NCBI GenBank assembly: GCA_005789565.1
Contig: SXXL01000042.1
Span: 1 to 64,000 of the forward strand
Length of the DNA: 64,000 nucleotides
Direction: 5' to 3'
Source: Bacteroidota bacterium
GTDB taxonomy: Bacteria > Bacteroidota > Bacteroidia > Chitinophagales > Chitinophagaceae
Shown: in pieces, positions 1 through 64,000 of the stretch
How the letters are laid out: each line of letters begins with the position of its first letter
Numbering within the stretch: the stretch's first letter is position 1
Position numbers and translations under genes: made by a program
Notes under the pieces: model-generated
Seen by the model: only the letters and a program-made list of their open reading frames with translations
Database searches by the model: none
What the model was told of the DNA's origin: nothing

Positions 1-35
1 CCTTCACCCTTCACCCTTCACCCTTCATCCTTCAT
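1..35 (-). repeat. Heptad array A: (CCTTCAC)3(CCTTCAT)2, possibly extending left of window
   Basis: Five consecutive 7-bp units read directly. Confidence 0.95.
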
Positions 36-105
36 CTTCCCTAAGTCATCTACTTACACAATCTTGGTCACCCCAGCCATGGATGCGCACGAATAGTTTC
101 GTCGC

Positions 106-930
106 ATGAAAACCATCATTATTGCGACCGATTTTTCGACGGTTGCGCACAATGCCATGAATTATGGGGTGGATCTAGCTATGTCCATCGGCCACAGTAT
201 TACCATTGTACATGTTTATCAGGTGCCGGTGGCCTTAGCGGATGGTCCGCTAGTCATGGTCTCGCTCGACGACCTCCGCCAAGCGGCCGAAAAACAACTG
301 GAACAGCTCAAGGCCGATCTTCGGCATGTACACGGAAAGGAATTGAAAATCTATTCCGAGGCTATTCTGGGCAACGTGGTAGAGGAAGTACAGAAGCTGG
401 CAGAGAAGTTGGATCCGTTTGCTATTGTGATGGGGGCTACCGGCCTGACCGGTGCGCAACGCGTATTGTTCGGCAGTACGACCTTATTGGCGGTTAAAAA
501 ACTCAAGTATCCGGTAATCGTAGTGCCGGAGGGAAGGTCGTTTGGACACGGCATCAAAAAGATCGGACTTGCCTGTGATTTCCGGGAGGTGGTCGATACT
601 ATGCCCACTCGCTTCATTCAGGAATTTCAAAAAACCTTTCAGGCCGAATTACACGTGATCAATGTCGATTTTGAGAATCGGGAATTTCGGGCCGATACGC
701 CGGAACAATCGCTAATGCTACACACCTTATTAGAAAGTAGTAAACCGGTTTACCACTTTATTGAAGAAGACGATATCGAAGCCGGGCTGAACCGCTTTGC
801 GGAAGAGAACAACCTGGACCTCCTGATCACCATTCCCAAAAAGCATCGCTTTCTCGAGGCGATCTTCAAACGCAGCTCCACCAAAAAGATCCTAAAGGAA
901 GCAAGAGTGCCTGTGGTGGGAATACATTGA
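106..930 (+). CDS. Universal stress protein (two UspA-type domains)
   Basis: ORF MKTIIIATDFSTVAHNAMNYGVDLA; GATGLTGAQRVLFGSTT nucleotide-binding-like motif. Confidence 0.88.
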   Translation: MKTIIIATDFSTVAHNAMNYGVDLAMSIGHSITIVHVYQVPVALADGPLVMVSLDDLRQAAEKQLEQLKADLRHVHGKELKIYSEAILGNVVEEVQKLAEKLDPFAIVMGATGLTGAQRVLFGSTTLLAVKKLKYPVIVVPEGRSFGHGIKKIGLACDFREVVDTMPTRFIQEFQKTFQAELHVINVDFENREFRADTPEQSLMLHTLLESSKPVYHFIEEDDIEAGLNRFAEENNLDLLITIPKKHRFLEAIFKRSSTKKILKEARVPVVGIH

Positions 931-1005
931 AGGGTGAAGGGTGAAGGGTGAATGATGAAGGGTGAAGGGTGAAGGAGTTGAGAGTTGAGTGTTTAGGGTT
1001 GAGAA
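929..1005 (+). repeat. Heptad array B: GAAGGGT-type units changing to TTGAGNG-type units in the same register
   Basis: 11 consecutive 7-mers: GAAGGGT x3, GAATGAT, GAAGGGT x2, GAAGGAG, TTGAGAG, TTGAGTG, TTTAGGG, TTGAGAA. Confidence 0.95.
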
Positions 1006-1024
1006 GAACGCGGTCAGCGGACAA

Positions 1025-2059
1025 TCACTTCTTCCAATAACTACTCACTCGCAACCGTACATTCTCCCGCACGTTCAAATAATACAAATTGATATCGCCG
1101 GCGTGGTAATTGGAGGTGCGGTAAAGGAAGCTCCAGGGGAAGCGGGGTTTTTTGGTGAAGACGTAACCGCCATTGATCTGGGCGTCGGTGGTTTTCTTAT
1201 ATACCTTATTGTATTTATAGAGTACGCTTCCTAAGTTTTGTTCGCGGGAGACAAAAGTGTTGTCGGTGGTCCAGCTCAGCGGATTGGTGACCCCGATGAT
1301 GGTGCCGGTTTCTTTTACCTTATTCGGGGGTTGGAATCCTTCCTTGAAGGTGCGCCAGCTACAGAAGCAGCTGGTTTGAGTGGGGGTGGTGCAGAGCGGA
1401 ATGGTGGTGTATTCATTGGTGCGAATGGGCCAACCGATCACATAAGCCGCTACGAGTTTGGCTTGCAGGGGTTTTCCGTCGAAGAATTCTTTTAATAGCA
1501 GCGAGGCCATGAGGGCACCTTGGCTATGCCCGGCGATGATGATGGGGCGGCTGTTGTTTTCTTTTTCGAGGTAATACTGAAAAGCGGCGCGAACATCCGA
1601 ATAGGCGAGTTCAAATACTTGTCGGACTTGAGCCGTATCGGGCACGTAGAATTGTTGAATATGTCCCTGCCGATAGCGCGGTGCAAACACGCGGGCGGAG
1701 GCGTTGAATACGCTGGCCTGATAGAGCATCGCCGAGTAGTCGGTCTTGGCATTCAGGTAGGCGTCGTTGAGGTCGCCGTTGAGCTGACCGGCCGTTTCTT
1801 TACTGGTATGCGTGGTAGGGTGTATATAGAATACGTCTACTGGTTGGTCGGTGGTTTCCGATCGCAGGGGTTTGGGGACGCTGTCGGAAGGGTCCCATTT
1901 AGCGGGGTGGGCAGCCCAAGAGGACAAATCACCGTAGTTGGGGCGGCCGTCTGCACTGACCGGACCGTATTTTTTGGACAGGGGCAGGTATTTATCTGAG
2001 CACCCGGAAATGATTGAAATCAGGGATAAAACGGCCCAAAAAGACTTGTTTTTTATCAT
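1025..2059 (-). CDS. DUF3089 family alpha/beta-hydrolase-like lipoprotein
   Basis: Lipobox-like SGCS; VFYIHPTTH and IIIAGHSQGALMA motifs. Confidence 0.8.
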   Translation of the reverse strand: MIKNKSFWAVLSLISIISGCSDKYLPLSKKYGPVSADGRPNYGDLSSWAAHPAKWDPSDSVPKPLRSETTDQPVDVFYIHPTTHTSKETAGQLNGDLNDAYLNAKTDYSAMLYQASVFNASARVFAPRYRQGHIQQFYVPDTAQVRQVFELAYSDVRAAFQYYLEKENNSRPIIIAGHSQGALMASLLLKEFFDGKPLQAKLVAAYVIGWPIRTNEYTTIPLCTTPTQTSCFCSWRTFKEGFQPPNKVKETGTIIGVTNPLSWTTDNTFVSREQNLGSVLYKYNKVYKKTTDAQINGGYVFTKKPRFPWSFLYRTSNYHAGDINLYYLNVRENVRLRVSSYWKK

Positions 2060-2134
2060 AATCAGGCAAAAATCGGGTTATTTTTCGATAACCTGAGAAA
2101 AACTATTGTAGTAGCGTGAACGGCAAAAAATATT

Positions 2135-2163
2135 TTTAGTACTTTGTATTGCATAGTACTAAA
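2135..2163. promoter_or_regulatory. Inverted repeat TTTAGTACT-N11-AGTACTAAA upstream of padR, candidate PadR operator
   Basis: Perfect 9-bp arms about 35 bp before padR start, with a TAC-TTTG promoter-like element inside. Confidence 0.6.
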
Positions 2164-2197
2164 TAGTTATTATGTTTGCATTTGAAACAGTGTTCAG

Positions 2198-2545
2198 ATG
2201 AATATAGAAAATACGCAGAGTCAGATGCGAAAGGGGATTTTGGAGTACTGCATTTTGGCGGTGATCCGGCGGGGCGAGGCGTATCCGAGTGATTTGATCG
2301 CGGAGTTGAAGGGGGCGGGGTTACCGATTTTGGAGGGCACCTTATATCCGTTGTTGACGCGGTTGAAGAATGCGGGATTGTTATCGTATCGCTGGGTGGA
2401 GAGCGTGTCGGGCCCGCCTCGTAAATATTTTTCGTTGACGGAGTCTGGTCACGCAACGTATGCGGAGTTGGAGCGGACGTGGAAAGAGTTATCGGATGCG
2501 GTTGCGGTGATCACGGATCCCCAGCGGTCGTCTCATCACATATAA
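2198..2545 (+). CDS. PadR family transcriptional regulator
   Basis: MRKGILEYCILAVIRRGEAYPSDLIAELK...EGTLYPLLTRLKNAGLL, typical PadR wHTH. Confidence 0.9.
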   Translation: MNIENTQSQMRKGILEYCILAVIRRGEAYPSDLIAELKGAGLPILEGTLYPLLTRLKNAGLLSYRWVESVSGPPRKYFSLTESGHATYAELERTWKELSDAVAVITDPQRSSHHI

Positions 2546-2570
2546 TTATATAAACAATAAAAACCCTCAC

Positions 2571-3089
2571 ATGAGAAAGCATCTCTTTTTTTTGATCGGC
2601 GGCTTGTTCGCGGTCTTATTTGCCTCGGCACAATCGGATACGGTTCGTATGGATCGTTTGCAGTTGGTCTTTCCGGGTAAGGCGCAGGTGGACGAGCAGG
2701 GCAACAACAAGCGCTTTCAATTGCGGTTGGCGGACAGCTCTGCCAATTTTATGATGGTATCGGTCGACATGACGGCTATGGGCATGGACGAATCGATGGT
2801 CGTGATGATGCAGGCCTCCCCGGAATTCTGGGAGCAGACGCGCGAGGGCATGGTGGGTCAGATGGGTGGCGATGCCAAGCTGATCAAGGATGAGATGTTG
2901 GATTGGAATGGTACCAAGATGATGCAATTGCAGTTGGAGCGTCCGTCAAAAGAGGGAGGGGTTAACAGACTCATCGTTCGCATGTTCTTTTTGGGCACCA
3001 ACATGATCCAGTATGGTCACACCAACCGGAATGATAAAGCAGATGCCGCCATACGGGAGGCGTTTCTTTCTTCTTTACAGATCAAATAA
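2571..3089 (+). CDS. Hypothetical secreted protein in PadR/PspC operon
   Basis: ORF with N-terminal signal peptide, between PadR and PspC genes. Confidence 0.6.
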   Translation: MRKHLFFLIGGLFAVLFASAQSDTVRMDRLQLVFPGKAQVDEQGNNKRFQLRLADSSANFMMVSVDMTAMGMDESMVVMMQASPEFWEQTREGMVGQMGGDAKLIKDEMLDWNGTKMMQLQLERPSKEGGVNRLIVRMFFLGTNMIQYGHTNRNDKADAAIREAFLSSLQIK

Positions 3090-3109
3090 TAAAGATTGAA
3101 ATTTCGAAT

Positions 3110-4978
3110 ATGAAAAAGATATTACAGATCAACCTGAGTGGTCGTGCGATCTCGATCGAGGAGTCGGCCTATCAAACCTTGCAAGACTACCTGGTTCAAT
3201 TGCGGACCTATTTTGCAACGGAGGAAAGCCGCGAGGAGATCCTCAACGACATTGAGGGACGTATTTCCGAGTTGTTGTTTGAAAAACTGCAGCGGGGAGC
3301 CGATCGCATCACAGACAAGGAGGTGGACGAAGTGATCGCTTCGATCGGTCGACCTGAGGATTTTGACCAAGCGCCGGAGGGAAAATCCACTGCGTCGTCT
3401 ACGGCTTCTTCCTCGTATCGGCCCAAGCGGTTGTATCGGGATGCGGATGATAAAGTGTTGGGCGGTGTTTGTAGCGGCATCGCTTCGTACTTGGGTATTG
3501 ATCCGACCATTGTTCGGTTGTTGTTTGCGATCATCACGTTTGGCGGATTTGGGACTGGATTTTTGATCTACATCGTATTGTGGATTGTGTTGCCGAAGCG
3601 GGCGTTGCGGGGACAACTCGCGCGTCGCTTGTATCGCAATCCTGAGGATCGGGTGTTGGGTGGTGTGGCCGGCGGATTGGCAGCCTATTTTCAGGCACCG
3701 GTCCGCAATGTGCGCTTGATCTTTGCAGCGCCTATTCTAATCAATGCGATCTTGAGCATACTGGGTATCATCGATGATTCGATCTTCGTCAGCATTGGTT
3801 TTGGAAGTTTGACGGGAACGTTTGTGTTGGCGTATATCATTCTGTGGATCATTTTGCCGGAGGCGGTCACGACTTATCAGAAAATGGAGATGCGGGGGGA
3901 GAAGGTGGATCTGGACCGCATCCGTCAGCGTGTCAAGGAGGGGGCCGATCGCTTGGAGGATCGGATGAAATCCTGGGGGGAGGAGGTAGAGACGTCTGCC
4001 AAAGAATTGTCGGCTAAGTTTTCCGAAGTGACTCGAAAGCGTTCGGGGGTGTTGTATACCATCGGATCCATCATCCGCTTCATCATCTATTTGTTCTTGG
4101 GAACGATTGCCTTTGCCTTTTTGGTGGCTTCTGTAGCAATCTTATTTGCTGGTTTGGTGACCTGGCCGGCGCAGCAATTTATCTGGAGCAGCCCAGCGCA
4201 GCAATGGGGTTTTTGGACGATGATCTTTTTCTTCCTTTTTCTTCCGTTTTTATTTGAACTCATCTTCATTATTCGCCGATTGTTTCGGGTGCGTCGTTCG
4301 TCGCCGGCCTTGCGTTGGAGTTTTGGGATCGTATGGACCATCGGATGGATCGCCTTGTTTTGGGTGGGGGTGAGTTTGCTTCGTGACTTTCAGCATAAGG
4401 AACGATTCAGCGAGGAGGTGGTTCTTCCCCGGGCGAATGCAACGACCATGTTATTGGATCAAACGGCTCCGCCTTTTGAGTACACCGGAACCTGGCAGTG
4501 GATCAATGGTGATCCGAAGGGGTTTGATATCACCCGTGATTCTTTGAAGATCCCGGCGGTGGGTTTGCGGGTGGAGTTGAGTCCCGATTCCTTTTATCAT
4601 GCTCGTTTGTTGAAATATGCCTGGGGGCGTACGTCTGATGAGGCAAGGGATCGTCTGTCCAAAATCGAGTATGCGGTACAGGCACGTGACAGTGTGATCG
4701 ATTTGCTACCGGGATTTGGTGTGGGCATCGCTGATAAATACCGGGGGCAGCACGTGGTGGTTACCTTATTGGTGCCGAAGGGGAAATCGGTTCAATTCTC
4801 GAAGCGGATATTGGACGATCACCGTTGGTTGTCGATGCGGGATGTGGCGGAGTCGGGTCGTCCGGGCTCAGACGACGGTGTATACGAGGCCGATCTGGAT
4901 CATTTTCGTCCCGGGGTTACGTATACCATGCAAGCGGATGGGGAGTTGTATGGTCCTGATGGAACGCGTGCCCGGTAG
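3110..4978 (+). CDS. PspC domain-containing membrane protein with two PspC modules
   Basis: RLYRDADDKVLGGVCSGIASYLGIDPTIVRL and RLYRNPEDRVLGGVAGGLAAYFQAPVRNVRL. Confidence 0.88.
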   Translation: MKKILQINLSGRAISIEESAYQTLQDYLVQLRTYFATEESREEILNDIEGRISELLFEKLQRGADRITDKEVDEVIASIGRPEDFDQAPEGKSTASSTASSSYRPKRLYRDADDKVLGGVCSGIASYLGIDPTIVRLLFAIITFGGFGTGFLIYIVLWIVLPKRALRGQLARRLYRNPEDRVLGGVAGGLAAYFQAPVRNVRLIFAAPILINAILSILGIIDDSIFVSIGFGSLTGTFVLAYIILWIILPEAVTTYQKMEMRGEKVDLDRIRQRVKEGADRLEDRMKSWGEEVETSAKELSAKFSEVTRKRSGVLYTIGSIIRFIIYLFLGTIAFAFLVASVAILFAGLVTWPAQQFIWSSPAQQWGFWTMIFFFLFLPFLFELIFIIRRLFRVRRSSPALRWSFGIVWTIGWIALFWVGVSLLRDFQHKERFSEEVVLPRANATTMLLDQTAPPFEYTGTWQWINGDPKGFDITRDSLKIPAVGLRVELSPDSFYHARLLKYAWGRTSDEARDRLSKIEYAVQARDSVIDLLPGFGVGIADKYRGQHVVVTLLVPKGKSVQFSKRILDDHRWLSMRDVAESGRPGSDDGVYEADLDHFRPGVTYTMQADGELYGPDGTRAR

Positions 4979-4995
4979 GCAAGCCGGCTTTCCGT

Positions 4996-5003
4996 TACCT
5001 TTG
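4996..5003 (+). promoter_or_regulatory. TACCTTTG -7-like box before gcvT
   Basis: Matches Bacteroidota TAnnTTTG consensus. Confidence 0.5.
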
Positions 5004-5019
5004 CGGTCAATAAAGCCGT

Positions 5020-6114
5020 ATGAGCATCAAGAATACTCCCTTTAACGACAAGCACCTTGCCTTGGGCGCCAAGATGGCACCTTTTGCCGGATATAATATG
5101 CCCATTTCCTACACGGGTATCAACGACGAGCATTTGGCGGTTCGCCGCAATGCCGGGGTCTTTGATGTGAGTCACATGGGGGAGTTCGTCTTAAAAGGTC
5201 CCAAGGCGTTGGACTTGATCCAGTTCGTCACCAGCAACGACGCCTCCAAATTGAAAAAGGGGATGGCTCAATACAGTTGTTTTCCCAATGATATCGGTGG
5301 TATCGTAGATGATCTGTTGGTGTATTGCCTGGAGGAGAACAGCGCGTACATGTTGGTGGTGAATGCTTCCAACATCGAGAAGGATTGGAATTGGATCCAG
5401 TCGCACAACCGCGATCACGTCGAGATGCATAACATCTCCGATAAAACGGCGTTGTTGGCGGTGCAGGGACCCAACGCCACCAAGATGTTGCAACCGCTCA
5501 CGGAGATGGACATCCTCAATCTGAAATATTATACGTTCGTCAAAGGAACATTTGCCGGGGTCGATAATGTCTTGATCAGTGCCACGGGTTATACCGGTGC
5601 CGGCGGGGTGGAGATCTATTTTGATCCCACCGAGGGGGCGGCGGATAAGATCTGGGAGGCAATTTTCGAGATCGGAGGGCCACAGGGATTGAAGCCGATC
5701 GGATTGGGTGCTCGTGATACGCTGCGCCTGGAAATGGGCTTTAGCCTTTATGGAAACGATATCGACGATACCACTTCTCCATTAGAGGCCGGGTTGGGCT
5801 GGATCACCAAATTGAATAAGGAAACCTTTCTCTCGCATGATTTTCTGGAATCCCAAAAGCAGCGGGGGGTTAGCCGTAAGCTGGTGGGATTGGAGATGAT
5901 CGACAAAGGCATACCTCGGAACGGCTATGTGATCGCGGATTTGGAAGGAAATCCGATCGGGCATGTAACCTCCGGTACGCAATCGCCCAGCTTGGGCAAG
6001 GCCATTGGCATGGGGTATGTCAAACCCGAGTGGGCGGCCATCGATACACCGGTGACCATTATCGTCCGGGATAAACCCTTGCAGGCGCGGGTGGCCAAGA
6101 TCCCGTTCCAGTAA
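5020..6114 (+). CDS. gcvT: Glycine cleavage system aminomethyltransferase (T protein)
   Basis: Full-length GcvT-like [32 protein letters not shown]. Confidence 0.93.
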
Positions 6115-6133
6115 AACGCGGGCTTCGGTTTCT

Positions 6134-6141
6134 TACATTTG
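6134..6141 (+). promoter_or_regulatory. TACATTTG -7-like box 7 nt before the SRPBCC gene
   Basis: TAnnTTTG match. Confidence 0.5.
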
Positions 6142-6148
6142 CCGAGGT

Positions 6149-6625
6149 ATGCCCACCATTCACCTCACCACTTTCATTGCTCAATCGGCCGATGTCGTAT
6201 TCGATCTTGCGCGACATGTGGGGTTGCAGCGCGATGCACTCTCGTCCTATCGGCAACAGGCCGTGGCCGGAACGCGTTTCGGATTGCTGGAGTCGGGCGA
6301 GACGATCACGTGGCGGGCGCATCATTTTTTCAGCGACCGACTGATCCGTTTCAAGGTGTTGGATATGATTCCCGGAGATCGCCTCATTTTGGAGCAGATG
6401 ATGGGACCTTTTCATTCCTTTCGGGAGGAGCGGTATGTGAAGTCCTGTGAAAACGGCTCGATCCTGATCGATCTGGTGCACTATGAATGGAAGCAAGGTC
6501 GGTTGGGCCGGGTGGCGGACCGGCTGTACCTGGGAAGTTATCTCGAAAAAATATTGAACCTTCACATCGACGCCATTCGGAAATCAGCCGAAAGCAAGCG
6601 ATGGCAAACCTATTTGATGAAATGA
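6149..6625 (+). CDS. SRPBCC family protein
   Basis: MPTIHLTTFIAQSADVVFDLARHVGLQ; START/SRPBCC-like pattern; stop overlaps next start (ATGA). Confidence 0.72.
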   Translation: MPTIHLTTFIAQSADVVFDLARHVGLQRDALSSYRQQAVAGTRFGLLESGETITWRAHHFFSDRLIRFKVLDMIPGDRLILEQMMGPFHSFREERYVKSCENGSILIDLVHYEWKQGRLGRVADRLYLGSYLEKILNLHIDAIRKSAESKRWQTYLMK

Positions 6626-7380
6626 GTCAGTCTAAACCTTCTCTGCATACTTGTTTATCTCCGGCCTTGTTGCACTTATACGACTTGTCGAACAGTGTGA
6701 TGGTGATCATTGATGTTTTTCGGGCCACCTCTACCATTGCTTCCGCGTTGCACAACGGCGCGAGGTCCGTGATTCCCGTCGATTCCGTCCCCAAGGCCAT
6801 CGAGATCAGCAAAAGCATTGACGGGATCGCGGCCGGTGAGCGGGATGGTATGATCGCCGAGGGGCTGCAGCACGGCAATTCTCCCCTCGAGTATACGCGT
6901 GATTTCATCGGCGGGCGTACACTGGTACTGACAACCACCAATGGCACGCGGCTTTTGCAGATGGCTCTCGACCGTCATGCCGATACCATTATCAGCGGGT
7001 CTTTTCCCAACCTCTCCAAGGTCTGTGATTACCTGTTGGCCTCTGGTAAGTCGGTGATCCTGGGTTGTGCGGGCTGGAAGGATCGTTTCAATCTGGAGGA
7101 TACCTTATTTGCGGGAGCCGTGATCGATCGGCTCGAGCAACACGTCACGATCCATTGTGATTCGTCGCGCATGGCGGTGGATCAATATCGTCGGCAACAA
7201 GCGGATCTGATCGGTTTTGCCCCTCAGCTCACGCATTACCACCGGTTGGTGAATCGGTTCGGACTGATCAAAGACATCGAGTTCTGCCTGACCGTAGACG
7301 CTGCTCCGGTTTTACCGGTGTACCGGGATGGGCGCTTGGTGGCGGACGTCCACGCAGCGGACAATCCCTTCGGTAAATAA
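6622..7380 (+). CDS. comB: 2-phosphosulfolactate phosphatase
   Basis: VMVIIDVFRATSTIASAL, LVLTTTNGTRLL, VILGCAGWKDRFNLEDTLFAGA; start placed at ATG 6622 inside the longer ORF 6487..7380. Confidence 0.85.
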   Translation: MSQSKPSLHTCLSPALLHLYDLSNSVMVIIDVFRATSTIASALHNGARSVIPVDSVPKAIEISKSIDGIAAGERDGMIAEGLQHGNSPLEYTRDFIGGRTLVLTTTNGTRLLQMALDRHADTIISGSFPNLSKVCDYLLASGKSVILGCAGWKDRFNLEDTLFAGAVIDRLEQHVTIHCDSSRMAVDQYRRQQADLIGFAPQLTHYHRLVNRFGLIKDIEFCLTVDAAPVLPVYRDGRLVADVHAADNPFGK

Positions 7381-7420
7381 CTTCCTGCCAATTTCCTTCG
7401 TAATCTGACAATCTTTCGCA

Positions 7421-7428
7421 TACCTTTG
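7421..7428 (+). promoter_or_regulatory. TACCTTTG -7-like box before SNF2 gene
   Basis: TAnnTTTG match overlapping the TTG annotated by the ORF track. Confidence 0.5.
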
Positions 7429-7452
7429 CCGGTTACTCCAATCGACTCAGGG

Positions 7453-10400
7453 GTGACGTTAAAATCGCAATACCCCTTGGCCTTACCCCACCTGCTCAAA
7501 CCCATTTACACGTTAGGCACTGACGAGACCATTCGTCGAGGCAAAAAGATCCATGCCATCGGGTACGCGGAATTGGCCGATTACGACGACTTGTTTGCCA
7601 CGGCGGTGTTTCGGGTGAAGGACGATAATTATGCGACATCCTACAAAGTTCACATCCAGCAATTCAAGGAGCCCTCGACTATTACGTTGCGTTGTACTTG
7701 TCCCTATAACATCGGCGATATCTGTCGCCATGAGGTAGCGGCCCTGCTGCAGTTACAGGAAATGTTGGACCGAGGGCAGTTGCGCACCGGGCATGCCACG
7801 TTCGATCAGCGCCACACGGTCGCTAAGATGAAGCAGATCGAGCTGAAGACCTTGCGGATGTTGAGTGGTCCCGATATCTTTTCGGCCGCGGAGAATTTTC
7901 TTCGGACGCAGAAGGCTAAGATCGAGTATGCTGAGAATGAGGTGATAAGGGCGAATGTGACGCTTGAGGGTCAGACTTATTTGGTCATGATCAAGAAGAA
8001 CGAGGAGCGACATTTTGATACGAGCTGCGATTATGTGGATGAGCGCCACGCACTTTGTCTGCCGAAAGTCATCGTGTTCCTCCAACTCCTTCACACGTAT
8101 GGAGCCAATTATTTTGACAGTATTCGAAACTGGGACAAGGAGAAGAACAAACTTCTGGAGGCCTACGGCTATTCCTTGAAAGATGACCTGACCGGTAAAT
8201 TTGAATTTTCCTACAAGGATGGAAAGCCATTCCTGCGCGTACTGGATGCATCGATCAAGCGGGTGACCCCGTTGGTTACCACGCCTCGTCCCAGTGTACT
8301 CCAGCCCAAGCCTGTTATGCCGGTAGCGGTGGTGGCGGACGAGGAGCAACCGCAACCGGCCCTGATTCATGCCAAGCGGGTGGGGGTCGTGTTCGTCTTT
8401 CAAAAGAAGAGCTATCCGTATTTCAGCGTGGAGGCGGTACTGGGTGAGCCCAACGCTTCCGGCAGCGGGTTTGCCGGCAAGGTGGAGAAGCTCGACATCA
8501 CCCGACATGTTTCGGGCATCGATATTTCCGAGGAGGATCAGGAATGGATCGGTTTACTGCGAAAGATGCAGGCACCGGAGATCAACAAATATGTAAGCCG
8601 AAACTCTCCTTTCTCCGGCATTTGGGAGAACATCGTTCAGTCGGCGGATGAGGAGTTACCGGAAGACACCCGTGACCTGATCACGGAGTATCTCCTGCCC
8701 AAATTGAAGAAACTATTTTCTGAGTTGGATGCGGGCTGGGCCTATTGTCTGCCACCGGGCAAGCCTTTTACGACGGCGAACCTGCAGCCTTTGCAATTGG
8801 AGTCACAACCGGCTCAATTGTTGCTTTCGGTCAAGAAAAAAAGTAGTTATCAGGTGACCGGTCGCATGAAATCCGGGGTGAGTGAGCTTCCGCTCAGCGA
8901 TCAGGAATACGATACACCTTTATTCTTCGTTTACAACCATCAGGCTTGGTTATGGCCCGACAAGGATCGGATCCGGATGGTCGAGCGATTTCGTTCGGGC
9001 GGCAAGCAAACGATCACGGCCGGTGCCTGGCCGGATTACCTGAAAAATGAGTTGGTGCCGTTGGCCCGTCAGTATGCGATCCAATTCGAAAAGGGCATTA
9101 TGCAGTCGGTGAAGGATGAGTCGCCGGCCCTCAGCCTCTATCTCGCCGAGCGAAATGATCACTTGGTATTTCAGCCACGCTTTGCTTATTTGGGGTACGA
9201 GGTAACGCCTTCGGACCGCGATGAGTTGATCGTGCCGCAAGGCGAGAAGGTGATGGTGATCCAGCGTCGGCGCGACAAGGAGCAGGTGTTCATCGATCGG
9301 ATGCGGGCGTTGCATTCCGGTTTTGCCTACGACGAAGCCACGCATACACTTGCCCTGAAGGGTACGGAGATCCTGAAGAATAACTGGTTCTTTTTGTTCG
9401 TGGATGCGATGAAGGAGTTGAAGACGCCGGTGTATGGATTTGAATCGCTTCGGAATTTTCGTTTCAATACGGCCAAGCCGCAGACCCGGGTATTCATCAG
9501 CAGTCATACCGACTGGTTCGATGCCAAGGTCGATATATTATATGGCGATCAGCGGGTGACGGTTGCCGAGGTCAAGCGAGCCTTGGCGAATAATCAGTCC
9601 TTTGTACAACTCGACGACGGTACGCTGGGCATATTGCCCGATGAGTGGCTCAAGAAATATGCCTTGTTGTTTCGGGTGGGTGAGGGAAAGAACGATCAGC
9701 TTCGATTGTCGCGTTTTCACGTTTCGGTATTGGATGAATTGTACGCGCAGCGCGATGAATCGCAGCAGGAGATCGAGTTAGAGGAAAAATACGAGCGGAT
9801 CCGAGATCAGCATCAGATCCAGTCGGTCGAACCCTCCGAAACCCTGATGCCCATCCTGCGGCCTTACCAAGTTTCCGGATTTCAGTGGCTGAATTATTTG
9901 CGGGAAGTAGGTTGGGGGGGCATTTTGGCGGATGATATGGGATTGGGTAAGACCGTTCAGGCCTTGTCGATGCTGGAGCATTTTCGTCGAACCGAAGGCA
10001 AGTTGCGGGCGCTGGTGGTTTGCCCAACTACCCTGATCTATAACTGGGAGAATGAGATTCGCAAATTCACGCCTACGCTCACCTATCGCATTCATCACGG
10101 CGCGGCACGGATCCGTCAGCCCGAATCCCTGGCCGAGCCCGAGATCCTGATTACCACCTATGGCACGTTGCGCAGCGACATCAAGATCCTGAGTGCGCTA
10201 CCGTTGGATTACGTGCTGCTCGACGAATCGCAGGCCATCAAGAATCCGGCCAGCAAGGTGACGCGGGCGGCGGGATTGTTGCAGGCGAAATATCGACTTT
10301 GCATGAGTGGAACGCCGTTGCAGAACAATACGTTTGACATCTATGCGCAGATGCATTTTTTGAATCCCGGAATGTTGGGCACGATGGAGTTTTTCAAACA

Positions 10401-11244
10401 GGAGTTTGCCGTTCCCATCGATAAGATGGGCGAAGCCGACCGAAAGGAACATTTGCGCAAATTGTTGTATCCCTTCATTCTTCGTCGCACCAAAGAGCAA
10501 GTCGCCAAAGACCTTCCGGAGAAGCAGGAGATGATCCTCTATTGCGAGATGGAAGCGGAACAACGTTCGATCTACGATGCCTACCGCAACGATTATCGGA
10601 ACCAGATCCTGGGCTCCATCGAAAGCATGGGTATCCAAAAATCACAACTGACCATTTTACAGGGCTTGATGAAACTCCGCCAGATCTGTGATTCCCCGGC
10701 CATCTTGAACGAAAAGGAAAAATTTGAGAATCACTCGATCAAGCTGGAAGAGCTGGCCCGGGAGTTGATGGAAGGGATTGGTAACCACAAAGCCCTGGTG
10801 TTCTCTCAATTTCTGGGGATGTTGGGGTTGATCCGGGACCGACTCAAGGAATTGAACGTTTCATATGAATATTTTGACGGCAGTACCACGGCACCCGATC
10901 GGGAAAAGGCCATTCGACGTTTTCAGGACGACGATTCGGTGCGGGTATTCCTGATTTCTTTGAAAGCCGGCGGGGTGGGATTAAACCTAACGGCAGCCGA
11001 CTATGTCTATATCGTCGATCCGTGGTGGAACCCGGCCGTTGAGCAACAAGCCATCGACCGGACGCACCGGATCGGTCAGACTAAAAACATTTTCGCGTAT
11101 CGAATGATCTGTAAAGACACGATTGAAGACAAGATCTTGCAGTTACAGGAAAAAAAGAGGGCACTCGCCCGCGATATCGTCTCCGACGAGACCGGATTTG
11201 TTAAATCCCTGACACGGGAAGATGTTGAATACCTGTTTAGTTGA
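7453..11244 (+). CDS. SWIM zinc finger plus SNF2-family DEAD/DEAH helicase
   Basis: CTCPYNIGDICRHEV SWIM finger; GGILADDMGLGKT Walker A, DESQ, and HRIGQ helicase motifs. Start uncertain: the track gives TTG 7426, which overlaps a TACCTTTG box. Confidence 0.88.
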   Translation: MTLKSQYPLALPHLLKPIYTLGTDETIRRGKKIHAIGYAELADYDDLFATAVFRVKDDNYATSYKVHIQQFKEPSTITLRCTCPYNIGDICRHEVAALLQLQEMLDRGQLRTGHATFDQRHTVAKMKQIELKTLRMLSGPDIFSAAENFLRTQKAKIEYAENEVIRANVTLEGQTYLVMIKKNEERHFDTSCDYVDERHALCLPKVIVFLQLLHTYGANYFDSIRNWDKEKNKLLEAYGYSLKDDLTGKFEFSYKDGKPFLRVLDASIKRVTPLVTTPRPSVLQPKPVMPVAVVADEEQPQPALIHAKRVGVVFVFQKKSYPYFSVEAVLGEPNASGSGFAGKVEKLDITRHVSGIDISEEDQEWIGLLRKMQAPEINKYVSRNSPFSGIWENIVQSADEELPEDTRDLITEYLLPKLKKLFSELDAGWAYCLPPGKPFTTANLQPLQLESQPAQLLLSVKKKSSYQVTGRMKSGVSELPLSDQEYDTPLFFVYNHQAWLWPDKDRIRMVERFRSGGKQTITAGAWPDYLKNELVPLARQYAIQFEKGIMQSVKDESPALSLYLAERNDHLVFQPRFAYLGYEVTPSDRDELIVPQGEKVMVIQRRRDKEQVFIDRMRALHSGFAYDEATHTLALKGTEILKNNWFFLFVDAMKELKTPVYGFESLRNFRFNTAKPQTRVFISSHTDWFDAKVDILYGDQRVTVAEVKRALANNQSFVQLDDGTLGILPDEWLKKYALLFRVGEGKNDQLRLSRFHVSVLDELYAQRDESQQEIELEEKYERIRDQHQIQSVEPSETLMPILRPYQVSGFQWLNYLREVGWGGILADDMGLGKTVQALSMLEHFRRTEGKLRALVVCPTTLIYNWENEIRKFTPTLTYRIHHGAARIRQPESLAEPEILITTYGTLRSDIKILSALPLDYVLLDESQAIKNPASKVTRAAGLLQAKYRLCMSGTPLQNNTFDIYAQMHFLNPGMLGTMEFFKQEFAVPIDKMGEADRKEHLRKLLYPFILRRTKEQVAKDLPEKQEMILYCEMEAEQRSIYDAYRNDYRNQILGSIESMGIQKSQLTILQGLMKLRQICDSPAILNEKEKFENHSIKLEELARELMEGIGNHKALVFSQFLGMLGLIRDRLKELNVSYEYFDGSTTAPDREKAIRRFQDDDSVRVFLISLKAGGVGLNLTAADYVYIVDPWWNPAVEQQAIDRTHRIGQTKNIFAYRMICKDTIEDKILQLQEKKRALARDIVSDETGFVKSLTREDVEYLFS

Positions 11245-11275
11245 GGGTTTAGAGAACAGGGTTTAGAGTTTAGAG
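11241..11275 (+). repeat. Heptad array C-left: TTGAGGG TTTAGAG AACAGGG TTTAGAG TTTAGAG
   Basis: Direct reading. Confidence 0.95.
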
Positions 11276-11310
11276 GCTACGCTTGAATATTTCGTGATTT
11301 CTCTTATATG

Positions 11311-11345
11311 CTAAACCCTCAACCCTCAACCCTCAACCCTAAACC
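11311..11345 (-). repeat. Heptad array C-right (inverted): CTAAACC CTCAACC x3 CTAAACC
   Basis: Direct reading; inverse orientation to C-left with 35-bp spacer. Confidence 0.95.
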
Positions 11346-11430
11346 TCTTCAGGGTTCTTTTGTTAAAGTTCAAATGTGGCAAATGATAATTCCCCGGAAT
11401 GCGTCTAACTTGCGGCCATCAAAACTATCT

Positions 11431-14364
11431 ATGAGACTGATTTATAGCCTTTTTGCCTTGTTTTCTTTGTCCCTAAACCTCCAAGCGCAGAAAGCGGACG
11501 GGGCGATTCGGGGTCGGATCTTGGATTCGGCATCCGTACAGCCGGTAGCCGGGGCCACGGTCAGTCTCTTGCAGTCGACCGATTCTTCTTTGGTCACCTT
11601 TACGGTTTCCAATAAAAACGGGCAATTCGAGTTCAAAGGCATCGCCAACGGAGCGTACAAAGTCGTTATTGCACATCAGAGCTTGGAATCGTTTCAAAAA
11701 CTGATCTCCGTCACCGCTGAAAATCGTTCGGTCGACTTGACCGACCTGAAGATCGCTCCGAAAGTCAAAACCCTCACCGGCGTCGTGATCAATACCGAAG
11801 CACCTGTTCAGATCAAGGGCGATACGGTTCAATTCAAGGCGGATGCCTTTAAGACCCGTCCCAATGCCACCGTAGAGGATCTGTTGAAAAAAATTCCAGG
11901 TGTACAGGTCGATAAGGACGGAGGGGTAACGGCACAAGGGGAGTCGGTTCAGAAGATCTATGTAGATGGGAAGGAATTTTTCGGAAACGACCCTAAACTC
12001 GCCACCAAAAACTTGACGGCAGAGATGGTGGAGAGTGTTCAGGTGTTCGATGATATGAGTGAGCAAGCACGGTTCACGCGGGTGGACGATGGCAGTCGCA
12101 GCAAAGCCATCAATATCAAACTCAAAAAAGATAAAAATAAGGGCGTTTTTGGTCGGGCCCTGGCCGCTCATGGCGATCAAGGACGTTACGAGGGTAATCT
12201 GAGTGCGAATGTTTTCAACGGGAACAATCGACTTTCGGTTCTTTTCAACACCAACAACATCAACAAACAGGGATTCTCCTTTTCGGACATCATCAGTTCG
12301 ATGGGTGGATTCAGCGGATTTGGTGGTGGCGGTGGTGGTGGCGGCGGCTTCGGTGGCAGTGGCGGCGGTGGTGGTGGTGGATTTGGCGGCGGCGGCGGTG
12401 GTGGAATGACGATGATCGCCACGCGCGGCGGTGGAGGTTTTGGCGGGTTTGGTCCGAGTACAGGTCCTACCGGTATCACGACCTCGCTTTCGGCCGGATT
12501 GAACTTCAATACCGAGTACAAAACCAAGCTCAAAGCCAGCGGCAGTTATTTCTTCTCGCGTACGAACAACGAGCAGCGGCAGGAGACCTATCGCCAAACG
12601 TTCTTTCCCGGCGATTCGATCGCTTACCTGAACCGAAACAGCTACTCCGACAACACCAATGAGAATCATCGCGTGAACATGCGGATCGAGTACACGATCG
12701 ATTCCATGAACTCCATTCTGTATACTCCCAGCCTGACGATTCAGCGATCGGATAATTTTAATGAAGACAGTTCCTGGACCCGCTCCGTATCGCCCACGCT
12801 GAACTACCTGGCATTGACCAGCAACACGGTGAACACCAACGTGCGCGATGGTCTGAATGCCGGTAATAACCTGTTGTATCGTCGTCGTTTCCAGAAGATC
12901 GGCCGAACCTTTACGCTGGGGTGGAACAATACGTACGGGGAGAGCGAGAGCGAAGGCTACAACCGTTCGCCCATCTATTTCTTCAAGCCCGATGGCAGTT
13001 CACAGGGAGGGTTGAACCAAAATCAGCAGAATTTACAGGAGACCTTCACCCGCAACAATGTATTAAGTACTTCTTATACCGAACCCCTGGCGGCAAACAA
13101 GATCCTGGAGCTCAATTATGCCTATACCCTGAATAAGAACACCTCCGACCGACGCACGTTCAATTACAATACCCTTTCCAAGGAATATGACATCGTGAAT
13201 CTATTGTTGACCAATCGTTTCGAAAATACATTTGAGGCCAGTCGTTTCGGAGCTAATTTCCGCGTGCAGGAAAAGAAATACAATTATCAGTTGGGCGTGG
13301 GGGTGCAGCGGGCTACACTGACCAGCGACAGCTATCAGGCGATCCTGGGCAAAGATTCCGTGACCCAGCAGTCCTTTACGAATTTCTTCCCGCAAGCGAG
13401 TTTCAACTGGACCCCCAGTCGGACGAAGGGATTGCGGTTCAACTATCGTGGTCGTACCAATCAGCCCAGCGTGACCCAATTGCAGGACGTGTTGGATGTT
13501 TCCAATCCGCTTTTTGTCCGTACCGGTAACCCGGCACTGGACCAGGAGTTCTCGCACAACGTGAACCTGAACTTCAACACGTTCGACATGGTAACGTTCA
13601 AGTATATCGCCGCCAACATCAACGTCAATGCCGTTCAGAACAAGATCGTTAACAGCATTGATACCTTGCGCAAGGGCATTCAGCTGACGCGTCCGGTCAA
13701 TCTGAACGGAGCCCTTACGACCTCTGCCTTCTTTACGGTTGGACTGCCGTTCAAGAACGCCAAACTCAAAGGATCTAGTTTGAACTTCACCTCCGTTGTA
13801 TTGTACAACCGAGACGTCAGCGAACTCTACAAGCAGTTGAACGTCGGCAAGACCATCACGCTGACGCAAACGGTCGGGGCCAATTTCAACCTGAAGGAAA
13901 AATGGGACCTGGCCTTCAAGGGAAGCCTGTCGTACTACAATATCAAATACTCTGTCAACACGGCCTTGAACGAATCGTATCTGTCGCAGACCTATTCTTT
14001 TGATGTGGCGTATACCTTCCCCAAGAATTATATCTTATCGACCGACATCGATTATTATATCAATACGGGTCGTGCCGCTGGCTTCAACCAGAACATCCCG
14101 CTGTGGAATGCCAGCTTCGCCAAGCAGTTCCTGAAAAAGAAGAATGCGGAGTTGAAGTTTACGATCAACGACCTGCTGAACCAGAACCAGAGCATTGCCC
14201 GAAACACCGGCGACAACTATTTTGAGGATGTGCGCAGCATGGTGCTTCGTCGCTATTTTATGGTAAGCCTGCTCTTCAATCTCAACCGGATGGCCGGTAA
14301 GAGTACGCAACCGCAAATGCCGCGGTTCATGGAGCGGAATATGAGGGATGTACGAATCAATTGA
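11431..14364 (+). CDS. Outer-membrane beta-barrel (TonB-dependent receptor-like) protein with carboxypeptidase-regulatory-like N-terminus
   Basis: [21 protein letters not shown], plug-like [17 protein letters not shown], beta-barrel C-terminus; start moved to ATG 11431 ([20 protein letters not shown] signal peptide). Confidence 0.85.
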
Positions 14365-14382
14365 GCTTCGCTCAATTGATTC
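14354..14382. other. Perfect 13-bp stem hairpin GAATCAATTGAGC-TTC-GCTCAATTGATTC overlapping stop codon
   Basis: Read directly; TGA stop at 14362-14364 lies in the left arm. Confidence 0.9.
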
Positions 14383-14403
14383 GGTCCGCTGACCGCCGTC
14401 CGC
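14383..14403 (-). repeat. GC-rich heptads GGTCCGC TGACCGC CGTCCGC
   Basis: Three 7-mers; reverse complement partly matches 1010..1023 (GCGGTCA GCGGACA). Confidence 0.55.
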
Positions 14404-14482
14404 AGTGTTGTCAGAAGGCCGAGGAGGTCCGATGTCCAACCTTGCCAGCCTTGGCGTAGGGTGGCGCCCATTCAACTATCTA

Positions 14483-14519
14483 CCTTCAACCACTTCATCC
14501 TTCATCCTTCACCCTTCTT
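14483..14519 (-). repeat. Heptad array E: CCTTCAA cc ACTTCAT CCTTCAT CCTTCAC CCTTCTT
   Basis: Direct reading, one 2-bp interruption. Confidence 0.85.
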
Positions 14520-14547
14520 TTCGTAATATTGGTACAAATTCTACCCA

Positions 14548-15111
14548 ATCAAACACCTGATTGTTATCCTTGCACTTTTCCCCACGCTGGTTTTGGCGCA
14601 GTTGCGGATTCCGGGGATGAAAAATGAGTTGGCCACTGCGGTGAAGCAAGTGTTGGAGGATTATCCCAACGGGTATTCGAATTTGATGGGGGAGCCGGGG
14701 GATAGCAGTTTTGAATCAAAAGTCAAGTTGTCGGAGGCGGAAGGGGTACAATTCGTGCAGCATTCGCTGAGTGGTCGGTCGGTGATCAGTTGGCAGGCGA
14801 GGTTGGTCACCACGGAGGATCATGCCGAGGCCAAAAAGAAATTTCGGGCCGCTTATCAGCAATTACAGGGGTTACAGGTGCGGATCGGGTCTCGTGCCTA
14901 CAAGCTTCGCAGTCCCTATGAGGTGCCCAACCTCGATCAAAAATTCACGTCGCTGGTATTTGAGTTGGAGCCTTCCAATAGTTATTCGGAATCCATCAAG
15001 ATAGAACTGCAAATGCTTTTTCAGATGCCGATGGAATGGGCGGTGGGCGCATTGATCTATGACCGCGACCGGAAGGATACGGATCCGGGTCGGGTGCTTC
15101 GGTCTTTCTAG
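14548..15111 (+). CDS. Hypothetical secreted protein; possible non-canonical ATC start
   Basis: ORF track starts at TTG 14593; the in-frame upstream codons IKHLIVILALFPTLVLAQ look like a signal peptide with no ATG/GTG. Confidence 0.45.
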   Translation: MKHLIVILALFPTLVLAQLRIPGMKNELATAVKQVLEDYPNGYSNLMGEPGDSSFESKVKLSEAEGVQFVQHSLSGRSVISWQARLVTTEDHAEAKKKFRAAYQQLQGLQVRIGSRAYKLRSPYEVPNLDQKFTSLVFELEPSNSYSESIKIELQMLFQMPMEWAVGALIYDRDRKDTDPGRVLRSF

Positions 15112-15140
15112 TATCAACTCCCACGCTGAACGCCGAAGGC

Positions 15141-15437
15141 TCATCCCCTCATCTCTTCCTCTTTCCATTTCCTGTCCCAAAAAAACGTTCCGAACGGAAT
15201 GATCGATGCGAGGAAGGCGGTGATCACCCAAGTGAAAGGATGTTTGGCTTCTTGGCGTACCTCCAGTGCGAGGAGGCCCATCGCTACGAACAGAAATCCG
15301 TGAACGGATCCGACGATACTGACGGCCTGGGGTATGCCTGCCAGGTATTTCAGGGGCATGGCCAAGCCGAGCAACGCGAGGTAGGAATAGCCTTCCCATT
15401 GGGCGATGCGACGAAAGCGGGGGTAGGACTTATTCAT
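15141..15437 (-). CDS. DUF3817 family membrane protein
   Basis: MNKSYPRFRRIAQWEGYSYLALLGLAMPLKYLAGIPQAVSIVGSVHGFLFV. Confidence 0.8.
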   Translation of the reverse strand: MNKSYPRFRRIAQWEGYSYLALLGLAMPLKYLAGIPQAVSIVGSVHGFLFVAMGLLALEVRQEAKHPFTWVITAFLASIIPFGTFFWDRKWKEEEMRG

Positions 15438-15439
15438 GA

Positions 15440-16564
15440 TCAGTATTGAATGACTTGTTCTTCGATTGTTTCGGGGATCTCCCGCCATTCGTATTGTTGG
15501 TTGCGGAGTTGGGGTTCGAAGCCTGCTTCGAGGATGGCTTCCTGGATGGTTTTGTAGGTGAATCGGTGTGGGGCGCCGGCGGCACTGACCACATTTTCTT
15601 CGATCATGATCGATCCGTAATCGTTGGCACCGGCATGCAGGCAGATCGCGGCGGTTTGTCGGCCTACGGTCAGCCACGAAGCTTGTATATTGATCACATT
15701 GGGCAGCATGATGCGGCTAAGGGCGATCATGCGGATGTATTCCTCGGTCGTTGTCAGATTCTGTACGCCGCGGATCTTGGCCAGTAATGTATCAACATCT
15801 TGGAAGGTCCACGGAATGAACGCCAGAAATCCTTTGGCCGTGGGGGGTTTTTTAGCTTGGACGTCGCGGATCTTGATCAGGTGTTCGAAGCGTTCTTCGA
15901 TGGTTTCGACGTGACCGAACATCATGGTGGCGGAGGTGGTGATGTGTTGGTTGTGGGCTTCGTGCATAACGTCGAGCCATTCCTGTGCACCACATTTGCC
16001 GTTGCTGACGAGGCGGCGTACGCGGTCGACCAGTATCTCGGCTCCGGCACCGGGGAGGGAGTCGAGTCCCGCTTCTTTCAACGCTTTTAACACCTCGTGG
16101 TGGGTGCTTTTTTCGAGTTTGGTGATGTGGGCGATCTCGGGTGGGCCGAGGGCATGCAATTTGATGTCCGGGAACTCGTCCTTGATCTGTCGGAAAGTGT
16201 CGACGTAGTATTGTAGTCCCAGTTCCGGATGATGACCGCCTTGGAGCAACAATTGATCACCGCCGTAGCGAAGGGTTTCCCGGATCTTTTCCCGATACGT
16301 GTTCATATCGGTGATATAGGATTCGGGGTGACCGGGGATGCGGTAGAAATTGCAGAATTTACAATTCGCGATGCAGACGTTGGTGGTGTTCACGTTCCGG
16401 TCGATCTGCCAGGTTACTTTGCCGTGCGGCACCTGGATCTTCCGCAACTCATCGGCGATGTGTATGAGATCGGTCAGGGGCGCCTCGTGGTACAAATGCA
16501 TTCCTTCCTCCAATGTCAGAAACTCGAATCGGGAGGCTTTGGCGTAAATATCAGTTAGATTCAT
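15440..16564 (-). CDS. mqnC: Cyclic dehypoxanthinyl futalosine synthase (radical SAM)
   Basis: CIANCKFCNFYR radical SAM CxxxCxxC; LLQGGHHPELGL; start trimmed to ATG 16564 because the upstream extension is repeat array. Confidence 0.88.
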   Translation of the reverse strand: MNLTDIYAKASRFEFLTLEEGMHLYHEAPLTDLIHIADELRKIQVPHGKVTWQIDRNVNTTNVCIANCKFCNFYRIPGHPESYITDMNTYREKIRETLRYGGDQLLLQGGHHPELGLQYYVDTFRQIKDEFPDIKLHALGPPEIAHITKLEKSTHHEVLKALKEAGLDSLPGAGAEILVDRVRRLVSNGKCGAQEWLDVMHEAHNQHITTSATMMFGHVETIEERFEHLIKIRDVQAKKPPTAKGFLAFIPWTFQDVDTLLAKIRGVQNLTTTEEYIRMIALSRIMLPNVINIQASWLTVGRQTAAICLHAGANDYGSIMIEENVVSAAGAPHRFTYKTIQEAILEAGFEPQLRNQQYEWREIPETIEEQVIQY

Positions 16565-16568
16565 GTGG

Positions 16569-16576
16569 CAAAGGTA
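16569..16576 (-). promoter_or_regulatory. TACCTTTG -7-like box 4 nt before mqnC ATG
   Basis: TACCTTTG-CCAC-ATG on minus strand. Confidence 0.55.
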
Positions 16577-16582
16577 GTTGAG

Positions 16583-16622
16583 GGGATGAGAAGATGAGTA
16601 GATGAGAAGATGAGGAGATGAG
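16583..16622 (+). repeat. Octad array F-left: GGGATGAG AAGATGAG TAGATGAG AAGATGAG GAGATGAG
   Basis: Five 8-bp units read directly. Confidence 0.95.
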
Positions 16623-16640
16623 GAAAAGGTGGGAGTTTTG

Positions 16641-16672
16641 CTCAACCTCTCATCTCCTCATCTCCTCAACGT
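16641..16672 (-). repeat. Octad array F-right (inverted): CTCAACCT CTCATCTC CTCATCTC CTCAACGT
   Basis: Direct reading; inverted relative to F-left with 18-bp spacer. Confidence 0.92.
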
Positions 16673-16683
16673 ATTTTTACAGT

Positions 16684-17859
16684 ATGCGTTTTCTGCAGGT
16701 TTTATTAGTAACACATTTCTTCTTAGGAAGTTTACAGGCGCAGGTGTCAGGGGTGCGTCCGTTGACCCGAACCCCTTTTTTGCAGGTGACGGGCGGGGTG
16801 ATGATCGTGACGGCGCAGATGCTTCCGTTTCCGGATACGTTGCAATTCATTTTTGATACGGGCAGCAGTGGGATCTCGCTGGATTCGTCCACTGCCTCGT
16901 ATCTCGGGCTGAAGCCGGTACCCAGCGGGTATGCGATCAAGGGGGTGGGGGGTATTCGGAAGGTTCCTTTTTTGACGGGGCGGTCGATGCGTCTGGGCGG
17001 CCTGCAGGTTGATTCGTTGGATTTTCATGTCAATGATTACTCGGTGCTGACGGCTGTTTATGGCGTGCGGATCGATGGCATCATCGGGTATTCCTTATTG
17101 AGTCGATATGTGATCAGCATCGATCAGGAGGCCCTGCAGATGGATTGGTTTGCGCCGGGGGCTCAGGTGTATCCGAAACGAGGCTTTACGATGAAGCTTG
17201 GGATGGATAAGCTGCCGAGTCACCCGGCGTATGTGCAGGACTTGGGCATTGACGAGCCAGTTTTTTTGGTGGATGTAGGAGCGGGGCTGAATGTTTTGTT
17301 TTCGAGCCGATATGTCAAGTCCTCGGGCGTGTTGGATGGAACGCGCAAGCGTTGGATCAAATCGGGGGAGGGCATTGGGGGGCGGATCGAGATGGAGCTG
17401 ACCACGCTGCGTCAGTTTCGGATCGGTCCCTACCGTTTTCGGAAAGTGCCCATCAACATCTTCAACGATGATTACAATGTCACCAATTATCCGGAGTGGG
17501 CGGGATTGATCGGCAACGATCTTCTGCGTCGGTTTCAGGTGGTGGTGAATTATCCTCAAAAAGAAATGCACCTCTCCCCCAATCGATTTTTGGGGGATGC
17601 CTTTGATTATTCGTATTCTGGCGTGGAGTTATACTTGGTGGGCAATAAAATAAAAGTGGGGTATTTGGCACCTGGTTCTCCGGCGGCCGAGGCCGGATTG
17701 AGGGAGGGGGATGAGGTGATCGCCGTCAATAAAAGCTTCAATGGGGTGCTGAACGACTACAAGATCCAGCTTCAAAAAGCGGGGGAGCGGGTGCGCATCA
17801 TTTATCGGCGCGAGGAAAAGATCGGTGAACTCGAGTTCCGGGTGCTCCGCATTCGGTAG
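16684..17859 (+). CDS. Retropepsin-like aspartyl protease with C-terminal PDZ domain
   Basis: FDTGSSGISLDSS motif; PDZ-like GSPAAEAGLREGDEVIAVN. Confidence 0.85.
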   Translation: MRFLQVLLVTHFFLGSLQAQVSGVRPLTRTPFLQVTGGVMIVTAQMLPFPDTLQFIFDTGSSGISLDSSTASYLGLKPVPSGYAIKGVGGIRKVPFLTGRSMRLGGLQVDSLDFHVNDYSVLTAVYGVRIDGIIGYSLLSRYVISIDQEALQMDWFAPGAQVYPKRGFTMKLGMDKLPSHPAYVQDLGIDEPVFLVDVGAGLNVLFSSRYVKSSGVLDGTRKRWIKSGEGIGGRIEMELTTLRQFRIGPYRFRKVPINIFNDDYNVTNYPEWAGLIGNDLLRRFQVVVNYPQKEMHLSPNRFLGDAFDYSYSGVELYLVGNKIKVGYLAPGSPAAEAGLREGDEVIAVNKSFNGVLNDYKIQLQKAGERVRIIYRREEKIGELEFRVLRIR

Positions 17860-17864
17860 TTTTG
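17857..17864 (+). promoter_or_regulatory. TAGTTTTG -7-like box before M16 gene, overlapping upstream TAG stop
   Basis: TAnnTTTG match. Confidence 0.45.
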
Positions 17865-17876
17865 CGGTTCATCGCC

Positions 17877-19124
17877 ATGATCTTATTTGAACGGTTTCAG
17901 TTGTCGAACGGCTTGCGGGTGATCGTCCACCCCGATTTTACCACGCCCAATGCCGTGTTGAATGTGATGTACGATGTAGGGGCTCGTGACGAGGATCCGG
18001 AACGAACCGGCTTTGCCCATTTATTCGAGCATTTGATGTTTGGTGGCTCGGTGAACATTCCGGAGTACGATGAACCGTTGCAACGGGCCGGTGGCGAGAA
18101 CAACGCGTATACCACCAACGACCTCACCAATTATTATATCAGTTTGCCGGCGGTGAATTTGGAGACGGCCTTTTGGCTGGAGAGCGATCGGATGTTGTCG
18201 CTGGCGTTCAGCGACAAGAGTCTGGATGTGCAACGCAAGGTGGTTTGTGAGGAATTCAAGGAGCATTATCTCAATAAGCCCTACGGGGATGTTGGGCATA
18301 CTCTGCGGGCGTTGGCCTACACGAGGCATCCGTATCGGTGGATGACCATCGGAAAAGAATTGAGGCATATTGAGGAGGCCACGCTATTGGATGTGAAGGC
18401 ATTTTTTAAGAAGCATTATTGTCCCTCGAACGCCATTTTGGTCGTAGCGGGTCCGGTGCAAACCGACGACATCCGTCGTTTGGCGGAAAAATGGTTTGGT
18501 GATATTCCGGGGGGCACGGCCTATGAGCGTCGATTGCCGGCGGAGCCGGAGCAAACGGCCATGCGTCGGTTGGAGCGTTGGGCCGATGTTCCGCTGGATG
18601 CGTTGTATATGTGTTGGCACATGCCGGCGCGGATGGAAGCCGGGTATCAGGCGGTGGACATGCTGACGGATATTTTAGGCAGCGGGGCTTCGGCGCGCTT
18701 GCATCAGTCGCTCGTGAAGGAACAAAAATTATTCAGCAATGTGGAGTGTTATCATTTCGGATCGACCGATCGGGGGTTGCTGACCATCGAAGGAAAATTG
18801 GTCCAAGGCGTGACGTTGGAAGCGGCGGAAGCGGCGGTACAGTTGGAGATCGATCGGCTCTTACAGGAGGGCGTGTCGGAAGCTGAATTACAAAAAGTGA
18901 AGAATAAGACCGAGAGCATGATCGCCTTTGAGGACATGAGTTTGATGAACCGGGCCAACAGCCTGGCTTATTATGAGTTGTTGGGAGATGCGCAGTGGAT
19001 GAATACGGAGTTGGCGCGCTATGCGGCGGTTACCGTGCCGGAGCTGTTGGATCAGGCCAGAAACGTGTTTCGTCCCTCGAATGCCAATGTTTTGTATTAC
19101 CGAGCTAAATCCGTTCCCGCATGA
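17877..19124 (+). CDS. M16 family zinc peptidase (catalytic-type subunit)
   Basis: HLFEHLMFGG matches HxxEH; start at ATG 17877. Confidence 0.9.
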   Translation: MILFERFQLSNGLRVIVHPDFTTPNAVLNVMYDVGARDEDPERTGFAHLFEHLMFGGSVNIPEYDEPLQRAGGENNAYTTNDLTNYYISLPAVNLETAFWLESDRMLSLAFSDKSLDVQRKVVCEEFKEHYLNKPYGDVGHTLRALAYTRHPYRWMTIGKELRHIEEATLLDVKAFFKKHYCPSNAILVVAGPVQTDDIRRLAEKWFGDIPGGTAYERRLPAEPEQTAMRRLERWADVPLDALYMCWHMPARMEAGYQAVDMLTDILGSGASARLHQSLVKEQKLFSNVECYHFGSTDRGLLTIEGKLVQGVTLEAAEAAVQLEIDRLLQEGVSEAELQKVKNKTESMIAFEDMSLMNRANSLAYYELLGDAQWMNTELARYAAVTVPELLDQARNVFRPSNANVLYYRAKSVPA

Positions 19125-20398
19125 GTCTCGATCGTACCCAGTCGCCCCCGATCGTGGATGCTGTCGATTTTGAATTGACCTTGCCAACGGTAGAGTCGTT
19201 CAGCTTGCGCAACGGCGTGCCCGTGTATGCGTTCAATGGCGGGGCCGAGGAGGTCATGTCGGTGGAGTGGGTATTCTGGTCGGGCAACAGTTATGAATCG
19301 GCCAACCTGGAGGCGGCGACGGCCAATTTTTTATTGCGCAACGGTACCTCCACGCGCACGGCGTTTCAGATCAATGAGTTCTTCGAATATCACGGGGCTT
19401 TTTTGCAGCGCAGTTGTTTCAATGAAACGGCCACGATCTCCCTGCATGGATTATCCAAGCACATCGACACCTTGCTGCCCGTGGTGCGGGAGCTGATCGC
19501 GGATTCTACCATGCCGGCGGAGGAATTATCGATCTATGTCCAGAACATGAAACAGCGGTTGTCGGTCAATTTGAAAAAATGTGATTTTGTGGCGGGCCGG
19601 TTGATCGACGCGTATCTGTTCGGGGCCGATCACCCGTATGGTCGGTATACGAAGGCGGCCGATTTTGATGCCTTGACGACCGAGCAGCTGATGCGTTTTT
19701 ACGATCGGTACTACCGGAACGGCGAGTTCATGCTGTTCGTAGCGGGGAAGTTGCCGGCAAATTTTCGGGAGTCGTTGGACAAGCACTTCGGCGATCTCCC
19801 GAATCGGAAAGTAGATCGCCCGGTGCATCTCTTTCATCCGGCAGAGCAAAAAAAATATCGGATCGAGAATGATCCCACGGGCGTACAGGGTGCGATCCGG
19901 TTGGCAAGGTCTTTCCCGGACCGTTCGCATCCCGATTTCCAGCCCTCGATGGTGTTGAATACCCTTTTTGGAGGATTCTTCGGGTCGAGGTTGATGAGTA
20001 ATATTCGGGAGGACAAGGGCTACACTTACGGCATTCACAGCTACCTGATGAACTTGCTGCAGGCCTCCGGGTGGATGATCAGCACCGAAGCGGGCAAGGA
20101 CGTTTGTGAGGCCACCATTCAAGAGATATATAAGGAGATGCGGATCCTTCGGGAAGAACTGGTGGATGACGATGAGTTGTCGCTCGTGAAGAATTACCTG
20201 ATGGGCTCGTTGTTGGGGGACCTGGACGGACCTTTTCATATAATCGGTCGATGGAAAAACCTCATCCTAAACGGCTGCACCGATGCATATTTTTACCAAA
20301 CCATCCGGGTCATTAAATCCATCACGCCCGAGCAACTCCGCGAACTCGCCCAGCGGTACTTGCAAGAGCAGGATTTCTATGAACTGGTCGTAACCTAA
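19121..20398 (+). CDS. M16 family peptidase-like protein lacking HxxEH
   Basis: M16-like ORF translationally coupled (ATGA) to the preceding gene; no HxxEH seen. Confidence 0.86.
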   Translation: MSLDRTQSPPIVDAVDFELTLPTVESFSLRNGVPVYAFNGGAEEVMSVEWVFWSGNSYESANLEAATANFLLRNGTSTRTAFQINEFFEYHGAFLQRSCFNETATISLHGLSKHIDTLLPVVRELIADSTMPAEELSIYVQNMKQRLSVNLKKCDFVAGRLIDAYLFGADHPYGRYTKAADFDALTTEQLMRFYDRYYRNGEFMLFVAGKLPANFRESLDKHFGDLPNRKVDRPVHLFHPAEQKKYRIENDPTGVQGAIRLARSFPDRSHPDFQPSMVLNTLFGGFFGSRLMSNIREDKGYTYGIHSYLMNLLQASGWMISTEAGKDVCEATIQEIYKEMRILREELVDDDELSLVKNYLMGSLLGDLDGPFHIIGRWKNLILNGCTDAYFYQTIRVIKSITPEQLRELAQRYLQEQDFYELVVT

Positions 20399-20413
20399 CG
20401 TATGGATTCCAAA

Positions 20414-20448
20414 CTAAACCCTACACGCTAAACCCTCAACCCTAAACC
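20414..20448 (-). repeat. Heptad array G: CTAAACC CTACACG CTAAACC CTCAACC CTAAACC
   Basis: Five consecutive 7-mers. Confidence 0.93.
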
Positions 20449-20473
20449 CCACGGGCTGCTCTATCTTCGCATC

Positions 20474-22486
20474 ATGACATTCGATCGCAAGCAACATACC
20501 CACGACGACTTGATCCGATTTTACCGGGCTATTTTGTGGCCCCGGATGATCGAGGAGAAGATGTTGGTCCTGCTTCGCCAGGGAAAGATCTCCAAGTGGT
20601 TCAGTGGTATCGGACAGGAAGCCATTTCTGTCGGCGCCACACTGGCCTTGGAGTCGGACGAGTGGATCATGCCGCTGCACCGGAACCTGGGCGTGTTCAC
20701 CACCCGTGATATGCCGCTGAGCAAACTTTTCATGCAATGGCAAGGATTGGCAACGGGATATTCAAAGGGTCGCGAACGAAGTTTTCATTTTGGTACCCGA
20801 GCACACCATATCTGTGGAATGATTTCCCACCTCGGGCCACAATTGGCCATCGCGGACGGCGTGGCACTCGCCCATAAGTTGCGACACGAAAATAAAGTAT
20901 CACTGGCCTTCACCGGCGATGGTGGTACCAGCGAAGGCGATTTTCACGAAGCCTTGAATGTAGCGGCGGTGTGGGACTTGCCCGTGATCTTTATCATTGA
21001 GAACAATGGGTACGGACTTAGCACGCCGGTGAACGAACAGTATCGCTGCGCATCGTTGGTCGATAAGGCTAAGGGATATGGCATGGAAGGCGTACAGATC
21101 GACGGAAATAATTTGCTGACCGTTTATGATACGATCAAAGGCGTTCGGGAGTATTGCATCCGCGAACAGAAACCGTATTTGATCGAGTGCATGACCTTTC
21201 GGATGCGCGGACACGAAGAGGCCAGTGGCACCAAGTATGTACCGCCCCATCTTTTTGAGGCGTGGGAACAAAAAGATCCTGTTAAAAATTTCCAGCGCTG
21301 GTTGATCGAAACCGGTGTGCTGACAGAGATGAAAGTGGCGGAGATCCGACAGGAATGCAAGGACCGGATCGAGTCGGAGTTGGCGGTTGGGTTTCAAGCA
21401 ACGGGCGTTTTCGGGGAGGAGGCTGCTGAAGTGGATGATGTGTACGCGAAAACGCAGTTTGGAGTTCGGAGTTCCGCGTTTGGAGTTAGTTCCGCGTTTG
21501 GAGTTAGTTCGGAGTTTGAGAGTTCGGAGTTGAGGATGATTGATGCGATCAAGGCGGGGTTGGAGCAGAGTATGGAGCAGCATCCGAATCTGGTATTGAT
21601 GGGGCAGGACATTGCGGAGTATGGGGGCGCCTTTAAGATTACAGAAGGGTTTGTTCAAAAGTTTGGGAAGGAGCGGGTGCGCAACACACCGCTTTGCGAG
21701 AGTGCGATCGTGGGAGCGGCCTTGGGTTTGTCGCTCGAGGGTTTCAAGAGCATGATGGAGATGCAGTTTGCCGATTTCGTGACCGTCGGATTCAATCAGA
21801 TCATAAACAATCTCGCCAAGATCCATTACCGTTGGGGACAGAACGCCGATGTGGTGATTCGCATGCCCACCGGCGGCGGCGTGGGCGCCGGTCCCTTTCA
21901 CTCCCAAAGCAACGAGGCCTGGTTTGTGCATACACCCGGACTAAAAGTGGTCTATCCAAGCACACCGGCCGATGCCAAGGGATTGTTGATCGCCGCCATC
22001 AACGACCCCAATCCCGTAATGTTCTTTGAACACAAGGCCTTGTATCGTTCGGTGAGCGGTACCGTTCCCAACGACTATTATTCCATCGAGATCGGCAAAG
22101 CACGCTTGGTGCAGGAGGGCGATGAGGTTTCCATCATTACGTATGGCAGTGGCGTGCATTGGGCGCTGGAATACGCACAAGCCAATCCCGGTCTTTCCAT
22201 TGATATTCTCGATCTGCGGACCTTATTGCCGTTGGACTATGAAGCGATTCGAGCATCGGTGAAACGTACCGGTCGCATTTTGATACTACACGAGGATACG
22301 TTGATCGGAGGCATTGGCGGGGAGATCAGTGCTTGGATCGGACAGCATTGTTTTCAATATCTCGATGCACCCGTCATGCGGTGTGCTTCGCTCGATACAC
22401 CGGTGCCGTTCAGCCTCGAATTGGAACAACAGTTCCTGGCCAAGTCGAGGTTGGCCAATGCCGTAGGGGCGTTAATGGAATATTGA
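20474..22486 (+). CDS. Fused 2-oxoacid dehydrogenase E1 component, alpha plus beta domains
   Basis: Alpha domain GDGGTSEGDFHEALNVAAVWDLPVIFIIENN (TPP motif); beta domain LVLMGQDIAEYGGAFKITEGF; joined by a repeat-derived linker. Confidence 0.92.
   Translation: MTFDRKQHTHDDLIRFYRAILWPRMIEEKMLVLLRQGKISKWFSGIGQEAISVGATLALESDEWIMPLHRNLGVFTTRDMPLSKLFMQWQGLATGYSKGRERSFHFGTRAHHICGMISHLGPQLAIADGVALAHKLRHENKVSLAFTGDGGTSEGDFHEALNVAAVWDLPVIFIIENNGYGLSTPVNEQYRCASLVDKAKGYGMEGVQIDGNNLLTVYDTIKGVREYCIREQKPYLIECMTFRMRGHEEASGTKYVPPHLFEAWEQKDPVKNFQRWLIETGVLTEMKVAEIRQECKDRIESELAVGFQATGVFGEEAAEVDDVYAKTQFGVRSSAFGVSSAFGVSSEFESSELRMIDAIKAGLEQSMEQHPNLVLMGQDIAEYGGAFKITEGFVQKFGKERVRNTPLCESAIVGAALGLSLEGFKSMMEMQFADFVTVGFNQIINNLAKIHYRWGQNADVVIRMPTGGGVGAGPFHSQSNEAWFVHTPGLKVVYPSTPADAKGLLIAAINDPNPVMFFEHKALYRSVSGTVPNDYYSIEIGKARLVQEGDEVSIITYGSGVHWALEYAQANPGLSIDILDLRTLLPLDYEAIRASVKRTGRILILHEDTLIGGIGGEISAWIGQHCFQYLDAPVMRCASLDTPVPFSLELEQQFLAKSRLANAVGALMEY
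21457..21535 (+). repeat. Heptad array H inside the E1 coding sequence: GTTTGGA GTTCGGA GTTCCGC GTTTGGA GTTA GTTCCGC GTTTGGA GTTA GTTCGGA GTTTGAGA GTTCGGA GTTGAGG
   Basis: Direct reading; same unit types and GTTA spacers as array I. Confidence 0.92.
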
Positions 22487-22534
22487 TTAAACCTTTCGTT
22501 TTATTCCTTGTCTAACGGACCTAAATTACAAGTC

Positions 22535-23983
22535 ATGCGACTTAAGGCCATAGTCATCCTTGCTTCGTTGATTGTTTTATGTTCGTTTATGACCCAGCGG
22601 CTGCAGGGGGACTGTCTGAATTTACCATCGACGCCGTATAACTACTCCAATATCATTTTTCCGTCAGACATAGTGAATAACCTATCCGAGATGGATAATA
22701 TGCCCGCCAATAACCGGACCACGGATGAGGGGGCCACGTTGGGGCGGGTACTTTTTTATGATGTGGAACTCTCTAAGAATCGAAAGATTTCCTGCGCTTC
22801 TTGCCATCAACAGCAGTTCGCCTTTACTGATACCGCTCGCTTTAGTGTGGGATTTGATGGGCAGTTGACGCATCGAAATTCCATGAGTCTGGCACATGCT
22901 CGCTTCCAAAAGGATAGTGCCTTTTTTTGGGACAATCGGGCAAGAACATTGGAAATACAGACGTTGATGCCTATTCAGAGCAATGTGGAAATGGGATTGA
23001 CCTTGGACACGCTGGTGGCGCGGGTAACCGCTAAGTCTTATTACGCACCGCTATTTCGGGCAGCTTTTGGTTCAACGACGGTAACGTCCTTGCGTATTTC
23101 ACAAGCGTTAGCCCAGTTTATACGCAGTATGAACACCTTTGGATCCAGGTATCGGATAGGGGTCAACACGACGAATGGGAATCCGTCTATTGTACCATTG
23201 GTAAACTTGACGGCGGAGGAGAATCTAGGGAAGGATTTGTTCATGGATGAGCGTAGAGGAAATTGTCAGGCCTGTCATACGCGCAATATTTTTGTGCCGC
23301 AAGGATCGAAAAATATTGGCTTGGATCTGGTTTATGCGGACAATGGGGTGGGTGCAGCTTTTAATATTTCCAGGAAAAACGGGGAGTTCAGTGTTCCCTC
23401 CTTGATCAATGTAGTCATGACGGCACCTTACATGCACGACGGCCGGTATAAAACACTGGAGCAGGTGGTCAACTTTTATAGCGATTCAATCAAGCCACAC
23501 CCCAACCTTGATGGATTTTTAAGAGAGATCTTGCCTGGGACTATCGATCCCAATAATAATACCTGTGATACTTGTCCGCCCCGAATTATTCGTTACACAG
23601 AAACGGAGAAACGTGCATTGGTCGCCTTTTTGAGAACAATGACAGATACGTTGTTGACGACCGATGCTCGTTGGAGCGACCCTTTTTGTACTCCTTCAAG
23701 CAATCCTCAACTCGAACCGATCTTGGGATGGGGCATTTATCCATCTCCATTGAAGCGGGAGGCTACCTTAACCATCAAGTTGATTGCCGGTCAGTCTTTT
23801 CCGGCGGGGATAAGTATTTATTCTTCGGAAGGAAGACTGCTGTTTCACCGGAACTATTCAATGCGTGCCGGTTCCAATTTCATGTCAGTCCCTAATCTTT
23901 TTCATACCACTGGTACCTATTTGGTTCAAGTAACCCGAGGCAGTAAACCGGTTGGGGCGAAGCAGTTGCTCGTGATCGATTGA
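22535..23983 (+). CDS. MauG/cytochrome c peroxidase-like di-heme protein with C-terminal type IX sorting-like domain
   Basis: Two CXXCH (CASCH, CQACH); C-terminal WGIYPSPLKREATLTIKL...GTYLVQVTRGSKPVGAKQLLVID. Confidence 0.83.
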   Translation: MRLKAIVILASLIVLCSFMTQRLQGDCLNLPSTPYNYSNIIFPSDIVNNLSEMDNMPANNRTTDEGATLGRVLFYDVELSKNRKISCASCHQQQFAFTDTARFSVGFDGQLTHRNSMSLAHARFQKDSAFFWDNRARTLEIQTLMPIQSNVEMGLTLDTLVARVTAKSYYAPLFRAAFGSTTVTSLRISQALAQFIRSMNTFGSRYRIGVNTTNGNPSIVPLVNLTAEENLGKDLFMDERRGNCQACHTRNIFVPQGSKNIGLDLVYADNGVGAAFNISRKNGEFSVPSLINVVMTAPYMHDGRYKTLEQVVNFYSDSIKPHPNLDGFLREILPGTIDPNNNTCDTCPPRIIRYTETEKRALVAFLRTMTDTLLTTDARWSDPFCTPSSNPQLEPILGWGIYPSPLKREATLTIKLIAGQSFPAGISIYSSEGRLLFHRNYSMRAGSNFMSVPNLFHTTGTYLVQVTRGSKPVGAKQLLVID

Positions 23984-25552
23984 TCAGTGGATCTGGCTCC
24001 GCAGGGCTTTTCCTCCCCGGGCTTGAATGTGTTTTCCCTGATCGATCGTGATGATACCGTTCACGAGTACGTATTGAAATCCCACCGAATAGGCATGTGG
24101 TTTTTCAAAGGTTGATACATCGGTTACGATCTTTTCATCGAATACGACGATGTCGGCGGCCATGCCTTCTTTCAGCAGGCCGCGGTCTTTCAAATTGAAT
24201 TTTTGGGCGGGCAGGGAGGTCATGCGCCGGATGGCTTCTTCGAGGGGGATCAATTTTTTTTCGCGCACGTATTTGCCGAGCACTCTGGCGTTGGTGCCGT
24301 ACCCGCGCGGATGCGGAACGCCCTCGTTCCAGACGCGGATGCTGGCATCGCTGGCGATCATGTTAAACGGGTAGCGGAGGATGCGTTGTACATCTTCTTC
24401 TCCCATTCCGTGAAAAACGGCACTGGCCCCGCCGGCGATCTGAATGTCCATGACGGTTTCGGCTTCGTATTTGGCCTTGTGTTTTCTTCCGATCATTTGG
24501 TTGATGGTCTCGATACTTTTTCCGTTGTAAGTGCTATCGGGTTTGAAGGAGGCCACTACCGCATAGCTCAGGTGTTTGAGTCCTCTTTTTTTCAATCGGT
24601 TCAGGATGCTGGCGGTCACTTCTTTACGGATCTCGGGGCGTTGCAGTCGGGCGCGGACGGAATCTTGTCCGTCGGCCAAAATGTGATCGGGGATCAGGGT
24701 ACTGATTGAGGTGCTGCTGGCGGTGTAGGGGTATTGGTCGATGGTGACGTCTTGTCCTGCTGCGCGGGCCGATTCCACCAGGGCCAGTGTTTGTTTGCTG
24801 CGTCCCCAGTTTTGTTGTCCGCTCAGCTTGAAATGCGAGATCTGTACGGGCAGCTTTCCTTCGCGGCCGATGCGCAGGGCCTCTTCGATGGCTTGTGTGA
24901 CGCTATCGCCTTCGTCGCGCATGTGCGTGGCGTATACGCCGTTGTATTTGCCGGCGATGGTGGCGAGTCGGATCAATTCATCGGTGGGCGTGAAGGTGCC
25001 GGGGATGTAGATGAGTCCGGTGGAGAGTCCGACCGCGCCCTCCTGCATGGCTTTTTCGGTCAGTTGTTCCATGCGGTTCATTTCTTCGGGCGTGGCGTTT
25101 CGGTTGGCTCTTCCCATCACGGCCCGGCGGATATCGTTTTGTCCGATCAGCGTGGCGACATTGATAGAAAGTTGAAGTGAGTCGATCTCGCGCAGGTATT
25201 GGCCGATGTTGACGCGGGACAGGCCGCAGTTGCCGGTAATACAGGTGGTCACGCCGTCGTACAAGAAGCTGTGGGCAAGCGGATCTCGTTTTTCATCGTC
25301 CTCGATGTGTGTATGCACATCAATGAAGCCCGGGGCCACGATCCGGTTTTCGGCATCGATCAGGCGTTTGGCTTGTCGGGGTAAATGTTTTCCAATGGCG
25401 TCGATCTTACCGTTTCGTATCGCTACGTCGGCGTGATACCACGAGTTGCCGGTACCATCGACGATGCGTCCGTTCACGATGAGTACATCGGGCAGGTCAT
25501 TCTGGGCGAGGAGGGAGGTGGGTAGCAGTAGCCAGCCGATCCATTTGAGCAT
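23984..25552 (-). CDS. N-acyl-D-amino-acid deacylase / D-aminoacylase family amidohydrolase
   Basis: RIVAPGFIDVHTHIEDDEKRDPLAHSFLYDGVTTCITGNCG. Confidence 0.87.
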   Translation of the reverse strand: MLKWIGWLLLPTSLLAQNDLPDVLIVNGRIVDGTGNSWYHADVAIRNGKIDAIGKHLPRQAKRLIDAENRIVAPGFIDVHTHIEDDEKRDPLAHSFLYDGVTTCITGNCGLSRVNIGQYLREIDSLQLSINVATLIGQNDIRRAVMGRANRNATPEEMNRMEQLTEKAMQEGAVGLSTGLIYIPGTFTPTDELIRLATIAGKYNGVYATHMRDEGDSVTQAIEEALRIGREGKLPVQISHFKLSGQQNWGRSKQTLALVESARAAGQDVTIDQYPYTASSTSISTLIPDHILADGQDSVRARLQRPEIRKEVTASILNRLKKRGLKHLSYAVVASFKPDSTYNGKSIETINQMIGRKHKAKYEAETVMDIQIAGGASAVFHGMGEEDVQRILRYPFNMIASDASIRVWNEGVPHPRGYGTNARVLGKYVREKKLIPLEEAIRRMTSLPAQKFNLKDRGLLKEGMAADIVVFDEKIVTDVSTFEKPHAYSVGFQYVLVNGIITIDQGKHIQARGGKALRSQIH

Positions 25553-25587
25553 AAAATATACGCGGTAGATTCTACGACAAGTTACAG

Positions 25588-26355
25588 TTATTCCTCCATC
25601 GGCAGCAAGCGGGTGGTGTAGCGCGGGTCGGGGGGCAGTCCGTACCGGAAGCGATAATGAGCTTGTTTGATATAGAGGCGGAATTGGTAGTCGTCTGCGT
25701 TCTTGGTGAAATCGTAGGAGGGGCGAAAGACGCGCAGGAAGCTGTCGAGGGCGGGTGGTTCGAGCAGGGTAAGCCGGCGTACCAATGCTTTATTGAATCG
25801 GAAGTCGATGTACTTATCCTCTTCTTCGAGCAGCAATCGTTCCTGGAAGGCCAGCATGCTACGGTTGCGTCGGAAGCGGAACATATTGATCAGTTCTTGC
25901 AGATCGAATCCCATGCCCATGCCGTATTGCGGCGTGACGGGGGTGATGCGGGGTTTGCGGTAATCGAAGATCTTGGCATAGTCGAGTCGGTTCTGGATCG
26001 AGTCTTGTCGATAATTGCGAGGCCGGATCTTCACTTCCCTGAGGATCGGGACGTTGACTTGGAGGGATACATCGAATTGCAAGGGGTTGGCGATGCGCAG
26101 TACCGGAAACTTTTGGGTGCTTTTGCCCAGGTAGCTGAACCAGATCGAATCGGTTTCGCTGACGCGGACCTGGTAGAATCCATCAGCATTGGTGATCGTG
26201 CCCCGGCCCGAGGTGGTTTGTACGCTCACGGCTTCCATGGGGTAGTTGCGGGAGCTGTCGAGGACGAAACCCTTGACCGTATACTCCTGGGCGAGGAGAG
26301 GGGGGGATAGGAGGATGAAAAGGGATAAGAGATGATATCGTACAAAAGTGGTCAA
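25588..26355 (-). CDS. Carboxypeptidase-regulatory-like domain protein
   Basis: VKGFVLDSSRNYPMEAVSVQTTSGRGTITNADGFYQVRVSETDSIWFSYLG. Confidence 0.75.
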   Translation of the reverse strand: MTTFVRYHLLSLFILLSPPLLAQEYTVKGFVLDSSRNYPMEAVSVQTTSGRGTITNADGFYQVRVSETDSIWFSYLGKSTQKFPVLRIANPLQFDVSLQVNVPILREVKIRPRNYRQDSIQNRLDYAKIFDYRKPRITPVTPQYGMGMGFDLQELINMFRFRRNRSMLAFQERLLLEEEDKYIDFRFNKALVRRLTLLEPPALDSFLRVFRPSYDFTKNADDYQFRLYIKQAHYRFRYGLPPDPRYTTRLLPMEE

Positions 26356-26360
26356 GGGTA

Positions 26361-26460
26361 GTTTGAAGAGTTTGAAGAGTTCAGAGTTCAGAGTTCAGAG
26401 TTCGGAGTTAGTTCAGAGTTCAGAGTTCGGAGTTAGTTCAGAGTTAGTTCGGAGTTTGTT
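26361..26460 (+). repeat. Heptad array I: GTTCAGA/GTTCGGA units with GTTA spacers
   Basis: About 9 GTTC[AG]GA units, three GTTA spacers, two GTTTGAAGA units. Confidence 0.95.
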
Positions 26461-27026
26461 TGTTGGGTGAAATAGTTTTCGATGGTGGGGGGATAGTGTT
26501 GGTGTTCGAGTTGGAGGACGCGTTGGGCGAGGGAGTTGGGGGTATCGTGGGGGTTGACGGGGCAGTGGGCCTGAAAAACAACATCGCCGTTATCGTAGTG
26601 TTCATCGACGCGGTGGATGGTGATGCCTGATTCGGTTTCATGGGCGGCGAGGACGGCTTCGTGTACTCGGAGGCCGTACATGCCTTGCCCCCCGAACTTG
26701 GGCAGCAAGGCCGGATGGATGTTCAGGATACGGTCCGGAAATGCTTCGATCAGAACCGAGGGTATTTTCCATAAAAAGCCGGCCAGGATCAGTCCACTTA
26801 CCTGTTTATCCTGAAAAACGGGCAGGTATCCATCCCCCGCCTGGAAGCGTTCGCGGGACAATTGAATTGACTCAACACAATGATATTCAGCTACTTGATA
26901 GACAATTGCCGCCTCTCGGTTACAGGCGATCAGCACGATTTGGATCTGGGGGTGCCCGGAGAAATATCGGAGGATGGCATCGGCATTGGAGCCTCCGCCG
27001 GAGGCGAGGATCGCTAAGCGGATCAT
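26433..27026 (-). CDS. purN: Phosphoribosylglycinamide formyltransferase
   Basis: LAILASGGGSNADAILRYF; NIHPALLPKFGGQGMYG; HRVDEHYDNGDVV. Confidence 0.9.
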   Translation of the reverse strand: MIRLAILASGGGSNADAILRYFSGHPQIQIVLIACNREAAIVYQVAEYHCVESIQLSRERFQAGDGYLPVFQDKQVSGLILAGFLWKIPSVLIEAFPDRILNIHPALLPKFGGQGMYGLRVHEAVLAAHETESGITIHRVDEHYDNGDVVFQAHCPVNPHDTPNSLAQRVLQLEHQHYPPTIENYFTQQTNSELTLN

Positions 27027-27316
27027 ATATTTTTTCGCAGGCCGATCTTACCGGCCAGTTTCTTGATGTAGTTGAGGAAGAAGCGGAACTGTCCCATTGG
27101 CAGGCTGACGAGCAACACCATCATTGGCCATAAAGCAGTGACAATCAACAAGTAAAGTAATCCCCAATACCAAACTCCCTCTACTTTTAGGGCATCCATG
27201 GCCCATTTGGCGACTTGTCCCGTCAGGCTTCCCCCCACGGCAAAGGTGATCAGGATCAGGATCAGTTGGAACCCGTTTACTTTCCATTTTTGTTGCAGTC
27301 GCACGTACCAAGGCAT
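27023..27316 (-). CDS. Small membrane protein (DUF6787-like)
   Basis: MPWYVRLQQKWKVNGFQLILILITFAVGGSLTGQVAKW; start trimmed to ATG 27316; overlaps purN start. Confidence 0.65.
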   Translation of the reverse strand: MPWYVRLQQKWKVNGFQLILILITFAVGGSLTGQVAKWAMDALKVEGVWYWGLLYLLIVTALWPMMVLLVSLPMGQFRFFLNYIKKLAGKIGLRKNI

Positions 27317-27502
27317 GGGGGGTGATTTGTGGCGCAAAGGTCCGGAAATCCGACCGATTTGAACGGCATTTCCGGTTTGCGAAAGCCGGAAATTACCCGA
27401 AGTTTTTCGAGGTTCCGGTTTTTGTGCAAAGGGATTGAGCCGCAAGCGATAAGGTATCATAAAAAAAACCCCCAACCACCGAGTATTTTCGTCCTGCCGG
27501 CT

Positions 27503-27510
27503 TATTTTTG
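27503..27510 (+). promoter_or_regulatory. TATTTTTG -7-like box upstream of the act/cox cluster
   Basis: TAnnTTTG match about 48 bp before actA ATG. Confidence 0.45.
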
Positions 27511-27557
27511 CGGCGATTTTCGATACCATTATCCACCCTCCCTCACAATCGTGTCGT

Positions 27558-28823
27558 ATGATTCATAAACACGTGTTCGCAAAACGTTTTCTGATCCTCC
27601 TGATCTCCTTCCTATCCGTTTCTTTCTCGTTGTTTGCTCAAGATATTGCTGCCGGTAAGGCGCTGTTCATGGGCAAGTGTGCTTCCTGCCACAACGTGCT
27701 GAAGGACGGAACCGGTCCTGCCCTGAAAGGGTTGGAGGAGCGGCACAAATGGGCTGATCACAAAGAATTGCAGGCCTGGATCAACAATCCGGCGGCATAC
27801 ATGGCCAAAGACCCTTACACGCAGGGGCTCAAGGCCAAATATGGTTCGATGATGACTGCTTTTTCCGAGATCACCCTCCCGGACGTAGACAACATCGTGG
27901 CCTACATCAATGATGCGGCCATCGTCAAAGCTGTCGCACCCGGTGCGGGCACGGCCGAGCCGGAGGGCGATCAGAATGCGGTCATTTTCGGGATCATTTC
28001 CCTGGTATTGGGCGTGATCGCGCTGATCCTGATGCAGGTGAACAGCAACCTCAAGCGTTTGTCGGATGAGAAAGATGGCCTGAAGACACCGGCTCCGATC
28101 CCCTTTTTCCGAAACAAGACCAACATTGCGTTGATCTCGATCGTGTTTTTTGTATTCGGTGGTTACATGGTGGCGAAAGGGGCCATTGGCATGGGGCGTC
28201 AGAAGGAGTATCAACCCGAACAACCGATTTACTATTCACATAAAGTGCATGCCGGCATCAACCAGATCAACTGCATGTATTGTCATGGTAACGTTTGGGA
28301 GAGCAAGCATGCGGCCATTCCTTCCACCAACGTCTGTATGAATTGTCACAAGGCGATCAATGCCTACGAAAAAGGTCCCAAGCTCTACGACGAAGAAGGC
28401 AAGGAGATCAACGGTACGGCCGAGATCGCCAAGTTGTATAAATACGCCGGGTTCGATCCCAACAATCCCAACCAGTGGGATCCGTCGATGGCCAAGCCCA
28501 TTGAGTGGGTGAAGATCCACAACCTGCCAGATCACGTATACTTCAATCACGCACAGCACGTGCGGGTTGGAAATGTTCAGTGTCAGAGTTGTCACGGCGA
28601 GATCACCGACATGCACGAGGTGAAGCAAGTGGCGGATCTGAGCATGGGCTGGTGTATCAATTGTCACCGCGAGACCAAGGTCAACTTCAATTACGACAGC
28701 ACCGGGGGCAACAAGTTTTACAGCTTATACGAGAAGTTCCATGACGATCTCAAGAGCGGCAAGATGGATAGTGTGAAAGTGAAGGACATCGGCGGATTGG
28801 AGTGCCAAAAATGTCACTATTGA
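27558..28823 (+). CDS. actA: Alternative complex III subunit A: N-terminal cytochrome c domain fused to pentaheme cytochrome
   Basis: Six CXXCH motifs (CASCH, CMYCH, CMNCH, CQSCH, CINCH, CQKCH); first gene of a syntenic act cluster. Confidence 0.9.
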   Translation: MIHKHVFAKRFLILLISFLSVSFSLFAQDIAAGKALFMGKCASCHNVLKDGTGPALKGLEERHKWADHKELQAWINNPAAYMAKDPYTQGLKAKYGSMMTAFSEITLPDVDNIVAYINDAAIVKAVAPGAGTAEPEGDQNAVIFGIISLVLGVIALILMQVNSNLKRLSDEKDGLKTPAPIPFFRNKTNIALISIVFFVFGGYMVAKGAIGMGRQKEYQPEQPIYYSHKVHAGINQINCMYCHGNVWESKHAAIPSTNVCMNCHKAINAYEKGPKLYDEEGKEINGTAEIAKLYKYAGFDPNNPNQWDPSMAKPIEWVKIHNLPDHVYFNHAQHVRVGNVQCQSCHGEITDMHEVKQVADLSMGWCINCHRETKVNFNYDSTGGNKFYSLYEKFHDDLKSGKMDSVKVKDIGGLECQKCHY

Positions 28824-28872
28824 TTCATCACGGAACCCATAGCAGCAACCAGAATCTTACAAACTGAATTCC

Positions 28873-31800
28873 ATGAGCCAAAACAAGTACTGGCAAAGTT
28901 TCGGAGAAGTGAAGGCGGACGAATCGTTTCGTCAGCAAAATCAAGATGAGTTCCGTGAGGAGCTTCCCTTCGAAGGATTCGATGGCGCATTGGCCGATGC
29001 CAAAGCACCGCGCCGCGATTTCTTGAAATACCTCGGTTTCAGCACGGCTGCCGCTACGTTGGCCGCCAGTTGCGAGATCCCGGTGAAGAAGGTCATTCCC
29101 TACGCCAACAAGCCGGAGAACCTGATCCCGGGTGTGGCGCAGTATTATGCTACCACTTATATACAAGAGGGTGATGTAGTACCCGTCTTGGCTAAGGTAC
29201 GCGACGGCCGACCCATCAAGATCGAAGGAAATACGTTGGCCAACAGTTCTTTTGCCAACGGGGGTACGTCTGCGCGGGTACAGGCTTCCGTACTGGATCT
29301 GTACGATACACATCGCTTGCGCTATCCGCAACAGAAAAAAGGTGATTCGTTTCAGGAGGTTCCTACTTACGAGCAGCTCGATAAAATGATCGCGGAGCAG
29401 ATGAAAGCTGCCGGCGGCACCACGGTGCTGTTGACCACGACCTTGAATTCTCCCTCTACACAGGCCATCATCAACGGCTATACCGGCTTGAAGCATGTTC
29501 AATACGATGCTGTTTCGTACAGCGGTTTGTTGCTGGCCAATGAGGCTTGCGGATTTGGACGGACCCTCCCCAGTTATGATTTTGCTGCGGCGAGTGTGAT
29601 CGTGAGTTTGGGAGCTGATTTTCTGGGTACGTGGCTGAGTCCGGTTGAATTCGCCAAAGGATATTCCGTGGGTCGCAAGGTGGACGCGAAGCATCCGAGC
29701 ATGAGCAAGCATTATCAGTTCGAAGGCTATTTGAGTTTGACCGGTGCCAGTGCCGATGAGCGGATCGTACATCGTCCTTCTCAAACCGGTGCCGTGGCAA
29801 TGGGTTTGTTGGCGGCCTTGAACGGTGGTGCCGTGGAGATCGCCGATGCGAAGCTGAAGGCAGGGATCGAGAAAGTGGCGGCCGATCTCAATAAGAATAA
29901 AGGAAAAGGGTTGGTGGTTTGCGGCAGTAACGACAAGAACGTACAGATCGTGGTGAATGCCATCAACCAGGCGATCGGAGCCTATGGTTCTACGATCGAC
30001 TGGAAGCAGACCGCGAATTACCGTAAGGGTATTGACGGCGATATGACCGCGCTAGTGGAGGCCATGGAGGCCGGCCAGGTCGGAACGCTGATGATCTACG
30101 GCGCTAATCCGGTATATAATTATCACGATGCTGCACGTTTTACCGCGGCGTTGAAGAAAGTGAAGCTGACCGTTTCGTTCAACGAGCGGTTGGACGAGAC
30201 CACCGAGCAGTGTCTGTTCAGCGTGCCGGCCCCGCATTATTTGGAGAGTTGGGGGGATGCGAATCCGAAAGCGGGGGTAACCTGTTTTCAGCAGCCCACC
30301 ATTCATCCGTTGTTCAAGACCCGTCCTTTCCAAACCTCTTTGTTGAAGTGGAGTGGCATGGACACCGACTATGATATCTACTTTAAGAATTTTTGGAATA
30401 ACCAGCCCGGTGGGGAAGCAGCCTTCAATGAGGGATTGCAAAATGGCGTACGCGAAGAAGCTTCCGAAGGGAAGGCCCCGGGTAATTATTCGTCAGCTAC
30501 CTTGACGGGTGCTGTGGCTGCTATCAAAGCGGCGGCGGCGGTGAGCGGAACGGAAGTGGTGTTATATCAGAAAACATCGATTGGTACGGGTACCGGTGCC
30601 ACGAATCCCTGGTTGCAAGAGTTGCCCGATGGGGTGAGTAAGGCCACGTGGGACAACTACGCCTTGATGAGCATGCCCATGGCAAAGGAGTTGTTGGGCT
30701 TGGACCTGATGCACGGCAGCGAGAAAGAGATCAACAATTACGAGTTCTATCCGCAAAAGCCGGTGGTGAAGATCACCATGGGCAAGAAGGAAATAGAGTT
30801 ACCGGTGATCGTGGTGCCCGGCATGCAATCCAACACCATTGCGATTGCGGTGGGTTATGGTCGCGGCGAGAAATTGGGTAAGACGGCGGCGGGGGTTGGA
30901 CAGAATGCGTATGTATTCAGTTCATTCGACGGCACAACGGTTTCGTATCAGGGTGCGGTGACGCTGGCCGATGCCGGTCGCAAGCACAAAGTGGCCACCA
31001 CGCAGATCCACGGAACCTATGACGATCGTACGGAAGTGGTGCGCGAGACGACGCTGGCTACGCTGGTGAAATACCCCAACACCATTCCGGATTACCGGAA
31101 CCACCTCGAGGAGGCTTATGGTAAGGGTTCGGATACGACGGATTTCCGCAAGAACGCAACCTTATATGGAGAGCATGGTCAGCCTGGCATCAAGTGGGGC
31201 ATGAACATTGATATGAATGCTTGTTATGGTTGCGGATCTTGTGTGGTGGCTTGTAACGCCGAGAACAACGTTCCGGTGGTGGGCAAGAGTGAGGTGTTGC
31301 GTTATCATGATATGCATTGGTTGCGGATCGATCGGTATTTCGTGAGCGATGCCACGAATCCGGATCAGCTGAAGGGCGTGGTCTTCCAGCCCATGATGTG
31401 TCAGCATTGCGACAATGCTCCTTGTGAGAATGTTTGTCCCGTAGCGGCTACCAACCACAGTGCCGAGGGCATCAACCAGATGACCTACAACCGTTGCATT
31501 GGTACGCGTTATTGCGCGAATAACTGTCCTTTTAAAGTCCGCCGTTTCAACTGGGCTGATTATACCGGAGCGGATAGCTTCCCCAACAACCGCGACCAGC
31601 AGGTGGTGGGCAAGTTGGATCCGGTGATCGAGCAGATGAACGACGACCTGACCCGCATGGTCTTGAACCCGGACGTAACGGTTCGTTCGCGCGGGGTGAT
31701 CGAGAAATGTTCCTTCTGTTTCCAGCGCTTGCAAGCGGCAAAGTTGGAAGCGAAGAAGCAAAATCGTCCGCTCGCCGACGGGGATGCGAAGACGGCCTGT

Positions 31801-32052
31801 CAGACCGCTTGTTCGGCCAATGCGATCGTGTTCGGAAACGTGCACGATAAGCAGAGTGAGATCGCGCAGGTGCGGGCGAGCAACGAAAGTCGCAGTTATT
31901 ATGTGTTGGAGCAGCTGCACGTATTGCCCAATGTGAGTTATTTGGCCAAAGTGCGGAACACGGAGGAGCTAATCGAACCGGCCGGGCATCATGCGGCGGC
32001 GGGGGAGGAGCATGCTCCTGCTGCGGGCGAAAAAGCTCCGGCGCATCATTGA
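28873..32052 (+). CDS. actB: Alternative complex III subunit B (molybdopterin oxidoreductase-like plus iron-sulfur protein)
   Basis: TAT-like RRDFLKYLGFSTAAATLAAS; Fe-S CYGCGSCVVAC, CQHCDNAPCENVCP, CIGTRYCANNCP. Confidence 0.93.
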   Translation: MSQNKYWQSFGEVKADESFRQQNQDEFREELPFEGFDGALADAKAPRRDFLKYLGFSTAAATLAASCEIPVKKVIPYANKPENLIPGVAQYYATTYIQEGDVVPVLAKVRDGRPIKIEGNTLANSSFANGGTSARVQASVLDLYDTHRLRYPQQKKGDSFQEVPTYEQLDKMIAEQMKAAGGTTVLLTTTLNSPSTQAIINGYTGLKHVQYDAVSYSGLLLANEACGFGRTLPSYDFAAASVIVSLGADFLGTWLSPVEFAKGYSVGRKVDAKHPSMSKHYQFEGYLSLTGASADERIVHRPSQTGAVAMGLLAALNGGAVEIADAKLKAGIEKVAADLNKNKGKGLVVCGSNDKNVQIVVNAINQAIGAYGSTIDWKQTANYRKGIDGDMTALVEAMEAGQVGTLMIYGANPVYNYHDAARFTAALKKVKLTVSFNERLDETTEQCLFSVPAPHYLESWGDANPKAGVTCFQQPTIHPLFKTRPFQTSLLKWSGMDTDYDIYFKNFWNNQPGGEAAFNEGLQNGVREEASEGKAPGNYSSATLTGAVAAIKAAAAVSGTEVVLYQKTSIGTGTGATNPWLQELPDGVSKATWDNYALMSMPMAKELLGLDLMHGSEKEINNYEFYPQKPVVKITMGKKEIELPVIVVPGMQSNTIAIAVGYGRGEKLGKTAAGVGQNAYVFSSFDGTTVSYQGAVTLADAGRKHKVATTQIHGTYDDRTEVVRETTLATLVKYPNTIPDYRNHLEEAYGKGSDTTDFRKNATLYGEHGQPGIKWGMNIDMNACYGCGSCVVACNAENNVPVVGKSEVLRYHDMHWLRIDRYFVSDATNPDQLKGVVFQPMMCQHCDNAPCENVCPVAATNHSAEGINQMTYNRCIGTRYCANNCPFKVRRFNWADYTGADSFPNNRDQQVVGKLDPVIEQMNDDLTRMVLNPDVTVRSRGVIEKCSFCFQRLQAAKLEAKKQNRPLADGDAKTACQTACSANAIVFGNVHDKQSEIAQVRASNESRSYYVLEQLHVLPNVSYLAKVRNTEELIEPAGHHAAAGEEHAPAAGEKAPAHH

Positions 32053-32077
32053 TATTGAACCTTGAAAGAGAAAGAAT

Positions 32078-33532
32078 ATGGCATCACTTCGGTATGAATC
32101 ACAAGTCAGACAACCCCTGGTAGAAGGCACCAAGGATTATCATCAGGTGACGGAAGACATCTGTCGCCCGGTCGAATCTAAGCCCTCCCGGCTTTGGTGG
32201 ATCGGATTCCTGGTATCGGTCGCCCTGCTATTGTTCGGGGTCCTTTCCGTGGCCATGGAGGTGACCTACGGTACCGGGCAATGGAACTTGAACCGGACCA
32301 TCGGTTGGGGTTGGGACATCACCAACTTCGTTTGGTGGGTGGGTATTGGTCACGCCGGAACCCTGATCTCCGCGATCCTGTTGCTGTTCCGTCAGGGATG
32401 GCGTACCGGGGTGAACCGGGCGGCGGAGGCGATGACCATTTTTGCGGTGATGTGTGCGGGTCAGTTCCCGATCTGGCACATGGGTCGCGTGTGGAATGCC
32501 TTTTTCGTACTGCCTTATCCGAACACCCGCGGTCCGCTTTGGGTGAATTTCAACTCACCGCTGCTGTGGGACGTGTTCGCGATCTCTACTTATTTCACGG
32601 TTTCGTTGTTGTTCTGGTATTCGGGACTGATCCCCGACCTGGCCACCTTGCGCGACCGCGCCAAGAAGAAATGGAGCAAGATGTTCTATGGTGTGGCGTC
32701 TTTCGGTTGGACCGGATCCACTAAGCACTGGCAGCGGCATGAGGCCCTTTCGCTGGTACTGGCCGGTTTGAGTACGCCGCTGGTATTGTCGGTGCACACG
32801 ATCGTATCCTTCGACTTCGCCACGTCCATCGTGCCGGGTTGGCACACCACGATCTTCCCGCCCTACTTCGTGGCCGGGGCGATCTTCTCCGGATTCGCGA
32901 TGGTGCAAACCTTGTTGGTGGTGACGCGCAAGGTATTGTCGCTGGAAGAATACATCACCCTCGAGCACATCGATGTCATGAATAAGGTGATCGTGCTCAC
33001 GGGTTCGATCGTGGGCATTGCGTACCTCACGGAGTTGTTCATGGCCTGGTACAGTGCCGTGCCCTACGAGTGGTATGCCTTTAAAGAGAATCGATTGAAT
33101 TTGAATAGTCCCTACGGCTGGAGTTACTGGATCATGATGGGCTGTAACGTATTGTCGCCGCAGATCTTCTGGTTCCGCAAGATGCGCCGCAATCTGTTCG
33201 TGACCTTCTTCATGTCGATCTTGGTGAACATCGGAATGTGGTTCGAGCGTTTCGTGATCATCGTTACCTCGATCTACCGCGATTATCTCCCCTCTTCCTG
33301 GAGTACGTACTACACCCCCACGATCTGGGAGGTAGGTTTTTATCTGGGTACGTTCGGATTGTTCTTTACGTGTTATTTCCTCTTCTCGAAATATTTCCCG
33401 GTGATCGCCATTGCCGAGATCAAACACATCCTGAAGAAGAATGCGAAGAACTACAAGGCGGACATGACGCCGGTGGAGAACGAATCGCTCGATGCCTATG
33501 CCGCCAAGCATGTGCACGACGATCATCATTGA
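32078..33532 (+). CDS. actC: Alternative complex III subunit C (NrfD/PsrC-like)
   Basis: Multi-TM NrfD-like ORF after actB: WWVGIGHAGTLISAILLLFRQ. Confidence 0.92.
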   Translation: MASLRYESQVRQPLVEGTKDYHQVTEDICRPVESKPSRLWWIGFLVSVALLLFGVLSVAMEVTYGTGQWNLNRTIGWGWDITNFVWWVGIGHAGTLISAILLLFRQGWRTGVNRAAEAMTIFAVMCAGQFPIWHMGRVWNAFFVLPYPNTRGPLWVNFNSPLLWDVFAISTYFTVSLLFWYSGLIPDLATLRDRAKKKWSKMFYGVASFGWTGSTKHWQRHEALSLVLAGLSTPLVLSVHTIVSFDFATSIVPGWHTTIFPPYFVAGAIFSGFAMVQTLLVVTRKVLSLEEYITLEHIDVMNKVIVLTGSIVGIAYLTELFMAWYSAVPYEWYAFKENRLNLNSPYGWSYWIMMGCNVLSPQIFWFRKMRRNLFVTFFMSILVNIGMWFERFVIIVTSIYRDYLPSSWSTYYTPTIWEVGFYLGTFGLFFTCYFLFSKYFPVIAIAEIKHILKKNAKNYKADMTPVENESLDAYAAKHVHDDHH

Positions 33533-33588
33533 TTTGTTAACAGGTTTGCTACGGGCAAGCCGCAAATAACCCGAAAGGGCTATATATT

Positions 33589-34173
33589 ATGAGTGTACAA
33601 AAATTCGTGGTCGGTAACTTTTACGACGAGGCGGTCCTTTTCCCCGCAGTCAAGAAAGTACGCCGTGCCGGGTACAAGCTCCACGACGTGTTCACGCCGT
33701 TCCCCATTCATGGATTGGATCAGGCCATGGGTCTGCGCGACACCAGTTTGCACACCGCCGGTTTCATTTACGGGATCACCGGTACGTCAACTGCGGTCGG
33801 ATTCATTACTTGGGCATTGACGCTGGATTGGCCGATCAACTTTGGAGGAAAGCCCTTCTTTGCTTTGCCGGCCTGGATCCCGGTCACCTTTGAGTTGACC
33901 GTGTTGTTTGCCGCCGTGGGAATGGTACTGACCTTCTGTTATCTCTGTCAGCTGGCACCTTTTGTGAAGAAGGACCATTTCAATCCCCGTTCCACCGACG
34001 ACACGTTCGTGATGGCCATCGAGTGTACCGAGGAGACCAATGAAACCGAGGCCAAGAAGTTCCTGGAGAGCGTCGGGGCCACGGAGGTGACCGTGATGGA
34101 GAAAGAGACCGGCTGGTGGCTGGGTCGTTATGACCACGACACCATGCGGTTCCAAAAATCGACCAACGCCTAA
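33589..34173 (+). CDS. actD: Alternative complex III subunit D (DUF3341)
   Basis: YKLHDVFTPFPIHGLDQAMGL; position in act cluster. Confidence 0.9.
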   Translation: MSVQKFVVGNFYDEAVLFPAVKKVRRAGYKLHDVFTPFPIHGLDQAMGLRDTSLHTAGFIYGITGTSTAVGFITWALTLDWPINFGGKPFFALPAWIPVTFELTVLFAAVGMVLTFCYLCQLAPFVKKDHFNPRSTDDTFVMAIECTEETNETEAKKFLESVGATEVTVMEKETGWWLGRYDHDTMRFQKSTNA

Positions 34174-34188
34174 TACTTAATACCGAAT

Positions 34189-34803
34189 TTGATGAAACGT
34201 TTATTGATCTTTTCCGGAATGCTGGCCACCACCTTGGGGTGGATGGGTTGTTCCGAGGTTCGTCGTGACCCCGGTACGGTTTATATGCCGGACATGAATT
34301 ACAGCCGTGCCTATGAAACCTATGCCTCTACCGAGGCATTGAAACAGGCCGGGGTGAATTATACCGCCACGCCGGTATCGGGCACCATTGCTCAGGGGGA
34401 GGCGCCGGCCTATCCGTATCGCAATGATTCGGCCGGGTATGCGATGTCGGCCGGGGTGAAGAATCCGCTGGATCCCACGACCGTGGACCTGAAGGAAGCC
34501 GAGCGTTTGTACTTGGTGAATTGCGGCATCTGTCACGGCAAGAAGCTCGATGGAAATGGTCCGCTTTGGAATGACGGAAACGGTCCCTATCCTTCCAAGC
34601 CCATTGCCCTGGTAGGCGATGAGAAATACGAAGCGATGGCGGCGGGCACTATGTTCCATTCGCTGACCTACGGAAAGAATGCCATGGGCAGTTACGCCTC
34701 CCAGCTGAGCACCAAGCAACGCTGGATGGTGATCACTTATATAAAGAATCAGCAAGGCGCCAAAGCTGCTCCGGCAGCGGAAACGGCCGCCAAGCCCATG
34801 TAA
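34189..34803 (+). CDS. actE: Alternative complex III subunit E (monoheme cytochrome c)
   Basis: CGICHGKKLDGNGP heme site; lipobox-like GCSE; cluster position. Confidence 0.9.
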   Translation: MMKRLLIFSGMLATTLGWMGCSEVRRDPGTVYMPDMNYSRAYETYASTEALKQAGVNYTATPVSGTIAQGEAPAYPYRNDSAGYAMSAGVKNPLDPTTVDLKEAERLYLVNCGICHGKKLDGNGPLWNDGNGPYPSKPIALVGDEKYEAMAAGTMFHSLTYGKNAMGSYASQLSTKQRWMVITYIKNQQGAKAAPAAETAAKPM

Positions 34804-34837
34804 TCTGAAAACAATCGAAGAACAAAAACGAATACTG

Positions 34838-36064
34838 ATGTCAACCCGCGATCAATTCATCATTCCGAAGCGATACAACACCTTTGCGTTGGCGCTCATG
34901 GCCATTGGCCTGTTGGCCATTGGGGCCCTCTGGTTTACACACGGGGCAAAAGGTGGCCACGAAGGCGCCCGCTTCTGGGCTTCCCTGTTGCAGAACAGTG
35001 TCTTCTTTCTGTTGGTGGTGAATGCTTCCATGTTCTTTATCTGTGCCACTACCTTGGCGTGGGGCGGCTGGCAAATGGCCTTTCGTCGCGTGCCCGAGGC
35101 CATTTCAGCGGTGGTGCCCGTGATCGGGGTGATCTGCTTGGGCATTTTGCTTGCCATTGTATTTGGCGGCGATCATTCGATCTATCATTGGACGGATACC
35201 CATCATGTGGTGGAAGATCCGGTGCTGAATCATAAGAAAGGCTTTTTGAATAAGACGTTTTTTACCGTAGCCACGATCCTCACGATCGGACTTTGGTCGC
35301 TGCTGGGTTGGAAAATGCGTCAGCTCTCCCGCAGCCTGGATGAGCATCCGATTGCCGATCTGGAGGGACGCAAAAAATACATCTGGAACAATACCGTCTG
35401 GGCAGCTTTGTTCATCGTGGTGTTTGCCCTCACGGTCCTTTCTTCTTCCCCCTGGTTGTGGCTGATGAGCATTGATGCGCATTGGTACAGCACCATGTAC
35501 AGCTGGTATACGTTTGCCAGCACGTTCGTGTCGGGGGTGGCCCTGATCGCCTTGTTCGTGATCTATCTGAAGAATAACAATTATCTGGAGTATGTCAACA
35601 ACGAGCACTTGCATGACCTGGGTAAGTTCATGTTCGCGTTCTCGGTGTTCTGGACCTATCTCTGGTTCTCGCAGTATATGCTGATCTGGTATGCGAACAT
35701 TCCGGAGGAGACGGTTTATTTCAAGCCGCGTGCCCAGGGAATTTACAGCGGTATTTTCTGGCTGATGCTGGTCATCAACTTCATCGCGCCGTTGTTGATC
35801 CTGATGACCCGTGGGGCGAAGCGGAATTATGGAACGGTGGCCTTCATGGCCGTGATGATCATTTTTGGTCACTGGCTCGATTTTTATCAAATGGTATTTC
35901 CGGCCGTATCGCCTGATCACGTGCCGATGATCGTGTATGATTTCGGTGTCGCGCTGTTTTTTGTGGGATTGATCCTTTGGGTAGTGGGTCGGGCTTTGAC
36001 GAAAGCCCCCCTGTTGGCCAAGAATCACCCGTTCGTCAAAGAAAGTCTGATCCATCATACCTGA
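34838..36064 (+). CDS. actF: Alternative complex III subunit F
   Basis: Multi-TM ORF following actE with ActC/ActF-like composition. Confidence 0.88.
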   Translation: MSTRDQFIIPKRYNTFALALMAIGLLAIGALWFTHGAKGGHEGARFWASLLQNSVFFLLVVNASMFFICATTLAWGGWQMAFRRVPEAISAVVPVIGVICLGILLAIVFGGDHSIYHWTDTHHVVEDPVLNHKKGFLNKTFFTVATILTIGLWSLLGWKMRQLSRSLDEHPIADLEGRKKYIWNNTVWAALFIVVFALTVLSSSPWLWLMSIDAHWYSTMYSWYTFASTFVSGVALIALFVIYLKNNNYLEYVNNEHLHDLGKFMFAFSVFWTYLWFSQYMLIWYANIPEETVYFKPRAQGIYSGIFWLMLVINFIAPLLILMTRGAKRNYGTVAFMAVMIIFGHWLDFYQMVFPAVSPDHVPMIVYDFGVALFFVGLILWVVGRALTKAPLLAKNHPFVKESLIHHT

Positions 36065-36114
36065 TAACCTAAACGAATTCAACCTAATCCAATCACGTCC
36101 TAGAACTTTACGTT

Positions 36115-37155
36115 ATGCAAGCTTTGTTAATCCTAGCGATCCTGGTACTGGCCTTCGTGATCATTTTTCAGATCTCCAAAGCCAGTGAGTATGTGGCGGT
36201 GTTGCGCGGTTGGGAACGTACCCGAAAGCAGACCAATCGGATCAATGCCTTTATGTTGTTGGCGTTTCTGGTGCTCGGACTGATCGGGGTATATCTCTGC
36301 AACGAAAAATTCAAAGGCCGTATCCTGGGCGAACCCGCCTCCGATCATGGGGTGTTGGTCGATCAGATGTTGTATGTAACCATCGCGGTTACGTTCGTAG
36401 TATTTCTCATCACGCAGATCGCCCTGTTCTGGTTCTCTTATAAGTATCAGGAGTCGGATACCCGCAAGGCCTATTATTACCCGCACAACAATACGCTGGA
36501 ATTGATCTGGACCGTGATCCCGGCCATTGCACTCACCGTGCTGGTGGGTTTCGGGATCGTGTATTGGTTCCGCATCACCGGCGAAGCGCCCAAGGAAGCG
36601 ATGCAGGTAGAAGTGGTGGGCAAGCAATTCGGTTGGGAGTTCCGTTATCCGGGCGCCGATGGCATCCTCGGAAAAAAATATTTCAAGAACGTTGATCCGG
36701 TCAACGGCAATCCGGCCGGTCAGATCTGGGAAGACTCTACGAACAAGGATGATATTTTCGTCGAGCAAGAAATGCACCTGGTGGTAGGCAAGCCCGTGAA
36801 ACTCGTGATCGGGGCCAAGGACGTGATCCATGATGTGGGGCTGGTACACTTCCGCATGAAGATGGATGCGGTACCCGGTACGCCAACCACGATGTGGTTT
36901 ACGCCCAAATACACGACCAAGGAAATGAAAGAGAAGACCGGCAATCCGGATTTCGTGTATGAGCTTTCCTGCGATCAGATGTGCGGAAGAGGACATTGGA
37001 GTATGCGCGGCGTAGTGGTAGTAGAGACCCAGGAGGAGTTCGATGCCTGGCTGGCCTCCAAGAAACCGCAGTACCTGGTAGCCAACCCCGACAAAGACCC
37101 GGCCACTCCGAAAGAGATCCCTGCCGCACCGGTGAATGCCGTTGCTAAAAACTAA
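36115..37155 (+). CDS. coxB: Cytochrome c oxidase subunit II
   Basis: LELIWTVIPAIALTVLVGFG; CuA motif CDQMCGRGHWSM. Confidence 0.93.
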   Translation: MQALLILAILVLAFVIIFQISKASEYVAVLRGWERTRKQTNRINAFMLLAFLVLGLIGVYLCNEKFKGRILGEPASDHGVLVDQMLYVTIAVTFVVFLITQIALFWFSYKYQESDTRKAYYYPHNNTLELIWTVIPAIALTVLVGFGIVYWFRITGEAPKEAMQVEVVGKQFGWEFRYPGADGILGKKYFKNVDPVNGNPAGQIWEDSTNKDDIFVEQEMHLVVGKPVKLVIGAKDVIHDVGLVHFRMKMDAVPGTPTTMWFTPKYTTKEMKEKTGNPDFVYELSCDQMCGRGHWSMRGVVVVETQEEFDAWLASKKPQYLVANPDKDPATPKEIPAAPVNAVAKN

Positions 37156-37190
37156 TCGATCCATCCAAGAACCTATATAAATCCAATCGT

Positions 37191-39008
37191 ATGAGTGAAG
37201 TCGTGAAAACATCCGCCCCCGTCTCCGAAGGCGCCCATATTGCCCACCCGCATGAGCAGGCACATGAGCATCATCACGAGACCTTTGTATCGAAGTACAT
37301 CTTTAGCATGGACCACAAGACGATCGGGAAGCAATTCCTGATCACGGGTATCGTGTGGGCCATTATTGGCGGACTCTTCTCCGTGCTCTTCCGTCTCCAG
37401 TTGGGCTATCCGGAAGAATCCTTTCCGATCCTCGAGACCTTCTTCGGGGAGTGGGCCAAAGGCGGACAGATTCAGCCTGAATTCTATTACGGACTGGTAA
37501 CCATCCACGGAACCGTACTCGTATTCTTCGTGTTGACCGCCGGACTCAGCGGAACCTTTGCGAACCTGCTCATTCCACTGCAAGTGGGTGCCCGCGACAT
37601 GGCCTCTCCGTTCCTGAACATGTTATCCTACTGGTTCTTCTTCCTGGCCGGGGTGGTGATGTTGAGTTCCATTTTTGTACATACCGGTCCGGCTTCGGGT
37701 GGTTGGACGATGTATCCGCCCCTCAGTGCCCTTCGTCAGGCTGGCGACGGACAAAAACTCGGCGCGGATCTTTGGTTGATCAGCATGTCGCTTTTCATCA
37801 TCTCTTCCTTGTTGGGCGGCTTGAACTATATCGCTACCATCCTGAACATGCGTACCAAAGGCATGAGCATGACGCGCTTGCCGCTTCCCATCTGGGCGAT
37901 GTTCTTTACGGCCGTGTTGGGCGTATTGTCCTTCCCCGTGTTGCTCTCCGGCGCCATCCTGCTGCTCTGCGACCGCAACCTGGGCACCAGTTTTTACCTG
38001 AGTGATATTGTTGTAAATGGTGAGATCCTTCCCAATGAGGGCGGTAGTGCGATCCTGTATCAGCACTTGTTCTGGTTCTTGGGTCATCCTGAGGTATACA
38101 TCATTCTGTTGCCGGCGATGGGCATGGTATCCGAGATCCTGTCGGTGAATTCCCGCAAGCCGATCTTCGGTTATATGGCGATGCTGGGTTCATTGTTCGC
38201 GATTTGTATTCTTGCCTTCCTGGTTTGGGCGCACCATATGTTCGTAACGGGACTGAATCCGTTCCTCGGATCGGTATTCGTGTTGCTGACTTTACTCATC
38301 GCGGTACCCTCCGCCATTAAAGTGTTCAACTGGATCACGACCATCTGGCGCGGAAACATTCGGTTTACGCCGGCCACGTTGTTTGCGATCGGTTTTGTGA
38401 GCTTGTTCATTTCCGGCGGACTGACCGGAATCTTCTTGGGTAACTCGACCATTGATATTCACTTGCACGATACCATGTTCGTGGTAGCGCACTTCCATAT
38501 TGTAATGGGAGTCGCTTCATTCTTTGGCATGTTTGCCGGGGTGTATCATTGGTTCCCCAAGATGTTCGGTCGGTACCTGAACAATACGATGGCCTACATG
38601 CACTTTTGGGTGACCATGATCGGATCTTATCTGATCTTCTGGCCGATGCACTATCAGGGGTTGGCCGGTGTACCGCGTCGTTATCTGGATAAGCGCGGCT
38701 GGGTATCGTTCAATGATTTTGCGGACCTGGACAAGATGATCACCGTGGTTTCGATCGTGGTGTTTGCGGCGCAGCTCCTCTTTGTTTTCAACTTCTTTTA
38801 TTCCATATTTAAAGGGCGTAAGGTTCGTACTGCCAATCCTTGGGGTGCGAATACGTTGGAATGGACGACCCCCATCCGTCCCGGTCACGGGAACTGGGAG
38901 GGCGATATCCCCGAGGTGCACCGTTGGCCTTATGATTATGGAAAGGATGGACGCGAGTTCATTCCACAAACAGAACCGGTCAGCGCGCAGGAGACGAAGT
39001 CTCACTGA
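37191..39008 (+). CDS. coxA: Cytochrome c oxidase subunit I
   Basis: HLFWFLGHPEVYIILLPAMGMVSEI; VWAHHMFVTG; HDTMFVVAHFHIVMG. Confidence 0.96.
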   Translation: MSEVVKTSAPVSEGAHIAHPHEQAHEHHHETFVSKYIFSMDHKTIGKQFLITGIVWAIIGGLFSVLFRLQLGYPEESFPILETFFGEWAKGGQIQPEFYYGLVTIHGTVLVFFVLTAGLSGTFANLLIPLQVGARDMASPFLNMLSYWFFFLAGVVMLSSIFVHTGPASGGWTMYPPLSALRQAGDGQKLGADLWLISMSLFIISSLLGGLNYIATILNMRTKGMSMTRLPLPIWAMFFTAVLGVLSFPVLLSGAILLLCDRNLGTSFYLSDIVVNGEILPNEGGSAILYQHLFWFLGHPEVYIILLPAMGMVSEILSVNSRKPIFGYMAMLGSLFAICILAFLVWAHHMFVTGLNPFLGSVFVLLTLLIAVPSAIKVFNWITTIWRGNIRFTPATLFAIGFVSLFISGGLTGIFLGNSTIDIHLHDTMFVVAHFHIVMGVASFFGMFAGVYHWFPKMFGRYLNNTMAYMHFWVTMIGSYLIFWPMHYQGLAGVPRRYLDKRGWVSFNDFADLDKMITVVSIVVFAAQLLFVFNFFYSIFKGRKVRTANPWGANTLEWTTPIRPGHGNWEGDIPEVHRWPYDYGKDGREFIPQTEPVSAQETKSH

Positions 39009-39038
39009 TCGCCGGTGGTTCTATAAAAATATACAGCG

Positions 39039-39935
39039 TTGGCGATGTCGAGAATACGCGATTATTGGATGTTGACGAAGCCTACGCTGAGTATCCTGGT
39101 GGTGTTCAGCAGTGTGGTGAGTTTTATGCTCACCCGCGGCTATGAGTCGTTCGCCGACCCGCTCTACCGGATCCTGTCGCTCTTTGTCAGTGGATTTTTG
39201 GTCACGGGCAGTGCCAATGCGATGAATCAGTGTACCGAAAAGGACACGGATGCGGGCATGAAGCGAACCGCTTCTCGTCCCATCGCCTCGGGCCGGATGT
39301 CGGTAACGGCCGGCTGGGTCTTTGCGATCTTGACGGGCGTGCTGGGTGTGAGTTGGCTCGCATGGGCGTTCAACTTTCTCACGGCGGCGCTGGCGGCCCT
39401 TAGTTTGTTCTTGTATGCGTTCATCTACACGCCGTTGAAGAAAGTCAGTTCCCTGGCCGTGTTGATGGGGGCGATTCCGGGGGCGTTGCCTTGTTTGATC
39501 GGGTGGACGGCCGGCGAGGGCGAACTGAGTTTGGGAGGATGGATCGTGTTTGCGTTCCAGTTCTTCTGGCAGTTTCCGCATTTCTGGGCCATTGCCTGGG
39601 TGGCGCATCGGGATTATGCGGCGGTGGGGTTCAAGCTCCTTCCGTCGGATCAAGGTCCCACCCGCTTCACCGCGCTGCAGACGGTGCTCTATGCCTTGCT
39701 GCTGTTGCCGGTTACGCTGATGCCTTTTTTCACCGGCATCTGTGAATATGCTACGGTGAGTGGGCAAGTGGGATTGGGATTGGTCTTGCTCTCGAACGCC
39801 TTTTTGATCGTTCGGTGTGTGCAGTTGTATCAGGGGATGGACGTGAAGCAGGCACGCCGCGTGATGTTTGGTAGTTATTTGTATTTGCCGGTGGTGATGT
39901 TGAGCTGGTTGCTCAGCAGGATCACGGTTGGATAA
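39039..39935 (+). CDS. cyoE: Heme O synthase (protoheme IX farnesyltransferase)
   Basis: NAMNQCTEKDTDAGMKRTASRPIASGRMS; UbiA-type prenyltransferase. Confidence 0.93.
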   Translation: MAMSRIRDYWMLTKPTLSILVVFSSVVSFMLTRGYESFADPLYRILSLFVSGFLVTGSANAMNQCTEKDTDAGMKRTASRPIASGRMSVTAGWVFAILTGVLGVSWLAWAFNFLTAALAALSLFLYAFIYTPLKKVSSLAVLMGAIPGALPCLIGWTAGEGELSLGGWIVFAFQFFWQFPHFWAIAWVAHRDYAAVGFKLLPSDQGPTRFTALQTVLYALLLLPVTLMPFFTGICEYATVSGQVGLGLVLLSNAFLIVRCVQLYQGMDVKQARRVMFGSYLYLPVVMLSWLLSRITVG

Positions 39936-39940
39936 GATAG

Positions 39941-40531
39941 ATGGACAAGATGAACATGAGTATGACGAATAAGATGGAACAAAAGCGCATGCATCCGCAT
40001 AAGTTTACCCTCTGGGTGGCGATCGGAAGCTTGTTGATGATGTTTGCCGGTCTCACCAGTGCTTTCATTGTAAAAAGCAATCAGGTGAACTGGAAACCCG
40101 TCGCCATGCCGTTGTGGTTCACGGCTTCCACGATCCTGATGTTACTCAGCAGTGGCACCATGCAGTTGGCACTGAAGAGTTTTCGGGAGCGGGTGATGCG
40201 GAACTATCGGCTGTGGATGTGGGTGACGCTGGTACTGGGCGTGGGCTTTGTGGCGTGTCAGTGGATCGGGTTTCAGGAATTATGGTCGAACCAGGTAACC
40301 TTTCAGGGTGCTGGGGCCGGGCAGTTCCTGTATGTGATCTTCGGGTTGCATGCCTTGCACGTGATCGCCGGGGTGATCGTGTTGCTGGTGATGGCCATTC
40401 GATCCTTTGTGGGTTCGGTGAAGTCCTACAACACCATACCCGTGGAGATCGCGGCTACCTATTGGCATTTTGTGGATCTCTTGTGGATCTATCTGTTCGT
40501 CTTCTTCTGGGTCGTGGGCGGCGGACAATAA
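39941..40531 (+). CDS. Heme-copper oxidase subunit III family protein (short form)
   Basis: YVIFGLHALHVIAGVIVLLVMAIR; VEIAATYWHFVDLLWIYLF. Confidence 0.88.
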   Translation: MDKMNMSMTNKMEQKRMHPHKFTLWVAIGSLLMMFAGLTSAFIVKSNQVNWKPVAMPLWFTASTILMLLSSGTMQLALKSFRERVMRNYRLWMWVTLVLGVGFVACQWIGFQELWSNQVTFQGAGAGQFLYVIFGLHALHVIAGVIVLLVMAIRSFVGSVKSYNTIPVEIAATYWHFVDLLWIYLFVFFWVVGGGQ

Positions 40532-40561
40532 AAAACAATAACATTCGATAAACGATATAGC

Positions 40562-41443
40562 ATGTCGACAACAACAGCATCCGTTCAGCAAACCAAATGG
40601 TGGACCGGGGGAAAAAGCCCCTTCAACCTCGAGTATGGTAAACTCATGATGTGGTATTTCCTCATGAGTGATGCCTTCACGTTCGGGGCTTTCCTGATCT
40701 CCTATGGAACGATCCGTTTCAGCCAGAATTTTTGGCCCGATCCCAACGTAGTCTTCAATGCTTTTCCCGGTGCGGGCCATGCGAACCTGCCGTTGGCCTT
40801 TGTGAGTGTAATGACCTTTATCCTGATCATCAGTTCGGTGACGATGGTGTTGGCGGTGCATGCCGGTCACAACAACGATAAGAAGAGTGTGATCAAGTGG
40901 TTGATCTGGACCATCATCGGGGGCGCAGCCTTCTTGGGTTGTCAGGCTTGGGAGTGGCATCACCTGATCACCGGCGAGCATGCGGTGTTGATGGATGGTC
41001 GGCTCGACATCGTGGGACAAACCACCAGCGTCAATCCCTGGGGTGACTTGGTCACAAATGAAGCGGCGATCGCGGCGTTGGCCAAGACCCCGCATGAAAC
41101 GCTCGTCAGCTTGGCACACCTGAGCGATCACAACATCACGCACGAAGCGGCCATGAACATGAATCACGACGACCTGATGAAGACGGTTTCGGCCAACCTC
41201 GATGCCCTGCACATCCGCAAGAATGGTCCCGTTGCCTTCGGCGGATATTTCTACGGCATCACCGGGTTCCACGGCTTCCACGTATTCTCCGGCGTGATCA
41301 TTAATATTATCATGCTGATCATGACGCAGAAAGACGTGTTCGCTAAACGCGGCCATTACCTGATGATCGAGAAAGCCGGACTCTACTGGCACTTCGTGGA
41401 TCTGGTTTGGGTATTCGTCTTCCTCTGCTTCTACTTGATCTAA
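40562..41443 (+). CDS. Cytochrome c oxidase subunit III with large hydrophilic insertion
   Basis: YGITGFHGFHVFSGVIINI; GLYWHFVDLVWVFVFLCFYLI; about 85-aa non-TM insertion. Confidence 0.9.
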   Translation: MSTTTASVQQTKWWTGGKSPFNLEYGKLMMWYFLMSDAFTFGAFLISYGTIRFSQNFWPDPNVVFNAFPGAGHANLPLAFVSVMTFILIISSVTMVLAVHAGHNNDKKSVIKWLIWTIIGGAAFLGCQAWEWHHLITGEHAVLMDGRLDIVGQTTSVNPWGDLVTNEAAIAALAKTPHETLVSLAHLSDHNITHEAAMNMNHDDLMKTVSANLDALHIRKNGPVAFGGYFYGITGFHGFHVFSGVIINIIMLIMTQKDVFAKRGHYLMIEKAGLYWHFVDLVWVFVFLCFYLI

Positions 41444-41522
41444 CAACTAATGACTAACAACTAACGACTGAAAGCTAACGACTACGACTCTGAACCCTGA
41501 ACTCCGAACTCTGAACTATTAA
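41440..41522 (-). repeat. Heptad array J: CTAACAA CTAATGA CTAACAA CTAACGA CTGAAAG CTAACGA CTACGA CTCTGAA CCCTGAA CTCCGAA CTCTGAA CTATTAA
   Basis: 12 units, 11 of exactly 7 bp. Confidence 0.93.
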
Positions 41523-41525
41523 GTT

Positions 41526-41948
41526 ATGATACATCCCGCCTTCGAAGAAGTAACCGAACATCACCACGTAGACGACGCAACCTTTAAGAAGCGTGTCCGC
41601 AACACTACCATTTTGTTGTCGGTCATCACCGTGGTGGAACTGGCCATTGGTCTGGCTATCTACAACATCCACAAGGGTGAGAATCCCAGTGAACTGCTGG
41701 TGCTCATGTTCAAGGGGATGGTTTGCATCCTGACCTTGGCCAAGGCCTACTACATCGTATCAGTGTTCATGCACCTGGGCGATGAGGTCCGCAATATGAT
41801 CATGACCATCGTGGTTCCCTTGCTGCTCTTCGTGTGGTTCATTGGCGCTTTTATCTGGGATGGCAGTTCGTATAAGAATTTGCGCAACAAATACGATCGG
41901 CATTTCAAGGAGTCTACCATGCCCGTCAAGCATGGGGCACATAAATAG
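41526..41948 (+). CDS. Prokaryotic cytochrome c oxidase subunit IV-like
   Basis: Small multi-TM ORF after subunit III: KGMVCILTLAKAYYIVSVFMHLGDE. Confidence 0.85.
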   Translation: MIHPAFEEVTEHHHVDDATFKKRVRNTTILLSVITVVELAIGLAIYNIHKGENPSELLVLMFKGMVCILTLAKAYYIVSVFMHLGDEVRNMIMTIVVPLLLFVWFIGAFIWDGSSYKNLRNKYDRHFKESTMPVKHGAHK

Positions 41949-42008
41949 TCGTTTTCGCCGAACCCCCGGGGTTCCCGGTTGTTCTAAGAACGACGCAATC
42001 GTATCACC

Positions 42009-42806
42009 TTGAACAAACGTGCTTTTCTCGCCATTTTATTGGCACTCTTCGTGCCCCTGGTGGCTTATTTTCTGGTGTCTGACCTGAGTGGGTCGGCCAC
42101 GCAAATGCCCCGCCATTATTTTCCGGACTCCGTGGTACAGCGGGTTCAAAAGGGAAAGCAAGTGTCCGATACCGTTTGGCATCGGGCGCAGGAGCCGCGA
42201 TTGATCAATCAACTCGGCGACACGGTTACGTTCGATAGTTTGCGCGGGAAGATCCTCATCCTGGATTTCTTCTTCACGCGTTGCCCGACGATCTGCCCTT
42301 ACATGACCCTGAACATGAAACGGATGGCCGAGTCGATCCACAACGGCAAGCGGGTGGGGGACAAGACCAACAAGCGCGTTCATTTTGTGTCGGTCAGCAT
42401 CGATCCGGAGAGGGACAGCCTGGCGCGGATCAAGGCCTGGGCCGATCGTTTTCAGATCAACCCCGACCAATGGTGGATCCTGACCGGCAACCGCGATTCC
42501 ATTTATCGTTTCGTGTTGGAGGAGGTCAAATTGGGATTGATCGATGGGGAAGGCGTGGATTCCAATTTCGTGCACAGCGATAAGTTCGTGATGTTGGATT
42601 CGGCTCGTATCGTTCGCGGGTATTACAGCGGACTGGATTCGATGGAATTAAAAAAACTTTCGAATGACTTGGTGATGCTGACCATGGAGAAGGACCCGAA
42701 TCGTAAATCTTTCCTCTCCGGCAAGCTTCCCATCATGGCCTTTGCTTTTCTGGCGGCCCTCTTTGGGGTGATCGCACTCATATTCTTCTTAAAAAAATCT
42801 CGCTGA
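42009..42806 (+). CDS. SCO1/SenC family copper chaperone (TTG start)
   Basis: LDFFFTRCPTICPYMTLNMKRM (CxxxC). Confidence 0.9.
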   Translation: MNKRAFLAILLALFVPLVAYFLVSDLSGSATQMPRHYFPDSVVQRVQKGKQVSDTVWHRAQEPRLINQLGDTVTFDSLRGKILILDFFFTRCPTICPYMTLNMKRMAESIHNGKRVGDKTNKRVHFVSVSIDPERDSLARIKAWADRFQINPDQWWILTGNRDSIYRFVLEEVKLGLIDGEGVDSNFVHSDKFVMLDSARIVRGYYSGLDSMELKKLSNDLVMLTMEKDPNRKSFLSGKLPIMAFAFLAALFGVIALIFFLKKSR

Positions 42807-42807
42807 T

Positions 42808-43350
42808 ATGCTACCTGCTGTCTGGCAAAAAAATGACGCGAAAGCACGCGTCCTCATCTTTACGTTCTCGGCCATTGTCTTTGCTGCCGTGGTGATCTTG
42901 GGACGTATTCAAGTAAAGGTCGATCTGGGCTTTGATGTGCATCTCTTCGCCCGGATCAATGCTTTTATCAATTCCGGCGTGGCATTGTTGTTGCTCGGCG
43001 GGTTGTTCAGTGTAAAATCTAAGAACTATCTTTTGCACAAGCGCCTCATGATGGCGGCGATGATCCTTTCCGTCCTTTTTCTGCTGAGCTACATCGCGCA
43101 TCACCTGTTTGCCGCGGAAACACCTTTTGGGGGTGCGGGCACGATCCGAACCGTGTATTACCTGATCCTATTCACGCATATTCCGTTGGCGGGATTGATC
43201 CTTCCGTTCATTTTATTCTCGGCCTATCGCGCACTCATCGGCGATTGGCCGGCACACCGGAAGTTGGTGCGATACACCTGGCCGATTTGGTTCTATGTGG
43301 CGGTGACGGGCGTGATCGTGTATTGTCTGATCAGTCCCTACTATCAATAA
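42808..43350 (+). CDS. DUF420 family membrane protein
   Basis: HKRLMMAAMILSVLFLLSYIAHHLFAAETPFGG; CtaM-like context after SCO. Confidence 0.88.
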   Translation: MLPAVWQKNDAKARVLIFTFSAIVFAAVVILGRIQVKVDLGFDVHLFARINAFINSGVALLLLGGLFSVKSKNYLLHKRLMMAAMILSVLFLLSYIAHHLFAAETPFGGAGTIRTVYYLILFTHIPLAGLILPFILFSAYRALIGDWPAHRKLVRYTWPIWFYVAVTGVIVYCLISPYYQ

Positions 43351-44576
43351 CGATAGAGCACTTTGTTTCGGGCGATCAGGCAAGCGCCCATGACCCCGGC
43401 CCGTTCTCCCAATTTGGAGAGTAGCAGCTGCGTATCACTGTTGATCAAGCTGAGTGAGTATTTGTTGAAGGCACTTCGGATGGGTAAGCGTAAATAATCG
43501 CCCGTTTCCGACAGGGTTCCGCCGAGGATCAACAGTTCCGGGTTGAATACGTTGATCAGCATGGCAATGCCCTTGCCCAATTTCTCGCCGATGTCGGCCA
43601 GGATCTCGATCGAAAGAATGTCCTCGTTCTGCGCAGCTTGAATAATGTCGAGCAACGTGATCTCGCCGACCGATTTTTTCTTCCGCATCGCGGAGGAGCT
43701 GGAGCCCTGTTCGATCCGCTCGCGGAATTTTCGGATCAGGGCCATCCCGGAGGCTTCGGTTTCCAGACAACCTTTTTTCCCGCAGTGGCAAAGCACTTCG
43801 TTCTCGAAGAACGGAATGTGGCCAAACTCTCCGCTGAACCCCGATTTTCCGTAGTAAAGTTTTCCGTCGATCAACACCCCTAAGCCGATCCCGTAATCCA
43901 TGTTCACGAACAGCACATTGCTGCGGTTCTGGATCTCCGCACCACAATATTCTCCGTAGGCCATGGCCCTGGAGTCGTTTTCCAATACCACCGGAATACC
44001 GATCTCCTTTTCGATCACCGTGGCCAAGGGCTCTTCGTGGAAATGGAAATAGCTGTAACTATATCCATTGGTGTGATTGATGCGACCCGACAAGTTGATG
44101 CCCACGCTCAGGATCTTTTCTTGCTTGATCTTCTGCTCCGAGATAAACTTTCGAATGATGATCATTAACTGTTGCAAGGATTCCGGCGTGTTTTCCAGCT
44201 TGTACGGGATCTTCTCGTGGAGGTCGACCAACTGCTTCTTGAAATTCAACAACCCCACATTCACGTAATATCGTTTTACATCCACCCCGATAAAGTAACA
44301 GGCCTCCGATACCAGCCCATAAATACTGGCCCTTCGCCCTCCGGTGGAATCAAATTTTCCCTCGTCCTTCAGCAAACCGTCCTCGATCAACTCATTCACC
44401 AGACTGGTCACCTTGGGCACACTGGTGTTCAATTCTCGGCTCAGTTCGGTGATGGTGGAATGACCATTCTGATCTATAATGTTGATAATCAGTCTTTTGA
44501 GCGAACGATTCTTAAACACCACCCCGGAGGCGTTCTCATCGCTGAATACTTCAAAAAGTCGGAGGTGGCTGGCCAT
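43344..44576 (-). CDS. ROK family transcriptional regulator
   Basis: N-terminal wHTH GHSTITELSRELNTSVPKVTSLVNELIEDGLL; ROK zinc site CHCGKKGCLETEASG. Confidence 0.92.
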   Translation of the reverse strand: MASHLRLFEVFSDENASGVVFKNRSLKRLIINIIDQNGHSTITELSRELNTSVPKVTSLVNELIEDGLLKDEGKFDSTGGRRASIYGLVSEACYFIGVDVKRYYVNVGLLNFKKQLVDLHEKIPYKLENTPESLQQLMIIIRKFISEQKIKQEKILSVGINLSGRINHTNGYSYSYFHFHEEPLATVIEKEIGIPVVLENDSRAMAYGEYCGAEIQNRSNVLFVNMDYGIGLGVLIDGKLYYGKSGFSGEFGHIPFFENEVLCHCGKKGCLETEASGMALIRKFRERIEQGSSSSAMRKKKSVGEITLLDIIQAAQNEDILSIEILADIGEKLGKGIAMLINVFNPELLILGGTLSETGDYLRLPIRSAFNKYSLSLINSDTQLLLSKLGERAGVMGACLIARNKVLYRY

Positions 44577-44740
44577 GGGTAGTTCATCCGCCCAAAAAGC
44601 GGAGAGGCAAACTAACCATTTTGGTCAAAAAACGGGCGAAAAACTTAGAGCTTACTAAAAAAAATTAAAAAGTAGCCCCGATTCTTAAAAAAATTGTGTT
44701 TATTTGAAGGCTTCGCTTTTCATCCATTCAACTGCTTGCC

Positions 44741-45937
44741 ATGCTTGCGAATGCTGCTGCGGCTACCTCTTTGGGGGTTGCCCGTTACAGTGAATTGTAT
44801 TTATCCGAGTTAAAGGATAACATTCTGCCTTTTTGGGTGGAGCATAGTCGTGATGAAAAGAACGGCGGATTTTTCACCTGTTTGGATCGGTTTGGGAAGG
44901 TGTATGACACCGACAAGTTTGTTTGGTTGCAGGGGCGTCAAGTTTGGTGTTTCAGTTACATGTATAAGAATCTGGAGGCGAATCCGCAGTGGTTGCATAC
45001 GGCCTTATTGGGTGCGGAGTTTCTGAAGCAACACGGACGGGATGCCGAGGGTAATTGGTATTTCTCGTTGACGGCTGAGGGCAAGCCCTTGGTGCAGCCG
45101 TATAATATATTCAGTGATTGTTTTGCGACGATGGCGTTTGCGGCGTTGGACCGGGTGCAGCCTCGGGATGAGTGGAAGCAGATTGCACTCGATACGTTTG
45201 AGAATATCATTCGTCGGCAGGACAATTGGAAGGGCATGTACAACAAGGTGGTGCCGGGTACACGTCCCCTGAAAAATTTCAGTTTGCCGATGATCTTATG
45301 TAATCTCTCCTTGGAGTTGGAGCATTTGATCGGGGCGGATCGGGTGAATTCGTTTGCTCCGGAGGTGATCGATCAGGTGATGAATATTTTTTATCAGCCG
45401 GATTCGGGATTGATCCTGGAGAATGTGCATCCGGACGGCAAGCCGTCCGATAGTTTCGAGGGACGGATATTGAATCCGGGTCACGCTATTGAGGCTATGT
45501 GGTTCATCATGGATCTGGGTAAGCGTTTTCAGGATCAGTCCCTGATTGAAAAAGCAAAAGACATTTTACTACACACGTTAGAATACGGATGGGATCAAGA
45601 GAATGGCGGTATTTTTTATTTTCTGGACATCCAAGGCCATCCGCCTCAGCAATTGGAGTGGGATCAAAAACTTTGGTGGGTGCATGTGGAGACGTTGGTG
45701 GGATTGGCCAAGGGATATGCGCTCACGGGAGATCCGCGTTGCGCTCAGTGGTTCGAGAAAGTACACAAGTATACCTGGTCGCATTTTCGGGATGAGGAAT
45801 ATGGCGAGTGGTTTGGATATCTCAATCGCCGCGGCGAGGTGTTGTTGCCGTTGAAGGGGGGTAAATGGAAAGGATGTTTTCACATTCCGCGTTCCTTGTA
45901 TCAGGTACATAAAACATTATCTCAATTGCCCGGATGA
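44741..45937 (+). CDS. AGE family N-acylglucosamine 2-epimerase / isomerase
   Basis: LPFWVEHSRDEKNGGFFTCLDRFGKVYDTDKFVWLQGRQVW. Confidence 0.92.
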   Translation: MLANAAAATSLGVARYSELYLSELKDNILPFWVEHSRDEKNGGFFTCLDRFGKVYDTDKFVWLQGRQVWCFSYMYKNLEANPQWLHTALLGAEFLKQHGRDAEGNWYFSLTAEGKPLVQPYNIFSDCFATMAFAALDRVQPRDEWKQIALDTFENIIRRQDNWKGMYNKVVPGTRPLKNFSLPMILCNLSLELEHLIGADRVNSFAPEVIDQVMNIFYQPDSGLILENVHPDGKPSDSFEGRILNPGHAIEAMWFIMDLGKRFQDQSLIEKAKDILLHTLEYGWDQENGGIFYFLDIQGHPPQQLEWDQKLWWVHVETLVGLAKGYALTGDPRCAQWFEKVHKYTWSHFRDEEYGEWFGYLNRRGEVLLPLKGGKWKGCFHIPRSLYQVHKTLSQLPG

Positions 45938-47823
45938 CGCTCAAGCGTATCTACATATTGCCCCTGATCCTGGTGTTGGCCGGGTTGAATCTAATGAGCG
46001 GTCGCTCTTCCTATGCACAAACTCGTCGGGTTGATGTATTGGTGGTGGGTGGCGGCACGGGGGGTACGGCGGCGGGCATTCAGTCGGCTCGCACCGGAGC
46101 GCGTACATTGATCGTAGAGCCGACCCCTTGGTTGGGTGGCATGTTGACGGCGGCAGGTGTTTCGGCCACCGATGGCAATCATTTACTGCCATCGGGATTG
46201 TGGGCCGAGTTTCGGGAGCAGTTGTATAAAGTATATGGCGGTCCCAATAAGGTAGCTACCGGTTGGGTGAGCAATACGCAATTTGAGCCGCATGTGGGCG
46301 ATAGCATTTTCAAATCGATGGCGGCACGCGAATCGAATCTGACGGTGCTGTACGGTTATGAATTGGTCGCGGTAATTAAAAAAGGCGATCGGATTTGTGG
46401 CGCGAGGTTTCAGCATCTGACGACTGGAAAGAAATTGCTGGTGCGTTCCACACAGCTGATCGATGCTACGGAGTTGGGGGATGCGATCGCGCTGGCGGGT
46501 GTTCCTTTTGATGTGGGTATGGAAGCCTCTTCGGTAACGGGGGAGGATGTGAACGTTCCTGCAACGAACGATATCATTCAGGATATAACCTATGCTGCGA
46601 TCTTGAAGGATTACGGGTCGGGTGCGGATTGCACGATCGTCCGTCCGCCGAATTACGACCCGCGTGAATTTGACGGCGCTTGTACCGATTATTATTTGGA
46701 CAAAACTCGTTTGGCGCCCAATGTGGATGCGAAGAAGATGATCACGTATGGTCAGTTGCCCAACCGGAAGTACATGATCAATTGGCCCGGGTATGGGAAT
46801 GATATTTATTTGTCATTGATCTCATTGTCGCCGGCTCAGCGTCGACAGGCGTTGGAAGCGGCTAAGCAACAGACCCTACGGTTTATTTATTTTTTACAAA
46901 CCCAATTGGGCTTTCGTCACCTTGGCTTGGCCTCGGATGAGTTTCAGACGGCCGACCGATTGCCCTATATGGTTTATCATCGGGAGGGAAGACGGATGCA
47001 AGGGGTAACCCGATTTAAGGTACAGCATTTATCACGCCCTTTCAACGAGGATGCGCCGTTGTATCGGACGGGCATTTCGGTGGGCGATTATCCGATCGAT
47101 CATCATCATCGGAAGAATTCGGAGGCACCGCAGCATCTGGGATTTTATCCGGTGCCTTCATATAATGTACCGTTGGGTTCTTTGATCCCGCGCCTGCAAA
47201 AAGGAATTATTGCCGCGGAAAAATCGATCAGTGTAAGCAATGTGGTCAATGGTACAACGCGATTGCAGCCTTGTGTGTTGTTGACGGGTCAGGCGGCGGG
47301 ACTATTAGCGGCCAAAGCGGCGCTGACAAATCGTTCGGCAAAGGATGTGCCGGTTCGGGAATTGCAGCAAGCCTTGTTGGAGGCGAAGGCCTATATCGTG
47401 CCGTATGCCGATATCACTCCCACGCATCCGCATTTTGCGGCGGTGCAGCGGATCGGGGCGACCGGATTGTTGCGCGGGCGTTTGCAACCTTCGGGCTGGG
47501 CCAATCGGACCTGGTTCGATGCGGATTCCGTTATTCAATGGCGTGAGCTGGCCACCGGATTACAGGACTATTTGGTACTCGAGTCCAAACAAGAGTCGCT
47601 GAATCTTGTTAGTGGGAACGATCTGCTTTGGGTGTTGCGCCAATTGGGGGTAGCAGAGGACCCCGCCCCCCAGGTCGCAGCCTTATACCAGCGATCTGGG
47701 TTTGGCAACTGGGTGGCCGACAGACCCGTCCGGCGCATCGAATTAGCAGTGGCATTGGACCAATTGGCCGATCCATTTCGCACGAAGGCCGTTGATCATC
47801 AGGGAAAATTTGTATCACCATAA
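45934..47823 (+). CDS. FAD-dependent oxidoreductase (FAD_oxidored-like), secreted
   Basis: VDVLVVGGGTGGTAAGIQSARTGARTLIVEPTPWLGGMLTAAGVSA; ATGA overlap with AGE gene. Confidence 0.9.
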   Translation: MTLKRIYILPLILVLAGLNLMSGRSSYAQTRRVDVLVVGGGTGGTAAGIQSARTGARTLIVEPTPWLGGMLTAAGVSATDGNHLLPSGLWAEFREQLYKVYGGPNKVATGWVSNTQFEPHVGDSIFKSMAARESNLTVLYGYELVAVIKKGDRICGARFQHLTTGKKLLVRSTQLIDATELGDAIALAGVPFDVGMEASSVTGEDVNVPATNDIIQDITYAAILKDYGSGADCTIVRPPNYDPREFDGACTDYYLDKTRLAPNVDAKKMITYGQLPNRKYMINWPGYGNDIYLSLISLSPAQRRQALEAAKQQTLRFIYFLQTQLGFRHLGLASDEFQTADRLPYMVYHREGRRMQGVTRFKVQHLSRPFNEDAPLYRTGISVGDYPIDHHHRKNSEAPQHLGFYPVPSYNVPLGSLIPRLQKGIIAAEKSISVSNVVNGTTRLQPCVLLTGQAAGLLAAKAALTNRSAKDVPVRELQQALLEAKAYIVPYADITPTHPHFAAVQRIGATGLLRGRLQPSGWANRTWFDADSVIQWRELATGLQDYLVLESKQESLNLVSGNDLLWVLRQLGVAEDPAPQVAALYQRSGFGNWVADRPVRRIELAVALDQLADPFRTKAVDHQGKFVSP

Positions 47824-47850
47824 AAACCAACCATTCAAAAACGAGTGTTT

Positions 47851-50800
47851 ATGAAACAACTAACCATTATGAGCTGCTTCCTCCTTTGCATGCTGGGGCA
47901 GGTCTTCGCTCAATCCGCCCGGGTTGTCGGAACGGTTTCCGATGCCGCGGGAAAAGGTATTGAGGGAGTCTCTGTCTCCGTCAAGGGGAAATCCGGAGGT
48001 GTCATCACCAACGCATCCGGAAATTATTCCATTGCCGCGGCCGTCGGCGATCGTCTTCTCTTCTCCTCCGTCGGGTTTACGGCCCAGGAGGTGGAAGTGA
48101 AGGGGACGCGACTGGATGTCTCCCTTGTCTCCGCCACTGGGGACCTAGGGGAGGTCGTCGTTGTCGGCTACGGCTCGCAGCGTAAGGGCAATGTGATCAG
48201 TGCCATCACCACCGTAAAAGGGGGTGAGCTGATTAAACGACCTCTGGCTTCCACCAGTATGGCCTTGCAGGGATTTGCGCCTGGGGTGGTGATTCAGCAA
48301 GGGTCCGGTCAGCCCGGCGCCGATGGCGGGGCCATCAATATCCGGGGGATCGGGTCCATCACCAACAGCAGTTCTCCGCTGATCATCGTGGATGGGGTCG
48401 AGGGTGTCAGCATGAACGATGTTGACCCCAACGTGATCGAGAGCATTACCGTTCTGAAGGATGCCGCTTCCACGGCCGTGTATGGTGTCCGGGGTACCAA
48501 CGGGGTCATCCTTATCAAGACCAAGCGCGGTCAGGCCGGAAAGACCTCCGTCTCCTTCAACAGTTTCGTGACCAAGCAAACACCTACGAATTTACCCGAG
48601 CTGGTCTCCTCTGTCGATCACATGATCCTCTTCAATGAGTATCGCACGAATGCCGGAGGCGCTGCTCAATTCTCTCAGGCCGATATTGATCGGTATCGAA
48701 CTACGCCGCCCGACAACCTGAATGTATTCAATACGGATTGGAAGGACCTGATCTTCCAAAATTCCGGTCTGATGCAAAACCACAACCTGATCGTGAACGG
48801 AGGTTCTGAAAAAGTAAGCTTCCTGGCCTCGGGTACGTATTTGAATCAGCAGGGGATCGTCACCAATAACAGTTTCCGTAAATACGACCTGCGGTTGAAC
48901 GGGGATGTGAACCTGAGCCGCAAGGTCAAGTTCACCACCGACCTGTTCTACACCAAGGCAACGAATATTCAGCCGGCGGGTATGTCACCCAATGAGATCG
49001 TACAGCGCGGTATTTCGATGGCCCGTTTGTGGCCGGCGAAATTCGGCGATGGACTCTACGGAGATGCGGGACAGACCAACCGGATCAATCCCGTAGCCGC
49101 CGCGGAGGCCTCAGGCCTTAACCGTGCCGAAACGCCCACGCTCTCTGTTCGCTTTGCACTAAATGCAGAGGTGTTCCGCAATTTTGTCGTGGAGGCCGCG
49201 TACAATACGCGCTCTTCCTGGACCGAGGCCTATGTGGCCCGGACGGCTTATGCGTCTTACAATCCCAATCCGGCTGCCAACAATTATCTGTTCGCACAGA
49301 TGGTGGGAGATTCCTTGTTGACATATACCAACAACCGGCTTAACAGCAACCAGTATTATGCATCGGGAACCTACAGTTTCCAATTGAAGAAAGATCATCA
49401 GTTCCGCGTGCAGGGTGGTTTCCAGGGGTTGGACAATGTGGTCAGTACTGTCACGGCTTCCCGTGCCGGTTTGGCCAATCCGGATCGTCCCTACCTGAAC
49501 CTGGCCACCGGTGCCTTTGGGGCACCCAGTGGTTCGGCTGCCGATTTCGCCCTGGCCGGTTTCTTTGGTCGCATCAACTATAATTTCAAGCAGACCTATC
49601 TGCTAGAAGCGACCGGTCGATACGACGGATCTTCCCGGTTCAGCCAGCTGCGTGGAAAGCAATGGGGCTTCTTCCCTGGCGTCTCTGCCGGTTGGGTACT
49701 GAGCAAGGAAAAATTCATGGAGAAAGTTGACTTTATCAACTATGCCAAGTTGCGGGTCTCCTACGGTAAACTCGGAAACCAGGAACTGGGAAGCAATTAT
49801 CCCTTCGTGGCGCAATTGAATCCCGGTACCGCCTATTATTTTAATAACGTGCTGACGCCTGGCTCTTCCCTCAATAATATCCCGAATGAGACGGTCAGCT
49901 GGGAAAATTCGACCCAGAGCAATGTAGGGGTGGATCTTGCCTTCCTGAAGAGCAAATTGAATGTCACCTTCGATATCTATCAGAAGAAGATCACCGACAT
50001 GTTGATCGATTTCCCTGTGGCCAATGCCCTGGGATATGCCGGTAGCTCTGTGATCCCCGCCAACGCCGGTAGCATGGTGAACAAAGGCTGGGAGTTTTCT
50101 GCCACGTACCGCGACAAGGCCGGTAAACTGAATTACAGCATCACGGCCAACCTGAGCGATGTACGCAACGAGGTATTGGATACCAAAGGGCTTGATATCG
50201 TTCAGGGCATCCAAGTATCCCGTGCCGGATACCCGGTCCGTTCATATTTGCTTTACAAGACAAATCGCTTGTATCAACCCGGGGAGAACTTCAACAGCCC
50301 CTATAACGGAACGCGTGTCACGGGTGCCGGGGACATCAAGTATGTTGATCTGGACGGCAACGATACCCTCAATGCTAAAGACCGCATGCTGATGGGGAAT
50401 AACTTCCCCCGGTACGACTTCAGTTTGAACTTCAATGCCGACTACAAAGGATTCGACCTGAATATTTTCCTGTTCGGCGTGGCCAAACGCGACAACTACA
50501 TCTCTGGTGTAGGAGTTGAGCCCTTCAACGCCGGTAACTGGTTCGCCACCGGTCTCACCTCTGCCCTGGAGCGTTGGACGCCGGAGAAGACCAATTCCCG
50601 CTACCCCCGTCTCTTCTCGGGTGGGAACGGCAACTACATCGCATCCGATTTCTGGTTGCGCAACGGCGCCTTCATGCGGGTCAAGCACATCACGCTTGGC
50701 TATACCCTCGACAAGAAGTGGGCCGATAAGATCGGTGTGCAGCAACTCCGCTTCTACGTGAATACCGTCAATCCGCTGACCTTCTCCAATTACGAGCCCG

Positions 50801-50886
50801 GGTTCGATCCGGAGATCAGCAACAATACCGGTGCGTTCTATCCCATCATGAAGACAACCACCGTTGGTGTTAACCTCCGCTTTTGA
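47851..50886 (+). CDS. SusC/RagA family TonB-linked outer membrane protein
   Basis: VVGYGSQRKGNVISAITTVKG; IRGIGSITNSSSPLIIVDGVEG. Confidence 0.95.
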   Translation: MKQLTIMSCFLLCMLGQVFAQSARVVGTVSDAAGKGIEGVSVSVKGKSGGVITNASGNYSIAAAVGDRLLFSSVGFTAQEVEVKGTRLDVSLVSATGDLGEVVVVGYGSQRKGNVISAITTVKGGELIKRPLASTSMALQGFAPGVVIQQGSGQPGADGGAINIRGIGSITNSSSPLIIVDGVEGVSMNDVDPNVIESITVLKDAASTAVYGVRGTNGVILIKTKRGQAGKTSVSFNSFVTKQTPTNLPELVSSVDHMILFNEYRTNAGGAAQFSQADIDRYRTTPPDNLNVFNTDWKDLIFQNSGLMQNHNLIVNGGSEKVSFLASGTYLNQQGIVTNNSFRKYDLRLNGDVNLSRKVKFTTDLFYTKATNIQPAGMSPNEIVQRGISMARLWPAKFGDGLYGDAGQTNRINPVAAAEASGLNRAETPTLSVRFALNAEVFRNFVVEAAYNTRSSWTEAYVARTAYASYNPNPAANNYLFAQMVGDSLLTYTNNRLNSNQYYASGTYSFQLKKDHQFRVQGGFQGLDNVVSTVTASRAGLANPDRPYLNLATGAFGAPSGSAADFALAGFFGRINYNFKQTYLLEATGRYDGSSRFSQLRGKQWGFFPGVSAGWVLSKEKFMEKVDFINYAKLRVSYGKLGNQELGSNYPFVAQLNPGTAYYFNNVLTPGSSLNNIPNETVSWENSTQSNVGVDLAFLKSKLNVTFDIYQKKITDMLIDFPVANALGYAGSSVIPANAGSMVNKGWEFSATYRDKAGKLNYSITANLSDVRNEVLDTKGLDIVQGIQVSRAGYPVRSYLLYKTNRLYQPGENFNSPYNGTRVTGAGDIKYVDLDGNDTLNAKDRMLMGNNFPRYDFSLNFNADYKGFDLNIFLFGVAKRDNYISGVGVEPFNAGNWFATGLTSALERWTPEKTNSRYPRLFSGGNGNYIASDFWLRNGAFMRVKHITLGYTLDKKWADKIGVQQLRFYVNTVNPLTFSNYEPGFDPEISNNTGAFYPIMKTTTVGVNLRF

Positions 50887-50906
50887 TCACCCGAAAAAAT
50901 TCAATC

Positions 50907-52697
50907 ATGAAAAATACATTCATTACCGGTTCCCTTCTTCTCCTGGTGCTGGTCACTATCGCGCCGGGCTGTAAGAAATACTTGGACCGCAACCCGCTTT
51001 CGACCTTCTCGCAGGCCGACTTCTACAACAACGGCGCACAAGTGCAGCAGGCGCTTACCGGCGTTTACAATGCGTTTGGTGCTCGCACGGTGAGTCCGGG
51101 CTTCAACAACCCCACGCCCTATTTTTCCAAGATGGACCTCTACACGGAGCTGGGGCATGAGCGCGGTCTCAATGGCACGATCGCATCCGGCGCCTACAAC
51201 TCCACCAACGGTACAGTATCGGAGCTATGGACGGCTTTCTTCCAAGTGATCCAACGCTCGAACAACCTGCTATTCTATATGAACAAGGCCCAGGCCACCA
51301 TGACCGAGGCCGAGTACAAGCGGGTTCAGGCAGAGGCGAAAGTGCTTCGCGCCCTTGCGTACTGGCACCTGATCGCCTATTACGGGGATGTGCCCTTCTT
51401 CACGGCGCCGCCCTCTACACCTGAAGAGATCTACAATTTCACGCGTACCACCAAGAAGACCATCATCGATTTTCTGATCGATGACCTTACGGCCTCTTCG
51501 GTCGACCTCGACTGGTTGCCCAGCCAATTCGGGCGCGTCAGCCGCGGGGTATCCCTGGGTGCAGCGGCCCGTTTGGCCATGCTGATGGGTACGACCGAGT
51601 ACTACACCAAGGCAGCGGATCTGACCGACAACATCATCGCTAATGGTCCCTATGCCCTGAATCCCGTTTACGGAAATCTGTTTCGCAAGGCAGGTCAGAC
51701 CGCCAATGTGGGCAATGAGATCATGTTCATCTATCCTTATGGTGATGCCGATCCCGGATCCTTCAATTATCTGAATCTGGTACAGGGATCTCGGAACCAG
51801 GGCGGACAATCTAGTCACTTCCCCAGTCAGTTCCTCGTGGATCTCTTCGAGTGTACCGATGGTAAGAATATCGCGGAGTCGCCGCTCTACAATCCGGCTC
51901 GCCCCAATCGTAACCGTGACCCACGGATGAAGCAAACGGTGGTCGTACCGGGTGATACCGTGATCGTACAAGGATTCACCAGCATGGTGTTCAATATCAA
52001 CGCTACCGTGGCCACATTCAATACCACTACCCAGGCCATCACCTTCCCCAGCACCACCACCAATCAGGACAGCCTAAATGCATTTGGCGCTCGTCAGAAC
52101 GGGTTGGGCAATTACTGGCGGAAGTATCTGCAGGATCGTGACATCAACGGTACCGCCGGAAACTTTTTTAAAGTGGGTTGGGTATATATGCGCTTTGCCG
52201 AGATCCTGCTGATCAATGCAGAGGCGCATCTGGAGAAAGGTTCCGCCTCTTCTGTGGTTGTCACGGCGATCAACCGCGTACGCGCTCGGGCCGGCATGCC
52301 CAATGTCGATGCCGCTATTCAGGGTAATGCTCAACGCTTGAAGGCTTTGGTGCGTCGCGAGAAGATGGTTGAGCTGGCCAATGAAGGCTTGCATATGGCC
52401 GACCTGCGTCGTTGGGACAATGGCGCCTATGCAGCACGGGTAATGCCCGGACAAACCTATGGTCAGACCACTTCGAACATGAGACTGACCGCTGGTGTCG
52501 GACTTGAATTCACACTTCCGGATGCGCCACCCGTATTCGATGCTACCTATGAGGTGCCCATCGATTATACCGGCAGTGCCGCTCGTCGCCTCCTTCGCGA
52601 GATCCGGCTGTATAACGACAATCAGCATCGTCTCTGCCCCATTCCGCAAGGTGAGATCGATAAGAACAAGAATCTCACCCAAAATCCAGGCTGGTAA
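50907..52697 (+). CDS. SusD/RagB family nutrient-binding lipoprotein
   Basis: Lipobox-like APGCKKYLDRNPLSTFSQADFYNN; RYRNPGW-like SusD C-terminus (CPIPQGEIDKNKNLTQNPGW). Confidence 0.95.
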   Translation: MKNTFITGSLLLLVLVTIAPGCKKYLDRNPLSTFSQADFYNNGAQVQQALTGVYNAFGARTVSPGFNNPTPYFSKMDLYTELGHERGLNGTIASGAYNSTNGTVSELWTAFFQVIQRSNNLLFYMNKAQATMTEAEYKRVQAEAKVLRALAYWHLIAYYGDVPFFTAPPSTPEEIYNFTRTTKKTIIDFLIDDLTASSVDLDWLPSQFGRVSRGVSLGAAARLAMLMGTTEYYTKAADLTDNIIANGPYALNPVYGNLFRKAGQTANVGNEIMFIYPYGDADPGSFNYLNLVQGSRNQGGQSSHFPSQFLVDLFECTDGKNIAESPLYNPARPNRNRDPRMKQTVVVPGDTVIVQGFTSMVFNINATVATFNTTTQAITFPSTTTNQDSLNAFGARQNGLGNYWRKYLQDRDINGTAGNFFKVGWVYMRFAEILLINAEAHLEKGSASSVVVTAINRVRARAGMPNVDAAIQGNAQRLKALVRREKMVELANEGLHMADLRRWDNGAYAARVMPGQTYGQTTSNMRLTAGVGLEFTLPDAPPVFDATYEVPIDYTGSAARRLLREIRLYNDNQHRLCPIPQGEIDKNKNLTQNPGW

Positions 52698-52723
52698 CAA
52701 TCAGTATACATAAGCAAGAAAAC

Positions 52724-52753
52724 GGCCGCCCTTTCCAGGGTGGCCTTTTTTTT
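52724..52753 (+). terminator. Rho-independent-type terminator after susD
   Basis: GGCCGCCCT-TTCC-AGGGTGGCC followed by T8. Confidence 0.88.
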
Positions 52754-52767
52754 GGAACTTCATACAC

Positions 52768-54156
52768 ATGAAACAACGACTGGAATCGCTGGATGCCCTC
52801 CGGGGATTCGCCATCCTCACCATGGTGCTCTCAGGCAGCATTGCATTCGGCGATGCGTTGCCCGGTTGGATGTATCATGCACAAGTTCCGCCACCCACCC
52901 ATGTTTTTGATCCCACTCGCCCCGGCATCACGTGGGTCGATCTGGTCTTTCCTTTTTTCCTGTTTAGCATGGGTGCGGCCTTTCCGCTGGTGCTTCACCA
53001 TCCGCTTACTCCACCTACTTTTTTTAACTTACTCCGCACAGCCTTTCGCCGCTACGGATTGCTTCTATTCTTTGCCCTTTTCTCGCAGCACTTCAAAGCC
53101 TGGGTGCTCTCCGATTCGCCAAGCTGGATCCATCAATTTCAATCGATCGTTGCCTTTCTAATTCTTTTCATCGTGCTGTACAGTTGGAAGGAGATCCATT
53201 CTCCGCGTCTTCGTGGCGGACTTCGTCTGATCACCTTGCTCGCAGCCATTGCATGGATGTGCCTGGGTACTTATTCAAATGGAAAGGGCTTTGACCCCTA
53301 TCGCTCCGATATCATCCTCGTGGTGCTGGCCAATATGGCATTTTTCGGAACGATTATTTATGGTTGTACGCAGAATCGGCCTTGGGTTCGCGTGGCCATT
53401 CTTCCGCTGGTGATGGCCATTTTCTTTGCGTCCAAGCAGGAGGGTTGGGCCAAGGATTTGTATTCGATCGATTCGATCGGAATCATTCAGATCGATTGGG
53501 CGTATAAATTTTATTTTCTCAAGTATCTGTTTATCGTGATTCCGGGGATGTTTGCGGGGGAGTGGTTAAAGGGCCTGATGTCCGAAACGGTGCCCTCCCC
53601 GAAATGGTTTGGCCGGGCGGGTGTATTGGGTTTGATGCTCATCGGTTGGAATCTTTACGGGCTGTATACGCGTCAGCTGACCCTCAACCTATTTGGCACG
53701 CTGTTGTTACTTGTAGGGATGTATGCGTCGTTGCGGAAACAACTTTCTATTTCATTGAATAAATTATTTCAGGCGGGTGCGTATTTACTTGTATTGGGTT
53801 TGTGTTTTGAGTCGGTGGAGGGCGGAATCAAAAAAGATCCCTCTAACTACAGTTATTATTTTGTGTGCTCGGGACTGGCGTTTGTTGCTCTGATCGTGTT
53901 GGAGTCGGCATTGAAAAGCCCCACGGGGAAGCGCGTAGTGGGGTTTTTGTCGGTGCAGGGACAAAATCCCATGGTGGCCTATGTAACCGGCAGCTTGCTT
54001 TTGTTACCACTTATGACCTTGAGTGATATTAAGCCCTATTGGGACTCCATGAATCAAACTGCCTGGATGGGATTTGCGAAGGGGGTTCTCTTTACAGGCG
54101 CCGTATCGGTCGTTACTTATTTGTTTGTTCAGCGACGGTGGTTCTGGCGGACTTGA
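52768..54156 (+). CDS. DUF5009 / heparan-alpha-glucosaminide N-acetyltransferase-like membrane protein (NagX-like)
   Basis: QRLESLDALRGFAILTMVLSGSI; GITWVDLVFPFFLFSMGAAFPL. Confidence 0.86.
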   Translation: MKQRLESLDALRGFAILTMVLSGSIAFGDALPGWMYHAQVPPPTHVFDPTRPGITWVDLVFPFFLFSMGAAFPLVLHHPLTPPTFFNLLRTAFRRYGLLLFFALFSQHFKAWVLSDSPSWIHQFQSIVAFLILFIVLYSWKEIHSPRLRGGLRLITLLAAIAWMCLGTYSNGKGFDPYRSDIILVVLANMAFFGTIIYGCTQNRPWVRVAILPLVMAIFFASKQEGWAKDLYSIDSIGIIQIDWAYKFYFLKYLFIVIPGMFAGEWLKGLMSETVPSPKWFGRAGVLGLMLIGWNLYGLYTRQLTLNLFGTLLLLVGMYASLRKQLSISLNKLFQAGAYLLVLGLCFESVEGGIKKDPSNYSYYFVCSGLAFVALIVLESALKSPTGKRVVGFLSVQGQNPMVAYVTGSLLLLPLMTLSDIKPYWDSMNQTAWMGFAKGVLFTGAVSVVTYLFVQRRWFWRT

Positions 54157-54447
54157 TAACTCGATCAATGGTGGTGCAACTTATTCATAGACATGTGAAT
54201 AACGTTTAGTTTCGAGGGGGGTTAAATTTGCGTGGGCATCGGAATTTTATACCCCGGTAGCCATCAAAATTTAGAACAGATTCGAAGCCTGTTGGATAAT
54301 TTATAATAAATTAGAACTTGAATCAAAAAACATACCTATACACCGCGATTAATTATCTAGATTGATGAAAATGAGATCTATAAGTCAGCTGGAAGTAAGG
54401 CTTAAAGACGACAGTGTAATATTAAATTAACAGAATAAAACCTAGTT

Positions 54448-55458
54448 ATGGGAAGAGAAATATCACTTTTTGCGGACTACCACCAAAAGGAAAACTCACT
54501 GACAAACTATTGTGGGTTAATTATGAAAATGCTATATGAAGATAGCCCAAGAAAATTTGAAGAACTTTTAGCAACTCTTTTAAAGACAGATACTAACATA
54601 ATTGTTGGCCCGACTTTTAGCCAACAGATAAAAACCATAAATAGTATTCCAGACTTAGCTATTACACAAAAATCATTTTCCGTTTTTTTTGAAACAAAAA
54701 TTACGGATTGGTTTTATGAGGACCAAATTAACCGACATATTGCAGGGTTCAATCAAACGGCAGACAATAAAGTACTTTTTTTGCTTTCCAATTTTGAAAA
54801 TGATAACTTATTTGAGCAATTTGACAAAGAAATTAAGGAGGCAAAAAAGCATAAAATTATTCTTCAACCTCTGACCTTTGAAGAGTTTGTTGGCTCACTT
54901 GAACAAGTGTGTACTTCGGATTATTTAAGAAATATACTTGATTTGTTTAAGTTATATCTTGACAGAAATGGACATCTTCCAAAGTGGAAATATTTACTTG
55001 ATGTTGTGAGTTGCTCAGGAAGTCTTGCAGAAATCGAACAAAGTGTTTATATGTGCCCTGACAGTGGTGGAGCATACAGTCATAGACGCGCAAAATATTT
55101 TGGACCATATTCGTCTAAAAGAGTGGCTGAGATATTTGAAATAAATGCAATCGTTGTAATTGAGAAGAATTTAGGGGAAGCAAAAATAAAATGGAAGAAT
55201 ACGAAAATAACAGATGAAACCTTGATTGAACAAGCAAAACAAAAATTACAAAATTGGCAATCGCGAGTTGATGAAAATAAATCAGTTCCATTACAGGTAT
55301 TCCTGCTCGATAATAGAGAACAAACAAATTTTGTTAAAAAAACGAGTGGCGGTATGTTGCAATCAAAAAAATATTTTTGGGATATAGCAATTGACTGTAA
55401 AAATTCGCAGGAACTCGCAGAGAAATTAAGAGACAAAAGTTGGAGTGACTATGAATAA
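54448..55458 (+). CDS. Putative PD-(D/E)XK nuclease-like protein in AT-rich island
   Basis: SIPDLAITQKSFSVFFETKITDWFYEDQI gives a PD...ExK pattern; composition much AT-richer than surroundings. Confidence 0.65.
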   Translation: MGREISLFADYHQKENSLTNYCGLIMKMLYEDSPRKFEELLATLLKTDTNIIVGPTFSQQIKTINSIPDLAITQKSFSVFFETKITDWFYEDQINRHIAGFNQTADNKVLFLLSNFENDNLFEQFDKEIKEAKKHKIILQPLTFEEFVGSLEQVCTSDYLRNILDLFKLYLDRNGHLPKWKYLLDVVSCSGSLAEIEQSVYMCPDSGGAYSHRRAKYFGPYSSKRVAEIFEINAIVVIEKNLGEAKIKWKNTKITDETLIEQAKQKLQNWQSRVDENKSVPLQVFLLDNREQTNFVKKTSGGMLQSKKYFWDIAIDCKNSQELAEKLRDKSWSDYE

Positions 55459-55642
55459 CATCCGACAGAAAAAGGCCTGAACAGCTAACAGTATCTACCT
55501 AAAGGGATAGTTCACAGGTCAAGTAAAAAATTTATCTTTCTAAGATTTCCGATTAGTAGACAGTAAAGTACTAGAAATCGTCACTTCGACAAGAGCCAAA
55601 ACGCCATGTCTATCGAACAGTATAACCAAATATGCTTCCTGA

Positions 55643-58114
55643 TCACTCGATCAGCGATAGATTTTTGAGGGATAGTCCGCTGCCGGGCTGACGAAGTACG
55701 ATCCGAATCCGGTCGATCTTCTTCGCTTCTTCCCAAAATTTCCATACAGTAGTAGGATCTTGTCCTTCTGTCTCGGCATAGATCGGTCTTTGATCCTTCA
55801 CCGACCTTAGCTCCACGCCATAGCGCATGGGGATGGTGCCGATCCTGATTTCGCGGTGATAAAGCTCGATCGCAGCGACCAGACTGCCCTCCGGTACAAT
55901 GGATTTTGTCGTGGCTTGAAAGGAGAGTCCGCTAACAGCCATTTCCCGGTCGAGGATCAAACTTTCCCCATCGAATGAATCTTGTTCGGATTTGGCAGTG
56001 ATATCGGTAAAGGTCATCGAATCGATCAGCCGATATCCGGCCCGAGAAGTGATGGGTTTTGATTGACCATAAAATCGTCTAGTCCATTCCCGAATGGGGT
56101 CGTAGGGGAGTTGATCAGGCAGCTCTTTTCTTCCGCTCCAGGCATAATCGAGCGCGAGGATGTAGGCACCGAACTGCTCGATGTTGATCAACATATTTTT
56201 TTCACTGCTTTCAAAATCGGCCCAGGTCGTTTGCAAGACACCTGTATTTTCTTCGATGGCCGCTTTCACAAATCCGTGTACGTTATTGGGCCCGAGCCAG
56301 GGAGAAGCCAGCGGAATATTTTGATTTTGTTTCCAGATGTGCAGACTCTTTTTGTAAACCGACGGATCGGGATTATTCAGATAATGCCAATCGGCTACAT
56401 AGGTACCGGCGGGAATGGCCTCCCGAATCATTTTTGCCCGTGCCGGATTGATACCGTTGCAGGCATCGGGACCTTCTCCCGGGGCCAGTCCCATATCTCC
56501 CCAGATCATCAATTTCTTATTGTTTGATTTGGCATAGCGATCCAAAAAAGATAATTGATTGCGAAAGAGCGATACTTCTTTATCCCTTGGCAGATTAAAT
56601 CCGATCATACCGATCTCATCGAATCCTACATGCAGGGTAGAGGGCTGCAACAGATCGATCGCCTCATTCCAGATCGTTTGAATGGCTTCTTTTGCTGCGG
56701 GCAGATCCGTATTCAGGGTATACGGGTAATCGGGGTTGATGGCCAGCCGCCGGGTGGATTTTGGTTTAAAGAACCACTCCATATGTCCCAAGCTCTGAAT
56801 GAGGGGGATCGGTTCCACTCGGTTTTTTCGAAGCAGCTCAAATTCTTTTTTCAGGTCGAGCAGCGATACTGAAATCGGGTTGTGGATCTCCGGAAAGGCA
56901 CTCCACCGGGCTTGCTCACATTGGATCACCGCCTTGTTCATTTTCAGAGGGAGCAAGATGCGCTCATACATTCGCGTGTGAAACTCGAGCGCGGTGGGAC
57001 CGGTGAACATATGAATCCCTCTCCAATCAGATTTGGGTCGGTCCGAGATACGCATGCAGGGGATCTGTAATCTGCCATTGGCCCACTCCGTTGCCTGCGC
57101 CAGGGTTTGCAGCGCGTATTGAAGGGCTGTATCCGTGCTACTTTCAATGCGGATGCCATCCGTGGAAACCTCGATCCGGTATTCCTGTGTATTCAATGCA
57201 GGATTTTGTAGGACCTGAATTCGAGGGTGGTGCTGATCACTCAATTGCCACTGCAGGGACAGCAGCGATCGGAAAGCCGATTCGACCGAATCCGGGGGAT
57301 TGATTTGGGTGAGGGGGATCGTGTGAAATCCGCCAGTTGTTTTCACTTCGGCAGGAAGAGGCAGAATCGTTTTATTCAGGGCGCTGGGAACCCAGCCATG
57401 TTCGTTTCTAACGGGACGAACATATTTAATACCCGTACGAGTGTCCGATTGCGGAGGCGTGTCGATTGTTTCAACTTGAAATGCACGTTGGAGCCGTTGC
57501 TGTGCGTCCACCTGGATCTTATCCTCGTAAAACTCTATGTATTGATTTCGGGCGCTGTAATCGGTGGGGGCAGGATTGGCATTGTCTGAGATCTTGATCT
57601 TGAAGGGAACTGGGCTGGTAAATACAAAGCTGCCAAAGGGAGTTTGTGCAACGAGTTTGTTACCGATGAATTTTTCGAGTGCTTGGATGGTTCTGCCGGA
57701 TGCATCTTTCCATCGAGCTTCCCGGAAATAAGGTTTCCAGAGGCGGACAAAGGTGATCTCGGCCAGTCCCGTATCGGTTCGATTCCACTTACAATCGATT
57801 CGAGCTTCGATCTTTCTTTCCGTTTGTTTCATCCGAAAAGAACCGAACACGGCGGTGTTTTGGCTTCCCAGGATCAATTCGGTATCGTGGGGGGCGTGGT
57901 TGACCTCATCTTGCTCCCACCAAGTGAAATAATAATGATGTTGTTTTCGATCGGACGTAAAAAAATTGATCTCCGATCCCATGCCCCAAGTTAATTCGGC
58001 CGTTTCCAGAAACAAACCTTTCTTAGGAATGAGCTTGGCCTGCGTTTGTGCCTGTAAGGTTGTACTGAGCAGCCAACCGAATAGGAAGAGCCAAGATCTT
58101 TTACTCAGAAACAT
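55643..58114 (-). CDS. GH20-like glycoside hydrolase (beta-N-acetylhexosaminidase family)
   Basis: TALQYALQTLAQ...ISDRPKSDWRGIHMF; LHVGFDEIGM as GxDE-like catalytic region. Confidence 0.78.
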   Translation of the reverse strand: MFLSKRSWLFLFGWLLSTTLQAQTQAKLIPKKGLFLETAELTWGMGSEINFFTSDRKQHHYYFTWWEQDEVNHAPHDTELILGSQNTAVFGSFRMKQTERKIEARIDCKWNRTDTGLAEITFVRLWKPYFREARWKDASGRTIQALEKFIGNKLVAQTPFGSFVFTSPVPFKIKISDNANPAPTDYSARNQYIEFYEDKIQVDAQQRLQRAFQVETIDTPPQSDTRTGIKYVRPVRNEHGWVPSALNKTILPLPAEVKTTGGFHTIPLTQINPPDSVESAFRSLLSLQWQLSDQHHPRIQVLQNPALNTQEYRIEVSTDGIRIESSTDTALQYALQTLAQATEWANGRLQIPCMRISDRPKSDWRGIHMFTGPTALEFHTRMYERILLPLKMNKAVIQCEQARWSAFPEIHNPISVSLLDLKKEFELLRKNRVEPIPLIQSLGHMEWFFKPKSTRRLAINPDYPYTLNTDLPAAKEAIQTIWNEAIDLLQPSTLHVGFDEIGMIGFNLPRDKEVSLFRNQLSFLDRYAKSNNKKLMIWGDMGLAPGEGPDACNGINPARAKMIREAIPAGTYVADWHYLNNPDPSVYKKSLHIWKQNQNIPLASPWLGPNNVHGFVKAAIEENTGVLQTTWADFESSEKNMLINIEQFGAYILALDYAWSGRKELPDQLPYDPIREWTRRFYGQSKPITSRAGYRLIDSMTFTDITAKSEQDSFDGESLILDREMAVSGLSFQATTKSIVPEGSLVAAIELYHREIRIGTIPMRYGVELRSVKDQRPIYAETEGQDPTTVWKFWEEAKKIDRIRIVLRQPGSGLSLKNLSLIE

Positions 58115-60263
58115 AATAGGTGAGGGTTCCGCCTTTTAGCAATTCGGCATGTTGAATGGATCGTACCGGGATGGATCGACCATTCCACTCCACGCGGGTG
58201 ATCTGGGAAGGGCCCTGTTTTTTTTCTTTTTTTACTTCGAACTGAAGTGTTTTGTTAGCGGGCAATTGAAGGGTTGCTTTTTTGATTAGGGGGAATCCAA
58301 ACAGGTATTCTCCACCACAGGGATTCATGGGGTAAAGTCCCAGACTACTCCAGAGATACCAGGCACTCATTTGTCCGCAGTCGTCGTTGCCGCTGAGTCC
58401 GTCCGGACCATTCTTATAAATACTGTCGGCTACTACTCGAAGCCATTTAGCGGCTTTTTCGGGTTGACCGAGGGCGGTGTACATATAGATGATATGGTGA
58501 CTGGGTTCGTTGCCGTGGGCGTATTGTCCGATCAGTCCCGTTACATCAATAGAAACATTTTCTCCGTGCAACTCGGAGGGTGCTGTAAACAGTTCATCCA
58601 ATTTGGCTACGAGTTTTTCTTTTCCGCCATACAATGCGGCGAGTGAATCAACGGCGTGGGGGACGAAGAAGCTGTGTTGCCAGGCGGTGCCTTCGATGTA
58701 TTGTCCGTCGAAACCATGTTCCGACAGCAGTGGATCGAAGGGTTCGATAAAACTTCCATCGGTTTTTCGGGCTCGCATGAATCCGGAATTGGCATCAAAC
58801 AGTTTGGCGTAGCTGCCAGCGCGTTGGGTAAAGAGTTTGTGATCTTCCTTCTTCCCGAGCTTTTTGGCTACCTGTGCGATGCACCAGTCGTCGAACGCGT
58901 ACTCCAATGTCATGGTCACGCTCCAACCGTGTTTGTCCTGCGGAACGTATCCGTATTGGATATAAGCGGGCGTGCCTCGTTGTTTTTGGAAAGCAGAAGT
59001 ACGCATCGCATCGTAAGCTTTTTCGTAATCGAATCCTTTAACGTCTTTCAAAATGGCATCGGCGAGGATAGGAATGCTGTGGTAGCCGGTCATGGTGTTG
59101 GCCTCCCAGGTGCTGATATCCCACACGGGAAGCAGGCCATCGTCTTCGTATCGTTGGAGTAGGCTGTTGAGCAGATCGGGCAGTCGTTCGGGTTGTGTCA
59201 GCGTAAACAGTGGTGAAAGGGCGCGGAACACATCCCATTGAGAGAAGATGGTGTATTTGGCTTTTCCTTTTTGGAAGGTTTTCTTTTTATTATCCCAGGT
59301 TTGATACGCGCCGTCACGATCGCTGTGGATCACGGGGGCCAGACAGGTTCGGTAGAGCGCGGTGTAGAAGCGGGTGGCGAAGGATTTGTCGGTCGTGTCG
59401 ATCCGGATCTTTTGTAGTTCTTTTTCCCAGGTGGCCTCGGCGATGTTTTGTACTTGGTTGAACGATGTGGGTCGACCAGGGGCATTCAATTCCTGCAGCG
59501 CTTTTTCGGTGCTGACGGAGCTGAGGGTAACTTGTACGCCCAGTTTCGGAGCTTGTTTGAATTGTAGAAGAACTTTTGTGAGCGGACCAAAGGCCTGATC
59601 GTTCGTATGAACGGAATCATCTATGAATCGGTGGTAGGTGATGGGTTGGGAGAAGCGGGCGGCGAAATAAACTTTTTGTCCCTTTGCCCAACCGGTGCTG
59701 TAGCGATAGCCAACGATGGTATGCGCATCGATGCGTTGCAACATACCGGCGGTGGATTTATCCCAGTTGATCGCGAAGCCCAAGTCGAAGCGCAGCCAGC
59801 CTTCCTTACCGGGGAAGTTGTATCGGTGGTGACCGGTACGTGTATCGGCGGTGAGTTCGCAGTTGATGCCGTTATTTAATTTGACCGAGTAGTAACCCGG
59901 ACTGGCTTTTTCATTTTGGTGATTGAAGGGCAGCAGGATTTTAGGCTTTGATACTTCTGTAGTATCTGTGAGAGGGAGAACGGAGATGTCGCACCAATCT
60001 CCGATGCCGGTGCCGCTGAGGTGGGTGTGACTGAATCCGGCGATGGTGTTGCTGGAGTAGTGATAGCCGCTGCACCAGTCCCAACCCTCTGCGCCGTTAT
60101 CGGGACTGAGTTGCACCATACCGAAGGGGACGGTAGCGCCGGGATAGACATGTCCGTGTCCGCCTGTGCCCAGAAACGGATCGACCAGACGTGTCAGTTT
60201 TTGGGCAGGAAGAAAATGCGTGATACTGAGCAGCAGCAGCATTCCGGTGAAACGGCGCATCAT
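58101..60263 (-). CDS. GH92 family glycosyl hydrolase (alpha-mannosidase type)
   Basis: VDPFLGTGGHGHVYPGATVPFGMVQLSPDN; GLSGNDDCGQMSAWYLWSSLGLYPMNP. Confidence 0.93.
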   Translation of the reverse strand: MMRRFTGMLLLLSITHFLPAQKLTRLVDPFLGTGGHGHVYPGATVPFGMVQLSPDNGAEGWDWCSGYHYSSNTIAGFSHTHLSGTGIGDWCDISVLPLTDTTEVSKPKILLPFNHQNEKASPGYYSVKLNNGINCELTADTRTGHHRYNFPGKEGWLRFDLGFAINWDKSTAGMLQRIDAHTIVGYRYSTGWAKGQKVYFAARFSQPITYHRFIDDSVHTNDQAFGPLTKVLLQFKQAPKLGVQVTLSSVSTEKALQELNAPGRPTSFNQVQNIAEATWEKELQKIRIDTTDKSFATRFYTALYRTCLAPVIHSDRDGAYQTWDNKKKTFQKGKAKYTIFSQWDVFRALSPLFTLTQPERLPDLLNSLLQRYEDDGLLPVWDISTWEANTMTGYHSIPILADAILKDVKGFDYEKAYDAMRTSAFQKQRGTPAYIQYGYVPQDKHGWSVTMTLEYAFDDWCIAQVAKKLGKKEDHKLFTQRAGSYAKLFDANSGFMRARKTDGSFIEPFDPLLSEHGFDGQYIEGTAWQHSFFVPHAVDSLAALYGGKEKLVAKLDELFTAPSELHGENVSIDVTGLIGQYAHGNEPSHHIIYMYTALGQPEKAAKWLRVVADSIYKNGPDGLSGNDDCGQMSAWYLWSSLGLYPMNPCGGEYLFGFPLIKKATLQLPANKTLQFEVKKEKKQGPSQITRVEWNGRSIPVRSIQHAELLKGGTLTYYVSE

Positions 60264-60266
60264 GTT

Positions 60267-61445
60267 TTATTTAATGAAGGGGTATTGTCCGCTGAACCAA
60301 GGGGCGGTCGGCGGAATTCCTTCGTAGAAAAAGAATGATTCGCCTTTGAAACCTTTGTTCCGGTTTGCCTGGATCATTTGGGTCAGAAATGCGGTGGTAG
60401 CCACATAGGTGCCGGATCGCAACAATACGCCCGGATACAGCGGCACATTGGGATTGCGGTGATAGGTTTTTTGTTGGGACAGCGTTGCATCGTAGGCGTT
60501 GATGTCGTAACGGTAGCATTGTGGCAGGATGGCATCGACATAGCTGCTGTCGACCCAAGTGGGCCAGTCCTGTAAGTATTCGTTCAATCCCCACGGATAG
60601 GGACTGGGAGAAACGGTGAGTTGTATGGCTGGTTTGATCGCTTTTATTTCCGTGCGCAATCGTTTCAGAAAGGCGTTCAATTTTTTGGCGCGCCAGTTCA
60701 GCCAGGTGGCATCGGTAGCGCTGGGTGGGGGAGATGCGCCGTTGTTTTCGGAGGCATAGAGGGCGGTGGTATAGGTGTCGTAGCTGCCGGTGGTGGGCAT
60801 GGCGGGCAATCGGTCGTCGCCTTGTACACCATCTACGTCGTATCGGGTCACCACTTCTTTAAACAGGTCGATCATGAATTGTTGTACCTCGGGGTGAATG
60901 GGATTCAGCCAGTCAAATCCGTTTTTGACCACGAGTGCTCCATTGAAGTCTCTGGCAGCCCAGTGGGGTTTGGCGGCTACGATGGGTCCGCCATTAGCGG
61001 AATACGAAGAGGAGAATCCATACTCAAACCAAGCATGCACTTTGAGTCCCTTCGCGTGTCCTTCTTCCACGCATTCCTGCAACGGATCGCGTCCTTCATA
61101 CCGTTCCAGGATGGGTTTGCCGATCAGGTTGTTCATCACCGTGCTCGGATACATGGTGCGGGCATTATTATATACCACGATGAACAGGTGATTGATGCCG
61201 GCCGCTTTGCATTGGGTGACCATCTGCTGGATGTTGTTGCGGCTGTCCAGCGCCGTACTCGCGGTGGTTGTGACCCAAACACCTCGAAGGGCGTTGGGAT
61301 CCCAAACTGGCGTGGTATTGCCTCCTCCTCCTCCGTTTCCACCTCCACCACTACCGCCACCGCCGTTATTTTTATTACAGCTGAGCAGGGAAAGTGCGAC
61401 CAGCAAGCCGGCCAAGGTCCGAGAAATGAAGGGGGAAAATGTCAT
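60267..61445 (-). CDS. GHL10 / DUF187 family glycosyl hydrolase-like lipoprotein
   Basis: LRGVWVTTTAS...GINHLFIVVYNNARTMYPS; LNPIHPEVQQFMIDLFKEVVTRYDVDGVQGDD; Gly-rich linker after lipobox-like SCNK. Confidence 0.88.
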   Translation of the reverse strand: MTFSPFISRTLAGLLVALSLLSCNKNNGGGGSGGGGNGGGGGNTTPVWDPNALRGVWVTTTASTALDSRNNIQQMVTQCKAAGINHLFIVVYNNARTMYPSTVMNNLIGKPILERYEGRDPLQECVEEGHAKGLKVHAWFEYGFSSSYSANGGPIVAAKPHWAARDFNGALVVKNGFDWLNPIHPEVQQFMIDLFKEVVTRYDVDGVQGDDRLPAMPTTGSYDTYTTALYASENNGASPPPSATDATWLNWRAKKLNAFLKRLRTEIKAIKPAIQLTVSPSPYPWGLNEYLQDWPTWVDSSYVDAILPQCYRYDINAYDATLSQQKTYHRNPNVPLYPGVLLRSGTYVATTAFLTQMIQANRNKGFKGESFFFYEGIPPTAPWFSGQYPFIK

Positions 61446-61554
61446 AGCGAAGCAACTGCGAACTTAATTAAAAATATGGGGTGATTTCCAAGGGTTATTA
61501 ATTATTTTTATTAACTTCCAAATTCTCTATTTCTTTAAAAATCAACTGCTTGCC

Positions 61555-62838
61555 TTGAACAATATGAAACCTGCTAGCTCTCCGTTGAGGTGGGTGCCCA
61601 CGACTTGGTTTGCGATGGGATTGCCGAATGTGATGTTGAGTGGTACGGCCTTGGCTGTTTTGTATAAAAACCTTGGGTATTCCGATGGCCAGATCGCTTT
61701 TTGGACGGGGGTGATCGTGTTGCCTTGGAGTTTTAAGCCGTTGTGGGGACCGTTTCTGGAGATGTTCCGTTCGCGGCGTTTTTATATTTATGCCACGCAG
61801 TTGTTGGCCGGTATTTGTTTTGGATTGGCGGCGTTGAGCTTATATACGGATCATTTTTTCCCGCTGTCGATTCTCTTCTTTTTTTTGCTGGCCTTTATGG
61901 GTGCCACGCAGGATATGGCGGCGGATGGCATGTACTTGGCAGAACTTAGTGCACCGGAGCAGGCCCGGTGGGTGGGTTGGCAGGGTACCTTCTACAATGT
62001 TTCCAAGGTGTTTTCGAATGGGGGGATGGTTTTTCTCGCGGGCAGTTTGGTGGCGGCCATGGGAAATGTGCGGGGTTGGTCGGTCGTACTGGGACTATAC
62101 GCGTTGGTCATGTTTTTAGTTGGACTTTACAGCACCCGGGTTTTGCCTCGTACGGAAGGCGAGCGTTCCGTTAAAACGGGTGCGGAGGTATGGGAAACGT
62201 TGGTGGATGTGATCCGGAGTTTCTTTCAGAAGCAGGCGGTTTGGGGCGGCATCGCGTTTATCACCTTGTATCGTTTTGCCGAGGGGCAGGCGATGAAGAT
62301 CACACCGCTTTTCTTTTTAGCGGATCGAGCGAAGGGCGGATTGGGATTGAGTGAGGCACAGGTGGGGTTGCTGACAGGAATCTATGGTACGATCGCTTTC
62401 ATTGCCGGTTCTTTATTGGCCGGTTACCTGGTGTCGAATAAAGGGCTGACTCGTCGCATGCTGCTGACGCTTTGTGCGTTCTTCAATCTGCCGTTCGCGG
62501 TGTATGCCTATCTCGCTTGGTTTTTACCGACGGACATGCTCACCATTTCGGTTGCCATATCGGTCGAGTATTTTGGATACGGTTTCGGGTTCATCGGTAT
62601 CATTTTGTTCATCATGCAGCAGCTGGCACCGGGTAAGTATCCGTTGGCGCATTATGCGTTTGGGAGTGCCATTACCTATTTGGGCTTTACCGCGGCCTCG
62701 ATGATCAGCGGTTACATCAGCGATCGGTATGGCTATTCCAATTTCTTTATTTGGATATTGATCTCAACCATCCCCGCCTTTATCGTAACGGCTCTTGTAC
62801 CTTTGCATCAGCCCGTCGTAAAAGAAACTTCTAACTAA
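61555..62838 (+). CDS. MFS transporter (AmpG-like)
   Basis: 12-TM-like ORF WFAMGLPNVMLSGTALAVLYKNLGYSDGQIAFW; start either TTG 61555 or ATG 61564. Confidence 0.85.
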   Translation: MNNMKPASSPLRWVPTTWFAMGLPNVMLSGTALAVLYKNLGYSDGQIAFWTGVIVLPWSFKPLWGPFLEMFRSRRFYIYATQLLAGICFGLAALSLYTDHFFPLSILFFFLLAFMGATQDMAADGMYLAELSAPEQARWVGWQGTFYNVSKVFSNGGMVFLAGSLVAAMGNVRGWSVVLGLYALVMFLVGLYSTRVLPRTEGERSVKTGAEVWETLVDVIRSFFQKQAVWGGIAFITLYRFAEGQAMKITPLFFLADRAKGGLGLSEAQVGLLTGIYGTIAFIAGSLLAGYLVSNKGLTRRMLLTLCAFFNLPFAVYAYLAWFLPTDMLTISVAISVEYFGYGFGFIGIILFIMQQLAPGKYPLAHYAFGSAITYLGFTAASMISGYISDRYGYSNFFIWILISTIPAFIVTALVPLHQPVVKETSN

Positions 62839-63516
62839 ATGATCCGTGCACGATTTTATTGGCTCGTTGTATGTGTGGGCTTCAGTCTGTTGGGACAGGC
62901 CCAGGGCTGGGATTCCAGTTATCGTTCTACCTATTACGATCAAAAACTGACCCTGTTCCGCTTGTTGCCGGATACGGAGGGGGAGATCATTTTTTTAGGA
63001 AACAGTATAACTGATATTGGCGAGTGGGCCGAGATCTGGCAAAATCCCCGCGTGAAGAATCGGGGTATCAGTGGTGATATCACGTTTGGTGTGTTGGCCC
63101 GATTGGATGAGGTCTTATCGGCTCGTCCGGCTAAGATCTTCGTGATGATCGGGGTCAACGACATTGCCCGGAACATTCCCGATTCGGTCATTCTGCATAA
63201 TTATCGCCGGATCATCGAGCAGGTGCAACGGTTTTCTCCTCAAACCCGAATCATTTTTCAGTCGGTGCTGCCGACCAATGATGAATTCAAACCCTTCAAG
63301 AATCATTACGGGAAGGACGATCACATTCGTTCAGTAAATGCCGGTCTTCGAAGCCTTTGTGAGGAATCGAAGGTTGACTACATCGATCTTTATTCCCGTT
63401 TTTTGGATGCGTCGGGCAAGCTGGATAAGCGATATACGAATGACGGACTGCACCTGAACGGGGCGGGCTATATGCATTGGAAAGCACTTTTGATCGAACA
63501 AAAACTCATGCCGTAA
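62839..63516 (+). CDS. SGNH/GDSL-type hydrolase
   Basis: IIFLGNSITDIGEWAEIW; GVNDIARN; NDGLHLNGAGYMHW. Confidence 0.88.
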   Translation: MIRARFYWLVVCVGFSLLGQAQGWDSSYRSTYYDQKLTLFRLLPDTEGEIIFLGNSITDIGEWAEIWQNPRVKNRGISGDITFGVLARLDEVLSARPAKIFVMIGVNDIARNIPDSVILHNYRRIIEQVQRFSPQTRIIFQSVLPTNDEFKPFKNHYGKDDHIRSVNAGLRSLCEESKVDYIDLYSRFLDASGKLDKRYTNDGLHLNGAGYMHWKALLIEQKLMP

Positions 63517-64000
63517 TGCGCATCACGGGTACGTTCATTGACGAGATCAGTCACGACATTCCCCATCAAAACTGGGGGGCTGCCGAATGGGCTCGTGATT
63601 TTCAGCACATGAAAGCGGCGGGGATCGATACCGTGATCGTGATCCGTTCGGGGTATCGTCGGTTCATCACCTATCCGTCCGATTACCTGATGAAGGAGCT
63701 GGGTTGTTATGCGCCACCGGCAGACCTGATCGAGTTGTTCCTGACGCTGGCCGACAAGCACCAGATGAATTTTTATTTTGGATTGTACGACAGTGGTCGG
63801 TATTGGGATACTGGCAATATGCAGCACGAGATCGATGCCAATCGATTTGTGATCGATGAGGTCTGGAAAAAATACGGCCATCATCCATCCTTTCGGGGCT
63901 GGTATTTGTCGATGGAGATCAGCCGGAAGACCAAAGGGGCTACCGAAGCATTTCATACGTTGGGGAAGCAGTGCAAGGAGGTAAGTGGCGGACTTCCCAC
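63516..64000 (+). CDS. DUF4434 domain-containing protein, truncated by window end
   Basis: TAATG overlap with upstream stop; open frame MRITGTFIDEISHDIPHQNWGAAEWARDFQHMKAAGIDTVIVIRSGYRRF continues to end; absent from ORF track because no stop is in the window. Confidence 0.85.
   Translation, partial: MRITGTFIDEISHDIPHQNWGAAEWARDFQHMKAAGIDTVIVIRSGYRRFITYPSDYLMKELGCYAPPADLIELFLTLADKHQMNFYFGLYDSGRYWDTGNMQHEIDANRFVIDEVWKKYGHHPSFRGWYLSMEISRKTKGATEAFHTLGKQCKEVSGGLP

Follow-up and report, generated by a model that had tools for sequence, protein, structure and literature searches.

A predicted PD-(D/E)XK nuclease from a patchily distributed, nameless family, carried as a candidate cassette at a probably decayed integron-like site

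The window (the whole 64,000-nucleotide stretch of DNA analysed here) contains an island of 1.49 kb, at positions 54157-55642, with a GC content of 33.7% compared to a mean of 51.7% for the window. Among 626 sliding segments of equal length, none (0/626) is as GC-poor. The island is flanked by two convergent sugar-use genes, for a DUF5009 membrane protein and a GH20-type glycosidase (Table 1), and its sole gene encodes a protein of 336 aa. The GC3 of this gene is 0.264, against 0.55-0.67 for five neighbour genes. The first-pass annotation had described an AT-rich segment with one 336-aa protein, and its coordinates, length and quoted motifs were correct. Its description of the gene as a lone one stands in that there is one gene in the segment, but a recombinase relic and leader, the apparent remains of an integron-like capture platform, are also present at 54240-54388. 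These had been missed, as had a 9-bp direct repeat whose right copy (55645-55653) lies within the 3' end of the GH20 gene. The repeat at the two island ends may have arisen as an insertion duplication or may be part of the GH20 3' end; a sequence similar to the right copy closes the GH20 gene in two genomes of the same genus (G862 and G887).

Table 1. Positions of the genes, protein motifs and candidate recombination features in and beside the island
Feature	Position	Strand	Basis or remark
DUF5009 membrane protein gene, left flank	52768..54156	+	Pfam PF16401, E 1.6e-87; orthologs adjoin the GH20 gene in congeners
9-bp direct repeat ACTCGATCA, left copy	54159..54167		Read from the sequence; possible insertion trace
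Tyrosine-recombinase C-terminus relic	54240..54309	+	71-75% DNA identity to the G082 and G861 recombinase ends
attI-like leader, recombinase end to first cassette	54310..54388	+	Conservation with G082 and G861 extends to CTATAAGT.AG and is lost beyond it
Weak candidate for the R' cassette start (GTCAGCTG)	54384..54391	+	7/8 complementary to 55482-55489
336-aa nuclease gene	54448..55458	+	Predicted N-terminal PD-(D/E)XK domain, residues 1-~175; uncharacterised C-terminal module, residues ~182-336
Motif E15-N16-x2-T19-N20, helix 1	54490..54507	+	In the 14-homolog alignment E15 and N16 never vary; T19 and N20 are conserved in 90% or more
Predicted catalytic motif D69-x12-E82-T-K84	54652..54699	+	D, E and K invariant in 14 homologs and three PDDEXK_4 relatives
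C-terminal module, motif Y201...G219-x-Y221-x2-K224...K297...W332	54991..55455	+	Invariant alignment columns
Weak candidate for R'' of a decayed attC (CAGCTAAC)	55482..55489	+	Pairs with the candidate R' at 54384-54391
GH20-type (family 20 domain 2) glycosidase gene, right flank	55643..58114	-	Pfam PF02838, E 5.7e-9

The window protein had no significant match in Pfam, NCBIfam, PHROGs or PADLOC, and a search of the PDB gave nothing usable. The best E values against the PADLOC 2023 profiles were 0.0009-0.004, for single members only and differing between members, and weak matches to Cas9 and PDC-S26 were rejected as inconsistent between members. Profile searches found full-length homologs in ∼2-3% of the sampled Bacteroidota genomes (8/298, 7/249 and 9/388, counts that include fragments and partial matches). 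One homolog on a phage contig (L007) is 46% identical over its full length and was the sole such homolog in repeated scans of viral contigs; others are on Macrococcus plasmids. On one of these plasmids (L008, 14389-16050) the homolog adjoins an IS200/IS605 TnpA-TnpB element, and the family reaches Bacillota. Pfam, NCBIfam and PADLOC have no entry for this family, which is patchily distributed and still without a name; we found no paper on it in the open-licence literature.

Residues invariant across 14 members of the family include E15, N16, Q60, D69, E82, K84, Y201, G219, Y221, K224, K297 and W332. The ‘PD...ExK pattern’ pointed out in the first-pass annotation is thus conserved, with D69, E82 and K84 unchanged in homologs down to 21-26% identity. 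Three bridging relatives (L133-L135) have these three residues in common with the window family and match PDDEXK_4 (PF14281) with scores of 35.0, 28.0 and 34.0, against a gathering score of 22.3; only these relatives pass, the window protein giving no PF14281 match above that threshold. A model of the N-terminal domain (pTM 0.70, pLDDT 65.5; the structure models rest on two sequences, those of the window and the phage contig) has the element order alpha-beta-beta-beta-alpha-beta and places E82 and K84 at strand 77-83 and its end. In a Foldseek search with this model the restriction enzyme EcoT38I came first (probability 0.99, E 0.015) and FokI sixth (probability 0.89), in a list that also includes Mus81, ERCC1, Cap4, Cdn1 and BstEII, although no structural match passed an E value of 0.001. 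With the model of the whole protein (pLDDT 47), no fold match was significant.

Structure prediction and remote homology, by which the PD-(D/E)XK reading was to be checked, did not return a protein lacking a restriction-endonuclease-like fold; that core fold in the modelled N-terminal domain is well supported but not proven. The conserved residues, the bridging relatives and the model together make it very probable that the N-terminal half is a PD-(D/E)XK nuclease, with presumed catalytic activity, and E15 may complete the active site. With repair nucleases such as Mus81 and ERCC1 among the fold matches, the protein could be imagined as a cellular DNA repair or housekeeping enzyme of the PD-(D/E)XK type. 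This is extremely unlikely, since such a distribution disfavours it (only ∼2-3% of the genomes sampled, while none of the seven same-genus genomes covered by the homolog search gave a match) and the composition of the gene is strongly atypical.

The C-terminal half, earlier called an unrecognised region, had no family match in profile searches, and its domain had no match in the libraries searched. One genome (G956) carries this module in another setting (L138, 9215-10003): in place of the nuclease, the N-terminal part is a predicted membrane helix and a coiled region, both read by eye from the sequence. The match has an E value of 5.3e-32 when that one protein is searched, and the profile of the whole family gives 2.0e-27 per genome. 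No second clear fusion came out of a search with the profile of the C-terminal domain. By eye, the fusion gene adjoins apparent mobilisation and integrase genes, in what looks like a mobilisable element. As judged from these sequences, the C-terminal domain is modular, being found here on a membrane-helix protein instead of a nuclease. Because it can sit on such a protein, we infer that it is a sensor or specificity module.

The insertion site was compared in 42 genomes of the same genus. In seven of these (G234, G862, G865, G870, G872, G873 and G887) the DUF5009 and GH20 genes are convergent and 1-24 bp apart, with no gene between them. A different insert, of 1.9 kb, occupies the site in G082, and in G861 a recombinase and then several other genes lie downstream of the DUF5009 gene, the GH20 side being on another contig. 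In a further genome (G863, L060), no intact DUF5009 gene was called between the GH20 and SusD genes at the same locus. Given the empty site in seven congeners and the different cargo in two others, the nuclease gene was, almost certainly, acquired horizontally, and the recent acquisition proposed in the first-pass annotation is borne out. Homologs fixed at one chromosomal position across the lineage, which would have spoken against the first-pass reading, were not what the congeners presented: with their empty sites and differing inserts, the DUF5009/GH20 site is an insertion hotspot.

The relic and the ∼80-bp leader align with the G861 site at 75% identity (E 2.0e-21) and with the G082 site at 71% identity (E 2.4e-11). 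The stretch 54268-54309 encodes NLEQIRSLLDNL, compared to NLEQIRSPFDDL at the end of the G082 recombinase, each closed by two stop codons. The match to G861 stops at 54388, and the alignment to G861 and G082 ends there as at an attI/cassette boundary. The tyrosine recombinase in the G082 insert is frameshifted. That of G861 is intact and heads a cassette array at the same site as the window island, followed on the same strand by three grouped ORFs (one encodes a DnaJ-domain protein), a long hairpin site and an HNH + HIT pair. The first G861 cassette opens with GTTACCTGC and closes with GCAGGTAAC, which complement each other as the R'/R'' ends of integron cassettes should, and the G082 cassette shows, by eye, GTTATGG and CCATAAC.

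The cassette ends of the window gene itself are weaker. The candidate R' and R'' match at 7/8 positions, as do 3% of shuffles for this exact 8-mer and 42% when a shift of up to 6 nt is allowed, so that the pair is not significant with a free register. An attC at the 3' end of the gene was sought and no significant hairpin was found there; an Rfam search gave no match. In the window genome (94.5% complete) the only recombinase matches are distant and Xer-like, none being of the close type, and the window cassette is therefore probably immobile now. We think it likely that the DUF5009/GH20 site is a decayed integron-like platform.

The complementary-end test was run on homologs of the nuclease, the window gene included, with shuffled sequence as control. 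Exact 10-bp R'/R'' pairs bracket the homolog L024 (G521; 49% identity, among the closest relatives), where 0.4% of shuffles do as well, and L020 (G612), where none does (0/500); the other homologs tested, including the window gene, have no exact pair. In G612 (C1), a genome of the same phylum, a Xer/IntI-like recombinase at ∼2129.3-2130.5 kb heads an array of cassettes that runs for ∼55 kb, to ∼2185 kb (L122-L125 and L020). Between 2135 and 2185 kb, cassettes follow one another in chains of 11, 5 and 16, which may contain occasional chance links; shuffles give at most 4. The spacing between cassettes is a regular ∼127 bp. A KAP NTPase and a GmrSD-like protein are also encoded in the array region.

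Both the G861 and the G612 recombinases lack ∼40 residues relative to 2a3v, in the region of the IntI-specific insertion, and that of G861 scores 199.5, below the NCBI integron-integrase cut-off of 265; for these reasons the platform is called integron-like. The open-licence literature searched yielded no paper on arrays of this kind, integron-like but lacking the IntI insertion, in Bacteroidota. Two genomes of different families, G861 (L103 44-1434) and G521 (L024 5369-6759), share an HNH + HIT gene pair in their cassette arrays; judging by sequence, its presence in both is evidence of cassette exchange, and it is a second candidate defence pair. In two genomes the array recombinase has a divergent small gene beside it (L122 268-639 and L107 323-673), whose beginning is cysteine-rich and zinc-ribbon-like; this gene is a possible partner of the recombinase.

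Toxin-antitoxin cassettes are known in integron arrays (PMC8618304). A mobile, single, AT-rich gene such as this one could likewise be a selfish or addiction nuclease, either toxin-like or a homing endonuclease, that stabilises its cassette or element. We hold this to be improbable, as there is no antitoxin gene within the 1.5-kb island, and the inserts at the site differ from each other, which fits recombinase-driven capture and not homing.

Genes around the homologs, identified with PADLOC profiles, include those of several defence systems. Homologs adjoin BrxA-BrxB-BrxC (L021), BrxL and an E1-E2-JAB protein (L023), a DUF262/HEC-05-like gene (L026), DndD and a DndE/DndH-like protein (L136) and a type IIG enzyme gene (L140), and GmrSD-like and CBASS-like genes are also found in their neighbourhoods. 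In our judgement, two BREX, one Dnd and one type IIG adjacency in ∼18 readable contexts are far more than would be expected of random accessory genes. The survey of homolog neighbourhoods that had been suggested for this gene thus did reveal defence genes, while not every homolog has such a neighbour: L025 is alone between PhoH-like and SecA-like genes, and some others are at contig ends. By eye, the phage homolog is located between an apparent endolysin and a head-joining/portal pair.

These adjacencies in several genomes, and the homolog in a phage morphogenesis region, would also suit a nuclease in an accessory or stand-in role, one dependent on BREX, Dnd or R-M partners or one that aids mobile-element competition. 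However, the partner system is different every time, and several homologs, that of the window among them, have no such system in the flanks read, making a dependent role of this kind unlikely. The explanation we favour as a whole, with moderate confidence and with the anti-phage function still conjectural, is that of a self-contained defence nuclease under C-terminal control, carried as a cassette in a decayed integron-like element. A single acquired nuclease gene would have come to lie between the DUF5009 and GH20 genes as a cassette of an element that has since decayed. Its N-terminal PD-(D/E)XK domain would be a metal-dependent nuclease effector, and its C-terminal domain would sense an infection cue, whether a phage product or DNA that is foreign or modified. 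Recognition of the cue would permit cleavage of the invader DNA. Self-protection would have to come from conditional activation, since no methyltransferase or antitoxin travels with the gene.

The family is compact, and its conserved catalytic and C-terminal residues make it ready for phage challenge. IntegronFinder 2.0 reported a single complete integron for Bacteroidetes proper, that of Salinibacter (PMC9024848); integron-type cassette arrays are indicated here in a phylum where that standard survey met almost none, and would, if active, be a place to seek more single-gene defence systems. A broader proposal, which we make only tentatively, is that integron-like capture by Xer/XerA-type recombinases without the IntI-specific insertion is widespread in Bacteroidota and stockpiles single-gene defence cassettes. 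The window gene would be one of these and would represent a new family of modular nucleases, in which the C-terminal sensor could be transferred to other effectors, for example a membrane-anchored protein.

Among known systems, the N-terminal domain resembles PDDEXK_4 in the catalytic D...ExK and the following QL, common to the three bridging relatives, while the window family is without a PF14281 match and has a different C-terminal domain. The type II restriction endonucleases EcoT38I (7edb) and FokI (1fok) are the best structural matches of the predicted domain, but at 12-13% identity and E values above 0.01, and the window gene has no methyltransferase gene with it. GmrSD-like, BREX, Dnd and type IIG systems have a genomic neighbourhood in common with the homologs; they are neighbours only, with no sequence relation to the nuclease found. 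Sedentary chromosomal integrons (IntI, attI, attC) differ in the IntI-specific insertion that the G861 and G612 recombinases lack, whereas the recombinase at the head of a long array in G612 and the complementary R'/R'' ends specific to each cassette are alike, and the same logic is seen in G861.
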